Shown: in pieces, positions 1 to 64,000 of the stretch | Layout of the letters: each line of letters starts with the position of its first letter | Numbering within the stretch: the stretch's first letter is position 1 | Assembly (NCBI GenBank): GCA_937766455.1 | Contig: CALLXD010000005.1 | Span: forward strand, 1-64,000 | Direction: 5' to 3' | From: Vicinamibacterales bacterium | GTDB lineage: Bacteria; Acidobacteriota; Vicinamibacteria; Vicinamibacterales; UBA8438 | DNA length: 64,000 bases | Made by a program: the position numbers and the translations under genes | Notes under the pieces: generated by a model | Database searches by the model: none | The model's input: only the letters and a program-made list of their open reading frames with translations | What the model was told of the DNA's origin: nothing

Positions 1-2
1 GT

Positions 3-701
3 GTGACCTCAGAGCACGCGATGGAGGAAGTCCTGAGCGGCATTGATGCGGTTCAGATCCACTACCATCGACACTTCTTCGAGATTGAGGATCCATTTGG
101 TAGCAACAGCACCGAGGAGCGTTGGGAGGCGGTTTACGGTGAATCCTCGACAGCGGTCGGCGGCGGCCCTCGCCTAGCCCCCACTTCGATTATCGATGGC
201 GAGCGGATGCATATCGGCTCGAGTCCAAAGGGAGAGAGTCTGATTGACGATTACACATGGTCGATGGCTGTTGGCAGCACTGCTTGGTTCGTCGGAGGAG
301 CGATTGAATTCGGCGTCTCATTCGAGGCTGAAGCAGCGACTTTCTCTTGGTCGCTCGACGATCTCGTCTTCTCCTGTGCTGACGACTGCCCCGAACAGCA
401 GACGACGGCTTGGTTGATGTTCGTCGAGGATTCTGCTTACTTCCCAGAGGGGTCGAATAACTTGGAGGATTATCTTCACGTTCTGCACGAGGCTATCGCT
501 CTCGATAGTGACAGTGGAAGTCTGTCCGTCGATGTCCCAACAGCGTGGGATGGCGACGATATGAAGGCGATTCTGCTCGTCGATTGGAAAATCGTCCACG
601 ATGAGGCCCGCAACCCGAATCCGCTGCCAGCAGCGGGCCTCTCGACACTGCTCTCACTGCTCGCAGCAGTCCCCGTCGCGCGGCATCTGCGCGAAGATTG
701 A
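3..701 (+). CDS. Surface protein with C-terminal sorting-type tail (5' partial)
   Basis: The reading frame is open from the window edge, so the true start and any signal peptide probably lie outside. The visible ~232 residues are acidic and beta-rich with no recognised catalytic motif. The C-terminus is a proline-rich NPLPAAG stretch, a hydrophobic segment (about residues 211-226) and a short charged ARHLRED tail. That layout matches PEP-CTERM/VPLPA-CTERM-type sorting signals, so I infer an exported, surface-anchored protein. Function is unknown. It lies on the lower-GC side of the 3.78 kb junction and probably comes from a different genome than the rest of the window. Confidence 0.5.
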   Translation: MTSEHAMEEVLSGIDAVQIHYHRHFFEIEDPFGSNSTEERWEAVYGESSTAVGGGPRLAPTSIIDGERMHIGSSPKGESLIDDYTWSMAVGSTAWFVGGAIEFGVSFEAEAATFSWSLDDLVFSCADDCPEQQTTAWLMFVEDSAYFPEGSNNLEDYLHVLHEAIALDSDSGSLSVDVPTAWDGDDMKAILLVDWKIVHDEARNPNPLPAAGLSTLLSLLAAVPVARHLRED

Positions 702-768
702 GCGCGACGCCCGATTCGTGCGTTTGATTCAATAACCCCCGCGGTCATCGCTGACGCTCGGTGAGGTC

Positions 769-3700
769 ATGGTTCTGGAATCTGTCTTGTGTATCACGAA
801 TGAGGAAGGCTTCGCCGGGGCCTTACCAGAGTGGTTGCGCGAGCACCTGATACGCCAATGCAGGGACTTCCGCCCTGTAACGTCGGGCGGGCCCTCCCGC
901 ATTCTGGTGATCCATCCCAGTCAGGAGGCGAGGCGTGAGTGTTTGGCCGGCCTCGCCGGCGAGGAGGTGGTCATCGACAGGACTCTGCACCACACCCTCG
1001 AGTCTCTGGAAACATCGCTGCTCGCGGATCTTCGGATGCCGCGTGCGCTGTCGCTCTCGGGTGGCTGGGAGATGGTTCTGAACGAGGCCTGCGCAGCAGC
1101 GGCCGCTCGCCTCGAATTTCCGATTCTGAATCCGCTGCCGACGATGCCTTGGGGCGAGCACAAGACTGAGGCACTGGCGCAATTGCACGCATTGCTCGCC
1201 CGTGAGGGGTGCCTGAAGGATTGGGATGGACCTGGAATCGATGCTTTCTCGCGGATTCTGCTCCGGCTCGCGAAGGAACTCGGAGGGGACGCATCCGGAC
1301 TTCGTCACTTCGGGGGTGATCGAGCGATTGGAGGAGTGGGTGAAGAGGGGTGATACGCCGTTCAGTCTGCGAGATGTGAGTGGCGTGATCATGCTCGATC
1401 ATGCACCGGTGATGGGCGCTGAAAGGCGCGAATTATTGGTTGCGATCTCGCGCCATCGACCGCTTCATCAACTGGTCCATCCGGGTAATTTCAGGCTCGG
1501 ACAGCACGGTTTGTTGCTCCTCGATGAACAGCCTGTTCGGAAGGCTGACGGGGTGCCGGAATGGTTGCCTGAGCACGAACCGTTGGCCAGAGGTGCAGAG
1601 CCCGAATCGAGCCATGTGACTCGCCTCATGGTTCAGCGCGAGGAGCATTCGATGCCCTTCGCGCTGGACGCGCTGGCCTGCCGATTGCGCGAGAATCCAG
1701 ATGTCGAGGTAATCATCATCGATCCATCTCTGGAGGAGAATCGTTCGCGCTGGCAGCGCGGTCTTGCCGATCATGGAATCCTATTCGCGAGCGTTGAGAC
1801 GATGGCATCGGGCAAGCCGCTCGGACATTGGCTGGCCGCGAGTTCAGAGATCTGTCATGGGCCGAATTGCTTCGCCCTCGAATCACTCCGAGCATTGGCG
1901 CTGCAAGGCTCAATCACACTCTTCGAAGCCCCCGCGGCCCATCCGACAGAGGCCCGAATCAGGCCGAGCGCAAACGCTGATCTGATGACCGAGATGGCTC
2001 GAAGCGAGCATGTTCTGGGCGGCCCCTGGCTCGCTTCGACGCTGGATGGAAACTCTCGCTCGCGAGACCACCGATGAGCGCAATGCTCTCGCCAAGGAGA
2101 GCACCCAATGGTGGTTGCTCTGCCTCGCGAAGACCAATGAAGCTCTTCTGGCAGAACACGACAGAGTCGCGCTGGGCGAGCCCGAGATGTGGATCGGCTG
2201 TCACAGCCGCCAAGCCCTGCCGCTGCCCACGACCGCTGCAAGTGGTGATGAATGGCTGACTGCAACGCTGTCACGCGTCGATCTCGCAGCCAGCATGCGC
2301 GGCTCGAGCGGCTCCGAATCCCTCTCCGCCGCCGTCGTCCAGTGCCTCGTGGACGCCCACCATCGCCTGCGCAGGATGCAGGAGAGCCTCGGTCAATCGA
2401 GTCCAGCAGGCGGGGCGGATTGGGTCGAAGAATTGTCCAGCCTCCTGCGCACAACTCCAGTTCCAGCAGGAGGCGGCCTCACCAGTGGTCGAATCAGATT
2501 GCTGACTCCCTCAGATGCATTAGGCTGCACTGCCGATCTGATCATCCTCTGCAATCTCTCGAGCAGCTCTTGGGACTTGCGAGTCCCTAAGATTGCCTTC
2601 CTAGGCGATGAAGAGCGCCACACACTCGATATCCAGAGACCAGATTCACCCATCAGACAGGCTCGCCACCATCTTTCCCACCTGCTCGCAGCCGCGAGAG
2701 AGGAAGTCATCATCCTCGACCCCAGCCTCGACGATGCCTCACCCGCCGCTGCACCGATTCGTGAATGGGCCAAACTCAACGACCCCGAGGATGCCGCCGA
2801 ACAGCTCCCTACAAGACCCGAAACATCGGCGAGCCCACGCCATCAACGTCGTGTCGACGGAGAGAATCTCGATGGCATGCAACCGTCGTCGAGAAGCCCA
2901 CTGAATCCACGAGCGGTCTCGATTCCTCTCGATATTGCTCTGCAACGAGACCGAGAGCGCAGAGAACCGAAGGAATTGGGCCCTCAAGGTTACCTCCCCG
3001 AAGAGAATCGCCCCTTCGTCTGGGGAATTGGAAGCAACGATCTGCTGCGCAAACCACCCGGCACCAAAGTCAGCCCTCGAGCCGCAGACCGCTGGCCAGT
3101 CATCGGTGGCCCTGCCACGATCGACCCGCGTCCCATGCTGCCACAGGAGACGCGCTCGCAAGCCTTCGATAACAGACATGGACACGGCGAGGGAGCCGGT
3201 CAAGTTGTACCGAAATGGTCGGCGAGTCGGTTGAAGGATTGGCTATCATGCCCACGGAAAGGCTGGCTTTCAAAAGAACTCAGAACCGAGGAAGAAGAGA
3301 AGCAGCAAGAGGATCTCGACGCTCGCACGCACGGCGAATTACTCCACGAAGTCCACCACCAATTATTACGTAGAGTGCTTGAAATGGAGGAGAAGGAATC
3401 GAGCGCGATATCGGCGAGGTTCTGGCTCAAAATCAGCCGCTCAACATCGCCGATTCTGAACTCAGCGATGCTGAATTATTCCAGATCGCACTAGAAGAAT
3501 TAGACCGGCTCGCGCCTTGGCTCGAGCGCACAGACGCAGTCTCGACGAACCGCCTGCGAATGCTGACCGGCTTCGACCGGCGTGATTGGAGGGACTGGCT
3601 CGCCAACCCTCGACCCACCACACCAAGTGGTCGGATTGGCACGATTGTCAGCGCTGAGGCGGAGGTTCGCGGCTCGATGCCGATCGCTTACGAATGGGAG

Positions 3701-3785
3701 GCGATGTCTCATGACGAACGTGGCATCGAAATCAGCCTAGCTGCGATTCTGACCAGTCCAGCAGGCGAGCAATTGCCTTCGAGCG
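769..3785 (+). pseudogene. AddB/RexB-like PD-(D/E)XK nuclease gene, frameshifted and 3'-truncated
   Basis: One protein is spread over four frames: 769-1353, 1226-2077, 2010-3494 and a piece read through the ATG at 3560. Frame changes fall near 1285 (+1), 2050 (+1) and 3400 (-1). The N-terminal part resembles an inactivated helicase domain; the middle has the GCTADLIILCNLSSSSW block typical of AddB-like proteins; the C-terminal part has SASRLKDWLSCPRKGWL followed by D..THGELLHEVHH, the entry to the PD-(D/E)XK nuclease domain used in recombination and repair. Conserved sequence stops after SPAGEQL at about 3777, before the catalytic GxxDRxD region. After that the frame reads the antisense of another gene. 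The frame changes may be consensus errors; the truncation coincides with the suspected chimeric join. Confidence 0.6.
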
Positions 3786-5327
3786 CAGGTTCATCAAGTC
3801 GCTCTGGATCCGAGTCACACGGGACGACTCCGGATCTTCCCGCTGGCACGCTTGGAGCCGAAGCTCCAGTTCTCGTTCGAGACCCGCGAGTCGCCGGGTC
3901 CAGCGGTCATGGCCACCGATGACGGCCGACTCGACAAGCAAGCGGTCCCAACGCCACGGAGTGCGGAGGGTCCCGTCGACCACGGGGAACGTGTCCTCAT
4001 CATCAGCATCAGCGCCGGCCGGCGGGTCCGACGCCGGCACATCGGCCTCGGCGAGATCGAACAGTGAGGGCTGTTCCGGCACCAGTTGGTCACTGTCGTC
4101 CGGGGGCACCCAGCGCCCGCGGTCAAGCGGCGGAGCACCGGCCTGGTCTGGGACGGGGACCTGTCCCAGCGAGAGATACTCCGAGAACCGTCGGGCGGAC
4201 AAGCGTTCCGCAGCGCAGGCCAGCAGTGCAAGAAACGCGCGCCCTGCCGGATCGGGCGCGCGTGTGCCGCGCACGAACCAGGCCTCGACACCAGCTCGTC
4301 GCAGCGCTGTCTCAAGAAGCGCGGCGTACACCTGGGGCGCTCGTAGCAACACCGCCATCCGGTCCAGGGGAATTCCCCGACGCGCCTGCGCGTGGACGGC
4401 CCTGGCGATTTCCACACACTCGCGCGACTCGCCGGGCGCGGAGAACAGCGCGACTACATCCGGCTCGTCGGGTTGGGCCGGGTCGACGGTCCCCGAGGCC
4501 CCGTTATGCGCGATCGGCTCGAACAGCCGCTCCCGCACCCTGGCGAGCGGGCCGCTGCCGGTCGGTGAGGTGGCGCTGGGTCCCGTCACCGTGGCTAGAC
4601 CGCTGAGCGCGGTGGTGGTTCGTTCGTCGCCAACGGGCACTGTTGCGAGGAACCGACTGGCGCGACCGGCCAGTGCGCACACCAGCGCACGGGTGGCCTC
4701 ATCGCGTACCGGTACATCGACCAGCACGACCGGGACGTCCAGGCGCAGTCCTCCCGCCGGCGCGGCCTGGCGCGCCTCGTGGCTCGAGGATATGGTGGTC
4801 GCAGCCAGTCGATACAGGTCGGGGATATCGATCAGTCGTGCCTGTTCGAGGTGTTGCGCGTACCGGGCAGCGAGCCGGGCCAGGTCCGCCCCCACGGCGC
4901 CGCACTGGTCCAAGCGGTCCGCGTCGAGATCACTGACGCGTAGCTCGTCGAGGGTGGAGGCCAAGGTGCGCCCGAAGCTCCGTAGTCTGGCGATCGGCGA
5001 CAAGTAGGACAGTGTGCCCGCTTCCAACTCGTCAAAGGCGGCGCGGGCGGCGACCGCTTCGGCGCCCAGCCGGGTGGACGGCGCCAGATCGCGCGCGGCC
5101 AACTGAGTCGCGGTGACCCGGGCTGCCAGCTGCCGCAGGCTGAAGCGGTGGAGCCCGAAGGTGGCGCCACGCCGGACGGACTGGCCCCGGACCAGGTCGT
5201 CAGCCGCTTCGCGAGTGGCCCCAACCACGATGGCCTCGGTCGCCGGCGAGAGCGCATCAAGAAACTCGTGGGCCGCTGCGAGTCGGGTTGCCGCGGCGGC
5301 GGACCGATGAAGCGTGACGGGGTCCAT
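3732..5327 (-). CDS. AddB-like helicase/nuclease, N-terminal half (3'-truncated at junction)
   Basis: Starts at MDPVTLHRSAAAATRL (ATG at 5327); the open frame continues upstream but that part is arginine-rich and unlike a protein start. About 515 residues resemble the N-terminal, ATPase-defective helicase domain of AddB/RexB-type exonuclease subunits acting with a UvrD-like partner in double-strand break processing. Blocks such as RFSLRQLAARV, LDELRVSDLDADRL and VALFSAPGESRECVEIAR fit that family. Family-like sequence ends near LMNLRS (about 3790); the last ~15 residues to the stop at 3732 are read from the neighbouring foreign sequence. The PD-(D/E)XK nuclease half is therefore absent from this window. 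Divergent from the PspC gene. Confidence 0.6.
   Translation of the reverse strand: MDPVTLHRSAAAATRLAAAHEFLDALSPATEAIVVGATREAADDLVRGQSVRRGATFGLHRFSLRQLAARVTATQLAARDLAPSTRLGAEAVAARAAFDELEAGTLSYLSPIARLRSFGRTLASTLDELRVSDLDADRLDQCGAVGADLARLAARYAQHLEQARLIDIPDLYRLAATTISSSHEARQAAPAGGLRLDVPVVLVDVPVRDEATRALVCALAGRASRFLATVPVGDERTTTALSGLATVTGPSATSPTGSGPLARVRERLFEPIAHNGASGTVDPAQPDEPDVVALFSAPGESRECVEIARAVHAQARRGIPLDRMAVLLRAPQVYAALLETALRRAGVEAWFVRGTRAPDPAGRAFLALLACAAERLSARRFSEYLSLGQVPVPDQAGAPPLDRGRWVPPDDSDQLVPEQPSLFDLAEADVPASDPPAGADADDEDTFPVVDGTLRTPWRWDRLLVESAVIGGHDRWTRRLAGLERELELRLQACQREDPESSRVTRIQSDLMNLRSKAIARLLDWSESQLG
3777..3795. other. Suspected chimeric junction between two genomes
   Basis: Two unrelated AddB-like genes meet tail to tail here and both lose their conserved C-terminal part within a few bases. 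To the left GC is in the high fifties by eye and the coding strand is +; to the right GC is about 65-70% and the coding strand is -. No inverted repeat, integrase or transposase marks the join. A chimeric read or misassembly is the simplest reading; real recombination is possible but less likely. Confidence 0.6.
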
Positions 5328-5448
5328 GTGAGGGAGAAGCGGGGGTCGCGAGCACCCGCGCGGCTCGATGGTACCACGCGGCGCGGCGCACCATCGCGGA
5401 ACAGCCCGCTCGCTGTATCCGTAGATGATTCTGAAGGAGCGCCGGCCC

Positions 5449-6024
5449 ATGAATTGTAGACGTTGCACGCGAGCGATCGATACCGATGCGGCGTTTTGTG
5501 CCTACTGCGGTGCGACCCAACGCGAGTCGTCCGGTGCCCCCTTCGCGGGGACCCGCTTGGAGCGGTCCGTCGCCGACCGGCAAATTGCCGGGGTCTGCGG
5601 CGGCCTGGGCGTCTATCTTGGACTCGACGCCGCGTTGGTTCGCGTGTTGTGGATTGTGCTGACCATCGTGCCGGGTGCGATCCTGTTCGGACTCGTCGTG
5701 TATCTGGCGGCTTGGCTGATCATCCCGGAGGCGACAGTTGATGGTCCTGCCGCCACCCGGCGCCGGCTCGCGCGGTCAAGTACGGATACGAAGTTGGCTG
5801 GGGTATGTGGCGGCCTGGCCGAATACCTCGATGTTGACTCCACCCCTATCCGGTTGATCTGGGTCGTGCTCTCCATCTGCCCTGGCGCGATTATCGGCGG
5901 GGTCATCGCCTACGGGGTGGCCTGGCTCGTGATGCCTATCGCAGGGTTGCCGGTTGCACCACCCGCCCTACCAGTGCCACCACCGCCCGCGGTCCCGCCG
6001 GACCCGGCCGCCGAATCCGCCTGA
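5449..6024 (+). CDS. Zinc-ribbon protein with two PspC domains
   Basis: 191 residues. The ATG at 5449 is chosen over 5425 because an AAGGAG ribosome site sits 9 nt upstream. Residues 1-20 form a zinc ribbon (CRRC then CAYC). Two PspC-type modules follow, each with a basic entry, a VCGGLxxYL motif and a hydrophobic hairpin ending in WLIIPEA or WLVMP; together they give up to four membrane segments. The C-terminus is proline-rich. PspC proteins act in envelope stress responses, but double-PspC proteins with a zinc ribbon are mostly uncharacterised. Stands alone, convergent with thrH. Confidence 0.85.
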
Positions 6025-6033
6025 GGGGCGGAT
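6015..6033. terminator. Possible hairpin terminator at the PspC gene end
   Basis: Perfect 7-bp inverted repeat ATCCGCC / GGCGGAT with loop TGAGG, overlapping the stop codon between convergent genes. There is no good T tract after it (TCCTCTTG follows a little downstream), so it may be a weak terminator or only an mRNA 3' hairpin. Confidence 0.3.
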
Positions 6034-6056
6034 CGACGTCGGTCCTCTTGTGGCGG

Positions 6057-6671
6057 CTAGCCAGCACGACGACTCACGCCGTCGATGAAGCCGCGAAGCT
6101 CATCGAAGTCGCGGGTGTGCCGATACTGGGGGAATTCCGCAATCACGTTGGCTGGTGAGCGGAACAGGAAACCGTGATCCGCCTGCGCAAGCATCGCGGT
6201 GTCGTTGTACGAGTCACCGGCCGCGATGACCGTGAAATTGAGCGACTGCAGCGCCGCGACAGCACTGTTCTTTGGTTCTGGTTGGCGCATCTGGAACCCG
6301 CTCACCTCGCCGCCCGCCTCGACAATCAGGTGATGGCAGAAGAGCGTCGGCCAGTTGAGTTGGGCCATGAGCGGACGTGAGAATTCGTAGAACGTGTCGG
6401 ACAAGATGACGACCTGGTAGCGCTCGCGCAGGGAATCGAGGAAATCGGCCGCGCCGTCCAGGGGAGCCATGGTCTGGATGACGGATTCGATTTCGGGAAG
6501 CCCCAGCTTGTGCTGGCGCAGCAGATCCAGTCGGAACCGCATCAATTCGTCATAGTCCGCCACGTCACGTGTCGTCTTCTTGAGTGCCTCGATGCCAGTG
6601 ACTTGGGCAAATTCAATCCAAATCTCTGGTATCAGGACACCTTCCAGATCCAGGCACACCACATCCATCAA
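6057..6671 (-). CDS. thrH: Phosphoserine phosphatase / homoserine phosphotransferase ThrH
   Basis: 204 residues, normal for ThrH, a HAD-superfamily enzyme that dephosphorylates phosphoserine and can pass the phosphate to homoserine. HAD motif I is altered to CLDLEGVLIP (D-x-E instead of D-x-D), as is characteristic of ThrH. Motif II is VILSDTFYEF, and motif III/IV is PEPKN then AAGDSYNDTAML. Start is MMDVV at 6671, with MDVV at 6668 as an alternative. Together with SerC at 47.0 kb it would supply the last steps of serine synthesis. Confidence 0.9.
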   Translation of the reverse strand: MMDVVCLDLEGVLIPEIWIEFAQVTGIEALKKTTRDVADYDELMRFRLDLLRQHKLGLPEIESVIQTMAPLDGAADFLDSLRERYQVVILSDTFYEFSRPLMAQLNWPTLFCHHLIVEAGGEVSGFQMRQPEPKNSAVAALQSLNFTVIAAGDSYNDTAMLAQADHGFLFRSPANVIAEFPQYRHTRDFDELRGFIDGVSRRAG

Positions 6672-6849
6672 GAACCACCCTTAGTTGAACAGTCCGCGAG
6701 CCGGGCCGAACCGAAGGCTCTAAGCCAAAGCGCAATTATTGATCAGACCCGCGACACACACCGGCCGTGGGTCCGCGGATGCCAGCACGAGGTGCCCCTG
6801 CAACTCTCCGTCGCCGTTCGTGCCGATGGTGTGCAAGAATTTGGACGGG

Positions 6850-7557
6850 ATGACTGTCCCTGTGGGTTACTGGGTCGCTTTACTGTCGGTGCTGTGTGGC
6901 CTGGTCTATCTGGGGCTGAGGTGCCGCGCCCTCCGGGCCACAGCGGGTGACCTGTCGACCGCGCTCAGCCGGCGAGAAACCGAGCTCCTGGAAGCGCGGG
7001 AATCGTTGCACCGCATAGCCGCGATTGACCCGGTCACCTCGTTGGCCAACCACAGTGCGTTCCAGGAATTCCGCCAGGCCGAGTGGCGACGGGCCCTCCG
7101 CGAGGCCTCCTGCATCAGCGTGTTGCTGGTCGACATCGACTATTTTCGCGACTACAACGACCGGCTGGGGCATCAAGCCGGCGACGAATGCCTGGCCAGG
7201 ATCGGGAGCACGCTCAAGGGGGTCGTCCAGCGGCCCGGTGACCTCGTGGCACGGTACGGTGGTGGGGAATTTGCGGTCGTGATGTCGCGGACGGATCCGC
7301 AGGGCGCGTCCCTGGTGGCCCATCGCATCTGTGCGGCGGTCGAAGCGGTGGCCATGAAACACCCCGAATCGGAGGTCTCACCCCACGTAACGGTCAGCGT
7401 CGGCGTGTCGACGTCCACGCCCGCCGTCGATTCACATTGGGAAGAGTTGGAACTCGTGGCCGCAGCGAACAGAGCCCTCACGCAAGCCAAAGAGGCCGGC
7501 CGAAACCAAATCGCCACCATAGAAGCCGACCCCGAAGACCCCACCAGCGAGACGTAG
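6850..7557 (+). CDS. Membrane-anchored diguanylate cyclase (GGDEF domain)
   Basis: About 235 residues from MTVPVGYWVALL. An in-frame ATG at 6826 is an alternative; neither has a strong ribosome site. One N-terminal membrane segment (about residues 5-22), a short coiled linker rich in Arg/Glu, then a GGDEF domain beginning DPVTSLANHSAFQEF. The active-site signature is RYGGGEFAVV, that is GG(G)EF, so cyclic-di-GMP synthesis should be possible; the metal-binding DIDYFRDYND motif is present. No obvious RxxD inhibitory site was noted. No sensor domain is present, so activity may depend on the short anchor or on dimerisation. Confidence 0.85.
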   Translation: MTVPVGYWVALLSVLCGLVYLGLRCRALRATAGDLSTALSRRETELLEARESLHRIAAIDPVTSLANHSAFQEFRQAEWRRALREASCISVLLVDIDYFRDYNDRLGHQAGDECLARIGSTLKGVVQRPGDLVARYGGGEFAVVMSRTDPQGASLVAHRICAAVEAVAMKHPESEVSPHVTVSVGVSTSTPAVDSHWEELELVAAANRALTQAKEAGRNQIATIEADPEDPTSET

Positions 7558-7602
7558 CTCAGTCTTTGTCGGGAGGGCCCCGTCGGACCGGTTCGACCCC
7601 AG

Positions 7603-7627
7603 TTTTCCTGGCGACTCGCCAGGAAAA
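7603..7627. terminator. Bidirectional rho-independent terminator between the GGDEF gene and sufT
   Basis: Perfect 11-bp inverted repeat: TTTTCCTGGCG, loop ACT, CGCCAGGAAAA. It sits 46 nt after the diguanylate cyclase stop on the + strand and 1 nt after the sufT stop on the - strand. The T/A ends give a U tract in both directions, so it can end both convergent transcripts. Confidence 0.85.
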
Positions 7628-7628
7628 C

Positions 7629-8159
7629 CTAGAGGAGGCCTAGTTGGAGTTTGGCTGCGTCGCTCATCTTGCTCATCTCCCAGGTCGGGTCCCAAACCAC
7701 GTCGACCCAGGCGTCGCTCACGCCGGGCACTGACTTGGCTTTCGCCTTGACCTCACCGGGAAGACTTTGCGCCGCTGGGCATCCGGGTGATGTCAGGGTC
7801 ATGCGGACGCCCACCAATCCCTGTGCGTCGACGTCGATGTCGTAGATCAGACCCATTTCGTAGATATTGACAGGGATCTCAGGGTCGTAGACCGTCGACA
7901 GCGCCTCGATCAGCTTGGGCTTCAACTCAAGCATCTTCAGTGGATCCACGTCGATCGGATCGTGCGTGGTCGTCGGCGCCGGTGCCGGTGGTTCCGAAGA
8001 GCCGAGGTCGGTCCGCGGCGGTTCCTCTCGCGGCGGGGTCATCTCGGTGGCGACGCTGGCGTCCGCCGGTTCACCGGTCAGGGCGGACAGGTCGAAGCCC
8101 TCCGGTTCCTCCGGCTTTTGGGGCTCCTTGGCCGATTTCTTGAAATTGAAAATTCCCAC
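7629..8159 (-). CDS. sufT: SufT-like Fe-S assembly protein (MIP18/DUF59 family)
   Basis: 176 residues. The first ~70 are a low-complexity linker rich in Pro, Glu and Thr; the C-terminal ~100 form the DUF59/MIP18 domain with VYDPEIPVNIYEMGLIYDI and the reactive TSPGCPAAQSL cysteine motif. SufT-type proteins help maturation or transfer of Fe-S clusters. It is the last gene of the suf operon, starting 3 nt after sufU stops. The long N-terminal extension is unusual compared with the ~100-residue stand-alone family. Confidence 0.9.
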   Translation of the reverse strand: MGIFNFKKSAKEPQKPEEPEGFDLSALTGEPADASVATEMTPPREEPPRTDLGSSEPPAPAPTTTHDPIDVDPLKMLELKPKLIEALSTVYDPEIPVNIYEMGLIYDIDVDAQGLVGVRMTLTSPGCPAAQSLPGEVKAKAKSVPGVSDAWVDVVWDPTWEMSKMSDAAKLQLGLL

Positions 8160-8162
8160 GGT

Positions 8163-8609
8163 TTACTCCGTTGATATCTGATCTTGACTGTTGTCGACGG
8201 CAGCGATCAGCGTATGCCACGCCAGGATCGCGCACTTGACGCGAGCCGGATAGTCCCGAACACCTGCAAACACCGCCAATTTGCCGAGAGTTGCGTCGGT
8301 CGGAGCAGCCCGATCGGTCACCAGTTGGTGAAATCGTTCAAAAAGCGCTTTCACTTCATCAAGAGTCTTCCCCTTGATTCCCTCGGTCATCAAGGAGGCC
8401 GACGCTTTCGAAATCGCGCACCCTGAGCCTTCGAATCGAACGTCGGTGACGACCTCGTCAACGACGTTCAACGCGATTGTGAGCTTGTCACCGCACAACG
8501 GGTTGTGGCCGTCGGCGTGCAACATCGCATCCTCAAGGACGCCAAAATTGCGTGGACTCCGATTGTGGTCGAGGATGACCTCTTGATACAGCTCTCTCAA
8601 ATCGGACAT
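8163..8609 (-). CDS. sufU: SufU sulfur-acceptor protein
   Basis: 148 residues, IscU/NifU-like fold of the SufU type. Key cysteines are visible in NPLCGDKLTI, GSGCAISKASASLM and RVKCAILAWHTL. The ~20-residue insert between the second and third cysteine regions that marks SufU (around TLDEVKALFERF) is present. SufU receives persulfide sulfur from SufS and passes it to the SufBCD scaffold, with zinc at the active site. Lies 21 nt downstream of sufS and 3 nt upstream of sufT. Confidence 0.93.
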   Translation of the reverse strand: MSDLRELYQEVILDHNRSPRNFGVLEDAMLHADGHNPLCGDKLTIALNVVDEVVTDVRFEGSGCAISKASASLMTEGIKGKTLDEVKALFERFHQLVTDRAAPTDATLGKLAVFAGVRDYPARVKCAILAWHTLIAAVDNSQDQISTE

Positions 8610-8630
8610 GAAGATTCCCGTTCCGGTGTG

Positions 8631-9908
8631 CTAGCCGAACACCTCACGTACCTTGTTCAGCGCCGACACCAGCTGATCGATTTCAGCCGTCGTGTTGTAC
8701 ATCGCGAGCGACGCGCGGGCCGTGGCTGGAACCTGGAATCTGTCCATGACTGGCTGCGTGCAGTGATGTCCGGTTCGAATGGCCACTCCCTCGGTGTCCA
8801 CGATGGTGCCGATGTCATGCGCGTGGACGCCGTCGAGCACGAATGACAGGATGCTCGCCTTGTTCGGCGCCGTCCCGATGAGTCGAAGCCCGGGCACGGC
8901 GCTGAGTGCGGCGGTCGCGTACGAGAGCAGCTGGCGTTCATGGGCGGCGATGGCCCCGAAGCCCACCCCGGTGATGAAGTCCACCGCGGCGCCGAGACCG
9001 ATCGCGCCGGCGATATGCGGGGTGCCAGCTTCAAACTTGTGCGGCACGTCGTTATAGGTGGTCCGCTCAAAGGTCACGGACCGAATCATGTCCCCGCCGC
9101 CCTGGTAGGGCGGCATGGCATCGAGCAACGCGCGGCGCCCATACAGCGCGCCGATGCCGGTCGGGCCATACAGCTTGTGGCCCGTCACGACGTAGAAATC
9201 GCAGCCAAGCGCCTGCACATCGACCGGCATGTGATAGGCCGCCTGCGAGCCGTCGATAAGCACCGGTACACCCTGAGCCTGGGCCAGTTCAACCACCTGG
9301 CGCACGGGATTGACGGTGCCGAGCGAGTTCGACATGTGCACGATTGACAGCAATTTGGTGCGAGGACCGAGCAGCGAAGCCAGCTCGTCGAGCATGAGCT
9401 CGCCGGTATCCGTGATGGGCACCACCCGGAGCCGGGCGCCCTGCTCTTCGCAGAGCATCTGCCACGGCACGATGTTTGAGTGGTGCTCCATGGTCGAGAT
9501 CACCACTTCATCGCCTGCGCCGACCTGCCGACGGCCAAACGTCTGCGCCACGAGGTTGATCCCCTCGGTGGCGTTGCGCGTGAAAATGATCTCTGCCGGC
9601 TCGGCTGCATGAAGAAAGCGGGCGACCTTCCCACGCGCGCCCTCATAGGCCTCTGTGGCCTGTTGACTCAGCGCATATACGCCACGGTGGATGTTCGCGT
9701 TCTCTGAGGCGTAGTAGCGCGACAGCGTATCGAGCACCGCGTGCGGTTTTTGCGTGGTGGCCGCATTGTCGAGATACGCGAGCGGCTTGTCGCCGGCGCG
9801 CTGCGCGAGAATCGGAAACTGCTCGCGGATCCGCTCGACGTCGAACGGCGCGTCCGTCGCGGTTGAGCCCGTGGGTGTGTGTGTGGTTGTCACGTCAGCG
9901 TCGCTCAC
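8631..9908 (-). CDS. sufS: Cysteine desulfurase SufS
   Basis: 425 residues from a GTG at 9908 that overlaps the sufD stop (GTGA); the longer open frame upstream only reads through sufD in another frame. A second GTG at 9893 is possible. PLP enzyme of fold type I: YLDNAATTQKP near the N-terminus, STMEHHSNIVPW, the PLP lysine in VTGHKLYGPTG, and the persulfide cysteine in RTGHHCTQPVMDRF, the class II (SufS) pattern. Removes sulfur from cysteine to feed SufU. The overlap with sufD implies translational coupling. Confidence 0.95.
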   Translation of the reverse strand: MSDADVTTTHTPTGSTATDAPFDVERIREQFPILAQRAGDKPLAYLDNAATTQKPHAVLDTLSRYYASENANIHRGVYALSQQATEAYEGARGKVARFLHAAEPAEIIFTRNATEGINLVAQTFGRRQVGAGDEVVISTMEHHSNIVPWQMLCEEQGARLRVVPITDTGELMLDELASLLGPRTKLLSIVHMSNSLGTVNPVRQVVELAQAQGVPVLIDGSQAAYHMPVDVQALGCDFYVVTGHKLYGPTGIGALYGRRALLDAMPPYQGGGDMIRSVTFERTTYNDVPHKFEAGTPHIAGAIGLGAAVDFITGVGFGAIAAHERQLLSYATAALSAVPGLRLIGTAPNKASILSFVLDGVHAHDIGTIVDTEGVAIRTGHHCTQPVMDRFQVPATARASLAMYNTTAEIDQLVSALNKVREVFG

Positions 9909-11227
9909 CCGCCGGCGCCGACCGGCAGCCGCTCCGTGAGTAGCGTGTCGAGTTGACGTCTGACGGCGTCGATCTTGATGTGGCTCAGCAGGTCCGCCGC
10001 AAACGCGTGAATCAGGAGTTGTCGTGCCTGCGCTTCGGATAGCGCCCGAGACCGCAGGTAGAACAGTGACTCCGCGTCGAGTTGGCCGACCGTGGCCCCG
10101 TGGGTGCACTTCACGTCGTCGGCGAAGATCTCGAGCTGCGGCTTTGTCGTGACCTGTGCATCTTCTGACAGCAGCAGCGCCTTGTTCGACTGCTTCGCGT
10201 CCGTCTTCTGCGCATCGAGGCGCACAATGATTTTGCCGTTGAATACTGCCCGGCTGCGGCCGCTGAGTATGCCTTTGTACAACTCATAGCTGTCACAGTG
10301 GGGTTTCGCATGGTCCATCGTCGTCTGGTTGTCGACCAATTGCTGGCCATTGCCCAGATACAACCCGTTCAACGTACAGACTGCACCCTCCCCGTCCAGC
10401 ACCACATGGGCTTCGTGCCGAACGATGGCGCCGCTGAGCGTGATGGCATGCGAGGAAAAATTGCTGGCCCGGCCAAGTCGTGCGAACAGTCCGCCGATCC
10501 GGAAGCCTGCCTGCGCCTCGCGCACGATCGCGTAGTGGTCGACAACCGCACCATCGGCTACGACGATCTCGGTCAGGGTGTTGTTGAGATACGGCGTGTC
10601 TCCCTCACCCGCGTGACTCTCGACCACGCGTACCTGACTGTTGGCGTCGGCCAGCACCAGGGCCCGCGGTTGACTCATCACGGGAACGCCGCCGCCCGTG
10701 GTGATGAACACGAGATGGATAGGCGCGTCAACGACGATACCCGCGCCGATTTCGATCACGGCCCCATCTCTGAGAAATGCGGTGTTGAGCGCGGTGAACG
10801 CGTGGTTCTCAATTCGAGCCAGGCGTCCGAGATGAGGGAGCACCGTATCCGGGTCACTGACCAGCACCTCGGCCAGGCTCCGCGCCCGTACCCCGGCTGG
10901 CAAGCCGTCGGTCGTCGAGAGCCCCGGCATGAACCACCCGTTCACGAACACCAGTTCTGGTCCGCCCAATTTGGGCAACGACAGCGCATCGAGCGCGGCC
11001 TGGCCGTATGTGGGCGTCCTTTCGGGAGCCACGAACGGTGTTTGGGCGATCGGGGCCACGTTCGAAAAGCGCCAATCTTCCATCCGCGTCGTCGGAAAAC
11101 CGAGGCGGTCAAAGCAGTGGAACGCGTCGTCACGAAGGGACGCCAGCGCATTCGGCAGCGCCGAGGCCTGTGCGCTCGCGGCAAATTGGGCGGCGTAGCT
11201 GTCTGCACCGGTGGCGATCTGGGTCAT
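9905..11227 (-). CDS. sufD: Fe-S assembly scaffold subunit SufD
   Basis: 440 residues. The N-terminus has the RMEDWRFSNVAPI element typical of SufD; the C-terminal half is the beta-helix shared by SufB and SufD, including KCTHGATVGQLDAESLFYLRSRAL, which holds the conserved histidine region. Forms the SufBC2D complex in the cytoplasm. Starts 8 nt after sufC stops and overlaps sufS by 4 nt, so the genes are co-translated. Confidence 0.95.
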   Translation of the reverse strand: MTQIATGADSYAAQFAASAQASALPNALASLRDDAFHCFDRLGFPTTRMEDWRFSNVAPIAQTPFVAPERTPTYGQAALDALSLPKLGGPELVFVNGWFMPGLSTTDGLPAGVRARSLAEVLVSDPDTVLPHLGRLARIENHAFTALNTAFLRDGAVIEIGAGIVVDAPIHLVFITTGGGVPVMSQPRALVLADANSQVRVVESHAGEGDTPYLNNTLTEIVVADGAVVDHYAIVREAQAGFRIGGLFARLGRASNFSSHAITLSGAIVRHEAHVVLDGEGAVCTLNGLYLGNGQQLVDNQTTMDHAKPHCDSYELYKGILSGRSRAVFNGKIIVRLDAQKTDAKQSNKALLLSEDAQVTTKPQLEIFADDVKCTHGATVGQLDAESLFYLRSRALSEAQARQLLIHAFAADLLSHIKIDAVRRQLDTLLTERLPVGAGG

Positions 11228-11235
11228 GTGATCAC

Positions 11236-11997
11236 CTATACCGATGCCGTCGCCGGCTCGGTCTCGATCCAGCCATAGCCCTTGGCTTCGAGTTCAAGGG
11301 CCAGTTCCTTGCCACCGGACTTGACGATCCGGCCACCGGACAGGACGTGCACGAAGTCGGGCACGATGTAGTTCAGCAGCCGTTGGTAGTGAGTGACCAC
11401 CACCATCGATCGATCAGGGCTCCGGAGCGCATTGACGCCGCCGGCAACGGTCTTCAGGGCGTCGATATCGAGCCCGGAGTCCGTTTCATCGAGTATCGCC
11501 AGCGTCGGTTCGAGCACGGCCATCTGGAAAATTTCGTTCCGCTTCTTCTCTCCGCCGGAGAATCCTTCATTGACCGGCCGGCTGAGGAGCGTGTCATCCA
11601 TCTGCAGCAGCGCCATCCGTTCACGGATCAAGGTCATGAAGTCCATCGCGTCAAGCTCCGGCTCGCCGCGGTGCTTGCGCACCTCGTTCAATCCGGCTTT
11701 GAGCAGATAGGCATTGTTCACACCGGGGATCTCGACCGGATACTGGAAGGCGAGAAACACCCCTTCCCGCGCCCGTTCCTCCGGTTCGAGGTCTAGCAGG
11801 TCCTGTCCTTTGAAGGTGACGGTGCCGCCGGTCACTTCAAGTCCGTCTCGGCCTGCGAGCACACCGGCCAGCGTGCTCTTCCCGGAGCCGTTCGGTCCCA
11901 TGATGGCGTGGACCTCACCGGCGTTCACGGTCAGATTGATGCCTTTCAGAATCTGGCGGTCGCCCGCCGAGGCATGTAAATCACGAATTTCGAGCAT
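11236..11997 (-). CDS. sufC: Fe-S assembly ATPase SufC
   Basis: 253 residues from MLEIRDLHASAG (ATG at 11997, with AAGGA about 5 nt upstream); the longer frame upstream is antisense-like reading through sufB. ABC-type ATPase: Walker A GPNGSGKST, signature SGGEKKR, Walker B LAILDETDSGLD (the ETDSGLD variant is typical of SufC), H-loop VVTHYQRLL. It has no membrane partner; it powers conformational change in SufBC2D. Confidence 0.96.
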   Translation of the reverse strand: MLEIRDLHASAGDRQILKGINLTVNAGEVHAIMGPNGSGKSTLAGVLAGRDGLEVTGGTVTFKGQDLLDLEPEERAREGVFLAFQYPVEIPGVNNAYLLKAGLNEVRKHRGEPELDAMDFMTLIRERMALLQMDDTLLSRPVNEGFSGGEKKRNEIFQMAVLEPTLAILDETDSGLDIDALKTVAGGVNALRSPDRSMVVVTHYQRLLNYIVPDFVHVLSGGRIVKSGGKELALELEAKGYGWIETEPATASV

Positions 11998-12043
11998 GTC
12001 CTTGTCTTTCGTTTCTTTCTGGTGCCGAACAATCACGCGGTGT

Positions 12044-13486
12044 TTAGCCGACGCTGCCTTCGAGGCTGACGCCAAGCAGCTTCTGTGCCTCGACCGCAAA
12101 CTCCATCGGCAACTCACGGAACACTTCTTTACAAAACCCGTTGACGATGAGGTTGACCGCATCCTCGGTCGAGAGTCCTCGCTGCCGACAATAAAAAATC
12201 TGGTCTTCCCCGATTTTCGAGGTTGATGCCTCGTGCTCGACCTGCGAGGTGGTGTTCTTGACCTCGAGATAGGGGAACGTGTGCGCGCCACACCGGTCCC
12301 CGATGAGCAGCGAGTCGCACTGCGAGAAATTGCGTGCGCCTGTCGCGCCTTTTCCGATCCGAACCAGTCCGCGGTACGTGTTCTGGCCCCGTCCGGCGGA
12401 GATCCCCTTCGAGATGATGGTGCTGCGCGTGTTCTTGCCCAGGTGCACCATCTTTGTCCCGGTGTCGGCCTCCTGGCAGTTGTTCGTCACGGCGACCGAA
12501 TAGAACTCGCCGACCGAGTTGTCCCCCTGGAGGATGCAGCTTGGATATTTCCAGGTGATCGCGGAGCCGGTCTCCACCTGGGTCCAGGTGACCTTCGCGT
12601 TGGCGAACGCCTTTCCTCGCTTGGTCACGAAGTTGAAGATGCCGCCTTTGCCGTTCTCGTCGCCGGGATACCAGTTCTGTACGGTGGAGTACTTGATGGT
12701 GGCGTCATCCAGTGCCACCAGCTCGACGACCGCCGCATGCAACTGGTTCTCGTCCCGTTGCGGTGCCGTGCAGCCCTCGAGATAGCTGACCTCGGCTCCC
12801 TCATCGGCGATCAGCAGGGTCCGCTCGAACTGTCCGGTGTTGGCCGCGTTGATGCGGAAGTATGTGGAGAGCTCCATCGGGCACTTCACCCCTTTCGGGA
12901 TGTAGGCGAACGATCCGTCACTAAAGACGGCGGAGTTCAGTGCGGCAAAGAAATTGTCCGAGTGGGGTACGACGGAGCCCAGGTATTTCCGGACCAGGTC
13001 GGGATGTTCCCGCACCGCTTCGGAAAACGAGCAAAAGATGATGCCCAGATTCGCCAACGTGTCCTTGAACGTGGTGGCCACCGACACGCTGTCAAAGACG
13101 GCGTCGACGGCCACTCCTGAGAGCCGTTTCTGCTCGTCAAGCGAGATCCCGAGTTTGTCGAACGTCGCTCGAATTTCAGGGTCGACGTCGTCCAGACTGT
13201 CGAGTTTGATCTGCTTTTTGGGCGCCGCGTAGTAACTGATGGATTGGTAGTCGATCGGGTCGTAATGGACGTTGTGCCACTCCGGCTCGGACATCTTCAA
13301 CCAGACGCGAAACGCGTTGAGGCGCCACTCCAACAGCCATTCCGGCTCTTCCTTCTTTGAAGAGATGAGCCGAACGACGTCTTCGTTCAGCCCGATCGGG
13401 ATGGAATCGGTTTCGACATCGGTGACGAAGCCGTACTTGTATTCCTGATTCGCAAGCTCTTCAACGGTCTCGGTGGCAGTACTCAT
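12044..13486 (-). CDS. sufB: Fe-S assembly scaffold subunit SufB
   Basis: 480 residues, the standard length. Family blocks include the N-terminal [19 protein letters not shown] region, [40 protein letters not shown] and the C-terminal [21 protein letters not shown], with the conserved C-terminal cysteine used in cluster assembly. First gene of the sufBCDSUT operon, 46 nt ahead of sufC. A palindrome lying between plausible -35 and -10 boxes upstream suggests repression, probably in response to Fe-S or iron status. Confidence 0.97.
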
Positions 13487-13557
13487 GATGCTCCTGAGCG
13501 GTACCCCAGCACCCCTCGCTGCGCGGACGGTACACAGGTCAGATTAGTGGTCTAGGG

Positions 13558-13587
13558 CTATTCCCGACCGAATTGGTCGTATATCAA
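13558..13587 (-). promoter_or_regulatory. Putative sufB promoter with operator palindrome in the spacer
   Basis: On the - strand, TTGATA (13587-13582) and GAATAG (13563-13558) are separated by 18 bp. The palindrome CGACC-AATTC-GGTCG (13579-13565) occupies that spacer almost exactly, the usual place for a repressor site. By analogy with other suf operons the repressor could be an Rrf2/IscR- or SufR-type protein, but no regulator gene lies next to it. Confidence 0.4.
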
Positions 13588-13676
13588 CATACCACGCCAG
13601 CCAGGAATCAGGGAACCCCTTCGCGCGGTGACGATTGACGTTGGGGCGGTAGCGCGAACGGCTATGGATTGAGGAG

Positions 13677-15374
13677 TTATTCGGCGCTGGCGGGCGATGG
13701 CCTCATAACACTCAAGGTGAGGCCCACCGCCACGACGGCGGCGGCGCCGACGACGTTGTACCAAATATAGGAAATCTCGCTGGTCGCCTCGACAAGCCCG
13801 ACCACAGCCATCCCGGCGAGCAGCCCCCAGAAGGCCCCATTGGCCGTCGCCCGCGGCACCGCGATGGCGAGTATGAACACCCCGAGTAGCGAGCCGTAGA
13901 AGTAGGACCCCACGCGGTTGACGACCTCGATGAGCGACCCGAGATTCGCGGCGTACAGCGCAAAACCGGTGGCGAAAACGCCCCAGAACGCGGTTGTCAC
14001 CTTCGACACGAACAGGTAGTGCCGGTCGGTGGCTTCCGGTCGCAGATGGCGTTTGTAGAAATCCATCACACTGGTGGCCGACAGGGCGTTGAGCTCGGCC
14101 GCAATGCTCGACATGGCGGCGGCCAACACCGCGGCGATCAGCAGCCCGACCAAGCCGATGGGGAGCCGTGTCGTGATGAACGTCGGGAATACATAGTTGA
14201 CATCCGAGTAATTGGTATCGCCGCTCACCGCCCGTACCAGGTCCACGGCGCCGGCACGGACGTCCGCAACCTGCGCCTGGCTTTCGAGAAAGCGGCTGCG
14301 CGCCTCGGCGGTGGCTTGGGCGTCGCCCGAACGACGAACCGTAATCATCTGGTTGGCCGCGTCACGGCGGTCCTCGAACGCGGTGTGGAACTGCGTCTCC
14401 AGTTCGGTGAACTCCGCCGCGCGCGCGCCAGCCCGAATCTCACTCTCGTGAGTCGGGTTGAACAGCATCGGGGGCTCCTGGAACAGATAAAACACGAAGA
14501 CGAGCACCCCGGTGAGCAGAATCAGCGCTTGCAAAGGGATTTTCCAAAACGCGCTCATCAGCAACGAACGACGGCCCGCGTCGACCGACTGGGCGGTCAG
14601 ATATCGCTGGACCTGGCTCTGATCGCACCCGAAATACCCGAGCATGAGGAAGACTCCGCCGAGCAATCCTGACCAGAAGGTGTAGGTCTCGGTGAGATCG
14701 AAGCTGAAGTCGATGGTCGTCAGTCGTCCGGTGGCCCCGGCCACATGGAGCGCTTCTCCTACCCCCACCCCATCGGGTAGATCGAAAATCAGGATGCAGA
14801 CCGCGGCTGTGACCCCGCCGACGATGACCACCATCTGCTTCACGTCCGCCCATGTCACCGCTTGCACGCCACCAAACATGGTGTACAGGGTGGTCGGTAC
14901 GCCGATGGCGAGAGCCGTGAAGACCAGGTTCCATCCCAGTACGATCGACAGCACCACGGCCGGGGCTGAGATGACGACCCCGACCGCGAGACCGCGAGAG
15001 ATCAGGAACAAGAGGCCGGCCAGGGCTCGGGTCTTACTGTCGAATCGTCGCTCGAGGTATTCGTAGGCGGTGAAGACCTTCGCTCTGTAGAAGAACGGGA
15101 CCAAGGTCACGGACAAAATGATCATCGCGACCGGCAGGCCGAAGTAGAACTGCACAAACCGCATGCCGTCCGCGTAGCCCTGACCGGTGGTCCCAACGAG
15201 GGTGATCGCGCTCATCTGGGTGGCCATCACGGACAACCCGACCGCCCACCACGGAAGCGACCGTCCGGCCAGAAAATACCCCTCCACGCCGTCGGTGTGC
15301 TTCGAGCGCTTGAGCCCGTCGTAGATCACCCATGTGAGGTAGGCGACGATGATGCCCCAGTCGATTGGATGCAT
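13677..15374 (-). CDS. Sodium:solute symporter family transporter
   Basis: 565 residues with about 13 hydrophobic segments, as expected for the SSS (SLC5) family. The N-terminal [35 protein letters not shown] contains the sodium-site region; later [21 protein letters not shown] matches the family's TM8-9 region. A ~90-residue soluble, charged insert (about residues 305-390) interrupts the transmembrane pattern. The substrate cannot be told; acidobacterial members often lie near sugar or amino-acid catabolism genes. It follows a small membrane ORF that may be co-transcribed. Confidence 0.85.
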
Positions 15375-15421
15375 GGTGACGTTTCAACGGAGCACACGGA
15401 TCACGGTGGGGACGGCGCGCA

Positions 15422-15574
15422 TCAGCCCGAAAAGTACCGTGAGAAGAGCCACAGTCCGGTGAGTACCACCACTTCGGTGGCCACCACCGCGACGTAGACA
15501 AAGCCGAACGGTTCCTCGCCCCGGGTGTCGATGACCCGCGGTTGTCTCGGTGCAGCGGCAGTGGTGTGGTCCAT
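15422..15574 (-). CDS. Small single-span membrane protein upstream of the symporter
   Basis: About 50 residues from MDHTTAAAPRQP: a short polar N-terminus then one clear membrane helix (FVYVAVVATEVVVLTGLWLF). An upstream in-frame start at 15631 exists but adds unlikely sequence. It ends 47 nt before the symporter start and shares its strand, so the two may be one transcript; it is also divergent from the cytochrome oxidase operon. No family recognised. Confidence 0.45.
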   Translation of the reverse strand: MDHTTAAAPRQPRVIDTRGEEPFGFVYVAVVATEVVVLTGLWLFSRYFSG

Positions 15575-15656
15575 GTGCAGATGTGCCTGTGCGGCAGTAT
15601 ACCCGCCCCATCGCAGCGCGGCCGATCCCACTGGCCAGGGCCCAGGGGCCGCGGGG

Positions 15657-15685
15657 TTGCACCCCGGCGACCGCGCCGATAGAAT
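15657..15685 (+). promoter_or_regulatory. Candidate promoter of the cytochrome oxidase operon
   Basis: TTGCAC (15657-15662), a 17-bp spacer, and TAGAAT (15680-15685) make a good sigma70-like promoter 205 bp upstream of the ctaD start. The ~315-bp interval 15575-15890 holds no convincing gene; the remaining ~200 bp would be a 5' leader. No regulator motif was recognised. Confidence 0.4.
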
Positions 15686-15890
15686 TGCGCGGGCATTGGG
15701 AGCGCTTGTGAAAAAATGCGCGTTTCCGAAACTCGGGCCAGCGCGTGGTTGGATCGTGTCGCGCCGGCGAGTGACGAGAACGCTGACGCGCGGCTAGATG
15801 CGCCCGCTGCCAGACGAAAGTTTGCTGCTCCGACAAGGCCGCGACATTGGCTGGTCGGTATCCGGGAAGGTCAAGAAAGGAGTCACGACG

Positions 15891-17675
15891 TTGGACAACG
15901 TGACCACCGCCGAAGGAATCGCGCACGCTGAACACGGTCATGACGAGCACGAGCTGAGCTTTCTTCAGTCGTACGTGTTCTCGCTCGACCACAAGGTGAT
16001 CGGTATTCAGTACGCCATCACCGCGCTGCTATTTCTGCTGTTCGGGTTCACCCTCATGATGCTCATGCGGTGGAATCTGGCCTTTCCGGGTCGGCCAATC
16101 CCCGTGATTGGCAACTTCTTGGGCATGGCGAACGCGCCTGGCGGCATCATGTTGCCAGAGTTCTACAACCAGCTGGGCGCCATGCACGGCACCATCATGG
16201 TGTTCCTGGGGGTGGTGCCATTGGCCGTCGGCGGCTTCGGCAACTACGTACTCCCGCTGCAGATCGGCGCGCCCGACATGGCGTTCCCGAGGCTGAACAT
16301 GGCCAGCTACTGGTCGTTCTTCCTCGGCGGGGTCATCATGGTCGCCAGCTTCTTTGTCCCCGGCGGGGCGGCGAATTCAGGCTGGACGTCCTATGCCCCG
16401 CTGTCGGTCCTTGCGCTCGAAGGACAGACCTGGTGGTTGATCGGGATGATCTTCCTGATCACCTCGTCGCTGCTCGGTTCGGTCAACTTCATTGTGACCA
16501 CCCTGCAGCTCAGGGCACCGGGCCTGAGCTTTATGCGGCTGCCCTTCTTCGTCTGGGCGCAGCTCGTGACGTCGTTCCTGCTCCTGTTGGCCTTCCCGCC
16601 GCTCGAAGCGGCTGGGGTGCTTCAGCTCATGGACCGGGTGGCGGACACCAGTTTCTTCATGCCGAGCGGACTGGTCACCGGGGACGGGCCGCTGGAAATC
16701 AGCGGCGGCGGCAGCCCACTGCTTTGGCAGCACCTGTTCTGGTTCCTGGCGCACCCCGAGGTCTATGTCCTCATACTGCCGGCGCTGGGTATCGTCGGCG
16801 AGGTCGTCGCCAACAACACCCGGAAGCCGCTGTGGGGCTATCGCGTGCTGGTCGCTTCAGTAATCTTCCTCGGCTTCATGTCCTTCATCGTGTGGGCGCA
16901 CCACATGTTCCTGACCGGCATGGGCACCACCATCAGCACGTTCTTTCAAACCACGACGATGATCATCTCGATTCCGTCCGTGGTCATCCTGTCGGCGATG
17001 TTTCTGTCGCTGTATGGCGGGTCGATTCGATACACCGTGCCGATGCTGTTCGCGCTGGCGTTTCTTCCGATGTTTGGCATCGGTGGGCTCACCGGACTGC
17101 CGCTGGGGCTGACGGCGCCGGATATTCATCTGCACGATACGTACTACGTCATCGGCCACTTCCACTATGTCGTGGCGCCGGGCACGATCTTCGCGTTGTT
17201 CGCGGGCATCTATTACTGGTTCCCGAAAGCCACTGGACGCCTGATGAACGACCTGCTCGGCAGGATTCACTTCTGGGGCTCCATCGTCGCCATCAATTGC
17301 GTGTTCATGCCGATGTTCATCACCGGACTGGCAGGCATGAATCGGCGTCTCTACGATGGGGGCATGCAGTATGCCCACGTGCAGGGGGTGATGGAGTGGA
17401 ACGCCTTCATGTCATACGGGGCGTGGACGCTCGGTTTTTTCCAGATCTTCTTCATCTTCAACTTCTTCTGGAGCATCCGGCACGGCAAGAAGGTGGGCGA
17501 CAATCCCTGGAACGCGACGACCCTCGAATGGCAGGCGCCGTCTCCGCCGCCGCACGGGAACTTCACCACTCCGCCGGAAGTGCACCGCGGGCCGTACGAG
17601 TACAGCGTGCCCGGCGCTTCGAGCGACTTCTCCATGCAGGGTCAGGCCCCAGAGGCCGAATCCGCGAAGGTGTAA
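15891..17675 (+). CDS. ctaD: Cytochrome c oxidase subunit I (aa3 type)
   Basis: About 594 residues. Start taken as TTG at 15891 because AAAGGAG lies 8 nt upstream; an ATG at 15798 is in frame but its extension looks non-coding. Twelve-plus membrane helices. Heme and copper ligands are present: GAMHGTIMVF (low-spin heme His), HPEVY (CuB His, proton-relay Glu, cross-linked Tyr), WAHHMF (two CuB His) and VIGHFHYV (heme a3 and heme a His). HPEVY marks an A1-type oxidase. It reduces oxygen to water and pumps protons. First gene of the operon. Confidence 0.95.
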   Translation: MDNVTTAEGIAHAEHGHDEHELSFLQSYVFSLDHKVIGIQYAITALLFLLFGFTLMMLMRWNLAFPGRPIPVIGNFLGMANAPGGIMLPEFYNQLGAMHGTIMVFLGVVPLAVGGFGNYVLPLQIGAPDMAFPRLNMASYWSFFLGGVIMVASFFVPGGAANSGWTSYAPLSVLALEGQTWWLIGMIFLITSSLLGSVNFIVTTLQLRAPGLSFMRLPFFVWAQLVTSFLLLLAFPPLEAAGVLQLMDRVADTSFFMPSGLVTGDGPLEISGGGSPLLWQHLFWFLAHPEVYVLILPALGIVGEVVANNTRKPLWGYRVLVASVIFLGFMSFIVWAHHMFLTGMGTTISTFFQTTTMIISIPSVVILSAMFLSLYGGSIRYTVPMLFALAFLPMFGIGGLTGLPLGLTAPDIHLHDTYYVIGHFHYVVAPGTIFALFAGIYYWFPKATGRLMNDLLGRIHFWGSIVAINCVFMPMFITGLAGMNRRLYDGGMQYAHVQGVMEWNAFMSYGAWTLGFFQIFFIFNFFWSIRHGKKVGDNPWNATTLEWQAPSPPPHGNFTTPPEVHRGPYEYSVPGASSDFSMQGQAPEAESAKV

Positions 17676-17681
17676 CGACCG

Positions 17682-18272
17682 ATGGAAATTCCGTATACCG
17701 TAGAGGCCCGGCCGGACACCGGGTTGAACAACGTCAAGCTCGGCATCTGGCTGTTTCTCGCCTCCGAGGTGATGCTGTTCGGCGGGCTGTTCTCGGCCTA
17801 TGTGCTGCTCCGGATGGGCGCGGTCGACTGGCCGCTGGGCTCCGAGTTTCTGAACATTCCGATCGGCACCGTCAATACGGCAATTCTGATCGGCTCCAGC
17901 GTCACGATGGTCATGGCCTACGCGTCGCTCAAGCTCGGCGACTTCGCCAAGTACAAGGGCTATATGGCGGCCACGGTGCTGCTGCCGGTGCTCTTCCTGT
18001 GCATCAAGGGTTACGAGTACTACGAAAAGGTGCAGCATGATCATCTGCCGTCCCACAGTACGTTTCTGGCGATCTACTGGACGATGACCGCGCTCCACGG
18101 GTTGCACATCATCGGCGGCATTGCTGTGAACGGCTATTTCTGGGGCCCCGGCAGCAAGATGTGGCATACCAAGCCGGCGATGTTTGAGAACCGCATCGAA
18201 GCCGCTGGCCTGTACTGGCACTTCGTGGATCTGGTCTGGATTTTCCTGTTTCCCGTGCTGTATCTCCTGTAA
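17682..18272 (+). CDS. ctaE: Cytochrome c oxidase subunit III
   Basis: 196 residues, five membrane helices. Typical blocks: LGIWLFLASEVMLFGGLFSAYVLLR at the N-terminus (with the conserved Glu), STFLAIYWTMTALHGLHIIGG and the C-terminal WHFVDLVWIFLFPVLYL. Short five-helix form, lacking the first two helices of mitochondrial COX3, as is common in bacteria. Starts 6 nt after ctaD ends. Confidence 0.95.
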   Translation: MEIPYTVEARPDTGLNNVKLGIWLFLASEVMLFGGLFSAYVLLRMGAVDWPLGSEFLNIPIGTVNTAILIGSSVTMVMAYASLKLGDFAKYKGYMAATVLLPVLFLCIKGYEYYEKVQHDHLPSHSTFLAIYWTMTALHGLHIIGGIAVNGYFWGPGSKMWHTKPAMFENRIEAAGLYWHFVDLVWIFLFPVLYLL

Positions 18273-18297
18273 CGCGGCAGAGGCTCAAGGAGTCGTC

Positions 18298-18655
18298 ATG
18301 AGCGGTAGCGCAGAAGAAGTCAGAAAACACATCGCGACCTATAAGAAGATCGCCGCGGCTCTCGCCGTGGGCACGGTCGTCACGGTCCTCGCGTCGTATC
18401 TGGATGTCTCAGTTCCCCTCGGCATCACGATCGCGTTGATCATCGCCACCACCAAGGCCTCACTCGTGGCGAACTACTTCATGCACCTCGGCGAGGAACG
18501 CAGCGCGTGGTTGAAGTTGACCGTTGGGGCTCACTGCGGCCTTCTGGTTGGTCTTGATGCTGGTGCCGATTTTTACTGTCTCGGACCACATCGGGGTCGC
18601 CAAGACGCTGCCGAACGCGAACGCGCCTGTTGAGCACGAGGCTGAGGAACACTGA
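18298..18655 (+). CDS. ctaF: Cytochrome c oxidase subunit IV (one-base frameshift in the assembly)
   Basis: Starts at ATG 18298 with AAGGAG upstream. The frame carries the COX4 family motif VANYFMHLGEER to about LKLTV, then goes wrong; moving one base forward near 18519-18523 (GTTGGGG, probably one base too many) restores GLTAAFWLVLMLVPIFTVSDHIG and a stop at 18653-18655. The corrected protein has about 118 residues and three helices, and its TGA overlaps the next ATG (TGATG), which supports the correction. Uncorrected, the ORF would run to 18633. Subunit IV stabilises the oxidase. Confidence 0.85.
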
Positions 18656-18864
18656 TGTCGCTGCGATCCTTTCACGTGGTGTTCGTCGTGGCGTCGATTG
18701 CGTTGACGTTGATGATGGCCGTGTGGGGTGGCGTCACTTACGGGACCGACCGTGGATCGGTCTGGCACTTGGTCACCATCGTGGGCGCGGTCATCACAGG
18801 AGGCCTGCTGGCTGTGTATGCCGTGAAGTTCGTGCGGAAGACCCGCGAGCTCGGGTTGAGCTAA
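18655..18864 (+). CDS. Small two-helix membrane protein in the oxidase operon
   Basis: 69 residues, two hydrophobic segments (about 7-25 and 38-58), basic C-terminus. The start overlaps the corrected ctaF stop (TGATG), so it is translationally coupled to the oxidase genes. No family recognised; position suggests a small accessory subunit or assembly factor. Confidence 0.7.
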   Translation: MSLRSFHVVFVVASIALTLMMAVWGGVTYGTDRGSVWHLVTIVGAVITGGLLAVYAVKFVRKTRELGLS

Positions 18865-18915
18865 CGACGTGCAATTGAAACTCGGAACTCGGAACTGAAC
18901 GCTGAACTCTGAGCC

Positions 18916-19188
18916 ATGACACGACTTTTACCGTGGACGGCGTCCATGATCGCGGCCCTCGTGGTCGCCGCGCCGGCGCCCGTGCAGGCCTGTGCGATCT
19001 GCTTCGGAGACCCCAACTCTGCGATGGCGATCGGCGCGAGTTGGGGCGTCCTGCTGCTGGTCGGTGTGACGGCCGCGGTCCTCTCCGCTTTCGCGGGCTT
19101 TTTTCTTTACCTGGTGAAACGGTCACGGATGGCGCTCGATCAAGGCGCCGACCTGCCACGATCGTCCCAGGCCTCAGGGAGTATGTAG
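18916..19188 (+). CDS. Exported small membrane protein with CAICFGDPNSAM motif
   Basis: 90 residues. A signal peptide (about residues 1-25, ending PVQA) is followed at once by CAICFGDPNSAMAIG, then one membrane helix (about 43-66) and a short basic tail. The CxxC directly after the cleavage site faces the outside. It ends exactly where ctaC begins (TAG then ATG). I recall similar small CxxCFGDPxS proteins beside oxidase genes in other phyla, but not a proven function. A copper- or thiol-handling role for the CuA site of CtaC next door is an inference. Confidence 0.75.
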   Translation: MTRLLPWTASMIAALVVAAPAPVQACAICFGDPNSAMAIGASWGVLLLVGVTAAVLSAFAGFFLYLVKRSRMALDQGADLPRSSQASGSM

Positions 19189-19935
19189 ATGCAGGAGTTA
19201 CTAGGACTGCCGCTGCAGGCCTCGGCGCACGCTGGCGAAATCGATCGCATTATCGTGATCGTGCACTGGCTCATGTTGGTGCTGTTCGTTGGCTGGGGCT
19301 CGTTTTTCACATATACGCTGATTCGGTTCCGGCAGAGCGCGAACCCGAAAGCGGACTACCACGGCGTCAAGAGCCATGTGTCCAGCTATCTTGAGGTGGC
19401 GGTGGCTGTTGTCGAAACGGTTATCCTGATTGCGTTCGCCCTGCCCGCGTGGGCGAACCGAGTCAACGATGTACCGCCGGAGAGCGGCGCCACGGTCGTC
19501 CACGTGATTGCGAAACAGTTCGCGTGGCACGTGGTGTATCCAGGACCCGATGGTCGGTTCGGCCGCCGCGATGCGAGTCTTGTCACGTCGACGAACGAAA
19601 TCGGATTGGACCGAGAAGACCCGAACGCCCGGGATGACATCTACACGATCAATCAGCTCAGTCTGCCCGTCGACACGCCGGTGGTCGCCTATCTCACCAG
19701 CATGGATGTCATCCACAGCTTCGCCATTTCCTCGATGCGAGTGAAGCAGGACTCCATTCCTGGGATGGAGATTCCGATCTGGTGGGAACCGACCGTGGTA
19801 GGGGAGTACGAAATCAATTGTTCGCAGTTGTGTGGACTGGGTCACTATCGGATGCGTGGCGCGGTCAGCATCCTCGCCCAGGCAGACTTCCAGTCATTCC
19901 TCGCGGAGGAAAGCGCCCGTTTAACGGCGGACTGA
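19189..19935 (+). CDS. ctaC: Cytochrome c oxidase subunit II
   Basis: 248 residues: two N-terminal helices (about 22-42 and 65-85), then a cupredoxin domain outside the membrane. The CuA site reads SMDVIHSFAIS (His) and NCSQLCGLGHYRMRG: both cysteines, the second His and the Met are present, but the usual Glu of CSELC is Gln. Its role is through the backbone carbonyl, so copper binding should survive. No fused cytochrome c domain. CtaC is last in the operon, not first as in many bacteria. Confidence 0.93.
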   Translation: MQELLGLPLQASAHAGEIDRIIVIVHWLMLVLFVGWGSFFTYTLIRFRQSANPKADYHGVKSHVSSYLEVAVAVVETVILIAFALPAWANRVNDVPPESGATVVHVIAKQFAWHVVYPGPDGRFGRRDASLVTSTNEIGLDREDPNARDDIYTINQLSLPVDTPVVAYLTSMDVIHSFAISSMRVKQDSIPGMEIPIWWEPTVVGEYEINCSQLCGLGHYRMRGAVSILAQADFQSFLAEESARLTAD

Positions 19936-19960
19936 CACGCCGATACACTCTGGCCTGGCG

Positions 19961-20362
19961 ATGGTGGAAGCCGGGTCGATGGCCCAGGACACTGCCCCTC
20001 GGGTAATCAGAATCGGCGTGGCTGATATCACCTCAGAACGCCGGATCGAAGCGCGCGTTCCTATTACGGTGTCCGGTCGGCTCGCCTGGACTGACGCCGA
20101 CGGTGCGGCACGTTCAGCCGACGTCAGAACCGAGAACGTAAGCCAGCACGGTGTGTTGCTCGACTGTCTGTCGGTCACTGACATTCCGCTGCACAGGCTT
20201 GTCAGTGTGTCCTTGTCGGCTCCTGACCGAGGTCTGGACCCGCTGCCGCGCAGTCTGCACAACCGGCATACACCGGCCGCCGTCTACCGCATCGAACCGC
20301 CACGCGACCCTCATCGGGCCGATCGCCGGTATGCGCTGCGCCTCCTGGTAGAGCCGAACTGA
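19961..20362 (+). CDS. PilZ-domain protein (putative c-di-GMP receptor)
   Basis: 133 residues (an ATG at 19979 would shorten it). The central part has SERRIEARVPITVSG, an RxxxR-type motif, and later ENVSQHGVLLDC, matching the (D/N)xSxxG motif of PilZ domains that bind cyclic-di-GMP. No other domain. Lies 25 nt after ctaC on the same strand but is probably independent. A diguanylate cyclase is encoded at 6.9 kb. Confidence 0.65.
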   Translation: MVEAGSMAQDTAPRVIRIGVADITSERRIEARVPITVSGRLAWTDADGAARSADVRTENVSQHGVLLDCLSVTDIPLHRLVSVSLSAPDRGLDPLPRSLHNRHTPAAVYRIEPPRDPHRADRRYALRLLVEPN

Positions 20363-20422
20363 ACGTGACGCGCCGCTCCCGTTCCTCTCGGTGGCGGACC
20401 CAAGAGAGCGCGGAGCAGGGTG

Positions 20423-21457
20423 TCACGGGCGCGCGCGCGCCAATTCCTCTTCGATAATCTGCTCGAACACGCTGTACGGGGCCGCACCCATCACCGGCCG
20501 CCCGTTGATGAACACGGTTGGCGTCGAGGAGACACCGTTTTCTTGCCCCTCTCGCAGGTTCTCGTTCACTCGCGCGGCGAAACGGCCGCTGTCGAGGCAG
20601 CTGTCAAAGGCGGACTGGTCCATCCCGAGGGCCCCTGCGTGGCGCTTCAGATCCTCGACGCCGAGTTCGTCCTGTTTGGCGAACATGGTGTCGTGCAGCT
20701 CCCAGAACTTGCCCTGCTCGAGGGCGCAATGTCCGGCTTCAGACGCCTTGAAGGCCTGGGCGTGGTTCGGTAGCGGGTAGTCCTTGAACACCAGGCGCAC
20801 ATCGGCGCCATACGCCGTTTTGAGCTGCTCAACCGTGGTCGTCAGCTGTTGGCAAAACGGGCATTGGAAGTCGGAATACTCGACCAACTCGATCACGGCG
20901 TCTTCCGGGCCAAACGTCGCATCACCGGCATCCACGGTGACCTGGGTTCGTGGCGGATCCAGCTCGATACGCACGTCGCCGGATGCCCCTCGAAGCTCGT
21001 CCATATAGGCGTGCAACGCCTGCGTTGGACGTTGCTGTTCGAGAAATCCCCGTATTTCCGGTCGCATCTGCTCGAGCGTCCGACCGCCGAACGCGTTCTG
21101 ATTCTGCCCGAAGAGCAACGCGATGTCCTCGTCGGTGACGGGAACGCTTCTCGACGGGAGCTCCGTGGCAAGCAACGCCTCGCGGGAGACGCCCTTCGCC
21201 GTGGCTTCTTGGTCGATGAGAATGTCGCCGATCGCGATGTCGAGCACGCGCCGTCGCGTGTCATACAGGTCCTGGAGCATTCGCGTGCGCGACCCCGCGT
21301 CGCTCTTCCGCCACGCCTCATCGAGATCGGCCATCGTCACCGTGACGTCGCCAACCCGACCGACGACATCCGTCGGGGCCTGGGCACACACCGACGCTGC
21401 CGAACAAACCATTGTGAGGGCCGCGACGCCGCACGCAGCGCCGATCCGGTGAAACAT
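20423..21457 (-). CDS. DsbA-family thiol oxidoreductase with SurA-like N-terminal region
   Basis: 344 residues from MFHRIGAACG (ATG 21457, GAAAGG upstream). Signal peptide (about 1-24), then a ~120-residue helical region (VVGRVGDVTVTMADLDEAWR...) like the N-terminal segment of SurA/PpiC-type chaperones, then a thioredoxin-fold DsbA-like domain with YSDFQCPFCQQL and the cis-Pro in GVSSTPTVFINGRP. It should act in the periplasm on disulfide formation or exchange. The catalytic pair is CPFC. Confidence 0.85.
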   Translation of the reverse strand: MFHRIGAACGVAALTMVCSAASVCAQAPTDVVGRVGDVTVTMADLDEAWRKSDAGSRTRMLQDLYDTRRRVLDIAIGDILIDQEATAKGVSREALLATELPSRSVPVTDEDIALLFGQNQNAFGGRTLEQMRPEIRGFLEQQRPTQALHAYMDELRGASGDVRIELDPPRTQVTVDAGDATFGPEDAVIELVEYSDFQCPFCQQLTTTVEQLKTAYGADVRLVFKDYPLPNHAQAFKASEAGHCALEQGKFWELHDTMFAKQDELGVEDLKRHAGALGMDQSAFDSCLDSGRFAARVNENLREGQENGVSSTPTVFINGRPVMGAAPYSVFEQIIEEELARARP

Positions 21458-21608
21458 GACGCGCACCTTTCTCTTTGGACCCGCTCGGAGATACGCTGGA
21501 GCGGTCAACGTATTCAGGAGCCGGTCCTCTCTAACGTAGCACTGCACTTTATCATTCGCAGCACAGCGCCGACAGGGTGGTGCCCAGCGCCGCGATAGGT
21601 CCCCGTCT

Positions 21609-23228
21609 ATGAGCCGCCATCGTGTTCGCGCCCGACCGCCACGCGCGACCAGTCAAGAACCGGCCCTCCGCGTGACTCAGGGAACAGATGTGTCGGCATA
21701 CCTGGAAGACGCCGCGCATTACCCCGGAGGGCACACGCCGCTGGTCGTCTGTCCGCGCGACGAGTACCAACTCGCGACGATTCTGAGAGACGCCACGACG
21801 GTCCTCGCGGTGGGTGCCCAGTCGTCCCTCACCGGCGGCGCGACCCCCATGGGCGACACGGTCATCAGCCTGTCCAAGCTCGCCGCGCTCGGACCGCCGT
21901 CGGTCGACGCCGTGACGGCGGAGCCGGGGGTCACGCTCGCGGGCCTGCGCGAGGCCCTGGCCGCGGCCGGTCGGGCATACCCGCCTGTTCCCACCTACGA
22001 GGGCGCGACCGTCGGCGGGGTCGTTTCGACCAACGCCGCGGGAGCCGCGACTTTCAAATACGGGACGACCCGCCAATGGGTGCGCGGGCTGAGCATCATG
22101 CTGGCGACCGGCGAGCTGCTCGATCTCGAACGCGGGCAGGTCCGGGCCGCGGACAACTGCTTCGAGATCGTCACGTCGGCCGGCACCATCCAGGTGCCAG
22201 TGCCGACCTATCGGCTACCGGACGTGCCGAAACGCGCGGCCGGTTATCCGGCCGGCCCTGATCTCGATCTGATCGACATGTTCATCGGGTCGGAGGGGAC
22301 CCTCGGCATCGTGACCTCGGTGACCTTGGAGGTCTTGCCCCGGTGCCCTGAGGTGGGATGCGTCTTGATTGCCTGTCGTGACGAGGGACAGGCCGTCGCG
22401 CTGGCTTCCCGTTTGCGCGCCGAGTCGATTCGGACGTGGCGCGATCAGGACCCCGATGGGCTCGACGTCATCGCCATCGAGTACATGGACCGGCGCTGTC
22501 TTGAACTGCTCCGTGACGACGGTGCGACGAAACGGTTCGGCGTGACGATGCCGGCGGATGCGAACGTCCTGCTGCTGGCCCAAGTGGAGTTCCCCCCAGG
22601 AACCACGACTGAGCAGGTCTACGACGACGTGGCCGGCGTGGCCGACGTGGGTTCGGCATCAGGCCGCATGTTGGACTCACCCGTCACACGTCTCTGCCGG
22701 GTCGTCGCCGAATCTGACCGCCTGCATGCGACGGAGATTGTCGCCCCGGGCGACGCGGCGCGCGTGGCCGCGCTGATGGCCCTGCGCGAAGCGGTGCCGG
22801 ACGGCGTCAACCGTCGGGTCGGTATCGCCAAGCGCACCGTCGATGACACAATCGAAAAGACAGCGGCTGACATGATCGTGCCCTACGCACAGCTCAGCGA
22901 AAGCCTCAGGCTATTCCGACACGCGTTCGAGTCCCGCGGCCTCGACTACGCCATCTGGGGACACCTGTCTGACGCGAATATGCACCCGAACGTGATCCCG
23001 CGATCGGCGGATGATGTGCAACGCGGCAAGGACGCGATCCTTGAGTGCGGCCGGGGGGTGATTCAACTCGGTGGGTGCCCACTGGCCGAGCATGGCGTGG
23101 GTCGCAACCCCGTCAAGCAGGCGCTGTTGCGTCAGCTCTACGGCGACGGAGGAATCGCGGAGATGTACGCAGTCAAGCAGGCGCTCGACCCATCTCGCAA
23201 ACTGGCTCCAGGTGTGCTGCTGCCATGA
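21609..23228 (+). CDS. FAD-linked oxidase, GlcD/D-lactate dehydrogenase type
   Basis: 539 residues. N-terminal FAD-binding PCMH domain with VGAQSSLTGGATPMG and TYEGATVGGVVSTNAAG; SEGTLGIVTSVTLEVLPR in the middle; C-terminal FAD-oxidase domain with YAIWGHLSDANMHPNV and the terminal DPSRKLAPGVLLP. Members oxidise 2-hydroxy acids such as glycolate or D-lactate and pass electrons to the respiratory chain. No GlcE/GlcF partners nearby. Its stop overlaps the next ATG. Confidence 0.85.
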   Translation: MSRHRVRARPPRATSQEPALRVTQGTDVSAYLEDAAHYPGGHTPLVVCPRDEYQLATILRDATTVLAVGAQSSLTGGATPMGDTVISLSKLAALGPPSVDAVTAEPGVTLAGLREALAAAGRAYPPVPTYEGATVGGVVSTNAAGAATFKYGTTRQWVRGLSIMLATGELLDLERGQVRAADNCFEIVTSAGTIQVPVPTYRLPDVPKRAAGYPAGPDLDLIDMFIGSEGTLGIVTSVTLEVLPRCPEVGCVLIACRDEGQAVALASRLRAESIRTWRDQDPDGLDVIAIEYMDRRCLELLRDDGATKRFGVTMPADANVLLLAQVEFPPGTTTEQVYDDVAGVADVGSASGRMLDSPVTRLCRVVAESDRLHATEIVAPGDAARVAALMALREAVPDGVNRRVGIAKRTVDDTIEKTAADMIVPYAQLSESLRLFRHAFESRGLDYAIWGHLSDANMHPNVIPRSADDVQRGKDAILECGRGVIQLGGCPLAEHGVGRNPVKQALLRQLYGDGGIAEMYAVKQALDPSRKLAPGVLLP

Positions 23229-23647
23229 GGCGTGGGTTTTTTGCGCATTGGTTTACCACCGCCGTCGCGCTCGGTGCGACGACCTGGATGCTGACCGGTG
23301 TGCAGGTCGACTCCCTTGGTGCCCTGGCGGTCGCGGCGCTCGTGCTGGGTTTTACCAATGCCATCATCCGGACGATCCTGGTCGTGCTGACACTCCCGTT
23401 CACAGTGCTGACCCTCGGACTGTTCTATTTCGTGGTCAATGGCGTCGCGTTCGGCCTTGCCGCGGCGCTCGTGCCCGGGTTCCGCGTGTCGTCATTCTTC
23501 TCCGCGGTGATCGGGGCTGCGTTCGTCGGACTGGTCTCGTGGTTCATCGGTGGCGTTACAGGGCGCCGAACGACGGGTGCGACGCGTAGCCGGTCCTCCG
23601 GCGTGGTCGACGTGCATCGGCGACGGGACGGTCGGTGGGGTGCGTGA
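23225..23647 (+). CDS. Phage-holin-family (Mycobact_4TM type) membrane protein
   Basis: About 140 residues; ATG at 23225 overlaps the FAD-oxidase stop (ATGA). Four membrane helices, with the LVLGFTNAIIRTILVVLTLPFTVLTLGLFYFVVNG block that defines the PF04020 family; the C-terminal tail is basic and disordered. Despite the family name these are chromosomal membrane proteins of unknown function; nothing else here suggests a prophage. Confidence 0.85.
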   Translation: MRRGFFAHWFTTAVALGATTWMLTGVQVDSLGALAVAALVLGFTNAIIRTILVVLTLPFTVLTLGLFYFVVNGVAFGLAAALVPGFRVSSFFSAVIGAAFVGLVSWFIGGVTGRRTTGATRSRSSGVVDVHRRRDGRWGA

Positions 23648-23715
23648 GGGGGGGCATCGGACCGTCACCCGAGGTCATGCGGGTGGCTGCGCTGATGCAG
23701 GCCCGTGCGACGCGC

Positions 23716-26478
23716 TCAAAGCTCGACGTGACGTAGCCTGAGCGCGTTCGCGATGACCGAGAGCGAGCTGAGTGTCATTGCCGCACTGGCCCACATCGGG
23801 CTAATGAGCACGCCGGTCAGTGGATACAGCACGCCGGCCGCGACGGGGACGCCGACCGCGTTGTAGACGAACGCGAGGAACAGGTTCTGGCGGATGTTGC
23901 GCATGGTGGCGCGGCTCAGCCGACGCGCCTGCACGATAGCGCGGAGGTCGCCCCGGACCAGTGTGATGCCAGCGCTCTCCATCGCGACGTCGGTGCCGGT
24001 CCCCATCGCAATCCCTACCGCAGCTTCCGCCAGTGCGGGCGCATCATTGATGCCGTCGCCGGCCATGGCTACGACCTCACCCGCTGCCTGTCGCTCCGCC
24101 ACGATGCGCCGCTTGTCTGCCGGAAGAACCCCGGCCACCACGTCTGTGATCCCGAGCTGGGACGCTACCGCCTCAGCCGTCAGTCTGCTGTCGCCCGTCA
24201 CCATGACTACCTGCAGGCCGTCGGCGCGAAGCTGCTCGACCGCCGCCGGGGTACTCGGCTTGATCGGATCGTCCACGCCGAGCAGTCCGACAAGCACCCC
24301 GTCCACGGCGACATAGACGACCGTCTGTCCCTCGCGCCGCAGCGCATCGGCACGCACGCTCAGCGCGTCCGTCGCGACCGCGTGCGTCTTCATCAGCGCC
24401 GCAGTCCCCAGGACAACGTGACGCCCATCGACGAGGCCTGTCACACCGTGTCCGACCTCCGCGCGGAAATCAGACACCGACGGCCGAGCCAGCCCGCGGT
24501 CGTTCGCCGCGTCGGTCACCGCGGCGGCTAGCGGGTGTTCGCTGCCGCGTTCGATCGCGGCGGCCGCCGTCAGCAACCTGGTCTCGGTCGAGCCATTCGC
24601 CGGGAGCACGGTTACCAGTACCGGTTTCCCTTCGGTCAGGGTGCCGGTCTTGTCGACCATGATCGTGCTAACGCGCTCCAGTGTCTCCAATGCCTCGGCA
24701 TTCTTGATCAGCACGCCGACGCCGGCGCCACGCCCGGTCCCCACCATGATGGCCATCGGCGTCGCCAATCCGAGCGCGCACGGACAGGCAATGATGAGCA
24801 CCGCGACACTGCTGACCAGGGCCAGCGCCAATCGCGGCTCTGGACCCCAGACGGACCAACCTGCGAAAGCGAGCATCGCGACGGTTACGACCGCCGGGAC
24901 AAAAAATTTCGCCAGTTGGTCGGCCAGGCGCTGAATGGGTGCGCGACTGCGTTGGGCGTCTGACACCATCGTGACGATTTGCGCGAGTAGCGTCTGGGCC
25001 CCCACCCGCTCGGCCGTCATCAGCAGCGTGCCGGATCCGTTCAGGGTCGCTCCCACCACCGCGTCGCCCGCCACTTTTTCGACCGGCACCGGTTCGCCGG
25101 TCACCATCGACTCGTCGACCGCACTGTGACCTTCCACCACGCGACCGTCCACTGGCACCCGTTCCCCCGGACGTACCCGGAGCTGGTCGCCCAGTCGCAC
25201 GACGCCGAGCGGGACATCCTCTTCGTGGTCCCCAACGACGCGCCGAGCCGTCGACGGGGCCAGCCGGAGCAGCGCGCGGAGCGCGGCACCGGTGCGTCCA
25301 CGGGCCCGCAGCTCGAGCACCTGGCCCAGGAGCACCAACGCGACGACGACGACCGCGGTGTCGAAATAGGGCTCGACGCCGCCCGACATCCGAAATCCAT
25401 CGGGAAACAGGCCAGGAGCCATCGTCGCGGCGATGCTGTAGAGATAGGCTGACCCGACGCCCAGCGCGATGAGCGTGAACATGTTGGGGCTGCGATTCAC
25501 CACCGACGCCCATGCGCGTGCAAAAAACGGCCACCCGGCCCAGAGCACGACCGGGGTGGCGCACACCAGTTGGATCCAGTTCGAGGCCGCGCGTCCGATC
25601 GGGCCAGCCTGGCCCCCGAGGACCATCTCCGTCATGGCGAGCCCGAACACCGGCAGCCCAACGAGCGCCGCCACAACGAATCGGCGGGTCATGTCCTCGA
25701 GCTCCGGGTTGGCGGGTTCGGTGGGCGTCACCGCCCGGGCCTCGAGCGCCATGCCGCAGGTCGGACAGCTCCCCGGCCCGTCCTGCATGATTTCCGGGTG
25801 CATCGGGCAGGTGTACTCGACCTGCGCGAGCATGTCAGCGGCCCCCAACTCTGCCTCCAGCGCCATCCCACATTGCGGACAGGCTCCGGGCTCCGGCTCG
25901 CGCACGTCCGGGTCCATTGGGCAGATAAACCAGGTGCCCGGTGGGGGGAGCGGCGTGTCCTCGGTCGCCGGCGCCAGGTAGCGTTCGGGATTGGCCTGAA
26001 ACTTCGTTCGACAGCCGTCGCAGCAGAAGTAGTAGGTCGTGCCGGCATGTTCGTGGCTGATGGTGCTGGTGGCCGGGTCGACGGTCATTCCGCAAACCGG
26101 GTCGACGATGGAGGACGATGCGGGGCGTGACTCGTCGTCAGCCAGAAACAGCGACGGGTCTGTCTCGAATTTCGTCCGACAGCCGTCGCCGCAAAAGTAG
26201 TAGGTCGTGCCGCCATGCTCGTGGCTGATGGTGCTGGTGGTCGGGTCGACCGCCATCCCGCAGACCGGGTCGACGGTCGGGGACGACGCGGGAGGTGCCA
26301 CGTCGCTCGTCAGAAACGGTGACGGGTCTGTCTTGAATTTCGCCCGACAGCCCTCGCCGCAAAAGTAGTAGGTAGTGCCGGCGTGCTCGTGGCTGATGGT
26401 GCCGGTGATCGGGTCGACCGCCATCCCGCAAACCGGATCTTGGACGTCGTGCTCTCGGCTGTCGTAATCTCGGCTCAT
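23716..26478 (-). CDS. copA: Copper-type P1B-ATPase with three YHS domains
   Basis: 920 residues. Three tandem YHS domains (about residues 12-58, 67-113, 122-168), each with DPVCGM and YYFC.(D/E)GCR.KF; then two heavy-metal-binding domains ending CPQCGM and CPTCGM with ICPMDPD/TCPMHPE. The ATPase part has eight helices, the metal motif [11 protein letters not shown], phosphorylation site DKTGTLTEG, and [13 protein letters not shown] implies export of Cu(I) or Ag(I). No HMA domain. Three YHS copies are more than usual. The repeats are also near-identical at DNA level. Confidence 0.9.
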
Positions 26479-26597
26479 GATGGTCAGGGTCCCACTTTAC
26501 AGCTGTCGGTCCAATCCCCGATCATAGCGTCTTGGTCGTGAGGGCCGCCGGCTGGGCCCCTCGAATGCCCCCAACCCAATCTACCTTCCGCAAAGAT

Positions 26598-27332
26598 ATG
26601 GTCCGACGACAGATACTCGCGCTTGCATACCTTCTACTCGTGCCGGGGGTGACCCTGGCCCAGGACACCGACCCCGAAGAGCCGCCCCGGTGGTCAGGCA
26701 CGGCCGAGGTGTCCGCCTTGGCGACCTCCGGCAACTCCGACACCCGGACGTTCGGGTTGGGGGGAGAAGTGGTGTTCGACCCCGGTACCTGGAAATGGCT
26801 GGGTCGAGCCGCATACGTGGAGACAGAAGCGGACGATGTGCTGAGGGCGCGTTCGCAAAGTGCACTGCTTGAGGTGTCGCGCGCGGTTTCTGAGCGGCTT
26901 GATGTCTATGGTCGCGGAGGGTACCTCAGAGACCTGTTTGCTGGAATCGAACGTCGGATCGCGACCGAGGCAGGCCTCGCGTATCAGGTCATCGCGACCG
27001 GGGCGCACACACTCGAGGTGCTCGGAGGCGTCGGTTTTACCCAGGAGCAACGGTCGACGGGCGATGACCTCTCTTTGGCTACGGCCAATGGCACGGGCCG
27101 CTACGCGTGGGCGTTGACAGAGACCAGCGCACTCACCGAGGAGGCGGCGTTTGTGGCCGCCCTGAATTCCGGCGACGATTGGCGGCTCACGAACGAGATT
27201 GCGGCCACGGCCGCGCTCAGCAGCCTGTTGTCATTGAAGGTGTCGCAGAAGTTGAGCTATCTGAACAGGCCGGTCCCTGGTTTCCGAAAGACCGACACGA
27301 TCTTCGCGGCAGCCCTGGTGGCAAATTTCTAA
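26598..27332 (+). CDS. DUF481 outer-membrane-type protein
   Basis: 244 residues from MVRRQILALAYLL, a signal peptide ending VTLAQ (about residue 20). The rest is alternating amphipathic beta-strands starting RWSGTAEVSALATSGNSDTRTFGLGGEV, the DUF481/YdiY pattern, and ends with the aromatic F expected for an outer-membrane barrel. Role unknown. Divergent from the copper ATPase and convergent with the M61 peptidase gene. Confidence 0.85.
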   Translation: MVRRQILALAYLLLVPGVTLAQDTDPEEPPRWSGTAEVSALATSGNSDTRTFGLGGEVVFDPGTWKWLGRAAYVETEADDVLRARSQSALLEVSRAVSERLDVYGRGGYLRDLFAGIERRIATEAGLAYQVIATGAHTLEVLGGVGFTQEQRSTGDDLSLATANGTGRYAWALTETSALTEEAAFVAALNSGDDWRLTNEIAATAALSSLLSLKVSQKLSYLNRPVPGFRKTDTIFAAALVANF

Positions 27333-27369
27333 CGCCCGCACCGCTGTTGCCGCGACGAACCGCAGCTGC

Positions 27370-27401
27370 GAATCCGGGGCGAATCCGGGGCGAATCCGGG
27401 G
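27370..27401. repeat. Three copies of an 11-bp tandem repeat
   Basis: GAATCCGGGGC occurs twice and GAATCCGGGG a third time in direct succession in the short gap between two convergent genes. It could affect transcript ends or simply reflect slippage; no hairpin is formed. Confidence 0.7.
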
Positions 27402-27416
27402 TAGCCGCCGTGCCGC

Positions 27417-29361
27417 TCAGTTCCGAATGTGCGATTCGAGCCAGCTCGACCGGAACAGGCGTTGCGCTGCCGTGAGCGGCTGGCCGCGGCGTTCTTGGGC
27501 GACAAGCGTGAACGTGGGGTCCGCCGCGAGAGTGACCTGAGCCGTTCGCAGGTCACCCCGCCGTAGATAGCTCAGGCGCAGCTGGTCCCCCGGCTGATGG
27601 GTCCTGCGTGCCTCGTCGAGCTGCCTGGCCGAAGAGACTGGCCGGTCATCGATCGACACGAGGACATCGTCGCGCTCAAGACCCGCGTCGTATAACGGTG
27701 AATCAAACGGAGCGGGTCCGACCAGCCGGGCACCCTCCCGACCGAACCGGAGCGACGTGTCCCCGAGCCATCCTCCGCGTCCGGTCGTTGGAGCCAGGAT
27801 GAAGCCGGCGCGCGCCAACAGCGGGGCGTAGTCGACGGCCTCGTGACCCTCCACGAACCGGTCAAAGAAGTCGTCGGCGAAGGTGGCGTCGCCGGTCAGA
27901 TCGGCCAGCGCGATGCGGGCGTCGGCCTGGGCATAGGGACGTGCGACCACGCCAGGCGTGTCGCCGCTGGGGCGGCCAAACCGTTCCCACAGCAGTCGCA
28001 TGTAGTCGTCGAGCGTCACGGCCGGGGCGTCTCCGTCGGCGGCACGGGCCCGCAACAGCAGGTCCAGTCCCAACCCAAGCGCTTCGCCCCAGGTGTAGTA
28101 CGAGATAAACAGGTTGTTCCAGTTGGTTCGGTCGATGGCGGTTGCGGCATCGGTAAACGGGGCCAACCGGCTCATATCGACAGCCGAACGGAATTGCCGG
28201 CCCGGCCCTCGCCTCACCGTGTCGATGACAGACAGGAACCGGTTCAGCGTGTCCGCGAGCGGAACCAGGCCAGCCCGCTTCAGAATCAGTGCTCCGTAGT
28301 AGTTCGTGAAGCCTTCGGCGAGCCACAACTCGTCCGAGGGATTCACGCGCTCAAAATCGAAGGGCTCGAGCGAGCGCGGTCTGATGCGCTCGACATTCCA
28401 CACGTGAAAAAACTCATGCGAGGCGGAACCCAGGAGTCCACGCTGTTGCGTATCCAGCGACGCCGGTGAGCTCAACACGGTGCTGTTGCGGTGCTCCATC
28501 GCGTCGCCGTTGGCCCCCGCTAGATAGTCGGCAATAAACGTGTAGCGCCCAGTCTCGAATCGAGGGAATTCACCAAAGACGGTCACCATTTCGCGCACCA
28601 TCCGCTCGATGTTGTCGGTGTAACGAGCGAGATCTGCGTCGGAGCCTTCGTGATGTAAGGCGATACGAAACCTGGGGACGTGGTTCGCGTCAGACGGGTC
28701 AATGACGGTGAACGAGCGGTCCACGAAGGCGCTGAACTCGACGGGGCTATCAAGCAGATAGGCCAGGTTCGGGGCCGTGAATGTCAAAGGATCGTCCGAC
28801 GGGAACAGCTGGGTCGCAACCCGCCACGCCTGTCCTGGAGGCGATACGAACCGCACGGTCGTGGGGCGCTGCTCGACCCCGACACCCCAGAGAATGGAGG
28901 CCGGCATGTTCATGTGGGCGTGGGTCTCATCGATGGCGAGGTAGGTCCCATCGATGCGGTCACCGTAGATCCGGTAGGTGACGTGCACCGTCCTGTCGTG
29001 GCCGTCGATGTCCCAGCGGGCCATCCCGGACCGCATCGGATCGAGAGCGTCCCCCGCTCCATCCTCAGCCCGGAGGTCAAAGACGTTCTTGGCGAAGTCG
29101 TGGCGCGCATACCGTCCCGGTGACGCGCTACTCATCCTCAGACTCAGCGCCGCCGGAGGAAGCCCGGTGAAGGTGATGGCGACCTGCATCCAACGATGTT
29201 CCGGTTCAGGAAAAACGGAACTCATACGAGACTGACGGGTCGTCGGTCCCGCTCAGGGGCTGAGCACCCCTTGCGTGGATGGCCCAGGCGCCGCCAAGCA
29301 CCAGCAGCAGCACCGCCGCCCCGCCTTGAAGTGCCGCCGCCGTATGCGGTCGGGAGGTCAT
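27417..29361 (-). CDS. M61-family peptidase with PDZ domain (frameshift near the N-terminus)
   Basis: As assembled the ORF starts at 29225 without a signal peptide. Upstream, from ATG 29361, a second frame encodes MTSRPHTAAALQGG, a hydrophobic core and AIHARGAQ, then SYEFRF; removing one A from the A5 run at 29211-29215 joins it to PEPEHRWMQVAITF. The corrected protein has about 647 residues. The zinc motif is HEFFHVWNVERIRP with the third ligand Glu in WLAEGFTNYY; a PDZ domain sits at about residues 540-630. M61 enzymes are glycyl-type aminopeptidases; the signal peptide implies export. It begins 10 nt after the disulfide oxidoreductase gene, so they form one operon. Confidence 0.85.
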
Positions 29362-29370
29362 GCGATCGAT

Positions 29371-29992
29371 TCAAGCACGTGCCCGACCGAATGACGCCTC
29401 TGATTCGGCTCCGAGGATCTCGACCCGGTCGTTGACGACGGTTTTTGGTACTCCCGTCCACGCGGTACTGGCGCACGAGATCCGGATACTCGATTGCCGC
29501 CACTGCGGACGCCGTGATGTGTGCATTCTCTAGCGCCAGGCGATGGGCAAGGCTGACCGCCTTGGGGCAGTGTGGTCAGGTTGGCGTCGCAAACACCTGG
29601 ATGTGGATCGGTTGGTCCACTGTCGCGACGAGCGCCCGGCTCTCGTCGCTCAACCCCGAGTCGCCGGAGGCCACCAGCGCGATCGCCTCGACGAGTGACA
29701 CCAGCTCGTGGCCCTCTGGCACTCCGTAGAAGCGAATTCCGACATCCGACTCGCCGACCACGGCAATGGCGGGCACGCGTTGTATGCCATAGGCCTCGAC
29801 CTGATCGGTGTCGAGGACCAGATTGAACTCTTCGACCGTGATCTGGTCGGAGACCGACGCGACGCGGTCCACGACCTGTCGCGCGGACAGACAGGAGTCG
29901 CAACCGAATGTTTGGGTAAAGAACACCAGCCTCACCGGGGCATCAAGGCCGGCCAGCGTCGCTTCGAGGTCGTCCGGGGTGCGAGCATTCAT
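29371..29992 (-). CDS. Candidate selenoprotein: glutaredoxin-like protein disulfide oxidoreductase with UPHC site
   Basis: Two thioredoxin-fold units, as in PDO-family oxidoreductases. The first has FFTQTFGCDSCLSARQ and VPAIAVVGESDVGIRFYGVP; then VDQPIHIQVFATPT, an in-frame TGA (29578-29576), and PHCPKAVSLAHRLA in the same frame. Family members have TPTCPYCP here, so TGA replaces the first active-site Cys. A SECIS-like hairpin follows. Further on, one extra base in CCC (29453-29455) breaks the frame; removing it restores DGVPKTVVND, with the cis-Pro, and a stop at 29371. Corrected length is about 206 residues. Start ATG 29992; a GTG at 30028 is an alternative. No signal peptide, so probably cytoplasmic. 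Sits between a zinc-ribbon gene and the M61 gene. Confidence 0.8.
29548..29564 (-). promoter_or_regulatory. Putative bacterial SECIS hairpin
   Basis: In the mRNA, CAAGGC and GCCUUG pair perfectly (6 bp) around the loop GGUCA. The stem starts 11 nt after the UGA and the loop's two G residues are 18 and 19 nt after it. This fits the published bacterial SECIS pattern: short stem-loop directly downstream of UGA, loop 16-37 nt away, G in the first two loop positions. It would recruit SelB. Confidence 0.7.
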
Positions 29993-30040
29993 GGCGCAAT
30001 TATCGCAGGTGCGGCAACCGGTCGCCACCGGGCCGGCGTT

Positions 30041-30496
30041 CTACTTGAACAGGTCGTCAAACTTGTCTTTCACGCTCCGCACACCGCGCACCGAGCCGGT
30101 TACCTCCGAATGGGTCTGGCGCTCGACCGTGACCCGAGGTTCGAACCGGTCACACTGATTCCGCACATCCTTGGGAGAGACCCGGACGGGAATCGGCTGC
30201 ATGCATTCGAAATGGCTGCCGCCGTCGAAGGACGCGCACTGCCCGCATGTGCGCAGGTCGGCGTCGCAACCTGGGCAGGTCGACTCAGGTCCGATCACCA
30301 GCGACAGTGTATTCCCGCAGCGCGCGCACCGGACGACATCGTGAAAACCCGGCATGTTGGGCGTCCGATGCTCGCGGTTGATAACGCCGCGCGGTGCGCC
30401 CTCACGGGGGGCCTTGGGTTTCGGGCCGCGAGACGTCCGCTCCCGGTCCCGGTCGTCGTCCTGGTAACCGCGCTGCTGGTATTTCCGGTCGCTCAT
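30041..30496 (-). CDS. Cysteine-rich zinc-ribbon protein
   Basis: 151 residues from MSDRKYQQRGYQ; the open frame upstream is probably not translated. A highly charged, Arg-rich first ~45 residues precede a zinc-binding part with CARC, CPGC, CGQC and further single cysteines (FECMQP, RNQCDRF), enough for at least two metal sites. The C-terminal ~40 residues are charged, ending KDKFDDLFK. No family name can be given; possible nucleic-acid binding is an inference. First gene of a three-gene run with the disulfide oxidoreductase and M61 peptidase. Confidence 0.7.
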   Translation of the reverse strand: MSDRKYQQRGYQDDDRDRERTSRGPKPKAPREGAPRGVINREHRTPNMPGFHDVVRCARCGNTLSLVIGPESTCPGCDADLRTCGQCASFDGGSHFECMQPIPVRVSPKDVRNQCDRFEPRVTVERQTHSEVTGSVRGVRSVKDKFDDLFK

Positions 30497-30567
30497 GACT
30501 TGGTTCCCGAGTGCCGTGCCAGAGGCTGGTCGCCGCCCGGCGGGTTCAGTCGGTCGAGCAGACCCTC

Positions 30568-31145
30568 TTAGTGCGGGTAGCCCGCAAGCCGCGGTTTGCC
30601 GGGCTGCCAATCCGGTACGCGAGCGAAGGCGTCACGGTTGGGCATCTCGATCGCGGGCAGACTCTCGGCGTCGAGGACGGTCTCCTCCGCAATGACGTCG
30701 TTTATGAATAGCAGATAGGCGGTGAGCGCGTAGACCTGATCGGCCGTGAGCGTCCCCTCTCGATTGAGGGGCATGCCACGATTGATGTAGTCCCAGACCA
30801 CGGTGGCGTATGGCGCGCGAATCGGGAGAATTCTTCCGAAGTCCCACGGGTGGTCCGGCTGGACGTCGCGTTTGACCAGCCGGGGCCCGCTACCTCCGCT
30901 CGCGTCCGCTCCGTGGCACGACGCGCACTGTCTCCGATAGACGAGCCGGCCTTCCTCAGACGTGCCCTGCCCCGGCGGAAGCTCCTCTCCCGTGGGGCTG
31001 ATGGAGATGTCCCAGGCTCGAATTTCCTCTTCAGTCGGCGTCCGTCCGACACCCGTGGGCCCCTGCGCCAGGGCGTTCGTGCCCAGGAGCATGAACACCG
31101 CGAAAACCCCCAGGACACGGACGAATTGCGAACACGTCGTCGCAC
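30568..31145 (-). CDS. Periplasmic c-type cytochrome, probable partner of the sulfite dehydrogenase
   Basis: One heme site RRQCASCHGADASGG and a likely Met ligand in NRGMPLNREG; ends PGKPRLAGYPH. The start is unclear. In frame only GTG 31098 or ATG 31092 give a very short leader. If one A is missing from the AA near 31126, a GTG at 31145 gives MRRRVRKF followed by VRVLGVFAVFMLLGTNALAQ, a textbook signal peptide; I favour this. Length would be about 192 residues. It lies directly downstream of the sulfite dehydrogenase gene across a palindromic element. Such cytochromes accept electrons from SoxC/SorA-type enzymes. Confidence 0.75.
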
Positions 31146-31150
31146 TACTC

Positions 31151-31256
31151 GGTGTTCTGGCGAGGCGTTCGCCTGGCAAGGCGCGACGAGGGAGCAGCCA
31201 GGCGGGCTGTGACCGAGGAAGCAACGCAGTCCAGGCGGGCGCCTCGCCAGAACACC
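31151..31256. repeat. 106-bp palindromic intergenic element
   Basis: The outer arms are a perfect 17-bp inverted repeat, GGTGTTCTGGCGAGGCG (31151-31167) and CGCCTCGCCAGAACACC (31240-31256). An inner 8-bp inverted repeat, CGCCTGGC (31170-31177) and GCCAGGCG (31197-31204), is nested within. The right arm touches the soxC stop codon and the left arm lies 6 bp from the favoured cytochrome start. It resembles a REP/MITE-like unit; no second copy was noticed in this window. Confidence 0.7.
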
Positions 31257-32493
31257 TACGTGATTGCATTCTGCACGCTCCCGTCGCTCGCGATGTGCCA
31301 CGGCTGAATGGAATTGTCCATGTCCGGGCACACCGCGCGAGTCGAAGAACTCGGTGATCTGGCCGCGTGCCGGCTGCACCTGGCCGATGTCGTCCGTGCT
31401 GCGTGACAGCAGCTCGGCCTCGTTTCCATCCCAGTTCCACTGGAACGTGAACCGCGTGTGCGCCATGCGGTGGGCCGTGCCCTGAATCTGGGCGTCCGCC
31501 CAGCTCCGGCCGCCGTCGGTGGAGACCTCCACCCGGCCAATGGCGCCCCCACCGGACCACGCCAGGCCGCTGATCTCGTAGGCCCCGCGGTCAGGCAACT
31601 GCTGTCCCCCGGACGGAGAGGTGATGACCGATTTCGGTCCGATCTGGTACCCCAGCGCCGCGGTATCCGGGTCTCGGGTGAGATGCCCAAAATCGTTGTA
31701 GGTCATGTAGTACCGGTCCACGATCTTTGACGCGCCGGAGATACTTCGAGTTGAAGATGCCTTCGAAGCCGGGCACCAGCAGTCGCAGCGGAAACCCATT
31801 CTGGGGACGCACCGCCTCGCCGTTCATGCCGTAGGCCACGACACAATCGTCCATCGCCTTCTCGATCGGGATGCTGGACGCGCCCTTCACTTCCTCGACC
31901 CCCTCCGCGACCATCCACTTCCCGGTGCCCTTCACGCCCGTTTCCTTCAGCAGAGTGGACAGGAGCACCCCGGTCCATTCCGCACAACTGGTCATCCCGT
32001 GTGTTTCCTGCACCGTCTTGTGCTGCGACCTCGAACGGTTGCCCGCGCACTCGATGAAATGCGGCCGGGTCACCGAGGGGAGGCGCTTCAAGTCCTCCAT
32101 GGTGAAGACCAGCGGCCGGTCCACCAGCCCGTGGATCAGGAGCCGGTGTTCCCGTGGGTCGATCTCCGGCACGAAGGAGCCGCGCGTGGTTCCGATGAAG
32201 TGGAGCGACGATGGCGTGATCATCCCCACCGAATCCTGCAGCGGCGCCGCGATATGGAAGAGCTTCCCAAACGCATCGGGTGAGGGTCTGCTGTCTGGCG
32301 GGTGCGCGATGCGGACCGAGTTCACGAAACGAGAGCGCGAGCCGTACGCGACCAGTTCGTCCGTGCCCTTGATGAAGGTCTCGGGGTTCGGCAGTTGGCC
32401 CAGCGCCGGCTCCGCAGCCCCCAAGGTCAGGCCACCGGCCAAGGCGGCGCTGCCTTTAAGGAATCCTCTTCGATCAGGTCGTGTCGAACCCAT
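31256..32493 (-). CDS. soxC: SoxC-like sulfite dehydrogenase (molybdopterin), two frame errors
   Basis: Start ATG 32493 with GAGGAG just upstream. A Tat signal is clear (RRGFLKGSAALAGG). The molybdopterin domain follows, with the cofactor cysteine in HFIECAGNRSRS. The frame breaks at TTT 31726-31728 (one extra base; KYLRRVK then IVDRYYMTYNDF) and again near 31330 (one extra base; ITEFFDSRG then CPDMDNSIQPWHI), ending at 31256. The middle frame encodes the dimerisation domain (SPSGGQQLPDRG, VEVSTDGGRSWADA). Corrected length is about 411 residues. It should oxidise sulfite or a bound sulfur intermediate in the periplasm and donate electrons to the cytochrome downstream. Confidence 0.85.
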
Positions 32494-32614
32494 GGTCTCT
32501 CCTCTTCGCGAATCAGATCGCCTCGCGTCGTGTCCCGGTGGTCCGAGTATAAGCCCATGGCGCGGCAAAAAGGGCCACGACCACGCCGCGCGGGACGGAG
32601 CGGGACCTGTCGTC

Positions 32615-32702
32615 CCGGCCAGACGACTGGCCGGTCCAGGTTCAATCGAGGGTTGAATCGAGGGCCGAATTGAGGGCCGAATTGAGGGCCGCACTCGAGG
32701 GT
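32615..32702. repeat. GC-rich hairpin followed by a ~12-bp tandem repeat
   Basis: A perfect 8-bp hairpin (CCGGCCAG, loop ACGA, CTGGCCGG; 32615-32634) is followed by five imperfect units related to GCCGAATTGAGG (about 32641-32702, period 12-14). It fills the gap between the divergent soxC and the gene at 32751, so it may hold promoters or a regulator site for both. Confidence 0.6.
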
Positions 32703-32750
32703 CCAAAAAGAGGACCGAGATCGACCAAGATGTAGTCGAACCGACGAGCC

Positions 32751-33689
32751 ATGACCGAAAACCTCGGCCGCCTCGACCGCTACCTCCTGTCCCTCCCCGA
32801 GCGCACGGTGCGCGCCGCGACCGCCGCCACCGCGGGCCTCCTCCGCGAGCTCGGTGACGCCGCGCTCCCGAAGGCCCTCCGGCGCACCAACCTCTACCGC
32901 ACCATGGTCGAAGGGACGCTGCGTTTCCTCATCGAGACCGTGGGCGAGGTGGATGGGACGTTCCCGCACGCTGGCAAGCCCGGCGAGGATTTTCTGTTGC
33001 GGCGCGCCGCCGGCAATGGCATCGAGATGGCCGGCATCCTGGCGTTTCGGGCGTCTCCGGTGTGGGTGCTCGCGGCGCTGGCGGACGTGTCCGGGGCCAG
33101 CCGCATGTTGATCCGGGAGATCGCGGACTCTCTAAAAGACGAGGGGCTGCTTGATCCTGATGCGGAGTACGAGACCGTGGACCACGTCCTCGCCGGGCTG
33201 GAACTGGCGTCGGGTCGGGTTGCCGAGGCCGTGAACACGCCGCCGCTGGACGTCGCCGGGCTACGCCGGGAATGGCGGGAGATCGAAGCACGCGTGCGCT
33301 CGATCCCGCCCGAGCGGATGCCCGCCGCCGACCGCCTCTGGGAGGGTTGGCGAGAGCTGCGCGCTGAAGCCGAGGCGCAAGGGCGTTCGGTATTTCAGAT
33401 GTCTTCTCTCATGGCGGTCTCGGCTCTGGGTGCGTTGCCGGCCGGCGTGCGCTGGCTGTCGCTGAGTGCCGCCACCGCGGCGAAGAGCACCAGTGACATC
33501 TTCGCCGACGCGCTACTCGATCACTATCGCGACACGCTCGTGGAGGTCCGCCGCGTCGGCGTCATCGCGTACTGGCGCGGCCAGTTCGAGCCCTACTTGC
33601 GTGCTGCGGCAAAGCAATTCTCGCCGGGGCGGCGCAGCTTGACTGAGCGGCTCTTGGATCGACGGAATTCGGGGCCGCCCGCGCGATAG
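32751..33689 (+). CDS. Hypothetical protein, 312 residues
   Basis: Starts MTENLGRLDRYLLSLPERTVRAATAATAG. Largely alpha-helical, with moderately hydrophobic stretches at about 100-120 (GILAFRASPVWVLAALADV) and 225-250 (SSLMAVSALGALPAGVRWLSL) that could bind a membrane. There is no signal peptide. I do not recognise a family with certainty; weak similarity in style to EcsC-like proteins is only an impression. Coding quality is good, with high GC at third positions. Divergent from soxC. Confidence 0.7.
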   Translation: MTENLGRLDRYLLSLPERTVRAATAATAGLLRELGDAALPKALRRTNLYRTMVEGTLRFLIETVGEVDGTFPHAGKPGEDFLLRRAAGNGIEMAGILAFRASPVWVLAALADVSGASRMLIREIADSLKDEGLLDPDAEYETVDHVLAGLELASGRVAEAVNTPPLDVAGLRREWREIEARVRSIPPERMPAADRLWEGWRELRAEAEAQGRSVFQMSSLMAVSALGALPAGVRWLSLSAATAAKSTSDIFADALLDHYRDTLVEVRRVGVIAYWRGQFEPYLRAAAKQFSPGRRSLTERLLDRRNSGPPAR

Positions 33690-33750
33690 CATGTCCGACC
33701 TCGACCCGCCGGTCGCCGCGACCACGGCAGCCAGCAGGCGGTTCGGCCGG

Positions 33751-34281
33751 TCATTCACTACCCGGTCGAACCCGACCCCGAAGTCCGGCCAGTTGGTTCC
33801 CGGCCTTGTCGGCGCTGAAGACGACCTCCGGGTTGGCGCTAAGTACATGGCGTACCGCAGATTCCGATACCGCGGCCATCTGTGCGAGCCGCGGGATGCT
33901 ACGCCATTTGAACTTTGGCGATGCCAACGCTTCCTCAAGGCGTCGCTCCGTTTCGTCTGGCGACGATGCCGTGGATGCCGCAGGCTCTTCCTCCAACGAC
34001 CGTGACCCCGCTTGACGCTCAAGCGCATCCACGGCCTGTTTCAGTGCCTCAAGCTCTTCTCGCACCGGGTCGACCTCCTGATCAACCTTCTCGGAGAGGT
34101 CGCGCAGTCGGATGTTGCCTGTGCCCCAGTCGATCGCAATATCCCCGCGGCTCAAGAGCCCGCCAAGTTGTTGCCGAAAGAAGAGGCTACTGAAGATGAT
34201 GATGATGAATAGGAGAAACGGCCAATCGAGTACGCCCTCGAGCAGCAGGAGCCACGGGTCCGTAGATTGTGGGTCTGGCAT
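33751..34281 (-). CDS. Membrane-anchored coiled-coil protein of unknown function
   Basis: 176 residues from MPDPQSTDPWLLLL (ATG 34281, GAGGA upstream); an upstream TTG at 34305 would add 8 residues. One membrane helix (WPFLLFIIIIFSSLFF, about residues 20-35), then DIAIDWGTGNIRLRDLSEKVDQEVDP and a coiled coil (EELEALKQAVDALERQ), an Ala/Ser linker, and a C-terminal helical unit (FKWRSIPRLAQMAAVSESAVRHVLSANPEVVF) that looks like a winged-helix. No name can be assigned. Confidence 0.6.
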   Translation of the reverse strand: MPDPQSTDPWLLLLEGVLDWPFLLFIIIIFSSLFFRQQLGGLLSRGDIAIDWGTGNIRLRDLSEKVDQEVDPVREELEALKQAVDALERQAGSRSLEEEPAASTASSPDETERRLEEALASPKFKWRSIPRLAQMAAVSESAVRHVLSANPEVVFSADKAGNQLAGLRGRVRPGSE

Positions 34282-34414
34282 GTGTCCTAGATCCTCTTTG
34301 GCCAATGTGCCGCGTCTAGCCGAGGGCCAGCAGCTTCGGTTCTTGCCTCATGCTTGCCGTCGCCCGGCTGGACAAGCGGATTCCGCCCAGACGAGCGACC
34401 CCGCGGCGTTGTTG

Positions 34415-36836
34415 CTACTGCACCCCCGAGCCCCCAGTCGGTTTCAGGTAAGCGTTCGCCCAATTCAGCATTTCGGCCACGGTATGCAGCACCGATTCGC
34501 GCGCGGCGTAGCCATGCGACTCGTGGGGCAGCGTCACGTAGCGGACCGTGGCTCCATGGCCCTTGAGGGCCATATACATGCGTGCTGATTGAATCGGAAA
34601 GGTGCCCGAGTTGTTGTCAGCTTCGCCGTGGGTCAACAGGATCGGTTCGTTGATTTTGTCGGCATGAAAGAACGGTGACATAGCCGCGTAGATGTCGGTG
34701 GCTTCCCAGAAGGTGCGGCGCTCGTTCTGAAACCCGAACGGCGTGAGCGACCGGTTGTAGGCGCCGCTGCGGGCGATGCCCATCTGGAACAGGTCCGAGT
34801 GCGCGAGCAGGTTGGCCGTCATGAACGCGCCGTAACTGTGCCCCCCCACGCCGATGGTGTCGCGGTCGGTGACGCCCATGTCTACGACCGCGTTGACCGC
34901 CGCTTCGGCATTGGCCACCAGCTGCTCGAGATAGGTGTCGTTGGCCGTATCACCAGCGCCGATGACCGGCATCGACGGGCCGTCGAACACCGCGTACCCC
35001 TGTGTGAGTAGCAGCAGATGCGAGGCCCCCCGAATGGCGGTGAATCGGTGCTCTGATCCGCTGATCTGCCCCGCCAGCGTGGGGTCGACGAACTCGCGCG
35101 GATAGGCCCACATGATCAGCGGGACGCGTTGTCCCTCCTGATGACCCGGGGGCAGATAAAGGGTGCCGGAGAGCTGCACGCCGTCGGCGCGTGCGTAGGT
35201 GACCAGCTGCTTGCTGATACCGGAGAGCTGGGGGGCCGGGTCCTCGACGGTGGTGATCGCCGTGAGGTCGCCGTTGGCCAGGTCTCGGACGTAGTAGTTC
35301 GGGGGTTCGGTGCGACTCTCGCGGCGCGTCAGTACCGACGTGGCGTCCACCGAGAGCGGGGCAACCACAGACTCGTAGGCGTCTTCCGCGCTGCGAAACA
35401 GCCGTTCCGTCTGGAGCGTCGTCAGATCGAGTCGGTCCAGGAACGGTCGGTCTCCGTCCGGCGACGCCCCGGCCCCGGTGAGATAGATGACGTTTCCAGT
35501 CTGCCTGATGACCCGGCCCCCGGGCCGTGGTGCGGTCAGCGGTCGACCGCCATCCGCGTATCGGTCCTCGCTGCTGCGGTCCCAGAGTAGTTGTGGGTCC
35601 CGATCCGTGGAGAGCAGCCAGGTGCGTGTCCAGCGGGTAGGCCGGTCACGCTCGGTGAGGAGGGCCGCGCCAGATTCGGTCCACGTCAGACCGCCAAATC
35701 TAAATTCGGTGCGGGCCAGCTCTGCGGGCTCGCTGGTGAACGGCGCGGGTTGTGAGAGGACGCGGTCTCGATGGGCGACGGCGCGCTTGGGGTCGCCTCC
35801 ATCCTGCGCCTCGACCCACGTCAATGTGTGCGGTTCGGTCAGGTTCCAGCTGTAGGCGCGAGGCCCCGTCGGCACACCACCAATCGGGACCGCGTCGGCC
35901 AGAGGAAGCCGCGCCACCTGTGCGACCACTTCACCGCTCCTGTTACGGATCGTGACGTCCTTCGGGAAGCTGCGCGCCGTGACCAGCCAGGAGAACGGCC
36001 GCTCGACCTCGGTCGTCAGGACGTATTCGCCACTCGGCGAAGCGCTGACTTGTGCGTAGAGCCCGGGTTGGCCGATTGCACTCCGGCGGCCCGTCGCCAG
36101 TTCGATAGTGCCGACCTGGGTGGTGAAGAAGTACTCGAAGAGCGCTTCTTCGTGTGCGTTGGTCAGCAGATTCTGATAGGTCCGGATCGGTGCGGCCCCG
36201 CCGCCGTGTGATTGCACATTGGGTTGCCCGGGCACGTCGGGCGCGGGAGGGGGGCGCGCCGCGGGCCGACGCTTTGAATCGGCAAATGACCGTGGCGTTG
36301 TCATCGAGCCAATTGCACGGGTTGCCCCAGGCCGCATTGATCGAGGTGTCGCTGAGCGGTCGCGCCTGGCCCGTCGACACCTCCATGGTCCAGGCTTCGA
36401 TCCCGTTGTAGCGCGTGAGCAGGAACAGCAGCCGCGAGCCGTCGGGTGAAAACGTGGGCGGGCCGAGCGAGGTCTCGCGGGGCGCGTCGAACGCATGCTC
36501 TGTGCCGTCGCTGATGCGCCGGATCGTGATCCGACTCAATCCGGCCGTCCTGTGTGGGCCGTTTGTCCGCGGGTTAATTCGATAGCCCGCGAGTCGCAAC
36601 ATTGGCTGCGCCAGCTCGCTCAAGGCCGGCATGCTCGGCCGAGACAGGATGGCAATGGTGTCACCGGTGGGGCTGACCACCGCAGGAAGAATCGGCGGTG
36701 CGTCCAGGATGTCTACGATCGCCTGCGGCGGTTCCAGATACCCCGTGTCAGGTTGTGCGAGGGCCCCTGGCCCATGGATGAGGAGGGCGAAGACCGCGGC
36801 GCACGGGACAAGACAGACCTGCGGGACGTCACGCAT
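34415..36836 (-). CDS. S9-family prolyl-oligopeptidase-like peptidase (one frame error)
   Basis: Signal peptide from ATG 36836 (ends PGALAQ), a beta-propeller N-terminal part, and a C-terminal alpha/beta-hydrolase domain. Catalytic Ser in GVGGHSYGAFMTANLL, Asp in HGEADNNSGTFP, His in PHESHGYAARES. The frame is broken at the G6 run 36249-36254: with five G the reading ICRFKASARGAPPPAPDVPGQPNVQ is continuous. Corrected length is about 806 residues, close to glutamyl-endopeptidase-type S9 proteins. It is exported and likely degrades peptides outside the cytoplasm. It lies 12 nt after the M28 peptidase gene on the same strand. Confidence 0.88.
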
Positions 36837-36848
36837 GATTCGATATTC

Positions 36849-38441
36849 CTACTCGCGCCGCCCACCCTCGGTGGCAGGTTGCGGTAACGGTTTCCGAGGC
36901 AAGAGCCCCTCGCGGTTGGCGGCGTGATAGACGAACGAGGCGACGATGACGGCGTTGTGCATCAGGTCCGTCGGTTGGACCCGCTCGTAGAGGTCCAGGT
37001 TTGTATGGTGGGTGCGCGTGCGGTATTCCACCGGGTCTTGAATGAACTGGAATCCAGGTAACCCGAGCGCGTCAAAGGCCAGATGATCGGTGCCACCCGC
37101 GTTCCGGATGCTCAGCGTGGTCATCCCAAGGCTGGCGAGCGGCTCCATCCAGGCCTCGAACACCGGGGCAATCGCCTCGTTCCCTTGCAAATAGACCCCG
37201 CGGATCAGTCCGGTGCCGTTGTCCATATTGAAGTAGCCGGAGAGACGGTCGTGCTCCGGGGTCAGCTCCATGGTTCGGGCATTGCCGAAGTGGGTAGCGA
37301 CATACGCCCGCGAACCGAGAAGACCATTTTCTTCGCCGGTCCACAACGCGACCCGGACGGTGCGCCGCATCGGGAGACCGGTGGCCTTGAGAATACGCAT
37401 CGCTTCCATCATCACAGCGGAGCCGGCGGCGTTATCGGTGGCGCCGGTCCCGGTGTGCCAGGAATCGAAGTGCGCCCCGAGCATGACGACCTCGTCGGCC
37501 TTGTCGGTTCCCGGGATTTCCGCGATGAGATTGAACGCGTCCAGCGTCTCGGTATGAAAGGTATTGCGAACCTGTAGCTCCAGCGTCACCGGGAGGTCCT
37601 TGTCGAGCGTTCGGGCGATGCGGCCATAGTGTTCGGTCAGCAGCACGATCTGGGGTGCCACACGTGGCGCATCGGGGTTTCGCGAGCCGCCGCCCTGCAC
37701 CCAGACGGCGCCGGTCTCACCGCCCCGTGTGGCCGGGTTCGGTCCCGGCTCAAGCAGGGCCGCGACGCCCTCCTCGAGAAAGAACGCCATCCGCCGCTGC
37801 GGAAACTCGCGGTCACCTCTGCGCCGTCGCCCGGTGCGCCGTCTCGCGCGCGTCGGCTGCGTGGTGAGCCTGGCGAGTTCGTCGTCCGTGTAGCGGCGTG
37901 CCGGGGCATCGAACAATGCCGGAGCGTCGGGCACCACGGCAGTGAGCACGAACTTGCCAGCCAGTTGGCCCCGATACCGGTCGAAGTCGGCATCAGTCTC
38001 GATGGTCACACGCACCGCTTCTCCGATCACCGTGCCGTCGGTCCCGGGTGTCCAGGCTTTCGCATAGCCGACCAGCGGGTATGCCTGCGGCTCGAGCGCG
38101 TGGGCGTAGAACCGGTCGTTGGTCCAGCCCTGCCCGAACTCGCCCCACACCTCCTGCGTGATGTTGGGGAGTCCCCAGTCGCGCAGCTGTCCGCTGGCGT
38201 AGTCGGCCGCGCGTTGGAGGTTCGGCGAACCCGTGAGACGTGGTCCATGCACGTCTGTGAGCCAGCTCATCACGTCCATGATCTGCGAGCGATTCAACCC
38301 TTCTCGTTTGATCACATAGAGGGCGTCGAGGTCGACCGGCTCGTGGGCCTGGGCGTGCACTGCCGGCGGCGTCACCAGCACCACGAGGACGGTAAGGGCG
38401 ACGAGCAGCAGGACGTGTCTGTGGACACGAGAGTGGGACAC
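36849..38441 (-). CDS. M28-family zinc aminopeptidase/carboxypeptidase
   Basis: 530 residues with a signal peptide (ends VHAQA, about residue 32). Zinc ligands of the M28 family are visible: GAHFDSWHTG (His), GATDNAAGSAV (bridging Asp), WTGEENGLLGS (catalytic Glu and ligand Glu), YFNMDNGTGLI (Asp) and RTRTHHTNLDLYE (His). An inserted PA-like region lies at about 130-280. Probable exported exopeptidase, co-transcribed with the S9 peptidase gene downstream. Confidence 0.92.
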   Translation of the reverse strand: MSHSRVHRHVLLLVALTVLVVLVTPPAVHAQAHEPVDLDALYVIKREGLNRSQIMDVMSWLTDVHGPRLTGSPNLQRAADYASGQLRDWGLPNITQEVWGEFGQGWTNDRFYAHALEPQAYPLVGYAKAWTPGTDGTVIGEAVRVTIETDADFDRYRGQLAGKFVLTAVVPDAPALFDAPARRYTDDELARLTTQPTRARRRTGRRRRGDREFPQRRMAFFLEEGVAALLEPGPNPATRGGETGAVWVQGGGSRNPDAPRVAPQIVLLTEHYGRIARTLDKDLPVTLELQVRNTFHTETLDAFNLIAEIPGTDKADEVVMLGAHFDSWHTGTGATDNAAGSAVMMEAMRILKATGLPMRRTVRVALWTGEENGLLGSRAYVATHFGNARTMELTPEHDRLSGYFNMDNGTGLIRGVYLQGNEAIAPVFEAWMEPLASLGMTTLSIRNAGGTDHLAFDALGLPGFQFIQDPVEYRTRTHHTNLDLYERVQPTDLMHNAVIVASFVYHAANREGLLPRKPLPQPATEGGRRE

Positions 38442-38600
38442 GCGGCCTCCCTTTCGTTGGCGGTTGAGCCGGTCCGGGCGCCGGCTCCGGCGCGGCCTGT
38501 TGCCGGTCTGCCAGGACCGGCGACGCCACTGGCAGCCTACTCTATCCCCGTTGCCTGGGCGCCGCCAATCGCGGGGCCTGGGTCCTGATGTGCGAGTGGG

Positions 38601-38645
38601 TATAATCGCAGACTGCGAGGACAGCGACGTGTCCTCGACCTTTTA
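38601..38645 (+). promoter_or_regulatory. Promoter -10 box with terminator-like hairpin at the predicted RNA 5' end
   Basis: A perfect TATAAT (38601-38606) is followed by an 8-bp perfect hairpin (CGAGGACA, loop GCGACG, TGTCCTCG; 38616-38637) and then ACCTTTTA. No good -35 was found at 17 bp. Transcription starting about 7 nt after the -10 would begin almost at the hairpin, so this looks like a leader attenuator or a 5' stabilising stem of the phosphatase operon. Confidence 0.4.
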
Positions 38646-38667
38646 CGAGGGTCTGGAACGCCACCAC

Positions 38668-39177
38668 ATGAGCACGGTCACGAGTGTGTTATTCGTCTGC
38701 GCCGGCAACATCTGCCGGAGTCCCATGGCGAAGGCCCTGTTCCGCCACCTGGCGACGTCCGAATCGAAGCTGGCGAACATCTCGGTGGGGTCGGCTGGCA
38801 CCATCGCGATGAACGGCAACCTGCCCAACGCGGACTCGGTTGAAGCGCTGCAGCGTGGGTGTGGCCTCCAGATGGTCACCCACCGCGCGCGCCGGCTGTC
38901 CCGGCATGTCACCGCTGATCTGGTGCTCACGATGGACCGGGAGACCGCGCGCGATGCGAAAGCGATGTGCCCGGGCAACCGCATCGAGATGCTCGGCGAC
39001 TACGCGGGTACCGCCGAGGAGGTGGCGGACCCTTACGGTGGGTCTCGCCGACGCCACCGCGACACCCTGGCACAGATCGAGCGCCTCGTCCCGCTTGCCG
39101 TCGCCCGGCTGGTCGACGACGCGGTGTCCGCCCCCCCGAAGTTCGTCCGGCACCGCGAGCTGCCCCCCACACCCTGA
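38668..39177 (+). CDS. Low-molecular-weight protein-tyrosine phosphatase
   Basis: 169 residues from MSTVTSVLFVCAGNIC. The P-loop CAGNICRS (CxxxxxR[ST]) contains the nucleophile and the phosphate-binding Arg; the general acid is in ADPYGGS. Family also includes arsenate reductases, but the DPYGG motif favours a tyrosine phosphatase. The C-terminal ~20 residues are an extension. First gene of a tightly packed run with the aminotransferase, SelD fusion and NHL genes. Confidence 0.85.
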   Translation: MSTVTSVLFVCAGNICRSPMAKALFRHLATSESKLANISVGSAGTIAMNGNLPNADSVEALQRGCGLQMVTHRARRLSRHVTADLVLTMDRETARDAKAMCPGNRIEMLGDYAGTAEEVADPYGGSRRRHRDTLAQIERLVPLAVARLVDDAVSAPPKFVRHRELPPTP

Positions 39178-39184
39178 CGCCCCG

Positions 39185-40351
39185 ATGTTTTCGGTTCGGG
39201 TTCCCGGTGTTGGCTCGAATCGCGTGGCGCGCGTGCTGGCCGCCCATCGAGCGCGAGCCCGAACGCTTGACGACCTGACGGTGTCGAATCCGACCCGGGT
39301 CGGTTTGTCGTATCCTCCGAGCCTCCTCCAGCCGCTGGCTGACCCGGCGGGGCTCCGCTACGATCCGGCCCCGTTCGGGATGCCTGCGGCGCGTGACGCG
39401 GTGGCGTCCCACCTCTCAGACCGCGGCATCTCTGTTGCCCCTGATCGCGTCGTGCTCACTGCGAGTACGAGTGAAGCCTACTCGTTGTTATTCAAGTTGC
39501 TCTGCGACCCCCGGGACGTGGTTCTTGTCCCGCAACCAAGCTACCCGCTGTTCGAGCACCTCACCCGGTTGGAAGGGGTGGTCGCGAGCCCGTATCTGTT
39601 GGAGTATCACGGACGCTGGGAGCTGAACGTGGAGAGCGTCGAGCGCGCGATCGAGCCGCGGGCGAGAGCTATCTTGTTCGTGAATCCCAACAACCCGACG
39701 GGGTCGTTTGTGCGACCCACCGAGTTGGAGGCGGTGCGCGAGGTCGCGGCGAAGCACGAGCTCGCCCTCATCAGTGACGAGGTCTTCGACCTGTACCCGT
39801 TCGATGACCAGGCGAGGGGGACGGCCGGGGCCCTGGTGTCGGAACCGGACGTACTCACGTTCACGCTAGGAGGGCTGTCGAAGACGGCCCTCTTGCCGCA
39901 GCTGAAACTCGGGTGGATACTGGTCGGTGGGCCTCACACGCTCGTACATCGGGCGCTCGATCGGCTCGAATTCATCAGTGATACTTATCTGTCGGTGGCC
40001 AGCCCGGTGCAGGGCGCGGTCGGTGCGCTCCTGAAACACACACGGCCCTTGACGGCCCAGGTGTGCCGCCGGGTCAGAGCCAATATGGCGACTCTCCGCG
40101 GCCTCGTGGTGCAGTTTCCAGCTTGCCAGGTCCTCCACGCGGAAGCTGGGTGGTACGCTGTCGTGCAGGTGCCCGCGACACGTTCCGAGGAGGCGCTGGT
40201 CATCGAACTCATAGAGAAGGACGGCGTCCTGGTGCACCCCGGCTACTTCTTCGACTTTCCCCGCGAGGCGTTCCTGGTGGTGAGCCTGCTTCCGGAACCC
40301 GAACCGTTCGCGAGCGCCATGACCCGGGTGCTGTCCCGAGCTTCCGGATGA
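39185..40351 (+). CDS. Class I/II PLP-dependent aminotransferase
   Basis: 388 residues from ATG 39185, 7 nt after the phosphatase gene. Fold type I aminotransferase: VLTASTSEAYSLLFKLL, ILFVNPNNPTGSFV, LISDEVFDLYPF (Asp and Tyr region), PLP lysine in GGLSKTALLPQLKLGW and a final Arg region. Substrate is not predictable; aspartate/alanine-type or aromatic amino acids are possible. Its TGA overlaps the next ATG (ATGA). Confidence 0.88.
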   Translation: MFSVRVPGVGSNRVARVLAAHRARARTLDDLTVSNPTRVGLSYPPSLLQPLADPAGLRYDPAPFGMPAARDAVASHLSDRGISVAPDRVVLTASTSEAYSLLFKLLCDPRDVVLVPQPSYPLFEHLTRLEGVVASPYLLEYHGRWELNVESVERAIEPRARAILFVNPNNPTGSFVRPTELEAVREVAAKHELALISDEVFDLYPFDDQARGTAGALVSEPDVLTFTLGGLSKTALLPQLKLGWILVGGPHTLVHRALDRLEFISDTYLSVASPVQGAVGALLKHTRPLTAQVCRRVRANMATLRGLVVQFPACQVLHAEAGWYAVVQVPATRSEEALVIELIEKDGVLVHPGYFFDFPREAFLVVSLLPEPEPFASAMTRVLSRASG

Positions 40352-42645
40352 ACAATCAGCCGGTGCCGGTCGTGAAGGACCTCGTCCTGATCGGCGGGGG
40401 GCACACGCATGTCAGCGTGCTGAGGCGGTTCGGGATGCGTCCGCTTGCCGGCGTCCGGCTGACCCTGATCACCCGAGACGTGCACACGCCGTATTCCGGC
40501 ATGTTGCCGGGCCTGGTTTCAGGTCACTACGACTTCGACGATGTGCATATCGACTTGGGGCCATTGAGTCGATTCGCCGACGCGAGGCTGTTTCATCAGC
40601 CTGTGACGGGACTCGACCTGGAGCGTCAGCACGTCTTGTGCGACGGACGGCCGCCGGTGCCGTACGACCTGTTGTCCCTGAACATCGGTTCGACACCCTC
40701 TTTCGGTGGCGTGCCGGGGGCGGCGGAGGTCGTGGTACCGGTCAAGCCGATCAGCCGGTTTGTGCCACGGTGGGAGCGGATACGGGCTCGCGTGTCAGCC
40801 TCGAAAGCGCCGATCCGTATCGGCGTGGTGGGTGCTGGCGCCGGTGGAGTCGAGTTGACGCTGGCCGTCGAGCACGCGCTCCGGCATGCCTGCCAGGCGT
40901 CAGGCGGGTCAGACGATACCGTCGAGGTGCACTTATTCGGTGCCAACCGTACCATCCTGTCCACCCACAATCGCGGCATGCGGCGGCGACTGGAGCGGGC
41001 GCTACGCGAACGCTGCGTGCACCTCCATCTGGGGCAAAGCGTGTCCGCCGTGGCTGAAGGACAGCTCACCCTGGCCGACGGCAGCACCGTGGCGGTCGAC
41101 GAAATCCTCTGGGTGACGCAGGCAGGAGCGGCCCCGTGGTTGGCCGAGTCCGGGCTCGACGTCGACGAGCACGGGTTTGTCCGCGTCGACGATACCCTCC
41201 AGTCGTGTTCGCATCCCGGGGTGTTTGCCGCCGGCGATGTGGCGGCAGTGGTCAATCATCCGCGTGAGAAGGCGGGGGTGTTCGCGGTGCGCCAGGGACC
41301 ACCGCTGGCCGAGAATCTGCGACGGGCATTGCTTGGTCGACGCCTTCGGCCGTTTCGTCCCCAGAAACGATTCCTGACCCTGGTCTCGACCGGCGGTCGC
41401 CATGCCGTCGGGTCCCGCGGGTGGTGGTCGTTCGAGGGCGATCTCGTGTGGCGGTGGAAAGATTGGATCGACCGCCGTTTCATGTCCCGCTACGCCGATT
41501 TGCCTGCCATGTCCGCTGAGGCCCCACCGGCGCTGGAGCCGGGTCTCGCCTCGTCAGAGGCGCTGCGCGAAATCTCGACGGCCGCCATGCGCTGCGGCGG
41601 CTGTGGGTCGAAAGTGGGAGCGACCCCGCTCACCCGCGTGCTCGAACAGCTGGCACCGATACGGCGAGATGACGTACTCATCGGGCTCGATGCGCCAGAT
41701 GACGCGGCCGTCGTCTCAGTGCCGCCGGGTAAGGTGCTGGTGCGTACGGTGGATGCGTTTCGAGCCATCGTGAATGACCCGTTTGTTTTCGGTCAGATCA
41801 CGGCCAACCACTGCCTCGGCGACATCTTCGCGATGGGCGCAGAAGCCCAGACGGCACTGGCGGTGGCGACGGTGCCGTTCGGACTCGACCGGAAGGTCGA
41901 AGACACCTTGGTGCAACTGCTGTCGGGAGCAGTCCAGGTCCTCAATGACGCCGGAGCGGCGTTGGTGGGAGGACATACCAGTGAAGGCGTCGAGTTGTCG
42001 CTCGGCCTGTCGTTGACCGGGTTGGTCGACCGCGACGCGGTGCTCCGCAAGGGCGGCCTTCGAGCCGGCGACCGCCTGGTGCTGACGAAAGGGATCGGCA
42101 CCGGCACGCTGTTCGCGGCTGAGATGCGCATGCGAGCCAAGGGCCGGTGGATTGACGGGGCGATTGCAGCCATGCGGCAGTCGAGCCGCGCCGCGGCCGA
42201 TGTGCTGCGCCGTCACCAGGCCAGCGCCTGCACCGATGTCACCGGGTTCGGGCTATTAGGACATCTGGTGGAAATGACCAGAGCGTCCGGCGTGGACGTT
42301 CGACTCGATCTGCCCGCGGTGCCGGTGCTGGACGGCGCGCTCGAGACGAGTGCCGCCGGGTTTCTCAGTTCCCTCCATCCGCACAATGTGCGGCTCCGGC
42401 GCGCCGTTGCCGACATCGAGCGCGTGAGCGCCGACCCGCGGTATACGTTGCTGTACGACCCGCAGACCTCCGGTGGGCTCCTGGCCGGCGTTCCAGCAGA
42501 CCGAGCGCAGGCTTGCGTCGATGACCTGCTCGCGAACGGCTATCATCAGGCCGCCATCATCGGTACCGTCGAGCCTCGACGCGAGGACGATCCCGGTACC
42601 TCACGGGAGCACGACGCTCCGATTCATATCGAAGGAGTTGCATGA
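40348..42645 (+). CDS. selD: Selenide, water dikinase fused to an FAD-dependent oxidoreductase
   Basis: 765 residues. Residues 1-~385 are an NADH-dehydrogenase-2-like flavoprotein: LVLIGGGHTHVSVL binds FAD, VVGAGAGGVELTLAVE is the second Rossmann motif, GVFAAGDVAAV closes the FAD site. Residues ~415-750 are SelD: MRCGGCGSKVG contains the catalytic Cys and Lys, then GLDAPDDAAVV, NHCLGDIFAMGA, ALVGGHTSEG and DVTGFGLLGHLVE. SelD makes selenophosphate for selenocysteine and selenouridine. Such fusions are known in other bacteria; the flavin domain may supply reduced selenium. Start overlaps the aminotransferase stop. Confidence 0.93.
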   Translation: MNNQPVPVVKDLVLIGGGHTHVSVLRRFGMRPLAGVRLTLITRDVHTPYSGMLPGLVSGHYDFDDVHIDLGPLSRFADARLFHQPVTGLDLERQHVLCDGRPPVPYDLLSLNIGSTPSFGGVPGAAEVVVPVKPISRFVPRWERIRARVSASKAPIRIGVVGAGAGGVELTLAVEHALRHACQASGGSDDTVEVHLFGANRTILSTHNRGMRRRLERALRERCVHLHLGQSVSAVAEGQLTLADGSTVAVDEILWVTQAGAAPWLAESGLDVDEHGFVRVDDTLQSCSHPGVFAAGDVAAVVNHPREKAGVFAVRQGPPLAENLRRALLGRRLRPFRPQKRFLTLVSTGGRHAVGSRGWWSFEGDLVWRWKDWIDRRFMSRYADLPAMSAEAPPALEPGLASSEALREISTAAMRCGGCGSKVGATPLTRVLEQLAPIRRDDVLIGLDAPDDAAVVSVPPGKVLVRTVDAFRAIVNDPFVFGQITANHCLGDIFAMGAEAQTALAVATVPFGLDRKVEDTLVQLLSGAVQVLNDAGAALVGGHTSEGVELSLGLSLTGLVDRDAVLRKGGLRAGDRLVLTKGIGTGTLFAAEMRMRAKGRWIDGAIAAMRQSSRAAADVLRRHQASACTDVTGFGLLGHLVEMTRASGVDVRLDLPAVPVLDGALETSAAGFLSSLHPHNVRLRRAVADIERVSADPRYTLLYDPQTSGGLLAGVPADRAQACVDDLLANGYHQAAIIGTVEPRREDDPGTSREHDAPIHIEGVA

Positions 42646-42692
42646 TCGCCGGAGACCTCATGGGGCGGTGGGTGAGCGAGCCACGCGGATGA
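42642..42692 (+). CDS. Possible 16-codon leader ORF between selD and the NHL gene
   Basis: ATG at 42642 overlaps the selD stop (ATGA) and has the best ribosome site of the region, GAAGGAG 4 nt upstream. It encodes MIAGDLMGRWVSEPRG and its TGA overlaps the NHL gene's ATG at 42689. It could be a coupling peptide that lets ribosomes reach the next gene, or the true N-terminus of that gene separated by a frame error. Confidence 0.35.
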   Translation: MIAGDLMGRWVSEPRG

Positions 42693-44230
42693 CTGACGAC
42701 ATCAAGGACGAGCCGTCGACCGCGCCCGAAGAAGCGGGCAACGTGCCGATTCGGGCGCCGGAGCTGGTCGGCGCCGTGGACTGGCTGAACGTCACGGCAC
42801 CGCTGACACTGTCGGCGCTCCGCGGCAAGATCGTGTTGCTCGAGTTCTGGACCTACGGGTGCATCAACTGCCTGCATCAATTGTCGGGGCTCAAGCGGCT
42901 CGCCGCGGCGCACACGGACCACCTGGTGGTCATCGGTATCCACTCGCCCAAGTTTCCCAACGAGCGAAGTACGGAAAACCTGCGCCAGATCGTCGCGCGA
43001 CACGATATTACGCATCCCGTGGCGAATGATGCGGATTTTCGCATCTGGCGGGAATACACCGTCCGGGCGTGGCCCACGCTGGCGCTGATCGACCCGGCCG
43101 GATATCTGGTGGGTGGCGCGTCAGGCGAAGGGCATCTGCCGCAGTTTGAGCAGGCGATCACCGCCGTGGCGCAGGTGTTCAAGGACCGCGGGGCGCTTCG
43201 GGCTGGACCACAGGCCGAGGTGCGGCCCGAGGCGGCGGTGCCATCGGACGGGCTGGCGTTTCCGGGCAAGGTGGCGGTCGATACCGAGCGGGATCGCGTG
43301 TTCGTGGCAGACACCTGTCACGACCAGATTGTGGTCGCGACGTTGGCGGGTATCCCGATCGCGCGGATTGGCGCCGGCCATTCGGGCGCCGACGACGGGT
43401 CCTTCGCGGAGGCGTGCTTTGCACGCCCCCAGGGGATGGCGGTGCGTCCGGAAGATGGCTGTCTCCTGGTGGCTGATACCGGCAATCACCTGATTCGTGA
43501 GGTAGACGTCGACGCAGCCCGGGTGCGGACCTTGGCCGGGAACACGGACCAAGCCCGGCGCGGCGCAGCGGGGGGCGGTGCGGTGACGACATCGATCAGT
43601 TCGCCTTGGGACCTGGCGCAGATCGGTCAGCTGCTGTTCATTGCGATGGCGGGCGTGCATCAACTGTGGGTGCTGGACGCCGAGCGGGGGTTCCTGTTTC
43701 CGTACGCCGGGTCTGGCCTCGAGGCACGTCAGGACGGGGGGCTCGACGACAGCGCGTTCGCTCAGCCGTCCGGTTTGGCCTGGCACGAGGACACGCTGTT
43801 TGTTGCCGATAGCGAGTCGAACGTGATTCGCGCCGTCGATCTGCCCCCGGTGAACAGCGTCCGTACGCTCGCCGGTGGCGACCTGTTCGAGTTTGGCGAT
43901 ACCGACGGTGTGGGTGATGCGGTGCGGTTGCAACATCCCCTGGCGGTCGCGTACCACGACGGCGCGCTCTATGTGTCAGACACCTACAACCACCGCATCA
44001 AACGACTGGATCTCGGGACCCGCCGAGTCACCGCCTTTGCCGGTTCCGGCAAGCCCGGGCTGCGAGACGGGCGCGGTGCGCGCGCCCGGTTCTACGAGCC
44101 CGGGGGACTGGCGGTGGCGGACGGACGCCTCCTCGTGGCCGATACGAACAACCATGCCCTGCGCGCGGTGGATCTGAACTCCGGCGTGGTCTCCACCGTC
44201 ATTGGTCCACACTCCCCGCTCGTGGTGTGA
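42689..44230 (+). CDS. Thioredoxin-like domain fused to NHL repeats
   Basis: About 513 residues. N-terminal thioredoxin/AhpC-TSA-like domain (about 20-165) with LEFWTYGCINCLHQL, a CxxC motif, and AWPTLALIDPAGYLVG with the cis-Pro. The rest is an NHL-repeat beta-propeller: repeated blocks such as VFVADTCHDQIVVA, LLVADTGNHLIREVD, LYVSDTYNHRIKRLD and LLVADTNNHALRAVD. No signal peptide. This architecture resembles NHLRC2; role unproven, perhaps redox sensing or scaffold binding. Coupled to selD through a short overlapping ORF. Confidence 0.88.
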   Translation: MTDDIKDEPSTAPEEAGNVPIRAPELVGAVDWLNVTAPLTLSALRGKIVLLEFWTYGCINCLHQLSGLKRLAAAHTDHLVVIGIHSPKFPNERSTENLRQIVARHDITHPVANDADFRIWREYTVRAWPTLALIDPAGYLVGGASGEGHLPQFEQAITAVAQVFKDRGALRAGPQAEVRPEAAVPSDGLAFPGKVAVDTERDRVFVADTCHDQIVVATLAGIPIARIGAGHSGADDGSFAEACFARPQGMAVRPEDGCLLVADTGNHLIREVDVDAARVRTLAGNTDQARRGAAGGGAVTTSISSPWDLAQIGQLLFIAMAGVHQLWVLDAERGFLFPYAGSGLEARQDGGLDDSAFAQPSGLAWHEDTLFVADSESNVIRAVDLPPVNSVRTLAGGDLFEFGDTDGVGDAVRLQHPLAVAYHDGALYVSDTYNHRIKRLDLGTRRVTAFAGSGKPGLRDGRGARARFYEPGGLAVADGRLLVADTNNHALRAVDLNSGVVSTVIGPHSPLVV

Positions 44231-44324
44231 CCTCTTCACACTTCTGCACAGAATCCCCAGCTGTCGCATGCCATCCGAAAATGGCGGAAGTCTTGCCTTA
44301 TGAGTGTGTTACCATCATTGGCTT

Positions 44325-45623
44325 ATGCTCAATCGTCTATTTTTACCATTCTTGGTCAGTGGTCTGAGGCTGCGGCGGTGTCTCGGGGTGGTCGCCGTGG
44401 CGACTGCGGGCGTGGTCGGTTGTGGGTTTACAGAGCCACCGCTGCCAGAAGATGTCGGCGGCCCCGACGTGTACCTCATACCAGACACGCGCGTGGTCGA
44501 AGACGAGATTCCCCGGAACGCCACGTTTGCCGGTTTGTTGGCCTCGCACGATATGCCGTCCGACGTTGCCTACGCCTTCGTCGAGTCGATGCGTCCGGTG
44601 TTCGACCCCACGGACCTGCAGCGCGGGCACTCGTATCGCATCGTCTACGGCACCGACGGTCACTTCCGTCGTTTCGAATACCACGTCGACGACGACCAGT
44701 TTCTGCAGGTCGCAAGCGGCGCGGCGCCGTCCGTCTTCAACGCGACGCTCGTCGACTACGAGAAACGGCGTGAGCACGTTGCCATGCGTGGCGAGATCGA
44801 CCGGCAGAACAACTCCCTGTTTGCCGCCATGGAGGCGGGGGGCGGCAATGCGCTAGTTGCGATCGATATGGCGGAGGTGTTCAGCGGCGAGATCGATTTC
44901 AACACTGAATTACAACTCGGCGACAATTTCCAGGTGCTGTACGAGCAGTTCGTGCGGGAGGACGTGCACGTCACCTACGGAGATGTGTTGGCCGCGACGT
45001 TTGAGAACGACGGCCGGCAGGTGTCCGGGTTCCGATTCGACGTGCCTGGCGAGGCCCCCGCGTACTTCGACGCCAACGGTCGTTCGATGAAACGCCAGTT
45101 CTTGTCGTCGCCGTTCCGGTTTGAGCCACGGGTAACCTCGCGGTTCTCGTATCGCCGCCTGCATCCAGTTCTCGGGACGCATCGGGCGCATCTGGGGGTG
45201 GACTACGGTGCGCCGACCGGCACCCCGGTGATCGCGGTGTCGAAGGGTCGGGTGGTGTCGGCCGCCTTGAGTGGTGGCTCCGGGAACATGGTACGGCTGC
45301 GCCACACCAACGGGTATGAGACCTACTATCTGCATCTCTCGCGATTCGCGAAAGGGATGCGTCGCGGCGCGTCCGTGGCCCAAGGACAGGTCATCGGTTA
45401 CGTCGGTTCGACCGGCTTGGCGACGGGACCCCACCTCGACTATCGGTTGCGGAAGAACGGGACGTTCGTCAATCCGCTGACCGAGCGTAAGAACCTGCCG
45501 CCTGGCGACCCGGTGCCGGCCGAGCATCTGGCCGCGTTCGAGCAGGTCCGCGATCGGGCGTTGGCACAGCTCAATGGAGCTCCGCCCACCCGCGACGAAG
45601 ACCTGTTGGTCGCGGACGACTAG
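44325..45623 (+). CDS. M23-family (LytM) metallopeptidase lipoprotein
   Basis: 432 residues from MLNRLFLPFLVSG (ATG 44325); a GTG at 44304 is possible. The signal ends in a lipobox, ATAGVVGC, so it is probably lipidated at Cys. A middle ~180-residue part resembles OapA/Csd3-type N-terminal domains. The catalytic LytM domain has HLGVDYGAPTGTPV, YYLHLSRF and GPHLDYRLRKNG, giving the HxxxD, HxH and H motifs for zinc. It should cut peptidoglycan cross-links. Confidence 0.9.
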   Translation: MLNRLFLPFLVSGLRLRRCLGVVAVATAGVVGCGFTEPPLPEDVGGPDVYLIPDTRVVEDEIPRNATFAGLLASHDMPSDVAYAFVESMRPVFDPTDLQRGHSYRIVYGTDGHFRRFEYHVDDDQFLQVASGAAPSVFNATLVDYEKRREHVAMRGEIDRQNNSLFAAMEAGGGNALVAIDMAEVFSGEIDFNTELQLGDNFQVLYEQFVREDVHVTYGDVLAATFENDGRQVSGFRFDVPGEAPAYFDANGRSMKRQFLSSPFRFEPRVTSRFSYRRLHPVLGTHRAHLGVDYGAPTGTPVIAVSKGRVVSAALSGGSGNMVRLRHTNGYETYYLHLSRFAKGMRRGASVAQGQVIGYVGSTGLATGPHLDYRLRKNGTFVNPLTERKNLPPGDPVPAEHLAAFEQVRDRALAQLNGAPPTRDEDLLVADD

Positions 45624-45737
45624 GCAATGCCGCTCCGCTCGCGCCGAACCTACGCGCCGCGCACGTGATCCTCGCTGACCGCACAGGGGCCGACCCGGTC
45701 ATCGAGACGGCCGCAACCCTCTGGCAGAAAGTTTCCG

Positions 45738-46973
45738 ATGGCAGTTGTTCGTCCGTTCCGCGCACTCCGTCCGGAACCGCACGCGGCGGCGGCGGTCGCC
45801 GCCGTCCCCTACGACGTGGTCAGCACCGACGAAGCTCGCGCGCTGGCCGCGGGCAAGCCCTTGAGCTTTCTCCATGTCACCCGTCCAGAGATAGATCTGG
45901 CGCCGGGTGTGGACGTCTACGACGCCAGCGTGTACGACACGGCGCGCGTCAACCTGGCTCGACTTCGCGAAACAGCCCCGCTCGTGGTCGAGGCGCGGCC
46001 GGCGCTGTATGTCTACCAGCTACGGGATGGTGACCACACGCAGGTCGGGGTGGCCGGCTGTTTCTCGCTGGATGAGTACGACGACAGTACGATCAAGAAG
46101 CACGAGCGGACGCGTCCTGACAAGGAAGACGATCGCACCCGACACATGGTGACGATCGAGGCGCAGACCGGTGTGGTGTTCCTGACCTACCGTCAAACGC
46201 CCGACATCGATACCGCCGTTGATCAGGTGTGCGACGGAGAGGCACTCTTCGATTTCGTTGCCTCGGACGGCATCCGGCACACGGTATGGCGTGCCACCGC
46301 TGGCCAGACGGCCGGTCTGGTCGCGGGATTTGGGCCGGTCCCGACCCTCTACATTGCTGACGGTCATCATCGGGCCGCTAGTGCGGCCCGCGCGCGTCAC
46401 ACACTGGCCACTGCGGCCGGCGGATCCCAGGATGGCGATCACGAGCGCGACTACGTGCTCGCCGTTGCATTTCCGGACCACCAGACCAGAATTCTTCCCT
46501 ACAACCGCACGGTGGCTGATCTCGCCGGGGCCCCGCCCGAAGCGTTTCTCGAGCGCGTGTCGGCCAGGCTCGCGGTCGAGCCGACCAGCGTGACCACGCC
46601 GATCAAGGGCGATGCTTCGATGTATCTCAACGGCCGCTGGTACCGCCTTGCGTTGGCTGATGGCGCCCCTGCGGCCGGGACGGACCCGGTTGGCCGGCTC
46701 GACGTATCTGTGCTGCAAGACCAGATATTGGGACCGCTGCTCGACGTGCGGGACATCCGCACGGACCCCCGCGTGCGGTTCGTGGGGGGGATTCGCGGCA
46801 CCAGTGAGCTAGAGCAGCTCGTCGACTCGGGGGCGGCGGCAGTCGCTTTCTCGATGGCTGCGGTCAGTGTCGAGGAATTGCTGGCCATCGCCGATGCCGG
46901 TGCCATCATGGCGCCCAAGTCCACCTGGTTCGAGCCGAAGCTTCGCGATGGGCTTCTCACGCACCCGATCTGA
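45738..46973 (+). CDS. DUF1015 family protein
   Basis: 411 residues, full family length. Conserved blocks: VRPFRALRPEPHAAAAVAAVPYDVV at the N-terminus, IKKHERTRPDKEDDRTRHM, LYIADGHHRAASAAR and APKSTWFEPKLRDGLLTHPI at the C-terminus. The HERTRPxKExDR and ADGHHR motifs suggest a phosphate-handling enzyme, but the reaction is not proven. Genes of this family often sit next to serC, as here, implying a link to serine metabolism. Confidence 0.92.
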   Translation: MAVVRPFRALRPEPHAAAAVAAVPYDVVSTDEARALAAGKPLSFLHVTRPEIDLAPGVDVYDASVYDTARVNLARLRETAPLVVEARPALYVYQLRDGDHTQVGVAGCFSLDEYDDSTIKKHERTRPDKEDDRTRHMVTIEAQTGVVFLTYRQTPDIDTAVDQVCDGEALFDFVASDGIRHTVWRATAGQTAGLVAGFGPVPTLYIADGHHRAASAARARHTLATAAGGSQDGDHERDYVLAVAFPDHQTRILPYNRTVADLAGAPPEAFLERVSARLAVEPTSVTTPIKGDASMYLNGRWYRLALADGAPAAGTDPVGRLDVSVLQDQILGPLLDVRDIRTDPRVRFVGGIRGTSELEQLVDSGAAAVAFSMAAVSVEELLAIADAGAIMAPKSTWFEPKLRDGLLTHPI

Positions 46974-47034
46974 CCATGCCTCCAACACCTATCCACCCGA
47001 GCTGACCATGCCTTCGACACCCACCCACCGTGTG
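46971..47034 (+). repeat. 32-bp direct duplication of the serC start region
   Basis: TGACCATGCCTCCAACACC at 46971 is followed 32 bp later by TGACCATGCCTTCGACACC at 47003, with similar flanks. The first copy's ATG leads to an 8-codon reading frame that stops with TGA inside the second copy; the second copy's ATG is the serC start. Confidence 0.7.
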
Positions 47035-48105
47035 TTCAACTTCAGCGCCGGCCCGGCGGTTTTGCCCGAGGCTGTGCTTGAAGAGGCTCAGCGCGATTTG
47101 CTGGCGCTCCCCGGCGTCGGTATGTCCATCATGGAGGTCAGTCACCGGTCGGCTGCTTTCGACGACGTATTGGAGCGGGCAGAGTCAGATCTGCGGGCGC
47201 TCACTGGCCTTGGTGACGACCACCACGTGCTGTTCCTGCAGGGCGGCGCCAGTCAGCAATTCGCGATGGTGCCCATGAATTTGCTGCCCGCTGACGGTGT
47301 CGCGGACTATGTCGTTACCGGGAGCTGGGCGAAGAAGGCGTCGGTCGAAGCCGCCAAATTTGGTCGTGTCAATGTCTGTGCGACCACCGAACCAGAGGCG
47401 TTTTCCCGCGTGCCGTCGGCTGACGAACTGCACCCCACGCGAGGCGCCGCGTACGTGCATGTCACGTCCAACAACACCATCGTCGGCACGCAGTGGCCGA
47501 CTTGGCCAGAGGTCGGAGACAGCCCGCTGGTCGTCGATGCCTCATCGGATCTGCTCTGTCGTCCGGTGGATGCGAACCGATGCGGGGTGATCTACGCCGG
47601 TGCGCAGAAGAACCTGGGCCCGGCCGGTCTGACGTTGGTGGTGATCCGAAAAGACCTGGCCGAGCGTGGGCCCGAGTCCATTCCAACCACCCTGCGCTAC
47701 TCCGTCGCGGCCAAACACGGGTCTCGGTACAACACCCCGCCGGTCTTTGCGATCTATTTGTTTGGGCTGGTGATGCACTGGCTCCGGCAGTCTGGGGGGC
47801 TGGTCGAGATGGAGGCGCGGAACCGCCGCAAAGCTGGCTTGCTCTACGACGCCATCGACCGCACCGGTTTCTACCGCGGCACAGCACACCCGGGAAGTCG
47901 CTCGCTCATGAACGTCACGTTCAGATTGCCGACAGAGGAGCTCGAGCGCCAGTTTGTGGTGGAGGCCAACGCAGCGGGCTTGTCGGGACTCAAGGGACAC
48001 CGGTCGGTTGGCGGACAGCGCGCCTCGATTTACAACGCGTTCCCTGAAGCTGGTGTCGCCGCACTCGTCGACTTCATGGACCACTTCGAACGAACCCACG
48101 GCTAG
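47008..48105 (+). CDS. serC: Phosphoserine aminotransferase SerC
   Basis: 365 residues from MPSTPTHRVFNFSAGPA. Class V aminotransferase: FNFSAGPAVLPEAVLEEAQ, VLFLQGGASQQFAMVP, HVTSNNTIVGTQW, VVDASSDLLCRPVD, PLP lysine in YAGAQKNLGPAGLTLV, and GLKGHRSVGGQRASIYNA near the end. Converts phosphohydroxypyruvate and glutamate to phosphoserine; also used in pyridoxal synthesis. SerA is not in the window; ThrH at 6.1 kb could remove the phosphate. Confidence 0.95.
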   Translation: MPSTPTHRVFNFSAGPAVLPEAVLEEAQRDLLALPGVGMSIMEVSHRSAAFDDVLERAESDLRALTGLGDDHHVLFLQGGASQQFAMVPMNLLPADGVADYVVTGSWAKKASVEAAKFGRVNVCATTEPEAFSRVPSADELHPTRGAAYVHVTSNNTIVGTQWPTWPEVGDSPLVVDASSDLLCRPVDANRCGVIYAGAQKNLGPAGLTLVVIRKDLAERGPESIPTTLRYSVAAKHGSRYNTPPVFAIYLFGLVMHWLRQSGGLVEMEARNRRKAGLLYDAIDRTGFYRGTAHPGSRSLMNVTFRLPTEELERQFVVEANAAGLSGLKGHRSVGGQRASIYNAFPEAGVAALVDFMDHFERTHG

Positions 48106-48135
48106 CCGGTTGCCGCAGAGCGGCTCAGCTCACGG

Positions 48136-48157
48136 ATGCAGACCCTGCGTAGTTTTT
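48136..48157 (+). terminator. Probable terminator after serC
   Basis: Stem ATGCAG / CTGCGT (one G-T pair) with loop ACC, followed by AG and five T. It lies 31 nt after the serC stop. Confidence 0.45.
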
Positions 48158-48287
48158 ACCTCGGTGTCTGGCGGGGGTCCAGGCGTACCACCCGCTGGTT
48201 TCCCTGGTTGTGGTAGCGTTAATCGGTCACCGACAGATTGCCTTCAGGCCGGTTCATCACCCGTAAAAGGCCCTTTCCCCCACTCCC

Positions 48288-49115
48288 GTGAGACAGGTTC
48301 AAGGTTCGGTCGTCTGCCCCCAGTGCGGCCGGTTGGTGGGCGTCAACGAAGAGAAGTGCCCGTTTTGTGGCTCGTGGCGGCCGGGGCTATTCGGCTGGGC
48401 GTCCGTCCTTCGGCGTGCCATGGGGGGGCGGCTGGACCTCTTCGATCTGATCGCCGGTGCCTGCGCCACCCTCTACGCGCTAGCCCTGCTGCTTGACCCA
48501 AGCGCGATCTTTCAGATGAACGGGCTGATGTCGATCCTCTCGCCGGGGGGCCGCGCGCTCTATCAGCTCGGGATGACGGGCGGGGTCGCCTGGGCTCAGG
48601 GATGGTGGTGGACCGTCTTCACTGCCATGTATCTGCACGGCAGTTTGCTCCACATCGTGTTCAACGTCATGTGGATCCGAAATCTCGGTCCCAGTGTCAC
48701 CCAGGTGTACGGACCGGGCCGCGCTTTCCTGCTGTTCAACATTGCCGGGGTCGGCAGCTTCCTGGCCTCCAACGTGATGAGCGGGGTGCCCACCATTGGC
48801 GCGTCGGGGAGTATCTTCGGTTTGCTCGCCGCCTTGATCGTGTACGGGCGTCGCCGAGGCAGTTCCATGATGACCCAACAGCTCTGGCAGTGGGCGATCA
48901 TCCTCGGGGTGTTCGGGTTCATCATGCCCGGGATCAACAACTGGGCTCACGGCGGCGGATTTGCGGCCGGTTGGATCGCGGCCCAGTTCATGCCCCTCGA
49001 CGACGACCGGCAAGACAGTAGCTGGGTCCTGCTGGCCTCGCTCGGCTGCATCGTGATGGCCGTGGTGGGCGTCGGTCTCTCGTTCGTGCGGGTGACCAGC
49101 ATCCTGCTGGGGTAG
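48288..49115 (+). CDS. Rhomboid-family intramembrane serine protease with zinc ribbon
   Basis: 275 residues from GTG 48288. An N-terminal zinc ribbon (CPQCGRLVG then CPFCGSW) precedes six membrane helices. Catalytic Ser lies in GASGSIFGLL and catalytic His in NNWAHGGGFAAGW; the HxxxN-like oxyanion region is in LHIVFNVMWIRNLG. Rhomboids cut substrate helices within the membrane; the substrate is unknown. The zinc ribbon is an extra compared with simple GlpG-like proteins. Confidence 0.9.
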   Translation: MRQVQGSVVCPQCGRLVGVNEEKCPFCGSWRPGLFGWASVLRRAMGGRLDLFDLIAGACATLYALALLLDPSAIFQMNGLMSILSPGGRALYQLGMTGGVAWAQGWWWTVFTAMYLHGSLLHIVFNVMWIRNLGPSVTQVYGPGRAFLLFNIAGVGSFLASNVMSGVPTIGASGSIFGLLAALIVYGRRRGSSMMTQQLWQWAIILGVFGFIMPGINNWAHGGGFAAGWIAAQFMPLDDDRQDSSWVLLASLGCIVMAVVGVGLSFVRVTSILLG

Positions 49116-49157
49116 ACCCTCGGTTTCTCCCGACGACGATCCGGTCTTCGGGCGGGG

Positions 49158-50498
49158 TCAGGCGCTGTTCCCGGGTTCTCCGCTGCCACCCTGTTCAGAC
49201 GTGCCGCCCCCGTCGCCCTTACGTGGTCCGCGTCGCCGTCGCCGTCGCCGTCTCTTCGGCCGCGGGCCGTCGTCTTGCGCGTCCAACGCCTGGGCGGCGT
49301 CGACCCGCCACTGGTCGGCTGACTCCGGCGTGTCACTGTGAATCTCCATCCACGTGAGAGTGTCGGCGAACGCCGAGCGCTGCGTCAGCGTCCGTTTGGC
49401 GCGCGGGGACAGCGGCTCGCCGGTGAGGCGCGTGTGCAGATCGAAGATCTGTCGGAGTCGCTCCACGTCACGTCTCGCGACCGGCAGTAGACCCAGCGCC
49501 ACTTCGAGAGGACGCTTCGTCAGCGGTTCCCGCGCGGCGCGGCGACGAGGGCGCTCGATTGCAGTGAACGAGGAGACCAGGCTCCCGAGCAGCACGGCGT
49601 TACAGAGACCCGGCGGACTGTCATCGAAGCGTCGGCGGTACCGGTCGAGCGCGGCGAGTGACCGCCAAAGTCCGTCCGATCGCGCCCTGTCCAGCTCTGG
49701 CGCTATGTGACTCAGGAGGCCCGTGTCACCGAGATCCCGGATGATCCGCTCGGACGAGCCGCTGCGGCCAATCTTGTAGAGTTCTTCGACGAGCCGCGCG
49801 GGCGAGCTGTGCACGATTTCCCCGCGATGCCGGCGGATGGCCGCGCTGACGGCCGGATCAATGGTGAGGTCGAGTCTCGCGGCCAGGACCACCGCCCGCA
49901 GCATGCGTACCGGATCTTCCAGGAAACGTTCGTTCGGGTCACCGATGCTCCGGATCGTGCGGTTCCGGATGTCTCGCATCCCGTCGACGTAGTCCAGGAT
50001 TGAGCGATCCGATGCGTCGTAGAACAGTGCGTTGATCGTGAAGTCGCGGCGAAACGCGTCTTCCTCGGCCGTGCCGAAGGTGTTATCGCGAGGGATGATC
50101 CGCCGCGCCTTGGTGCCGTTCTGGGCCGCGGTCTCACGGCGCGTTGCTTGTTCGGCTTCGCGAGCCGCCCGCTCGGTGTCGGTTTCCGGCGGCACCTGCT
50201 TTCGGAACGTCGCGACCTCCAGGGTCTTGTCCCCGAATTTGATGTGCGCCAGGCGAAATCGGCGTCCGATAATCCAGCAATTTCGGAACAGCTTCTTGAT
50301 TTGCTGCGGGTTGGCCGCTGTGCCGAGGTCGAAATCCTTCGGACGTCGTTCGAGCAACAGGTCTCGAACACCGCCGCCGACCAGGTACGTCTCGAACTCG
50401 TTCTGGTGGAGTCTGCGGATGACCTTGAGGGCGTCGGAGTCGATATTCCGGCTGGAGAGATTGTGCTCTGACCGTGCTATATGTGTGGGTCCTGCCAT
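49158..50498 (-). CDS. pcnB: Poly(A) polymerase / tRNA nucleotidyltransferase family protein
   Basis: 446 residues. Class II nucleotidyltransferase head: YLVGGGVRDLLLERRPKDFDL supplies the GG and DxD-type catalytic motif, FRRDFTINALFYD and ERFLEDPVRMLRAVVLAARL follow. The C-terminal tail is strongly basic ([15 protein letters not shown]), as in PcnB-type poly(A) polymerases that bind RNA and other proteins; this favours poly(A) polymerase over CCA-adding enzyme. No HD domain. 40 nt downstream of polA. Confidence 0.88.
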   Translation of the reverse strand: MAGPTHIARSEHNLSSRNIDSDALKVIRRLHQNEFETYLVGGGVRDLLLERRPKDFDLGTAANPQQIKKLFRNCWIIGRRFRLAHIKFGDKTLEVATFRKQVPPETDTERAAREAEQATRRETAAQNGTKARRIIPRDNTFGTAEEDAFRRDFTINALFYDASDRSILDYVDGMRDIRNRTIRSIGDPNERFLEDPVRMLRAVVLAARLDLTIDPAVSAAIRRHRGEIVHSSPARLVEELYKIGRSGSSERIIRDLGDTGLLSHIAPELDRARSDGLWRSLAALDRYRRRFDDSPPGLCNAVLLGSLVSSFTAIERPRRRAAREPLTKRPLEVALGLLPVARRDVERLRQIFDLHTRLTGEPLSPRAKRTLTQRSAFADTLTWMEIHSDTPESADQWRVDAAQALDAQDDGPRPKRRRRRRRRGPRKGDGGGTSEQGGSGEPGNSA

Positions 50499-50538
50499 TT
50501 AGTGTCCTGACACGCCCGAAAATTATACAACCTCGTCG

Positions 50539-53214
50539 TCAGCCCTTGGCCGACATCCAGTTGTCACCGACACCGAGGTCGACCGTCAGCGGCACCCGCA
50601 GGTCGGCGGCCTTGGCCATCCGCTCGCGGACCAGAACCGCGACGGCGTCGGCTTCGTCAGCCGGTGCCTCGATGACCAGCTCGTCGTGCACGGTCAGGAT
50701 CATGGGCGACGAGGGGGGCAGCCGGTCCGCGAGGTCGATCATGGCTCGCTTCAGAATGTCAGCCGCCGTGCCCTGGATCGGCATGTTCACGGTGACGCGC
50801 TCCGCGGCGGCCCGAATCTGCCCGTTGCGACTGTTCAGTTCCGGCACGAGTCGGCGTCGGCCGTACATGGTTCGGACCTCGCCGGCCTCCCGGGCCTGTT
50901 CGAGCACCGCCTCCAGGAAACCACGAACTTGCGGATAGCCCGCGAAATACGCGTCGATGAACGCCTGGGCGTCGTGCGGGGTCACCCCAATGTCGCGCGA
51001 GAGCGTGAACGCCGTCTTCCCGTAGAGCAGGGCATAGTTGATGATCTTGGCCCGTCGTCGGAGTTCGTGCGGGTCGAGGCCGCTGTCGTCTCCGAACACC
51101 CGGTGCGCGGTCTGGTCGTGAATGTCTTCGTCACGAACAAACGCGTCGATGAGGGTGCTGTCTTCCGAAAGGTGAGCCAGCACGCGCAGCTCGATCTGCG
51201 AGTAATCGGCCGAGATCAGCCGATGGCCGTCGCGGGCGATGAACGCGCGGCGGATATCGCGACCAAGCGGCGTGCGGATCGGAATATTTTGAAGGTTGGG
51301 GTCGCTGCTGCTCAGGCGACCCGTCGAGGCAACCGCCTGGTTGAAGGACGTGTGGACCCGACCCGTCGTGGGGCGAACCAGTTGCGGCAAGGCGTCGACA
51401 TACGTGCCTTTGAGTTTCTGGATGCCGCGCCATTCGACGACGAGCCGTGGCAGCTCGTGGCGCTCGGCCAGATCGTCGAGCACATCGGCCGACGTGGAGG
51501 CGACCCGGGTTTTTCCTGTCTTCCGGCCAGCGGGCAGCCCCAGTTTGTCGAACAAGATGGCGGAGAGTTGGCGGGGAGAGTTGACGTTGAACTCCTCGCC
51601 CGCCAGCGTGAAGATCTGTGCTTGCAGGTCGGCCAGTTCGCCGTCCATCCGTTGTGACTGCGTAGCCAGGGCACCCGTGTCGATCCGGACGCCGCAGGTT
51701 TCTATGGCGGCCAGCACCGGAAGCAGTGGGTGTTCCAGCTCTCGATAGAGGGTCTCCAAGCCCTGCTCCTCAAGCTGGGTCCGTACCCGGTCTGCTGCCT
51801 GGAGGGGCAGATCGGCTCGCTCGCACGCGAAGGGGAGCACGACGTCTGGCGGCAGCTGGTCAAAACCGAGCGCCTTGGCGCCTTTGCCCCTGACCGCCTC
51901 GGTGGTCAGGGCCTGGTAGCCGATCACCTCGAGCGCGACCGTTTCGAGCGTCGGTGTTGCGCGGGTGGCCTCCAGCAGGTAGCTGGCGACCATTGTGTCG
52001 AGTTCGAGACCCCTCAGCTCAATCTCGCATGTGGCGAGCCACAGCATCTCTCGCTTGAGGTCGTGCCCGACCTTGCTGACGTCCGGGTCCTCAAGAATCG
52101 GTCCCAAGGCGGCAAAGACCGTGCGATCGTCGAGACTACCGCTCAGATCGAGTCCCTCGCGCGCCAACGGGACGTACCACCCTGACCGCGAGGCGGTCGA
52201 AAACGCGAGTCCAACTATTCCGTTGCGCGTCGGGGGCCCGCCGACCGTCAGCACATGTAGTCCGCATCGCCCGGCTGTGCGGAGGGTCGCGGCCAGGGCG
52301 TCGAGGTCGCCGGTCTCAGTAACGAGGCGGTAATCGGTGACGACGGTATCGGCCGTCGGCGCGTATTCGCCGAGCAGCGACTTGAATCCCAGCGCCGAAA
52401 ACAGCCTGAAACAACGCTCCCGGTCCGGGCCGCGGTAGCGAAACTGGTCTGGCTCGTCGGCCACCGGCACATCAAGGCGGATTTGCACCAGATTCCGGCT
52501 GTGGCGGGCGTCCTCAGCATGTTCGGTCAGTGCAGTGCGGTATTTCTTCTTCGGCAGCTCCGACGCCCCCGCCAGTAGCTCGTCGAGCGTGCCGAAGCTC
52601 GTCACGAGCTCACGTGCGCCCTTTTCACCGATGCCCGGCACGCCCTTGATGTTGTCGCTGGTGTCGCCCATCAGCGCCAGCATGTCGACGACCTGGTTCG
52701 GACTCACGCCAAACTTCTCACGGACACCGTCCGCGTCGTACCAGATGCCGTCATCCCGTGGGTTAAAGACGTGGATGCGGTCGTTCACGAGCTGGAAGAA
52801 ATCTTTGTCGCCCGTGACGATGACCACGTCCATTCCGTTCGTCGCCGCCCGCGTGGCCAGCGTGCCAATGACATCGTCGGCTTCGAACCCCTGATGCGTC
52901 ACGATAGGGACACCCAGGGCCTGGCAGGCTTCATGCACCCCCTCCACCTGCTCCACCAGGTCCTCCGGCATCGGTCGTCGGTTGGCTTTGTACTCCTGGT
53001 CGATCTCGTTCCGGAAGGTGGGCCCCCGCAGGTCGAAAGCGGCCGCCATGTGCTCAGGCTTCTGGTCGCTGATCAGCTTGCGGAGCATGGTGATAAAGCC
53101 ATAGACCGCGTTGGTCGAGCGCCCGTCCGGACCCGTCAGGGCGCGGATCGCGTGATACGCCCGATACATCTGGTTGTTTCCGTCAATGAGGACGAGGCGG
53201 GGGGGGGAGGACAT
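50539..53214 (-). CDS. polA: DNA polymerase I
   Basis: 891 residues. N-terminal 5' nuclease domain (1-~290) with LIDGNNQMYRAYHA, FEADDVIGTLA and GDTSDNIKGVPGIGEKGA. The 3'-5' exonuclease-like domain (~300-480) lacks the acidic DxE motif (CGLHVLTVGGPP stands there), so proofreading should be lost. The polymerase domain has SADYSQIELRVLAHLSED (motif A), RRRAKIINYALLYG (O-helix) and TVHDELVIEAP (motif C). The O-helix has Tyr where E. coli has Phe762. It fills gaps in repair and Okazaki fragment processing. Confidence 0.97.
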   Translation of the reverse strand: MSSPPRLVLIDGNNQMYRAYHAIRALTGPDGRSTNAVYGFITMLRKLISDQKPEHMAAAFDLRGPTFRNEIDQEYKANRRPMPEDLVEQVEGVHEACQALGVPIVTHQGFEADDVIGTLATRAATNGMDVVIVTGDKDFFQLVNDRIHVFNPRDDGIWYDADGVREKFGVSPNQVVDMLALMGDTSDNIKGVPGIGEKGARELVTSFGTLDELLAGASELPKKKYRTALTEHAEDARHSRNLVQIRLDVPVADEPDQFRYRGPDRERCFRLFSALGFKSLLGEYAPTADTVVTDYRLVTETGDLDALAATLRTAGRCGLHVLTVGGPPTRNGIVGLAFSTASRSGWYVPLAREGLDLSGSLDDRTVFAALGPILEDPDVSKVGHDLKREMLWLATCEIELRGLELDTMVASYLLEATRATPTLETVALEVIGYQALTTEAVRGKGAKALGFDQLPPDVVLPFACERADLPLQAADRVRTQLEEQGLETLYRELEHPLLPVLAAIETCGVRIDTGALATQSQRMDGELADLQAQIFTLAGEEFNVNSPRQLSAILFDKLGLPAGRKTGKTRVASTSADVLDDLAERHELPRLVVEWRGIQKLKGTYVDALPQLVRPTTGRVHTSFNQAVASTGRLSSSDPNLQNIPIRTPLGRDIRRAFIARDGHRLISADYSQIELRVLAHLSEDSTLIDAFVRDEDIHDQTAHRVFGDDSGLDPHELRRRAKIINYALLYGKTAFTLSRDIGVTPHDAQAFIDAYFAGYPQVRGFLEAVLEQAREAGEVRTMYGRRRLVPELNSRNGQIRAAAERVTVNMPIQGTAADILKRAMIDLADRLPPSSPMILTVHDELVIEAPADEADAVAVLVRERMAKAADLRVPLTVDLGVGDNWMSAKG

Positions 53215-53292
53215 GGCGGCCGTCAGAGTATACCGGGCCGCCGATTCGCGTTCGGCGTCGATAACACATTCTGAGGGGCGATGGAGCGGAGG

Positions 53293-54021
53293 TCAGAGCA
53301 GCACGATGGTGCCGACGCCAAGCGCGATCATCACCACTTGGCGAACCGCGCCGACGTCCGCCGTTTCGCGGTGCAGGCCCGGGATCAAGTCGGACATGGC
53401 GACGTAGAGGAAACTCCCGGCCGCGAACGCCAGCACAGACGGCAGCGCGCTCGGCGCCGCCCCCGCGGCCAGGTAGACCGCGACGGCGCCCAGCATGCAC
53501 GTGGATGCCGACACGGCGTTGAGCACGAACGCGCGTGACCGCGAGTAGCCGGCGTCGAGCAAGATTGCGAAATCGCCCACTTCCTGGGGGACTTGGTGGG
53601 CCGCCACGGCCAGAGCTGTCGTGAGTCCGAGCGGAAGCGATGTGAGCACGGCCGCGCCGACGATGGCGCCATCGGTGAAGTTGTGGAGACCGCCCCCGAT
53701 GAGGATCAGGGTCGCGCTGGTTTCATGTGCATTGCAGTCAGCGGTGTGACAGTGCCGCCAGAGGACCAGCTTTTCGAGCATGAAGAAGGTGAGGATGCCG
53801 GCCAGCAGCGCGCCGAGTGCGGTCGAGGCCTCCACGGACTCCAGCGCCTCCGGCACCAGCTTCAGCAGCGCGACCCCGAGCAAGGCGCCCACCGCGTAGC
53901 TGATCAGGTCGGGCACGACCTGAAGGCGAGTGTCGCGGCGCAACAACAGGAGCGGCGACGCCAGCAGCACGCCACCACCACTGCCCACCAGACTGAAGCC
54001 GATCGCCGCGAGCAAGTCCAC
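53293..54021 (-). CDS. ZIP-family metal transporter
   Basis: About 242 residues from GTG 54021 (VDLLAAIGFSLVGSGGG); the longer frame overlaps the VWFA gene and looks spurious. Eight helices. Metal site in helix 4 GGGLHNFTDGAIVGAAV and helix 5 AVAAHQVPQEVGDFAIL, the ZIP signature (HNFxDG, HExPxE-like with Q for E). Cytoplasmic loop has CHTADCNAH, a possible metal-binding stretch. Probably imports Zn or another divalent ion; export is possible for this subgroup. Confidence 0.88.
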   Translation of the reverse strand: MDLLAAIGFSLVGSGGGVLLASPLLLLRRDTRLQVVPDLISYAVGALLGVALLKLVPEALESVEASTALGALLAGILTFFMLEKLVLWRHCHTADCNAHETSATLILIGGGLHNFTDGAIVGAAVLTSLPLGLTTALAVAAHQVPQEVGDFAILLDAGYSRSRAFVLNAVSASTCMLGAVAVYLAAGAAPSALPSVLAFAAGSFLYVAMSDLIPGLHRETADVGAVRQVVMIALGVGTIVLL

Positions 54022-54058
54022 GCGCCGGATGATAGCAGAGGGGTGCGGCGCGGCGCCT

Positions 54059-55138
54059 TCAGGGCAACGCGGTGTATCCGCGGCGGGCTCGGACGCGGTA
54101 GGCGGAGTCTCGCACTTCCACTCGGATGGCATGCCAGCGGCCGTCCGGCTCCGCCTGGGAGGGATACCCCAGGTAGTACTGCTGGCTCAGCTCACGCGCG
54201 ATGCCGGCCGTGGCCGGCTCGAGGTCTCCGATGTCACGGACAATCTCCGTCCGGCCCCCGCTGTCATCGGTCAGGTCTCGCAGCGCGGACACGTTGACGC
54301 GGTCATCCTGATTGCCGCCCGCGGTGCGGCCTCCTGGCATCTGCGGCGCCCGGCGGCCCCCGCCCGGAAACGGAAAGGGGCTCGGGATGCGTCCCGGGGA
54401 TGGGATCGGCAGGGACCGCCCCCCGGCGGTCCACCCGGGACGGCGAGCGTCTCCGTCAATGCCGATGGCGTAGACCAGGGCCTCGCTGTCACGGATGCGT
54501 TCCCGAAGCGCCCTGACGTCGGTCTCGCTGTTGGTGTCGTTGCCATCAGAAATGATCAGCAGCGCCTTCTTGACATGCTGACCTTCCTCGACTCGCGGCA
54601 CCGACTCGGCCACGGCGTCGTACAGCGCCGTTCCGCCCCGGGGCCGAATTCCACGCAGCGCACGGCTGACCCGGTCTCGGTCCGTCGTCCAGTCCTGCAG
54701 CAAATCGGGCGTGTAGTTGAATTCGTACAGGAAGAGTTCGTCATCTGGAGCCAGCAGGTCGTACAAGAAGCGGTCGAGGGCGCTGCGTGCAGCATCCATC
54801 TTCCGTCCTTCCATGCTGCCACTGGTGTCGAGCGCGATACCCAAGCTGACGGGCACGCGCTCGTTGCTGAACTGTGTCACGTCCACCTCCTCACCATCTT
54901 CGTAGATGGTGAAGTCCGCCTGCGTGAGCCCGCTGACGAAGCGACCGCGGGCGTCTGTCACAGTGGCCGTGACGTTGATCAGGTTGACGCCGGTACGGAA
55001 GACAAAGCGCTGGGCCTCGTCGTTGGTCTCCGCTGCGGAGTCGGATGCCTGGTCGGTGCTTCGGGGCGGCTGTTGACCAGCGAGGACGATGGGGACGACG
55101 GCCAGCACGAGCGCCGACAGCGTCAGGCGGGTGCTCAT
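54059..55138 (-). CDS. Secreted VWFA-domain protein of acidobacterial type
   Basis: 359 residues with a signal peptide (ends VLAGQQ). The N-terminal beta region FRTGVNLINVTATVTDARGRFVSGLTQADFTIYEDG and the VWA domain with GIALDTSGSMEGRK (MIDAS DxSxS), then a Gly/Pro-rich insert (about 230-265), and C-terminal ELSQQYYLGYPSQAEPDGRWHAIRVEVR. This layout matches the VWFA-related family that is abundant in Acidobacteriota. The function is unknown. Start overlaps the end of the next upstream gene by 4 nt. Confidence 0.9.
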   Translation of the reverse strand: MSTRLTLSALVLAVVPIVLAGQQPPRSTDQASDSAAETNDEAQRFVFRTGVNLINVTATVTDARGRFVSGLTQADFTIYEDGEEVDVTQFSNERVPVSLGIALDTSGSMEGRKMDAARSALDRFLYDLLAPDDELFLYEFNYTPDLLQDWTTDRDRVSRALRGIRPRGGTALYDAVAESVPRVEEGQHVKKALLIISDGNDTNSETDVRALRERIRDSEALVYAIGIDGDARRPGWTAGGRSLPIPSPGRIPSPFPFPGGGRRAPQMPGGRTAGGNQDDRVNVSALRDLTDDSGGRTEIVRDIGDLEPATAGIARELSQQYYLGYPSQAEPDGRWHAIRVEVRDSAYRVRARRGYTALP

Positions 55139-55923
55139 GGCTGGTCTCCTGCCGCCGGTGTGGCGAGCGGCGTCGCGTCGGCCATCTGCCGGCGATCGAT
55201 GTGCGGGACACGGGTCTGGTCCTGCGCAAAGCTGATTCGATAGCGATTGATCCGGTCGGCGTCGGGCATGGAGATCGTGAACGGTGTTTCGGTGCCTGGA
55301 GCCAGTGCCCGCACCGGGAGTGGGGTCTGCCCCGTCCCAATCTGGGTTCCGTCCTCGTCGAACACGGTCGCCATGACGCTCAGCCGTCCGTGCTCCATGC
55401 CGTCGGCCGGGTTGCGCACCGCCCCGGAGATCGCCAGATACTCACCCTGTCTGGCGTGCGCCAGCGAGAGTAGCTCCACCGGCGTGGACTGTTCTGACAT
55501 CACGGGTAGAGCGTCGTCGCGCAGGCCCCATCGCGATGGTTGCCACCGCCACGACAACGAGGCCGGCTGCCACGGCGGCGAGGATCGGACGGCCCCACCC
55601 GGAAGGCCCGGCCACCGCGCCGAGCAGCGGTGCGCGCGGTTCTGTGACAGGACGGTGGATCTGGGCGAGCTGTGATCGTTGTCGGACACATCGGAGCCAC
55701 ACCGGGTGTCGAGTGCCCGCGGTGGCGGCATGTCACGCGACCTCGGCTGCGACGGCAGGCCCGCGTTCGTGCCACGGGTGCGATCGAGTTCCGCGATTAG
55801 CGCCGCGACCCGGGCGTCGGAACGCCGCCGTTCTTCTCGAATGACGCGCCAGGCCACGATGCCCATGGCGAATGCCATGGACAGCGAAATGGCGGTCACA
55901 CTGACTAGCGCGATATCCATCAT
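55135..55923 (-). CDS. Membrane protein of unknown function with probable compensating frame errors
   Basis: 262 codons as assembled. One N-terminal helix (about 5-27), then a charged coil. Between about 55525 and 55735 the frame gives Arg/Ser/Trp-rich sequence, while the neighbouring frame encodes VTEPRAPLLGAVAG and a clean membrane helix (ILAAVAAGLVVVAVATIAMG). A missing base near 55700-55735 and an extra base in CCCC (55522-55525) would place that helix in the protein. The C-terminal ~100 residues (HARQGEYLAISGAVRNPADG, LPVRALAPGTETPFTISMP) look like a beta-sandwich (FxLYD-like). Lies between the TonB and VWFA genes. Confidence 0.6.
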   Translation of the reverse strand: MMDIALVSVTAISLSMAFAMGIVAWRVIREERRRSDARVAALIAELDRTRGTNAGLPSQPRSRDMPPPRALDTRCGSDVSDNDHSSPRSTVLSQNRAHRCSARWPGLPGGAVRSSPPWQPASLSWRWQPSRWGLRDDALPVMSEQSTPVELLSLAHARQGEYLAISGAVRNPADGMEHGRLSVMATVFDEDGTQIGTGQTPLPVRALAPGTETPFTISMPDADRINRYRISFAQDQTRVPHIDRRQMADATPLATPAAGDQP

Positions 55924-55950
55924 CTCTTCCTATCTCTCGTGCCGCGACGC

Positions 55951-57036
55951 CTATCTCAGTCTGAACTCCACGGCCACCTCGACCAGCACGGCGACGGGCA
56001 CTCCGTGGCGCCGCGCCGGTGAGAATTGCCATTGCTGGACCGCGGCGATCGCTCGCTCGTCGAGTCCCGACCCGAGCCGTTGCAGCACCCGAACGTCGGT
56101 GACAGTACCTTCGGCCGTAACGACCATTTCCAGGAGGGCTTCCCCTTCGAGACCCGCGCGGCGCGCCCGGTCGGTGTAGTCGGGGGCGACTTCTCGCAAC
56201 AGTCCTGGCGGCTCGATCCCGCTCCCGGGACGGTACGGCCCGCCGCCGGTTCCACCGCCGTCCCCGGCACCCACTCCGCGCCCCGTACCCTGCCCGACGC
56301 CGCCTCCGGCGCCTGATCCGCGGCTCTCGCCGTTCGGTGCGGGCGGTGCGACGACTCGGCCCAGGAGCCCGGACACATCTCGTGGATTCGCTCCGACTGC
56401 CGCCATGGGGCCTCGCAGCTCGGGCAGCGGCTCCCTGACCAGCGGCGGAGGTGGCGTCGGCCGTGGCTGTTGCGTCCGCGATGGCTGCGCCCGCGGAGGC
56501 GTGGACGCGGCCGGTGTGCGTCGTGGCAGTGGGCTACTGGTCGTCCGCGACCCCTTCCGTTCCGCCGGGGGCGGAGGCGCGACATCGCCCCGTCCGCCGC
56601 CGCCACCACCGCCGCCGAGGCCGGGTTCTGCCACGAACACGAGCTGCGCAAGGTCAGAGGGCGGATCCGGGGGGGCCTCCAGGTCAGCGCCAGGGGCGGA
56701 TGCGGTCGCCATCACGAGCAGCACCGCGAGAACCGCGCCGTGCGCAGAGCCGGAGACGAGCAGGGAGACCCCCGTTGTCTGGCCTCTGCGAGCCGACCCA
56801 GTCCGGGTCGGCGACAGCAAGCCGATGCCCGCCGCATTCGGGGACGCGGTCAGCCGCCCGTGACGCAAGGCGCGGCTCGCCTGGACCGCGTCGCCGAGCG
56901 TGACGAGTGCCCCGTCAATGGTGGGAATCGTCGCCTGTCGGATCAGGGCGCGCACCTGAGACGCCGGCACCCCAGCCGCCCGTGCGAGCTCGTTCGCCGA
57001 GTACACGTCTGGCAGGGGTGCGGTGTCTGGGGCCAT
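55951..57036 (-). CDS. TonB-family protein with N-terminal helix-turn-helix domain
   Basis: 361 residues. Residues ~10-60 (YSANELARAAGVPASQVRALIRQ then ALVTLGDAVQASRAL) resemble a MerR-like DNA-binding unit. A membrane helix follows (about 95-115, VSLLVSGSAHGAVLAVLLVM), then a ~170-residue Pro/Gly-rich periplasmic linker, and a C-terminal TonB domain with VAPDYTDRARRAGLEGEALLEMVV and AVQQWQFSPARRHGVPV. A DNA-binding-like head on a TonB body is unusual and suggests direct envelope-to-gene signalling, though the head may bind protein instead. Confidence 0.75.
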   Translation of the reverse strand: MAPDTAPLPDVYSANELARAAGVPASQVRALIRQATIPTIDGALVTLGDAVQASRALRHGRLTASPNAAGIGLLSPTRTGSARRGQTTGVSLLVSGSAHGAVLAVLLVMATASAPGADLEAPPDPPSDLAQLVFVAEPGLGGGGGGGGRGDVAPPPPAERKGSRTTSSPLPRRTPAASTPPRAQPSRTQQPRPTPPPPLVREPLPELRGPMAAVGANPRDVSGLLGRVVAPPAPNGESRGSGAGGGVGQGTGRGVGAGDGGGTGGGPYRPGSGIEPPGLLREVAPDYTDRARRAGLEGEALLEMVVTAEGTVTDVRVLQRLGSGLDERAIAAVQQWQFSPARRHGVPVAVLVEVAVEFRLR

Positions 57037-57205
57037 GACAATTGGGGGTCAGCTCAGGCAAAGCGTGACCCACCCCATTGGGAAGCAAGAGCCTTGCCGT
57101 TGTCCGGACCGTCCAGCCGCTGAGATCGGCCGTTTTTTCGCGGCCACTGGCCGCCTGGCAAGACATGGTGTGCTCCCAGGAGGTCACCGCCGCCGCCGGA
57201 CGTGA

Positions 57206-57769
57206 CTAGGCCGCGTCTGGCTTCAACCCCTCGGTGAACGTCAGCCCGGCCTGCTCCGCGAGGGTGCGTACCGGTTGAAAACCCTCGGCCTGGAGCGCTG
57301 CTTCCGCGCCGCCGTGCGTCCGGTAGTGGGGATCGAGTTGGCGGGCCGAGAACAGCGCGCCGAGTCCGCCGCGCGGTGCGGGTTCGATGACCAGGCACCG
57401 CCCGCCGACGCGGAGCACTTGTCGGGCGCCCTGGAGCGTACCGACCCGTTCGTGTGGCCGCATGCCGCCGATCAGGTCCGGGATGACCACAATGTCGAAC
57501 CAGCCCTCCGCGAACGGCGGCTCCCTGAGTGGCGCGACCTTCACGTCAACGAGCACCCCTCTGGATGTCGCGGCTCGGGTCAGGGCTTCCTGCGCACGTT
57601 CGTCTGGTGCCAGCGCTGAGGCCTGCCCGTTCAGACCCACCGCGCTGGCCAGGCGCGCGATGAGATCGGGGTCGCCCGCGCCGATCTGCAGCACGCGGTT
57701 GTCGCGCCGCGGCCCGATCATGGCCATCCGAAGATCCGATTCACCCTTGAGTTTCTTGAAGATCGGCAT
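57206..57769 (-). CDS. Class I SAM-dependent methyltransferase-like protein
   Basis: 187 residues from MPIFKKLKGESDLRMAMIG (ATG 57769); the longer frame upstream overlaps the inositol-phosphate synthase start. Rossmann-type order: VLQIGAGDPDLIARLASAVG (motif I), acidic/switch region VDVKVAPLREPPFAEGWFDIVVIPDLIG, then ARQVLRVGGRCLVIEPAPRGG (motif IV/V). Substrate unknown. Confidence 0.75.
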   Translation of the reverse strand: MPIFKKLKGESDLRMAMIGPRRDNRVLQIGAGDPDLIARLASAVGLNGQASALAPDERAQEALTRAATSRGVLVDVKVAPLREPPFAEGWFDIVVIPDLIGGMRPHERVGTLQGARQVLRVGGRCLVIEPAPRGGLGALFSARQLDPHYRTHGGAEAALQAEGFQPVRTLAEQAGLTFTEGLKPDAA

Positions 57770-57874
57770 GGTGTGTGGCGACCACCGTTGGCTGGCGGAT
57801 ACGTCGAGGTTCGGCTCCAGCGCCCGTTCGGTGCTTTCGAACCCCGATCGGTCGCCATGATATAGTGACGCGCC

Positions 57875-59188
57875 GTGAAACACCCAGTTGAAATTGCCCC
57901 CGCTACAGGGAAGCTCGGCGTCATGCTGGTTGGCATGGGCGCCGTCAGTACCACATTTATTGCCGGCACGTTGCTCATCAAGAAGGGGCTCGCGCCGCCG
58001 ATTGGTTCGCTCGCCGAGATGGGCACCGTCCGCCTAGGCAAACGCACCGAGGGCCGGTCGCCCCTGATCAAGGACTTCGTGCCGCTGGCCGGGCTCGACG
58101 ATCTGGTGTTCGGTGCCTGGGATATCTTCGAGGACAACGGCTTTGAGGCGGCCACGACCGCCGGCGTGATCGAGCCTGCGCTGCTGGAGCAGATTCGCCC
58201 GGAACTCGAGGCGATCAAGCCGTGGCCGGCGGTTTTTGACCAACGCTACGTCAAGCGCCTCATGGGCACCAATATCAAGACGGGTGCCAATAAGCTCGAG
58301 CTTGCCGAGCAGATCCGCGACGATATGCGCCGGTTCAAAGAGACGAACCAGCTCGATCGCCTTGTGATGATCTGGTGCGGCAGCACCGAGATCTTCCTGA
58401 CGCCGAGTGACGCGCACCAGTCTATCGAGGCGTTTGAGGCGGCGATGAAGGCGAACGCCCACGAGATCTCGTCCAGTATGGTGTACGCCTACGCCGCGCT
58501 GAAGGAGGGCATCCCGTATGCGAACGCGGCGCCCAACCTGAGCGCCGATTTCCCGGCGCTGGACCAGTTGGCGATAGACAACGGCTCGCCGGTGTGCGGC
58601 AAAGACCTGAAGACCGGTCAGACGTTGATCAAGACGATCATCGCGCCAGGCCTCAAGGCGCGTCTCATCGGCGTATCGGGGTGGTACTCGACCAATATTT
58701 TGGGGAATCGCGACGGCGAGGTGCTGGACGACCCCGAGTCCTTCAAGACCAAGGAAGAGAGCAAGAAGTCGGTGCTGGATTACATCCTCCAGCCGGATCT
58801 CTACCCCACGCTGTACAAGGACTTGTGTCACGTCGTCCGCATCAATTACTACCCGCCGCGGGGCGACAACAAAGAAGGCTGGGACAACATCGATCTCGTC
58901 GGCTGGCTCGGATATCCGATGCAGCTGAAGATCAACTTCCTGTGTCGCGACAGTATCCTCGCCGCGCCGATCGTGTTGGATCTCGTGCTGTTCTTGGATT
59001 TGGCAAAACGGGCCGGCATGAGCGGCATACAGGAGTGGCTGTCGTTCTACTTCAAAAGCCCCGTCCACGCGCCGGACGTCTACCCCGAGCACGATCTCTT
59101 CATTCAGCTCATGAAGCTGAAGAACACGCTCCGGTTCATGCGTGGTGAGGAGTTGATTACCCACCTCGGCCTCGAATACTACGACTGA
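57875..59188 (+). CDS. ino1: Inositol-3-phosphate synthase
   Basis: 437 residues from GTG 57875. NAD-binding GKLGVMLVGMGAVSTTFIAG at the N-terminus, SADFPALDQLAIDNGSPVCGKDLKTGQTLIK in the middle (catalytic Lys/Asp region) and SWYSTN-like GWYSTNILGNRDGEVL; C-terminal lysines in NYYPPRGDNKEGWDNIDLVGW. Converts glucose-6-phosphate to inositol-3-phosphate for inositol lipids or solutes. Divergent from the methyltransferase gene. Confidence 0.95.
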   Translation: MKHPVEIAPATGKLGVMLVGMGAVSTTFIAGTLLIKKGLAPPIGSLAEMGTVRLGKRTEGRSPLIKDFVPLAGLDDLVFGAWDIFEDNGFEAATTAGVIEPALLEQIRPELEAIKPWPAVFDQRYVKRLMGTNIKTGANKLELAEQIRDDMRRFKETNQLDRLVMIWCGSTEIFLTPSDAHQSIEAFEAAMKANAHEISSSMVYAYAALKEGIPYANAAPNLSADFPALDQLAIDNGSPVCGKDLKTGQTLIKTIIAPGLKARLIGVSGWYSTNILGNRDGEVLDDPESFKTKEESKKSVLDYILQPDLYPTLYKDLCHVVRINYYPPRGDNKEGWDNIDLVGWLGYPMQLKINFLCRDSILAAPIVLDLVLFLDLAKRAGMSGIQEWLSFYFKSPVHAPDVYPEHDLFIQLMKLKNTLRFMRGEELITHLGLEYYD

Positions 59189-59204
59189 TCCCCCTCCAAC
59201 CGCC

Positions 59205-59714
59205 ATGTCTCCGACGCTGCTCCAGCCTGTGCTGTTTGGCGGCCTGTTCATGGGGGTGCTCTCCGCGCTGCCGATTATTTCGCTGGGTAATTGCTGCTGT
59301 CTCTGGGTCATGGGCGGCGGCATGGTGACCTCCTATCTCACGCAACACGGCAGAACCGAGCCGATGCAGCTCGGCGAGGGCGCGCTCGGCGGGTTCCTCG
59401 CCGGTGTGTTGGGGGCGGTCGTTTACGCAGTCGTGTCCATACCGGTGCAACTGGTGACGGCGCCAATTCAGCGAGGCCTGCTGGAGGGATGGCTGAACTC
59501 GGCCGCGGACGTGCCGCCCGAGGCGCGCGAGATGCTTGAGCGTTTTGGAGACAGTAGTGGCGTCGTCGGCGTATTGGTCGGTTTTCTTTTCATGCTGATG
59601 GTCGGCATGATCTTCACGACGGTGGGTGGTCTGCTCGGTGCGTTGGTGTTCCGCCCGACCCAGCCCGCCGCGCCTCCGGTCCCGCCGCTCCCGCCGCCCC
59701 AACCCCAGACATAA
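59205..59714 (+). CDS. Hypothetical membrane protein
   Basis: 169 residues, four to five hydrophobic segments ([83 protein letters not shown]) and a Pro-rich tail. A CCC stretch lies at the second helix. No confident family. Begins 16 nt after ino1, so possibly co-transcribed. Confidence 0.7.
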
Positions 59715-59853
59715 CACCGGCGCGCCTCTGCGGATCCACTCTCGATGTGAACCTATTGTCGCTGGCCGTCGTCTGAACTGGGGGGGCTCACGTGGGTGGC
59801 CCGTCAGTCGTTGTAACGCATTTCTGCGCGATTACCCGGACGGAACACACGAC

Positions 59854-60567
59854 ATGGCACTCATCGAAACTCGCGACCTGTGGAAGACATACACCATGGG
59901 GGGCGAGCAAATTCACGCGCTGCACGGTGTGTCCATGGAGATCGAGCGGGGCGAGTATGTGGCGATCATGGGGCCGTCCGGATCTGGCAAGTCGACCTTC
60001 ATGAATCTTGTCGGATGTCTCGATACCCCCAGCAAGGGCAGCTACTTGCTGAATGGTCACGAAGTGCGGGAGATGGACGATGACGAGTTAGCGCGGATCC
60101 GCAACGAAGAGATCGGCTTCGTCTTCCAGACATTCAACCTGCTGCCACGGGCGACTGCGCTCCACAATGTGGAGTTGCCGCTCGTGTACGCGGGGGTCCC
60201 CGGCCCTTCGCGGCGGGCCCGCGCCCTTGAGGCATTGGCACACGTCGAGCTCGGTGATCGGGTGTCGCATCGGCCGAATCAGTTGTCTGGAGGGCAGCGG
60301 CAGCGGGTCGCAGTGGCTCGGGCGCTGGTCAACAACCCATCCATTCTGCTGGCCGACGAGCCGACGGGCAACCTTGATTCGAAGACCAGCCTGGAGATCC
60401 TGGCCCTGTTCGAGCGGCTCCACGGCATGGGCAACACCATCATCCTGATCACCCACGAGCCGGAGGTGTCGGAATATGCGCACCGGGTGATCCATCTGCG
60501 GGACGGCGAGATCGCAGAGGACGTTCGTCAGTCGCACCGCTCGCCGGCCATGGGCGTCCCGTCCTGA
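59854..60567 (+). CDS. ABC transporter ATP-binding protein, MacB/LolD type
   Basis: 237 residues. Walker [11 protein letters not shown]-loop [11 protein letters not shown], signature [15 protein letters not shown], Walker [14 protein letters not shown]-loop [21 protein letters not shown] and TFNLLPR place it with MacB/LolD ATPases that drive export or lipoprotein release. No permease or periplasmic adaptor gene follows; the next genes are on the other strand. Confidence 0.9.
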
Positions 60568-60637
60568 CCGCGGACACACCCCGCTTTTGTTCGTTGCGCA
60601 AGGCATCCGGCCCGTGACGCCTCGCTGATCGGTGCCG

Positions 60638-61552
60638 CTACACCCGTGCCCAGTGTGCCGGGACCACTTCGCGCAGCGGTAGCACCCCACTGTCGTCGGC
60701 GTCCTGGCCACCCTGCTCATGGTCCTGGCCCTGCTCCGCGCTTCTCTGAGCCCGGTCACCACCGACCGCTAACAGCTCTTGCGTGTACGGGTGACGTGGC
60801 GCGGAGAACAGCGCGTCCGTCGGAGCCAATTCGACGATTCGGCCGAGACGCATAACCGCCGCGCGGGTCGTCAGGTGCCGGACCAGGCGGAGATCGTGCG
60901 TGATAAAAAGCAGCGCCAGGTTCAGGTCCTTCCTGAGGCGTAGGAGGAGGTTGACGATCTGGGCTGCCACCGACGTGTCGAGGGCGGACACCGGTTCGTC
61001 CAGTACGAGGAGCTGAGGGCTGAGCGCGAGGGCTCGGGCCAGGGCAATTCGCTGTCTCTGACCCCCGCTCAACTCGTTAGGTCTTCTCCTCCCGTACGCC
61101 GGGTCCAATCCCACGAGGTCAAGAAGCTCCGCGACACGCGCGTCCCGGGTCGTGGCGGTCCCCACCCCATGCACCACCAGCGGTTCGGCGACGCTCTGGC
61201 CAACGGTGCGGCGTGGATTGAGCGACGAGTACGGGTCCTGAAACACCGGTTGCATAGCGCGGCGCACGGCTCGTAACCGAGCGCGCGACATCGCGTAGAT
61301 CGATTCCCCCGCGAAGGACACGTCACCGGACGTGGGACGTGTGAGTCCCAAGATGCATCGGGCGGCGGTGGTCTTGCCGCTCCCGGATTCTCCGACGAGC
61401 CCAACGCTCTCTCCCTGGGCGATGTCGAAGCTGACGTCGTCGACTGCGCGAGTCACCACCGGTGCGCGCCAAAATCGTCGACGGACGAACTGTTTTCCCA
61501 GCCGCCGGACGTCGAGGAGGGGGCGCGGCGCCACGTCGCTGTCCCTAGGCAT
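60638..61552 (-). CDS. dppF: Dipeptide/oligopeptide ABC transporter ATPase, DppF type
   Basis: 304 residues from MPRDSDVAPRPL (ATG 61552), overlapping the dppD stop. Walker A GESGSGKTT, Q-loop PVFQDPYSSLNPRR, signature [15 protein letters not shown], Walker B LLVLDEPVSALD, H-loop FITHDLRLV. FQDPYSSLNPR is typical of DppF/OppF. C-terminal tail after HPYTQEL is a charged extension without the usual Cys motif. No permease or binding-protein genes are adjacent within the window. Confidence 0.9.
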   Translation of the reverse strand: MPRDSDVAPRPLLDVRRLGKQFVRRRFWRAPVVTRAVDDVSFDIAQGESVGLVGESGSGKTTAARCILGLTRPTSGDVSFAGESIYAMSRARLRAVRRAMQPVFQDPYSSLNPRRTVGQSVAEPLVVHGVGTATTRDARVAELLDLVGLDPAYGRRRPNELSGGQRQRIALARALALSPQLLVLDEPVSALDTSVAAQIVNLLLRLRKDLNLALLFITHDLRLVRHLTTRAAVMRLGRIVELAPTDALFSAPRHPYTQELLAVGGDRAQRSAEQGQDHEQGGQDADDSGVLPLREVVPAHWARV

Positions 61553-62549
61553 CGGGTGTGTCCGTGGCGGATGCCCTCCCGGCGGGGTCATACAGATGGC
61601 AGAGGGTTGACACGTCGACCGCTGGTGCCCACCGCGCTGGCGCCAGGCGCTCACACGGGTCAAACCGTTGGGGGCATCGTGGCGCGAACGCACAGCCGGG
61701 CGCGAGTAAGCCCGGTGCGGGTGGCATCCCGTCGATCGTCGGCAACGCCGTGCCAGGCTCGGCGCCCGGAACCGAGGCCAGCAAGCCTAGGGTGTAGGGG
61801 TGTGTCGGGGTGTCGAGTACCTGCCTGGCTGGACCCTGCTCGACGATCTCGCCGGCATACATCACGGCCACCCGATCGGCGCAGCTGGCGACGACGTCCA
61901 GGTCGTGACTGATGAGGAGAACGGCGAGGCCCCGTTGCACGACCAGCTCGCGGAGCAGATCCACGATTCGCGCCTGGGTCGGCGCATCGAGGCCGGTCGT
62001 TGGCTCATCAGCGATGAGGAGCGCCGGATCGCCGGCGAGGCCCAACGCGAGCATCACCCGTTGTCGCAGGCCGCCTGACAGCTGGTGCGGGTAGTCACGG
62101 GCGCGCTGGGCCGGGTGTGGAATGTGCACCGTGTCCAGCAAGTCGAGCATGCGCCTGTGGACATCGCGCGGCGTCGCCACCGCGTGCGCCAGCAGCGTTT
62201 CGATGATCTGATCGCCAACCGTGAAGACGGGATTGAGCGCCGTGGCGGGATCCTGCGGCACCAGTGCGATCTCCCCGCCACGAATCTGCTCCAACGCTGC
62301 GTTCTCCAGTCCGGCCAGGTCGCGCGCCCGCCACTGGACCGAACCACCCGTGATCCGGCCTGATGTTGGCAGGAGCCGCAGGAGCGACAAGGCGGTGACC
62401 GACTTGCCACTGCCTGACTCGCCGACCAGGGCCACGGTTTCGCCCGCTCGCACCTGGAAGCTGACCCCCCGCACAACCGGAACGCTCCGCCCGCCGACCG
62501 TGAATGCCGTCGTCAGTCCTTCGACGCGGAGCAAATCGGGCGTAGACAC
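61545..62549 (-). CDS. dppD: Dipeptide/oligopeptide ABC transporter ATPase, DppD type
   Basis: 334 residues from GTG 62549, overlapping the mutase stop (TAGTG). Walker A GESGSGKS, Q-loop LVPQDPATALNP, signature LSGGLRQRVMLALGLAG, Walker B LLIADEPTTGLD, H-loop LISHDLDVV. The C-terminal oligopeptide domain has HPYTLGLLASVP and GCAFAPRCPQRFDPCE...LCHLY, four cysteines that in some DppD proteins hold an Fe-S cluster. Pairs with DppF for peptide uptake, matching the many secreted peptidases. Confidence 0.92.
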   Translation of the reverse strand: MSTPDLLRVEGLTTAFTVGGRSVPVVRGVSFQVRAGETVALVGESGSGKSVTALSLLRLLPTSGRITGGSVQWRARDLAGLENAALEQIRGGEIALVPQDPATALNPVFTVGDQIIETLLAHAVATPRDVHRRMLDLLDTVHIPHPAQRARDYPHQLSGGLRQRVMLALGLAGDPALLIADEPTTGLDAPTQARIVDLLRELVVQRGLAVLLISHDLDVVASCADRVAVMYAGEIVEQGPARQVLDTPTHPYTLGLLASVPGAEPGTALPTIDGMPPAPGLLAPGCAFAPRCPQRFDPCERLAPARWAPAVDVSTLCHLYDPAGRASATDTPDA

Positions 62550-64000
62550 TAGAACCCGTCTTCGCTGTGCTCGCCGAAGACCGCCCGCAGTGTGTCGGCG
62601 ATTTCGCCTACCGTCGCTCGCGCTTCGACCGCGGCAAGAATCGGTGGCATCAGATTTGTGCCGTCTCGGGCTGCCCTGCTGACCGCCTCCAGCGTCTCGC
62701 GCGACCGGACGCCGTCGCGTGATGCGCGGAGCGCCGCGACGCGTGCACGCTGGTCCTGCTCCACCGCCGGGTCAATGCGTAGGACGTCGATGCCGGGAGG
62801 CGTCTCGTCGGCGAAGCGATTCACACCGACGACCACCCGTTCACCGCGGTCGATCTCCTGTTGATGTCGGTACGCTGATTCTTGAATGTCACGCTGAATC
62901 AGGCCGCGCTCGATGGCTCTGAGCGTGCCGCCATCCGCCTCGATTCGCTGCAGCAGGGCCGTCGCACCTTGCTCGATCCCATCGGTCAGCGACTCGATCG
63001 CGTAGGAACCGGCCAGCGGGTCAACGGTGTTGATGACACCGGTTTCCGACGCGATCACCTGCTGCGTGCGCAGCGCAATCTGCGCTGACGCCTCGGTGGG
63101 GAGCCCCAGCGCTTCGTCGCGTCCATTGCAGTGGAGCGACTGTGTCCCGCCGAGGACCGCCGCCATCGCCTGCAGTGCCACGCGCACGATGTTGGTATCC
63201 GGCTGCTGCGCAGTGAGCGTGCTCCCGGCCGTCTGCGTATGAAAGCGGAGTTGCTGCGCGCGTGGTTCGGTGGCTCCAAACCGGTCTCGCATCAGGTGCG
63301 CCCATAGCCGCCGCGCGGCGCGGAACTTCGCCACTTCTTCCAGGAAGTCATTGTCGGCCGAGAAGAAGAACGACAGGCGACGCCCGACATGATTGACGTC
63401 GAGCCCGGCGTCAATGGCCGCCTCGACATACGCGATGGCGTTGGCAAACGTGAAAGCCACTTCCTGCACGGCCGTCGCGCCTGCCTCGCGAATGTGATAG
63501 CCGCTGATGGAGATCGGATGCCATCCCGGCAGTTCAGCCCCGCAATACGCCACGACGTCTGTCACGATCCGCAGGGATGGTTGCGGCGGGAAGATATACG
63601 TGCCCCGCGCCACGTACTCCTTCAAGATGTCATTCTGCACGGTACCCGCGATGGTGCGCGGCTCGACACCTTGTCGGCGCGCCGTCGCGATGTACAACGC
63701 GAGGAGGATGATGGCGGTCGCGTTGATCGTCATCGATGTCGACACGCGGTCGAGCGGAATCTCGTCGAACAACTGCGCCATGTCCTCGATGGAATCGATG
63801 GCGACACCGACTCGACCAACCTCGCCGGCGGCGAGGGCGTGGTCCGAGTCGTGGCCGATCTGCGTGGGGAGGTCGAACGCCACGCTCAGTCCACTGACCC
63901 CTTGATCCAGCAGATATCGATACCGCCGGTTCGATTCCGCGGCCGTCCCAAAGCCCGCGTACTGGCGCATTGACCAGAGCCGGCCCCGATACATGGTGGG
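62549..64000 (-). CDS. Methylmalonyl-CoA mutase-type large subunit (5' partial at window edge)
   Basis: About 484 residues visible; the N-terminus lies beyond 64000 (the frame is open to the edge, ...[18 protein letters not shown]). TIM-barrel acyl-CoA mutase domain: [85 protein letters not shown]. The Tyr of TMYRG and the Arg of PPQPSLR match the methylmalonyl-CoA-specific pair. It ends GEHSEDGF without a B12-binding domain, so a separate small subunit should exist. Overlaps dppD by one base. Confidence 0.93.

Follow-up and report, generated by a model that had tools for sequence, protein, structure and literature searches.

An in-frame TGA at the C-terminal active site of a Vicinamibacterales protein disulfide oxidoreductase gene is very probably decoded as selenocysteine

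The protein disulfide oxidoreductases (PDOs) of archaea and Aquifex represented by structures 1a8l, 1j08, 2ywm, 2ayt, and 2hls come from hyperthermophiles, and all are built from two thioredoxin folds with two redox sites. In Sulfolobus, electrons pass from NADPH via thioredoxin reductase to the PDO and on to peroxiredoxins, and the C-terminal site of this protein has a fundamental role in thiol transfer, according to the portions of PMC7465337 and PMC7278568 that were available. The same portion of PMC7465337 describes PDOs as confined to thermophiles.

The family is already known to have members that contain selenocysteine (Sec), a point on which the initial annotation of this DNA had been undecided. 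Such forms are represented by the NCBIfam entry ‘PDO_seleno_TRX’ and, within the accessible text of each paper, by PMC13188914, PMC1794560, and PMC11227280. The accessible text of PMC1794560 reports two such selenoproteins, naming Carboxydothermus and Symbiobacterium, and lists Acidobacteria with 3 families and 4 selenoproteins that it does not name, and that of PMC11227280 adds four Asgard sequences to the Sec forms of the PDO family. In the excerpt available from PMC12013277, three known selenoprotein genes are given for one Acidobacteriota genome. Terms for AhpF, glutaredoxin, and acidobacteria were looked for in PMC5029168 and none was found. Among the papers retrieved by full-text searches joining selenoproteins with Acidobacteria or Acidobacteriota, none deals, by title and start of abstract, with this protein in these organisms, and the corresponding search for Vicinamibacter apparently gave no paper holding all of the terms.

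Here we describe a PDO gene from a Vicinamibacterales bacterium, located in a stretch of 64,000 nucleotides that was analyzed as a whole and is called the window below. An in-frame TGA at the active site of this gene is very likely read as Sec, which would yield a predicted two-domain thiol-disulfide reductase wherein a Sec-Pro-His-Cys site does most of the chemistry. The initial annotation had proposed a selenoprotein of the PDO family, and this proposal is supported by several lines of sequence evidence, namely conservation of the TGA, its exchange with Cys codons, a hairpin behind it, selection, and the presence of Sec machinery. The window protein resembles the known Sec forms in belonging to the same family by curated cut-off and in having the same UxxC motif (PMC13188914, in its accessible part); the representative listed there is ABB15282.1 from Carboxydothermus. 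Compared with the known Sec forms, the host here belongs to the Acidobacteriota, Sec predominates in the order of the window, and some Sec forms do not have the N-terminal Cys pair.

A two-domain PDO gene with TGA in its second redox site

An ATG at position 29992 of the minus strand starts the frame, and after the TGA at 29578-29576 the same frame runs on. The initial annotation had read the frame and the N-terminal CDSC site in this way, and translation bears out both. The read-through product around the TGA is HIQVFATPT-U-PHCPKAVSLAHRLA, and the gene comprises the following parts.

29579..29992, minus strand: 5′ part of the PDO gene, from the ATG to the codon before the TGA, encoding the N-terminal thioredoxin fold and the beginning of the C-terminal fold
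29891..29902, minus strand: N-terminal redox site CDSC (residues 31-34) with ordinary Cys, from the read-through translation
29576..29578, minus strand: in-frame TGA, residue 139, a putative Sec codon from the translation and from codon conservation across loci
29567..29578, minus strand: C-terminal redox site U-P-H-C (residues 139-142), opposite the C-terminal CxxC of 1a8l, 2ywm, and 2ayt in sequence alignments
29453..29575, minus strand: same-frame coding sequence 3′ of the TGA, within a family match spanning 29453-29974 and under purifying selection in intact relatives

The read-through product scores 200 bits against NCBIfam TIGR02187 (‘PDO_seleno_TRX, protein disulfide oxidoreductase’), above the cut-off of 185, which agrees with the earlier assignment to the glutaredoxin-like PDO family; an intact relative reaches 238.7 bits against the same model and cut-off. 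This match covers residues 7-180, and Pfam Thioredoxin_3 matches residues 30-101. The nearest solved structures by sequence are the PDOs of Aquifex, Pyrococcus, and Aeropyrum (E values from 7e-38 to 2e-24). In alignments with three PDO structures (1a8l, 2ywm, and 2ayt), the TGA column falls on the first Cys in their C-terminal sites, and the position proposed in the initial annotation is thus matched in the Pyrococcus and Aquifex proteins.

The two-fold architecture was read from an AlphaFold2 model of an intact relative, L080, with Cys substituted for Sec; the assembled tail of the window copy is frame-broken. This model has a mean pLDDT of 94.5 and two tandem thioredoxin folds, and it best matches 2ywm, 2ayt, and 1a8l (TM-score by query 0.89-0.91), with scores of 0.87-0.91 across the archaeal and Aquifex PDOs. 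As in those proteins, each fold of the window PDO has a CxxC-type site, one CDSC and the other UPHC. The archaeal and Aquifex PDOs differ in having Cys in the C-terminal site, where the window PDO has the putative Sec codon.

More distant relatives were also compared. The N-terminal domain of AhpF (1zyn, 1hyu, 4o5q, and 5h29) likewise has two thioredoxin folds in tandem, with TM-scores by query of 0.79-0.86. AhpF also carries a fused reductase and retains one redox-active CxxC in its N-terminal part, and the window protein scores 61.9 against the AhpF model, below the cut-off of 502.9 for the full-length protein with its reductase domain. Selenoprotein glutaredoxins and thioredoxins share the UxxC motif in a thioredoxin fold (PMC13188914, in the part available), but they are single-domain proteins, whereas the window PDO has two domains. 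Scores against single-domain models are likewise below their cut-offs (GRX_bact, 16.6 versus 90; GRXA, 18.2 versus 106.5; thioredoxin, 16 versus 96.8).

The window PDO leaves its own frame about 44 codons behind the TGA. Thus the frame first annotated, 29992-29371, holds to about residue 180-184, and beyond this point the tail lies in the other two frames.

29358..29452, minus strand: C-terminal tail, from the VPK loop to the C-terminus, with homologous residues in two other frames; intact in relatives

Because the homologous tail sits in these other frames, the last ∼24 residues of the read-through product are not the real tail, and the assembled copy, being frame-broken after about residue 180, would be without the cis-Pro loop and the last strands. 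Of the 64 Sec forms, 63 have Pro in the cis-Pro column, and the sole exception, a Thr, fits the window copy. One reading of this break, which we regard as improbable but not negligible, is that the Sec family is real and the window copy is a decaying gene, wherein the break is biological and not an assembly error. The change of frame within the homologous tail is consistent with decay, but other genes of the assembly also look frame-broken, and conservation up to the break is good (84% identity over residues 1-184 to the protein of a related genome, G003). Small assembly errors are the likely cause, since the neighboring peptidase gene and the thioredoxin reductase gene trxB look frame-broken as well. 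The break does not affect the TGA, and the TGA recurs in other genomes.

The TGA column and its hairpin among relatives

We surveyed 100 genomes, comprising that of the window and 99 relatives. The window protein is matched in 56 of these, and 54 were counted as carriers of the gene; weak matches (E values from 5e-4 to 9e-4) in G015, in G080, and at a second locus of G021 were left out of the PDO counts. Sec is the usual PDO form in the order of the window, wherein 49 of the 54 carrier genomes have the TGA form and 5 have a Cys form only. One genome, G029, has both a TGA form and a Cys copy, and all four other genomes of the genus in the set have one TGA within the PDO match. The codon was verified in 48 of the 49 TGA-form genomes, and that of G026 (locus L072, which has no row) rests on the genome-wide protein match.

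Counted in ungapped codon registers, 48 non-redundant loci, among them that of the window, have TGA in this column, a recurrence far beyond chance, and 13 have TGC or TGT, with 7 of the 13 Cys forms belonging to other phyla. The partial or single-domain loci L097, L098, and L099 were left out of this codon set and of later ones, and L091 was also left out of the tree. A search of the phylum placed 72 of 396 genomes above the family cut-off, and by table count a single TGA falls within the match in 30 of these genomes, 11 of them from outside the order of the window. From this search 40 loci were added, of which 20 were the best-scoring and 20 were chosen by hand, with TGA forms not yet fetched taken first. 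The resulting 101 non-redundant loci include 64 with TGA and 37 with TGC or TGT, proportions that are not a frequency because some loci were chosen for their TGA. The exchange of Cys and Sec at this column, which the initial annotation had named as a sign to look for, is thus found.

If the TGA were a true stop, the gene would be a pseudogene or would encode a 138-residue protein without the C-terminal site. Database entries lend this reading some support, as does the frame-broken tail of the assembly. Among the best 120 of 3155 database matches, four proteins of 138-150 amino acids (P0018, P0032, P0038, and P0040) all stop exactly before the TGA, and the three full-length proteins fetched beside them have Cys at its position. 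Homologues that end at the TGA, which the initial annotation had held would speak against a selenoprotein, therefore exist in the database, but the DNA of relatives continues as conserved coding sequence, and these entries are truncated annotations. Being cut at the TGA, the four proteins lose the catalytic C-terminal site. We compared 11 intact relatives of the same family in 55 pairs, over 69 codons on either side of the TGA. The pN/pS ratio is 0.279 before the TGA and 0.225 behind it, so purifying selection acts on both parts alike and the region behind behaves as translated sequence. Moreover, in the checked loci the column shows TGA or Cys codons and never TAA or TAG. Because selection acts behind the TGA, we rejected the true stop and pseudogene readings, which we hold to be very unlikely. 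Also against them stands a conserved hairpin.

29548..29564, minus strand: SECIS-like hairpin with a 6-bp stem (CAAGGC/GCCTTG) and a GGTCA loop 17 nt behind the TGA, -9.1 kcal/mol

This hairpin fits the bacterial SECIS model given in the accessible part of PMC13188914. By itself it is no stronger than shuffled sequences (z -0.85), and no Rfam family matches at its position. Across homologues, it is conserved beyond codon constraint and is not due to chance. The full set of six stem pairs is present in 27 of the 48 TGA forms and in none of the 13 Cys forms, and in TGA forms redrawn with synonymous codons (1000 draws, protein kept) the mean is 2.6 and the maximum 8. The five-base loop begins with GGU in 42 of the 48 TGA forms and with CGU in 6. 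When the stem is chosen freely, with the loop 16-18 nt behind the UGA and a stability of -7.5 kcal/mol or lower, a hairpin is present in 60 of 64 TGA forms, compared with a mean of 35.7 and a maximum of 43 in 60 codon-redrawn draws. The Cys forms reach 12 of 37 under the same 16-18 nt criterion, matching their null mean of 11.4. Both nulls use one codon table pooled from the site-flanking codons of TGA forms, which was applied also to the Cys forms of other phyla. If the range is widened to 16-37 nt at the same energy, 61 of the 64 TGA forms and 18 of the 37 Cys forms have a hairpin, figures that carry no codon-redrawn control; because so many Cys forms reach -7.5 kcal/mol in this range, only the narrow position together with the controls discriminates. 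Some Sec forms of other families (e.g., L123) use a different stem with a 3-nt GGU loop.

Small errors in this assembly are suggested by the broken frames of the PDO tail, the neighboring peptidase gene, and apparently trxB, and a miscalled Cys codon in an error-prone assembly could be considered for the TGA itself. We rejected this reading, whose probability we judge to be minimal, because 47 further non-redundant loci, from other genomes, have the same TGA and because near-identical 138-residue database proteins stop there too, with P0032 coming from another source.

Sec machinery and a predicted route of electrons

The genome of the window (3.45 Mb in 78 contigs, 85% complete) has matches above the cut-offs to SelA (533.9 bits), SelB (344.8 bits), and tRNA-Sec (66.6 bits, anticodon TCA). 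The initial annotation had taken absence of these genes from the genome as grounds for abandoning the Sec reading, and all three are present. It had also placed SelD 10 kb away; SelD is indeed encoded in the window, at a distance of 12.0 kb from the TGA.

41578..42504, plus strand: selD (selenophosphate synthetase) domain, 291 bits against a cut-off of 125, with Cys in its motif RCGGCGSK

This domain is the C-terminal part of an 860-residue open reading frame (40063-42645, plus strand) that has a pyridine-nucleotide oxidoreductase domain as its N-terminal part.

Among the 100 genomes, 46 of the 49 with the TGA form have a selA match above the cut-off, as do 2 of the 5 with Cys forms only and 31 of the 46 without the gene, and the presence of selA differs between TGA-form and Cys-only genomes (Fisher p 0.007). 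Three TGA-form genomes do not have a full selA match, with none in G019 and fragments only in G026 and G064. The 31 genomes with selA and no PDO gene suggest that other selenoproteins also maintain the machinery. An altered code or near-cognate suppression, by which the UGA would be read as Trp or some other amino acid, is compatible with the open frame taken alone, but this reading was rejected as scarcely credible because the column exchanges only with Cys in the checked loci, and it is further opposed by the tRNA-Sec with anticodon TCA, SelA, and SelB of this genome and by the many copies of the same genes in relatives that end in TGA.

For the Sec reading, the following route can be proposed. 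SelB would deliver Sec-tRNA to the UGA with the aid of the hairpin. By analogy with the archaeal enzymes, the NADPH/thioredoxin reductase system may reduce the seleno-PDO, and the window genome has a thioredoxin reductase match above the cut-off. The Sec selenolate would attack disulfides of substrates, Cys142 would resolve the mixed selenosulfide that results, and the N-terminal CDSC site may relay electrons in proteins that have it. A selenolate/Cys142 reductase is expected because Sec occupies the site that is fundamental to thiol transfer in Sulfolobus PDO. Peroxiredoxins and other oxidized cytosolic proteins would be likely clients, again by analogy with archaeal PDO. The thioredoxin reductase gene (trxB) of the same genome, at G000:C46:36901-37799, matches in two pieces that lie in different frames, a further hint of small assembly errors.

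The surroundings of the gene were compared in 11 loci for genes shared with the window.

30041..30496, minus strand: conserved upstream neighbor of 151 residues with several CxxC pairs and no Pfam hit, from the locus comparison
27417..29225, minus strand: downstream neighbor, an M61 glycyl aminopeptidase with a frame-broken 5′ end, from the window annotation and the locus comparison

In all 10 family-f1 loci compared, the gene immediately upstream of PDO encodes a CxxC protein of ∼150 residues, and the M61 peptidase is matched downstream in 8 of the 10; at L089, from Calditrichota, neither was matched. No redox partner was seen among the neighboring window genes shared with the 11 other loci, and neither the upstream CxxC protein nor the M61 peptidase was retained as a functional partner, as neither accounts for a redox role. 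The M61 gene is broken in frame at 29225-29360 (minus strand), between the signal-peptide region and the mature part, and forms one open frame in three relatives. A gene for a P-type metal ATPase (23716-26478, minus strand), which contains three YHS and two heavy-metal-binding stretches, is found close to the PDO gene here and in several relatives.

Spread of the Sec form and loss of the N-terminal Cys pair

A tree of 100 rows (64 Sec and 36 Cys) requires at least 13 changes of label, 10 of which are forced by well-supported branches, whereas shuffled labels on the same tree need about 30; its root and the ancestral state, Sec or Cys, are not fixed. The Cys forms L046 and L055 share with three Sec forms a clade of family f6 that is itself nested among Sec rows, and in family f90 the Sec form L123 groups with the Cys forms L110 and L112. 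Because Cys rows sit in clades with Sec forms in this manner, exchange between Sec and Cys is common here.

The second residue of the C-terminal site, Cys142, is kept in all 64 Sec forms. The N-terminal CxxC is kept in 52 of the 64 and is missing from the 12 listed here, all of which keep the Sec site.

Family f2 (nine rows): L061, L063, L065, L066, and L134-L138
Families f16/f17: L130, L131, and L133

Loss of the N-terminal pair is not tied to Sec, because Cys forms lose it too (5 of 37). The site that is always kept, in Sec and Cys forms alike, is the C-terminal one. A broader account, to which we give even chances, is that Sec is the ancient and prevailing form of PDO throughout Vicinamibacterales and extends to other Acidobacteriota, that Sec and Cys have been exchanged repeatedly, with the SECIS hairpin drifting off after the change to Cys, and that several Sec lineages without the N-terminal Cys pair represent a one-site seleno-PDO run by the Sec site alone.

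Within the literature searched, the prevalence of the Sec form in the order of the window and its reach into other Acidobacteriota are apparently undescribed. The same apparently holds for the Sec/Cys exchange in PDO, for Sec forms that lack the N-terminal Cys pair, and for database entries cut at the TGA.

Acidobacteriota are a common phylum of soil and marine environments, and the loci described here add a sizeable set of likely Sec enzymes for this phylum. The many near relatives that differ in having Sec or Cys at this codon, and in having or lacking the N-terminal pair, constitute a natural series for examining what Sec buys a disulfide reductase and how a SECIS hairpin decays once Sec is lost.
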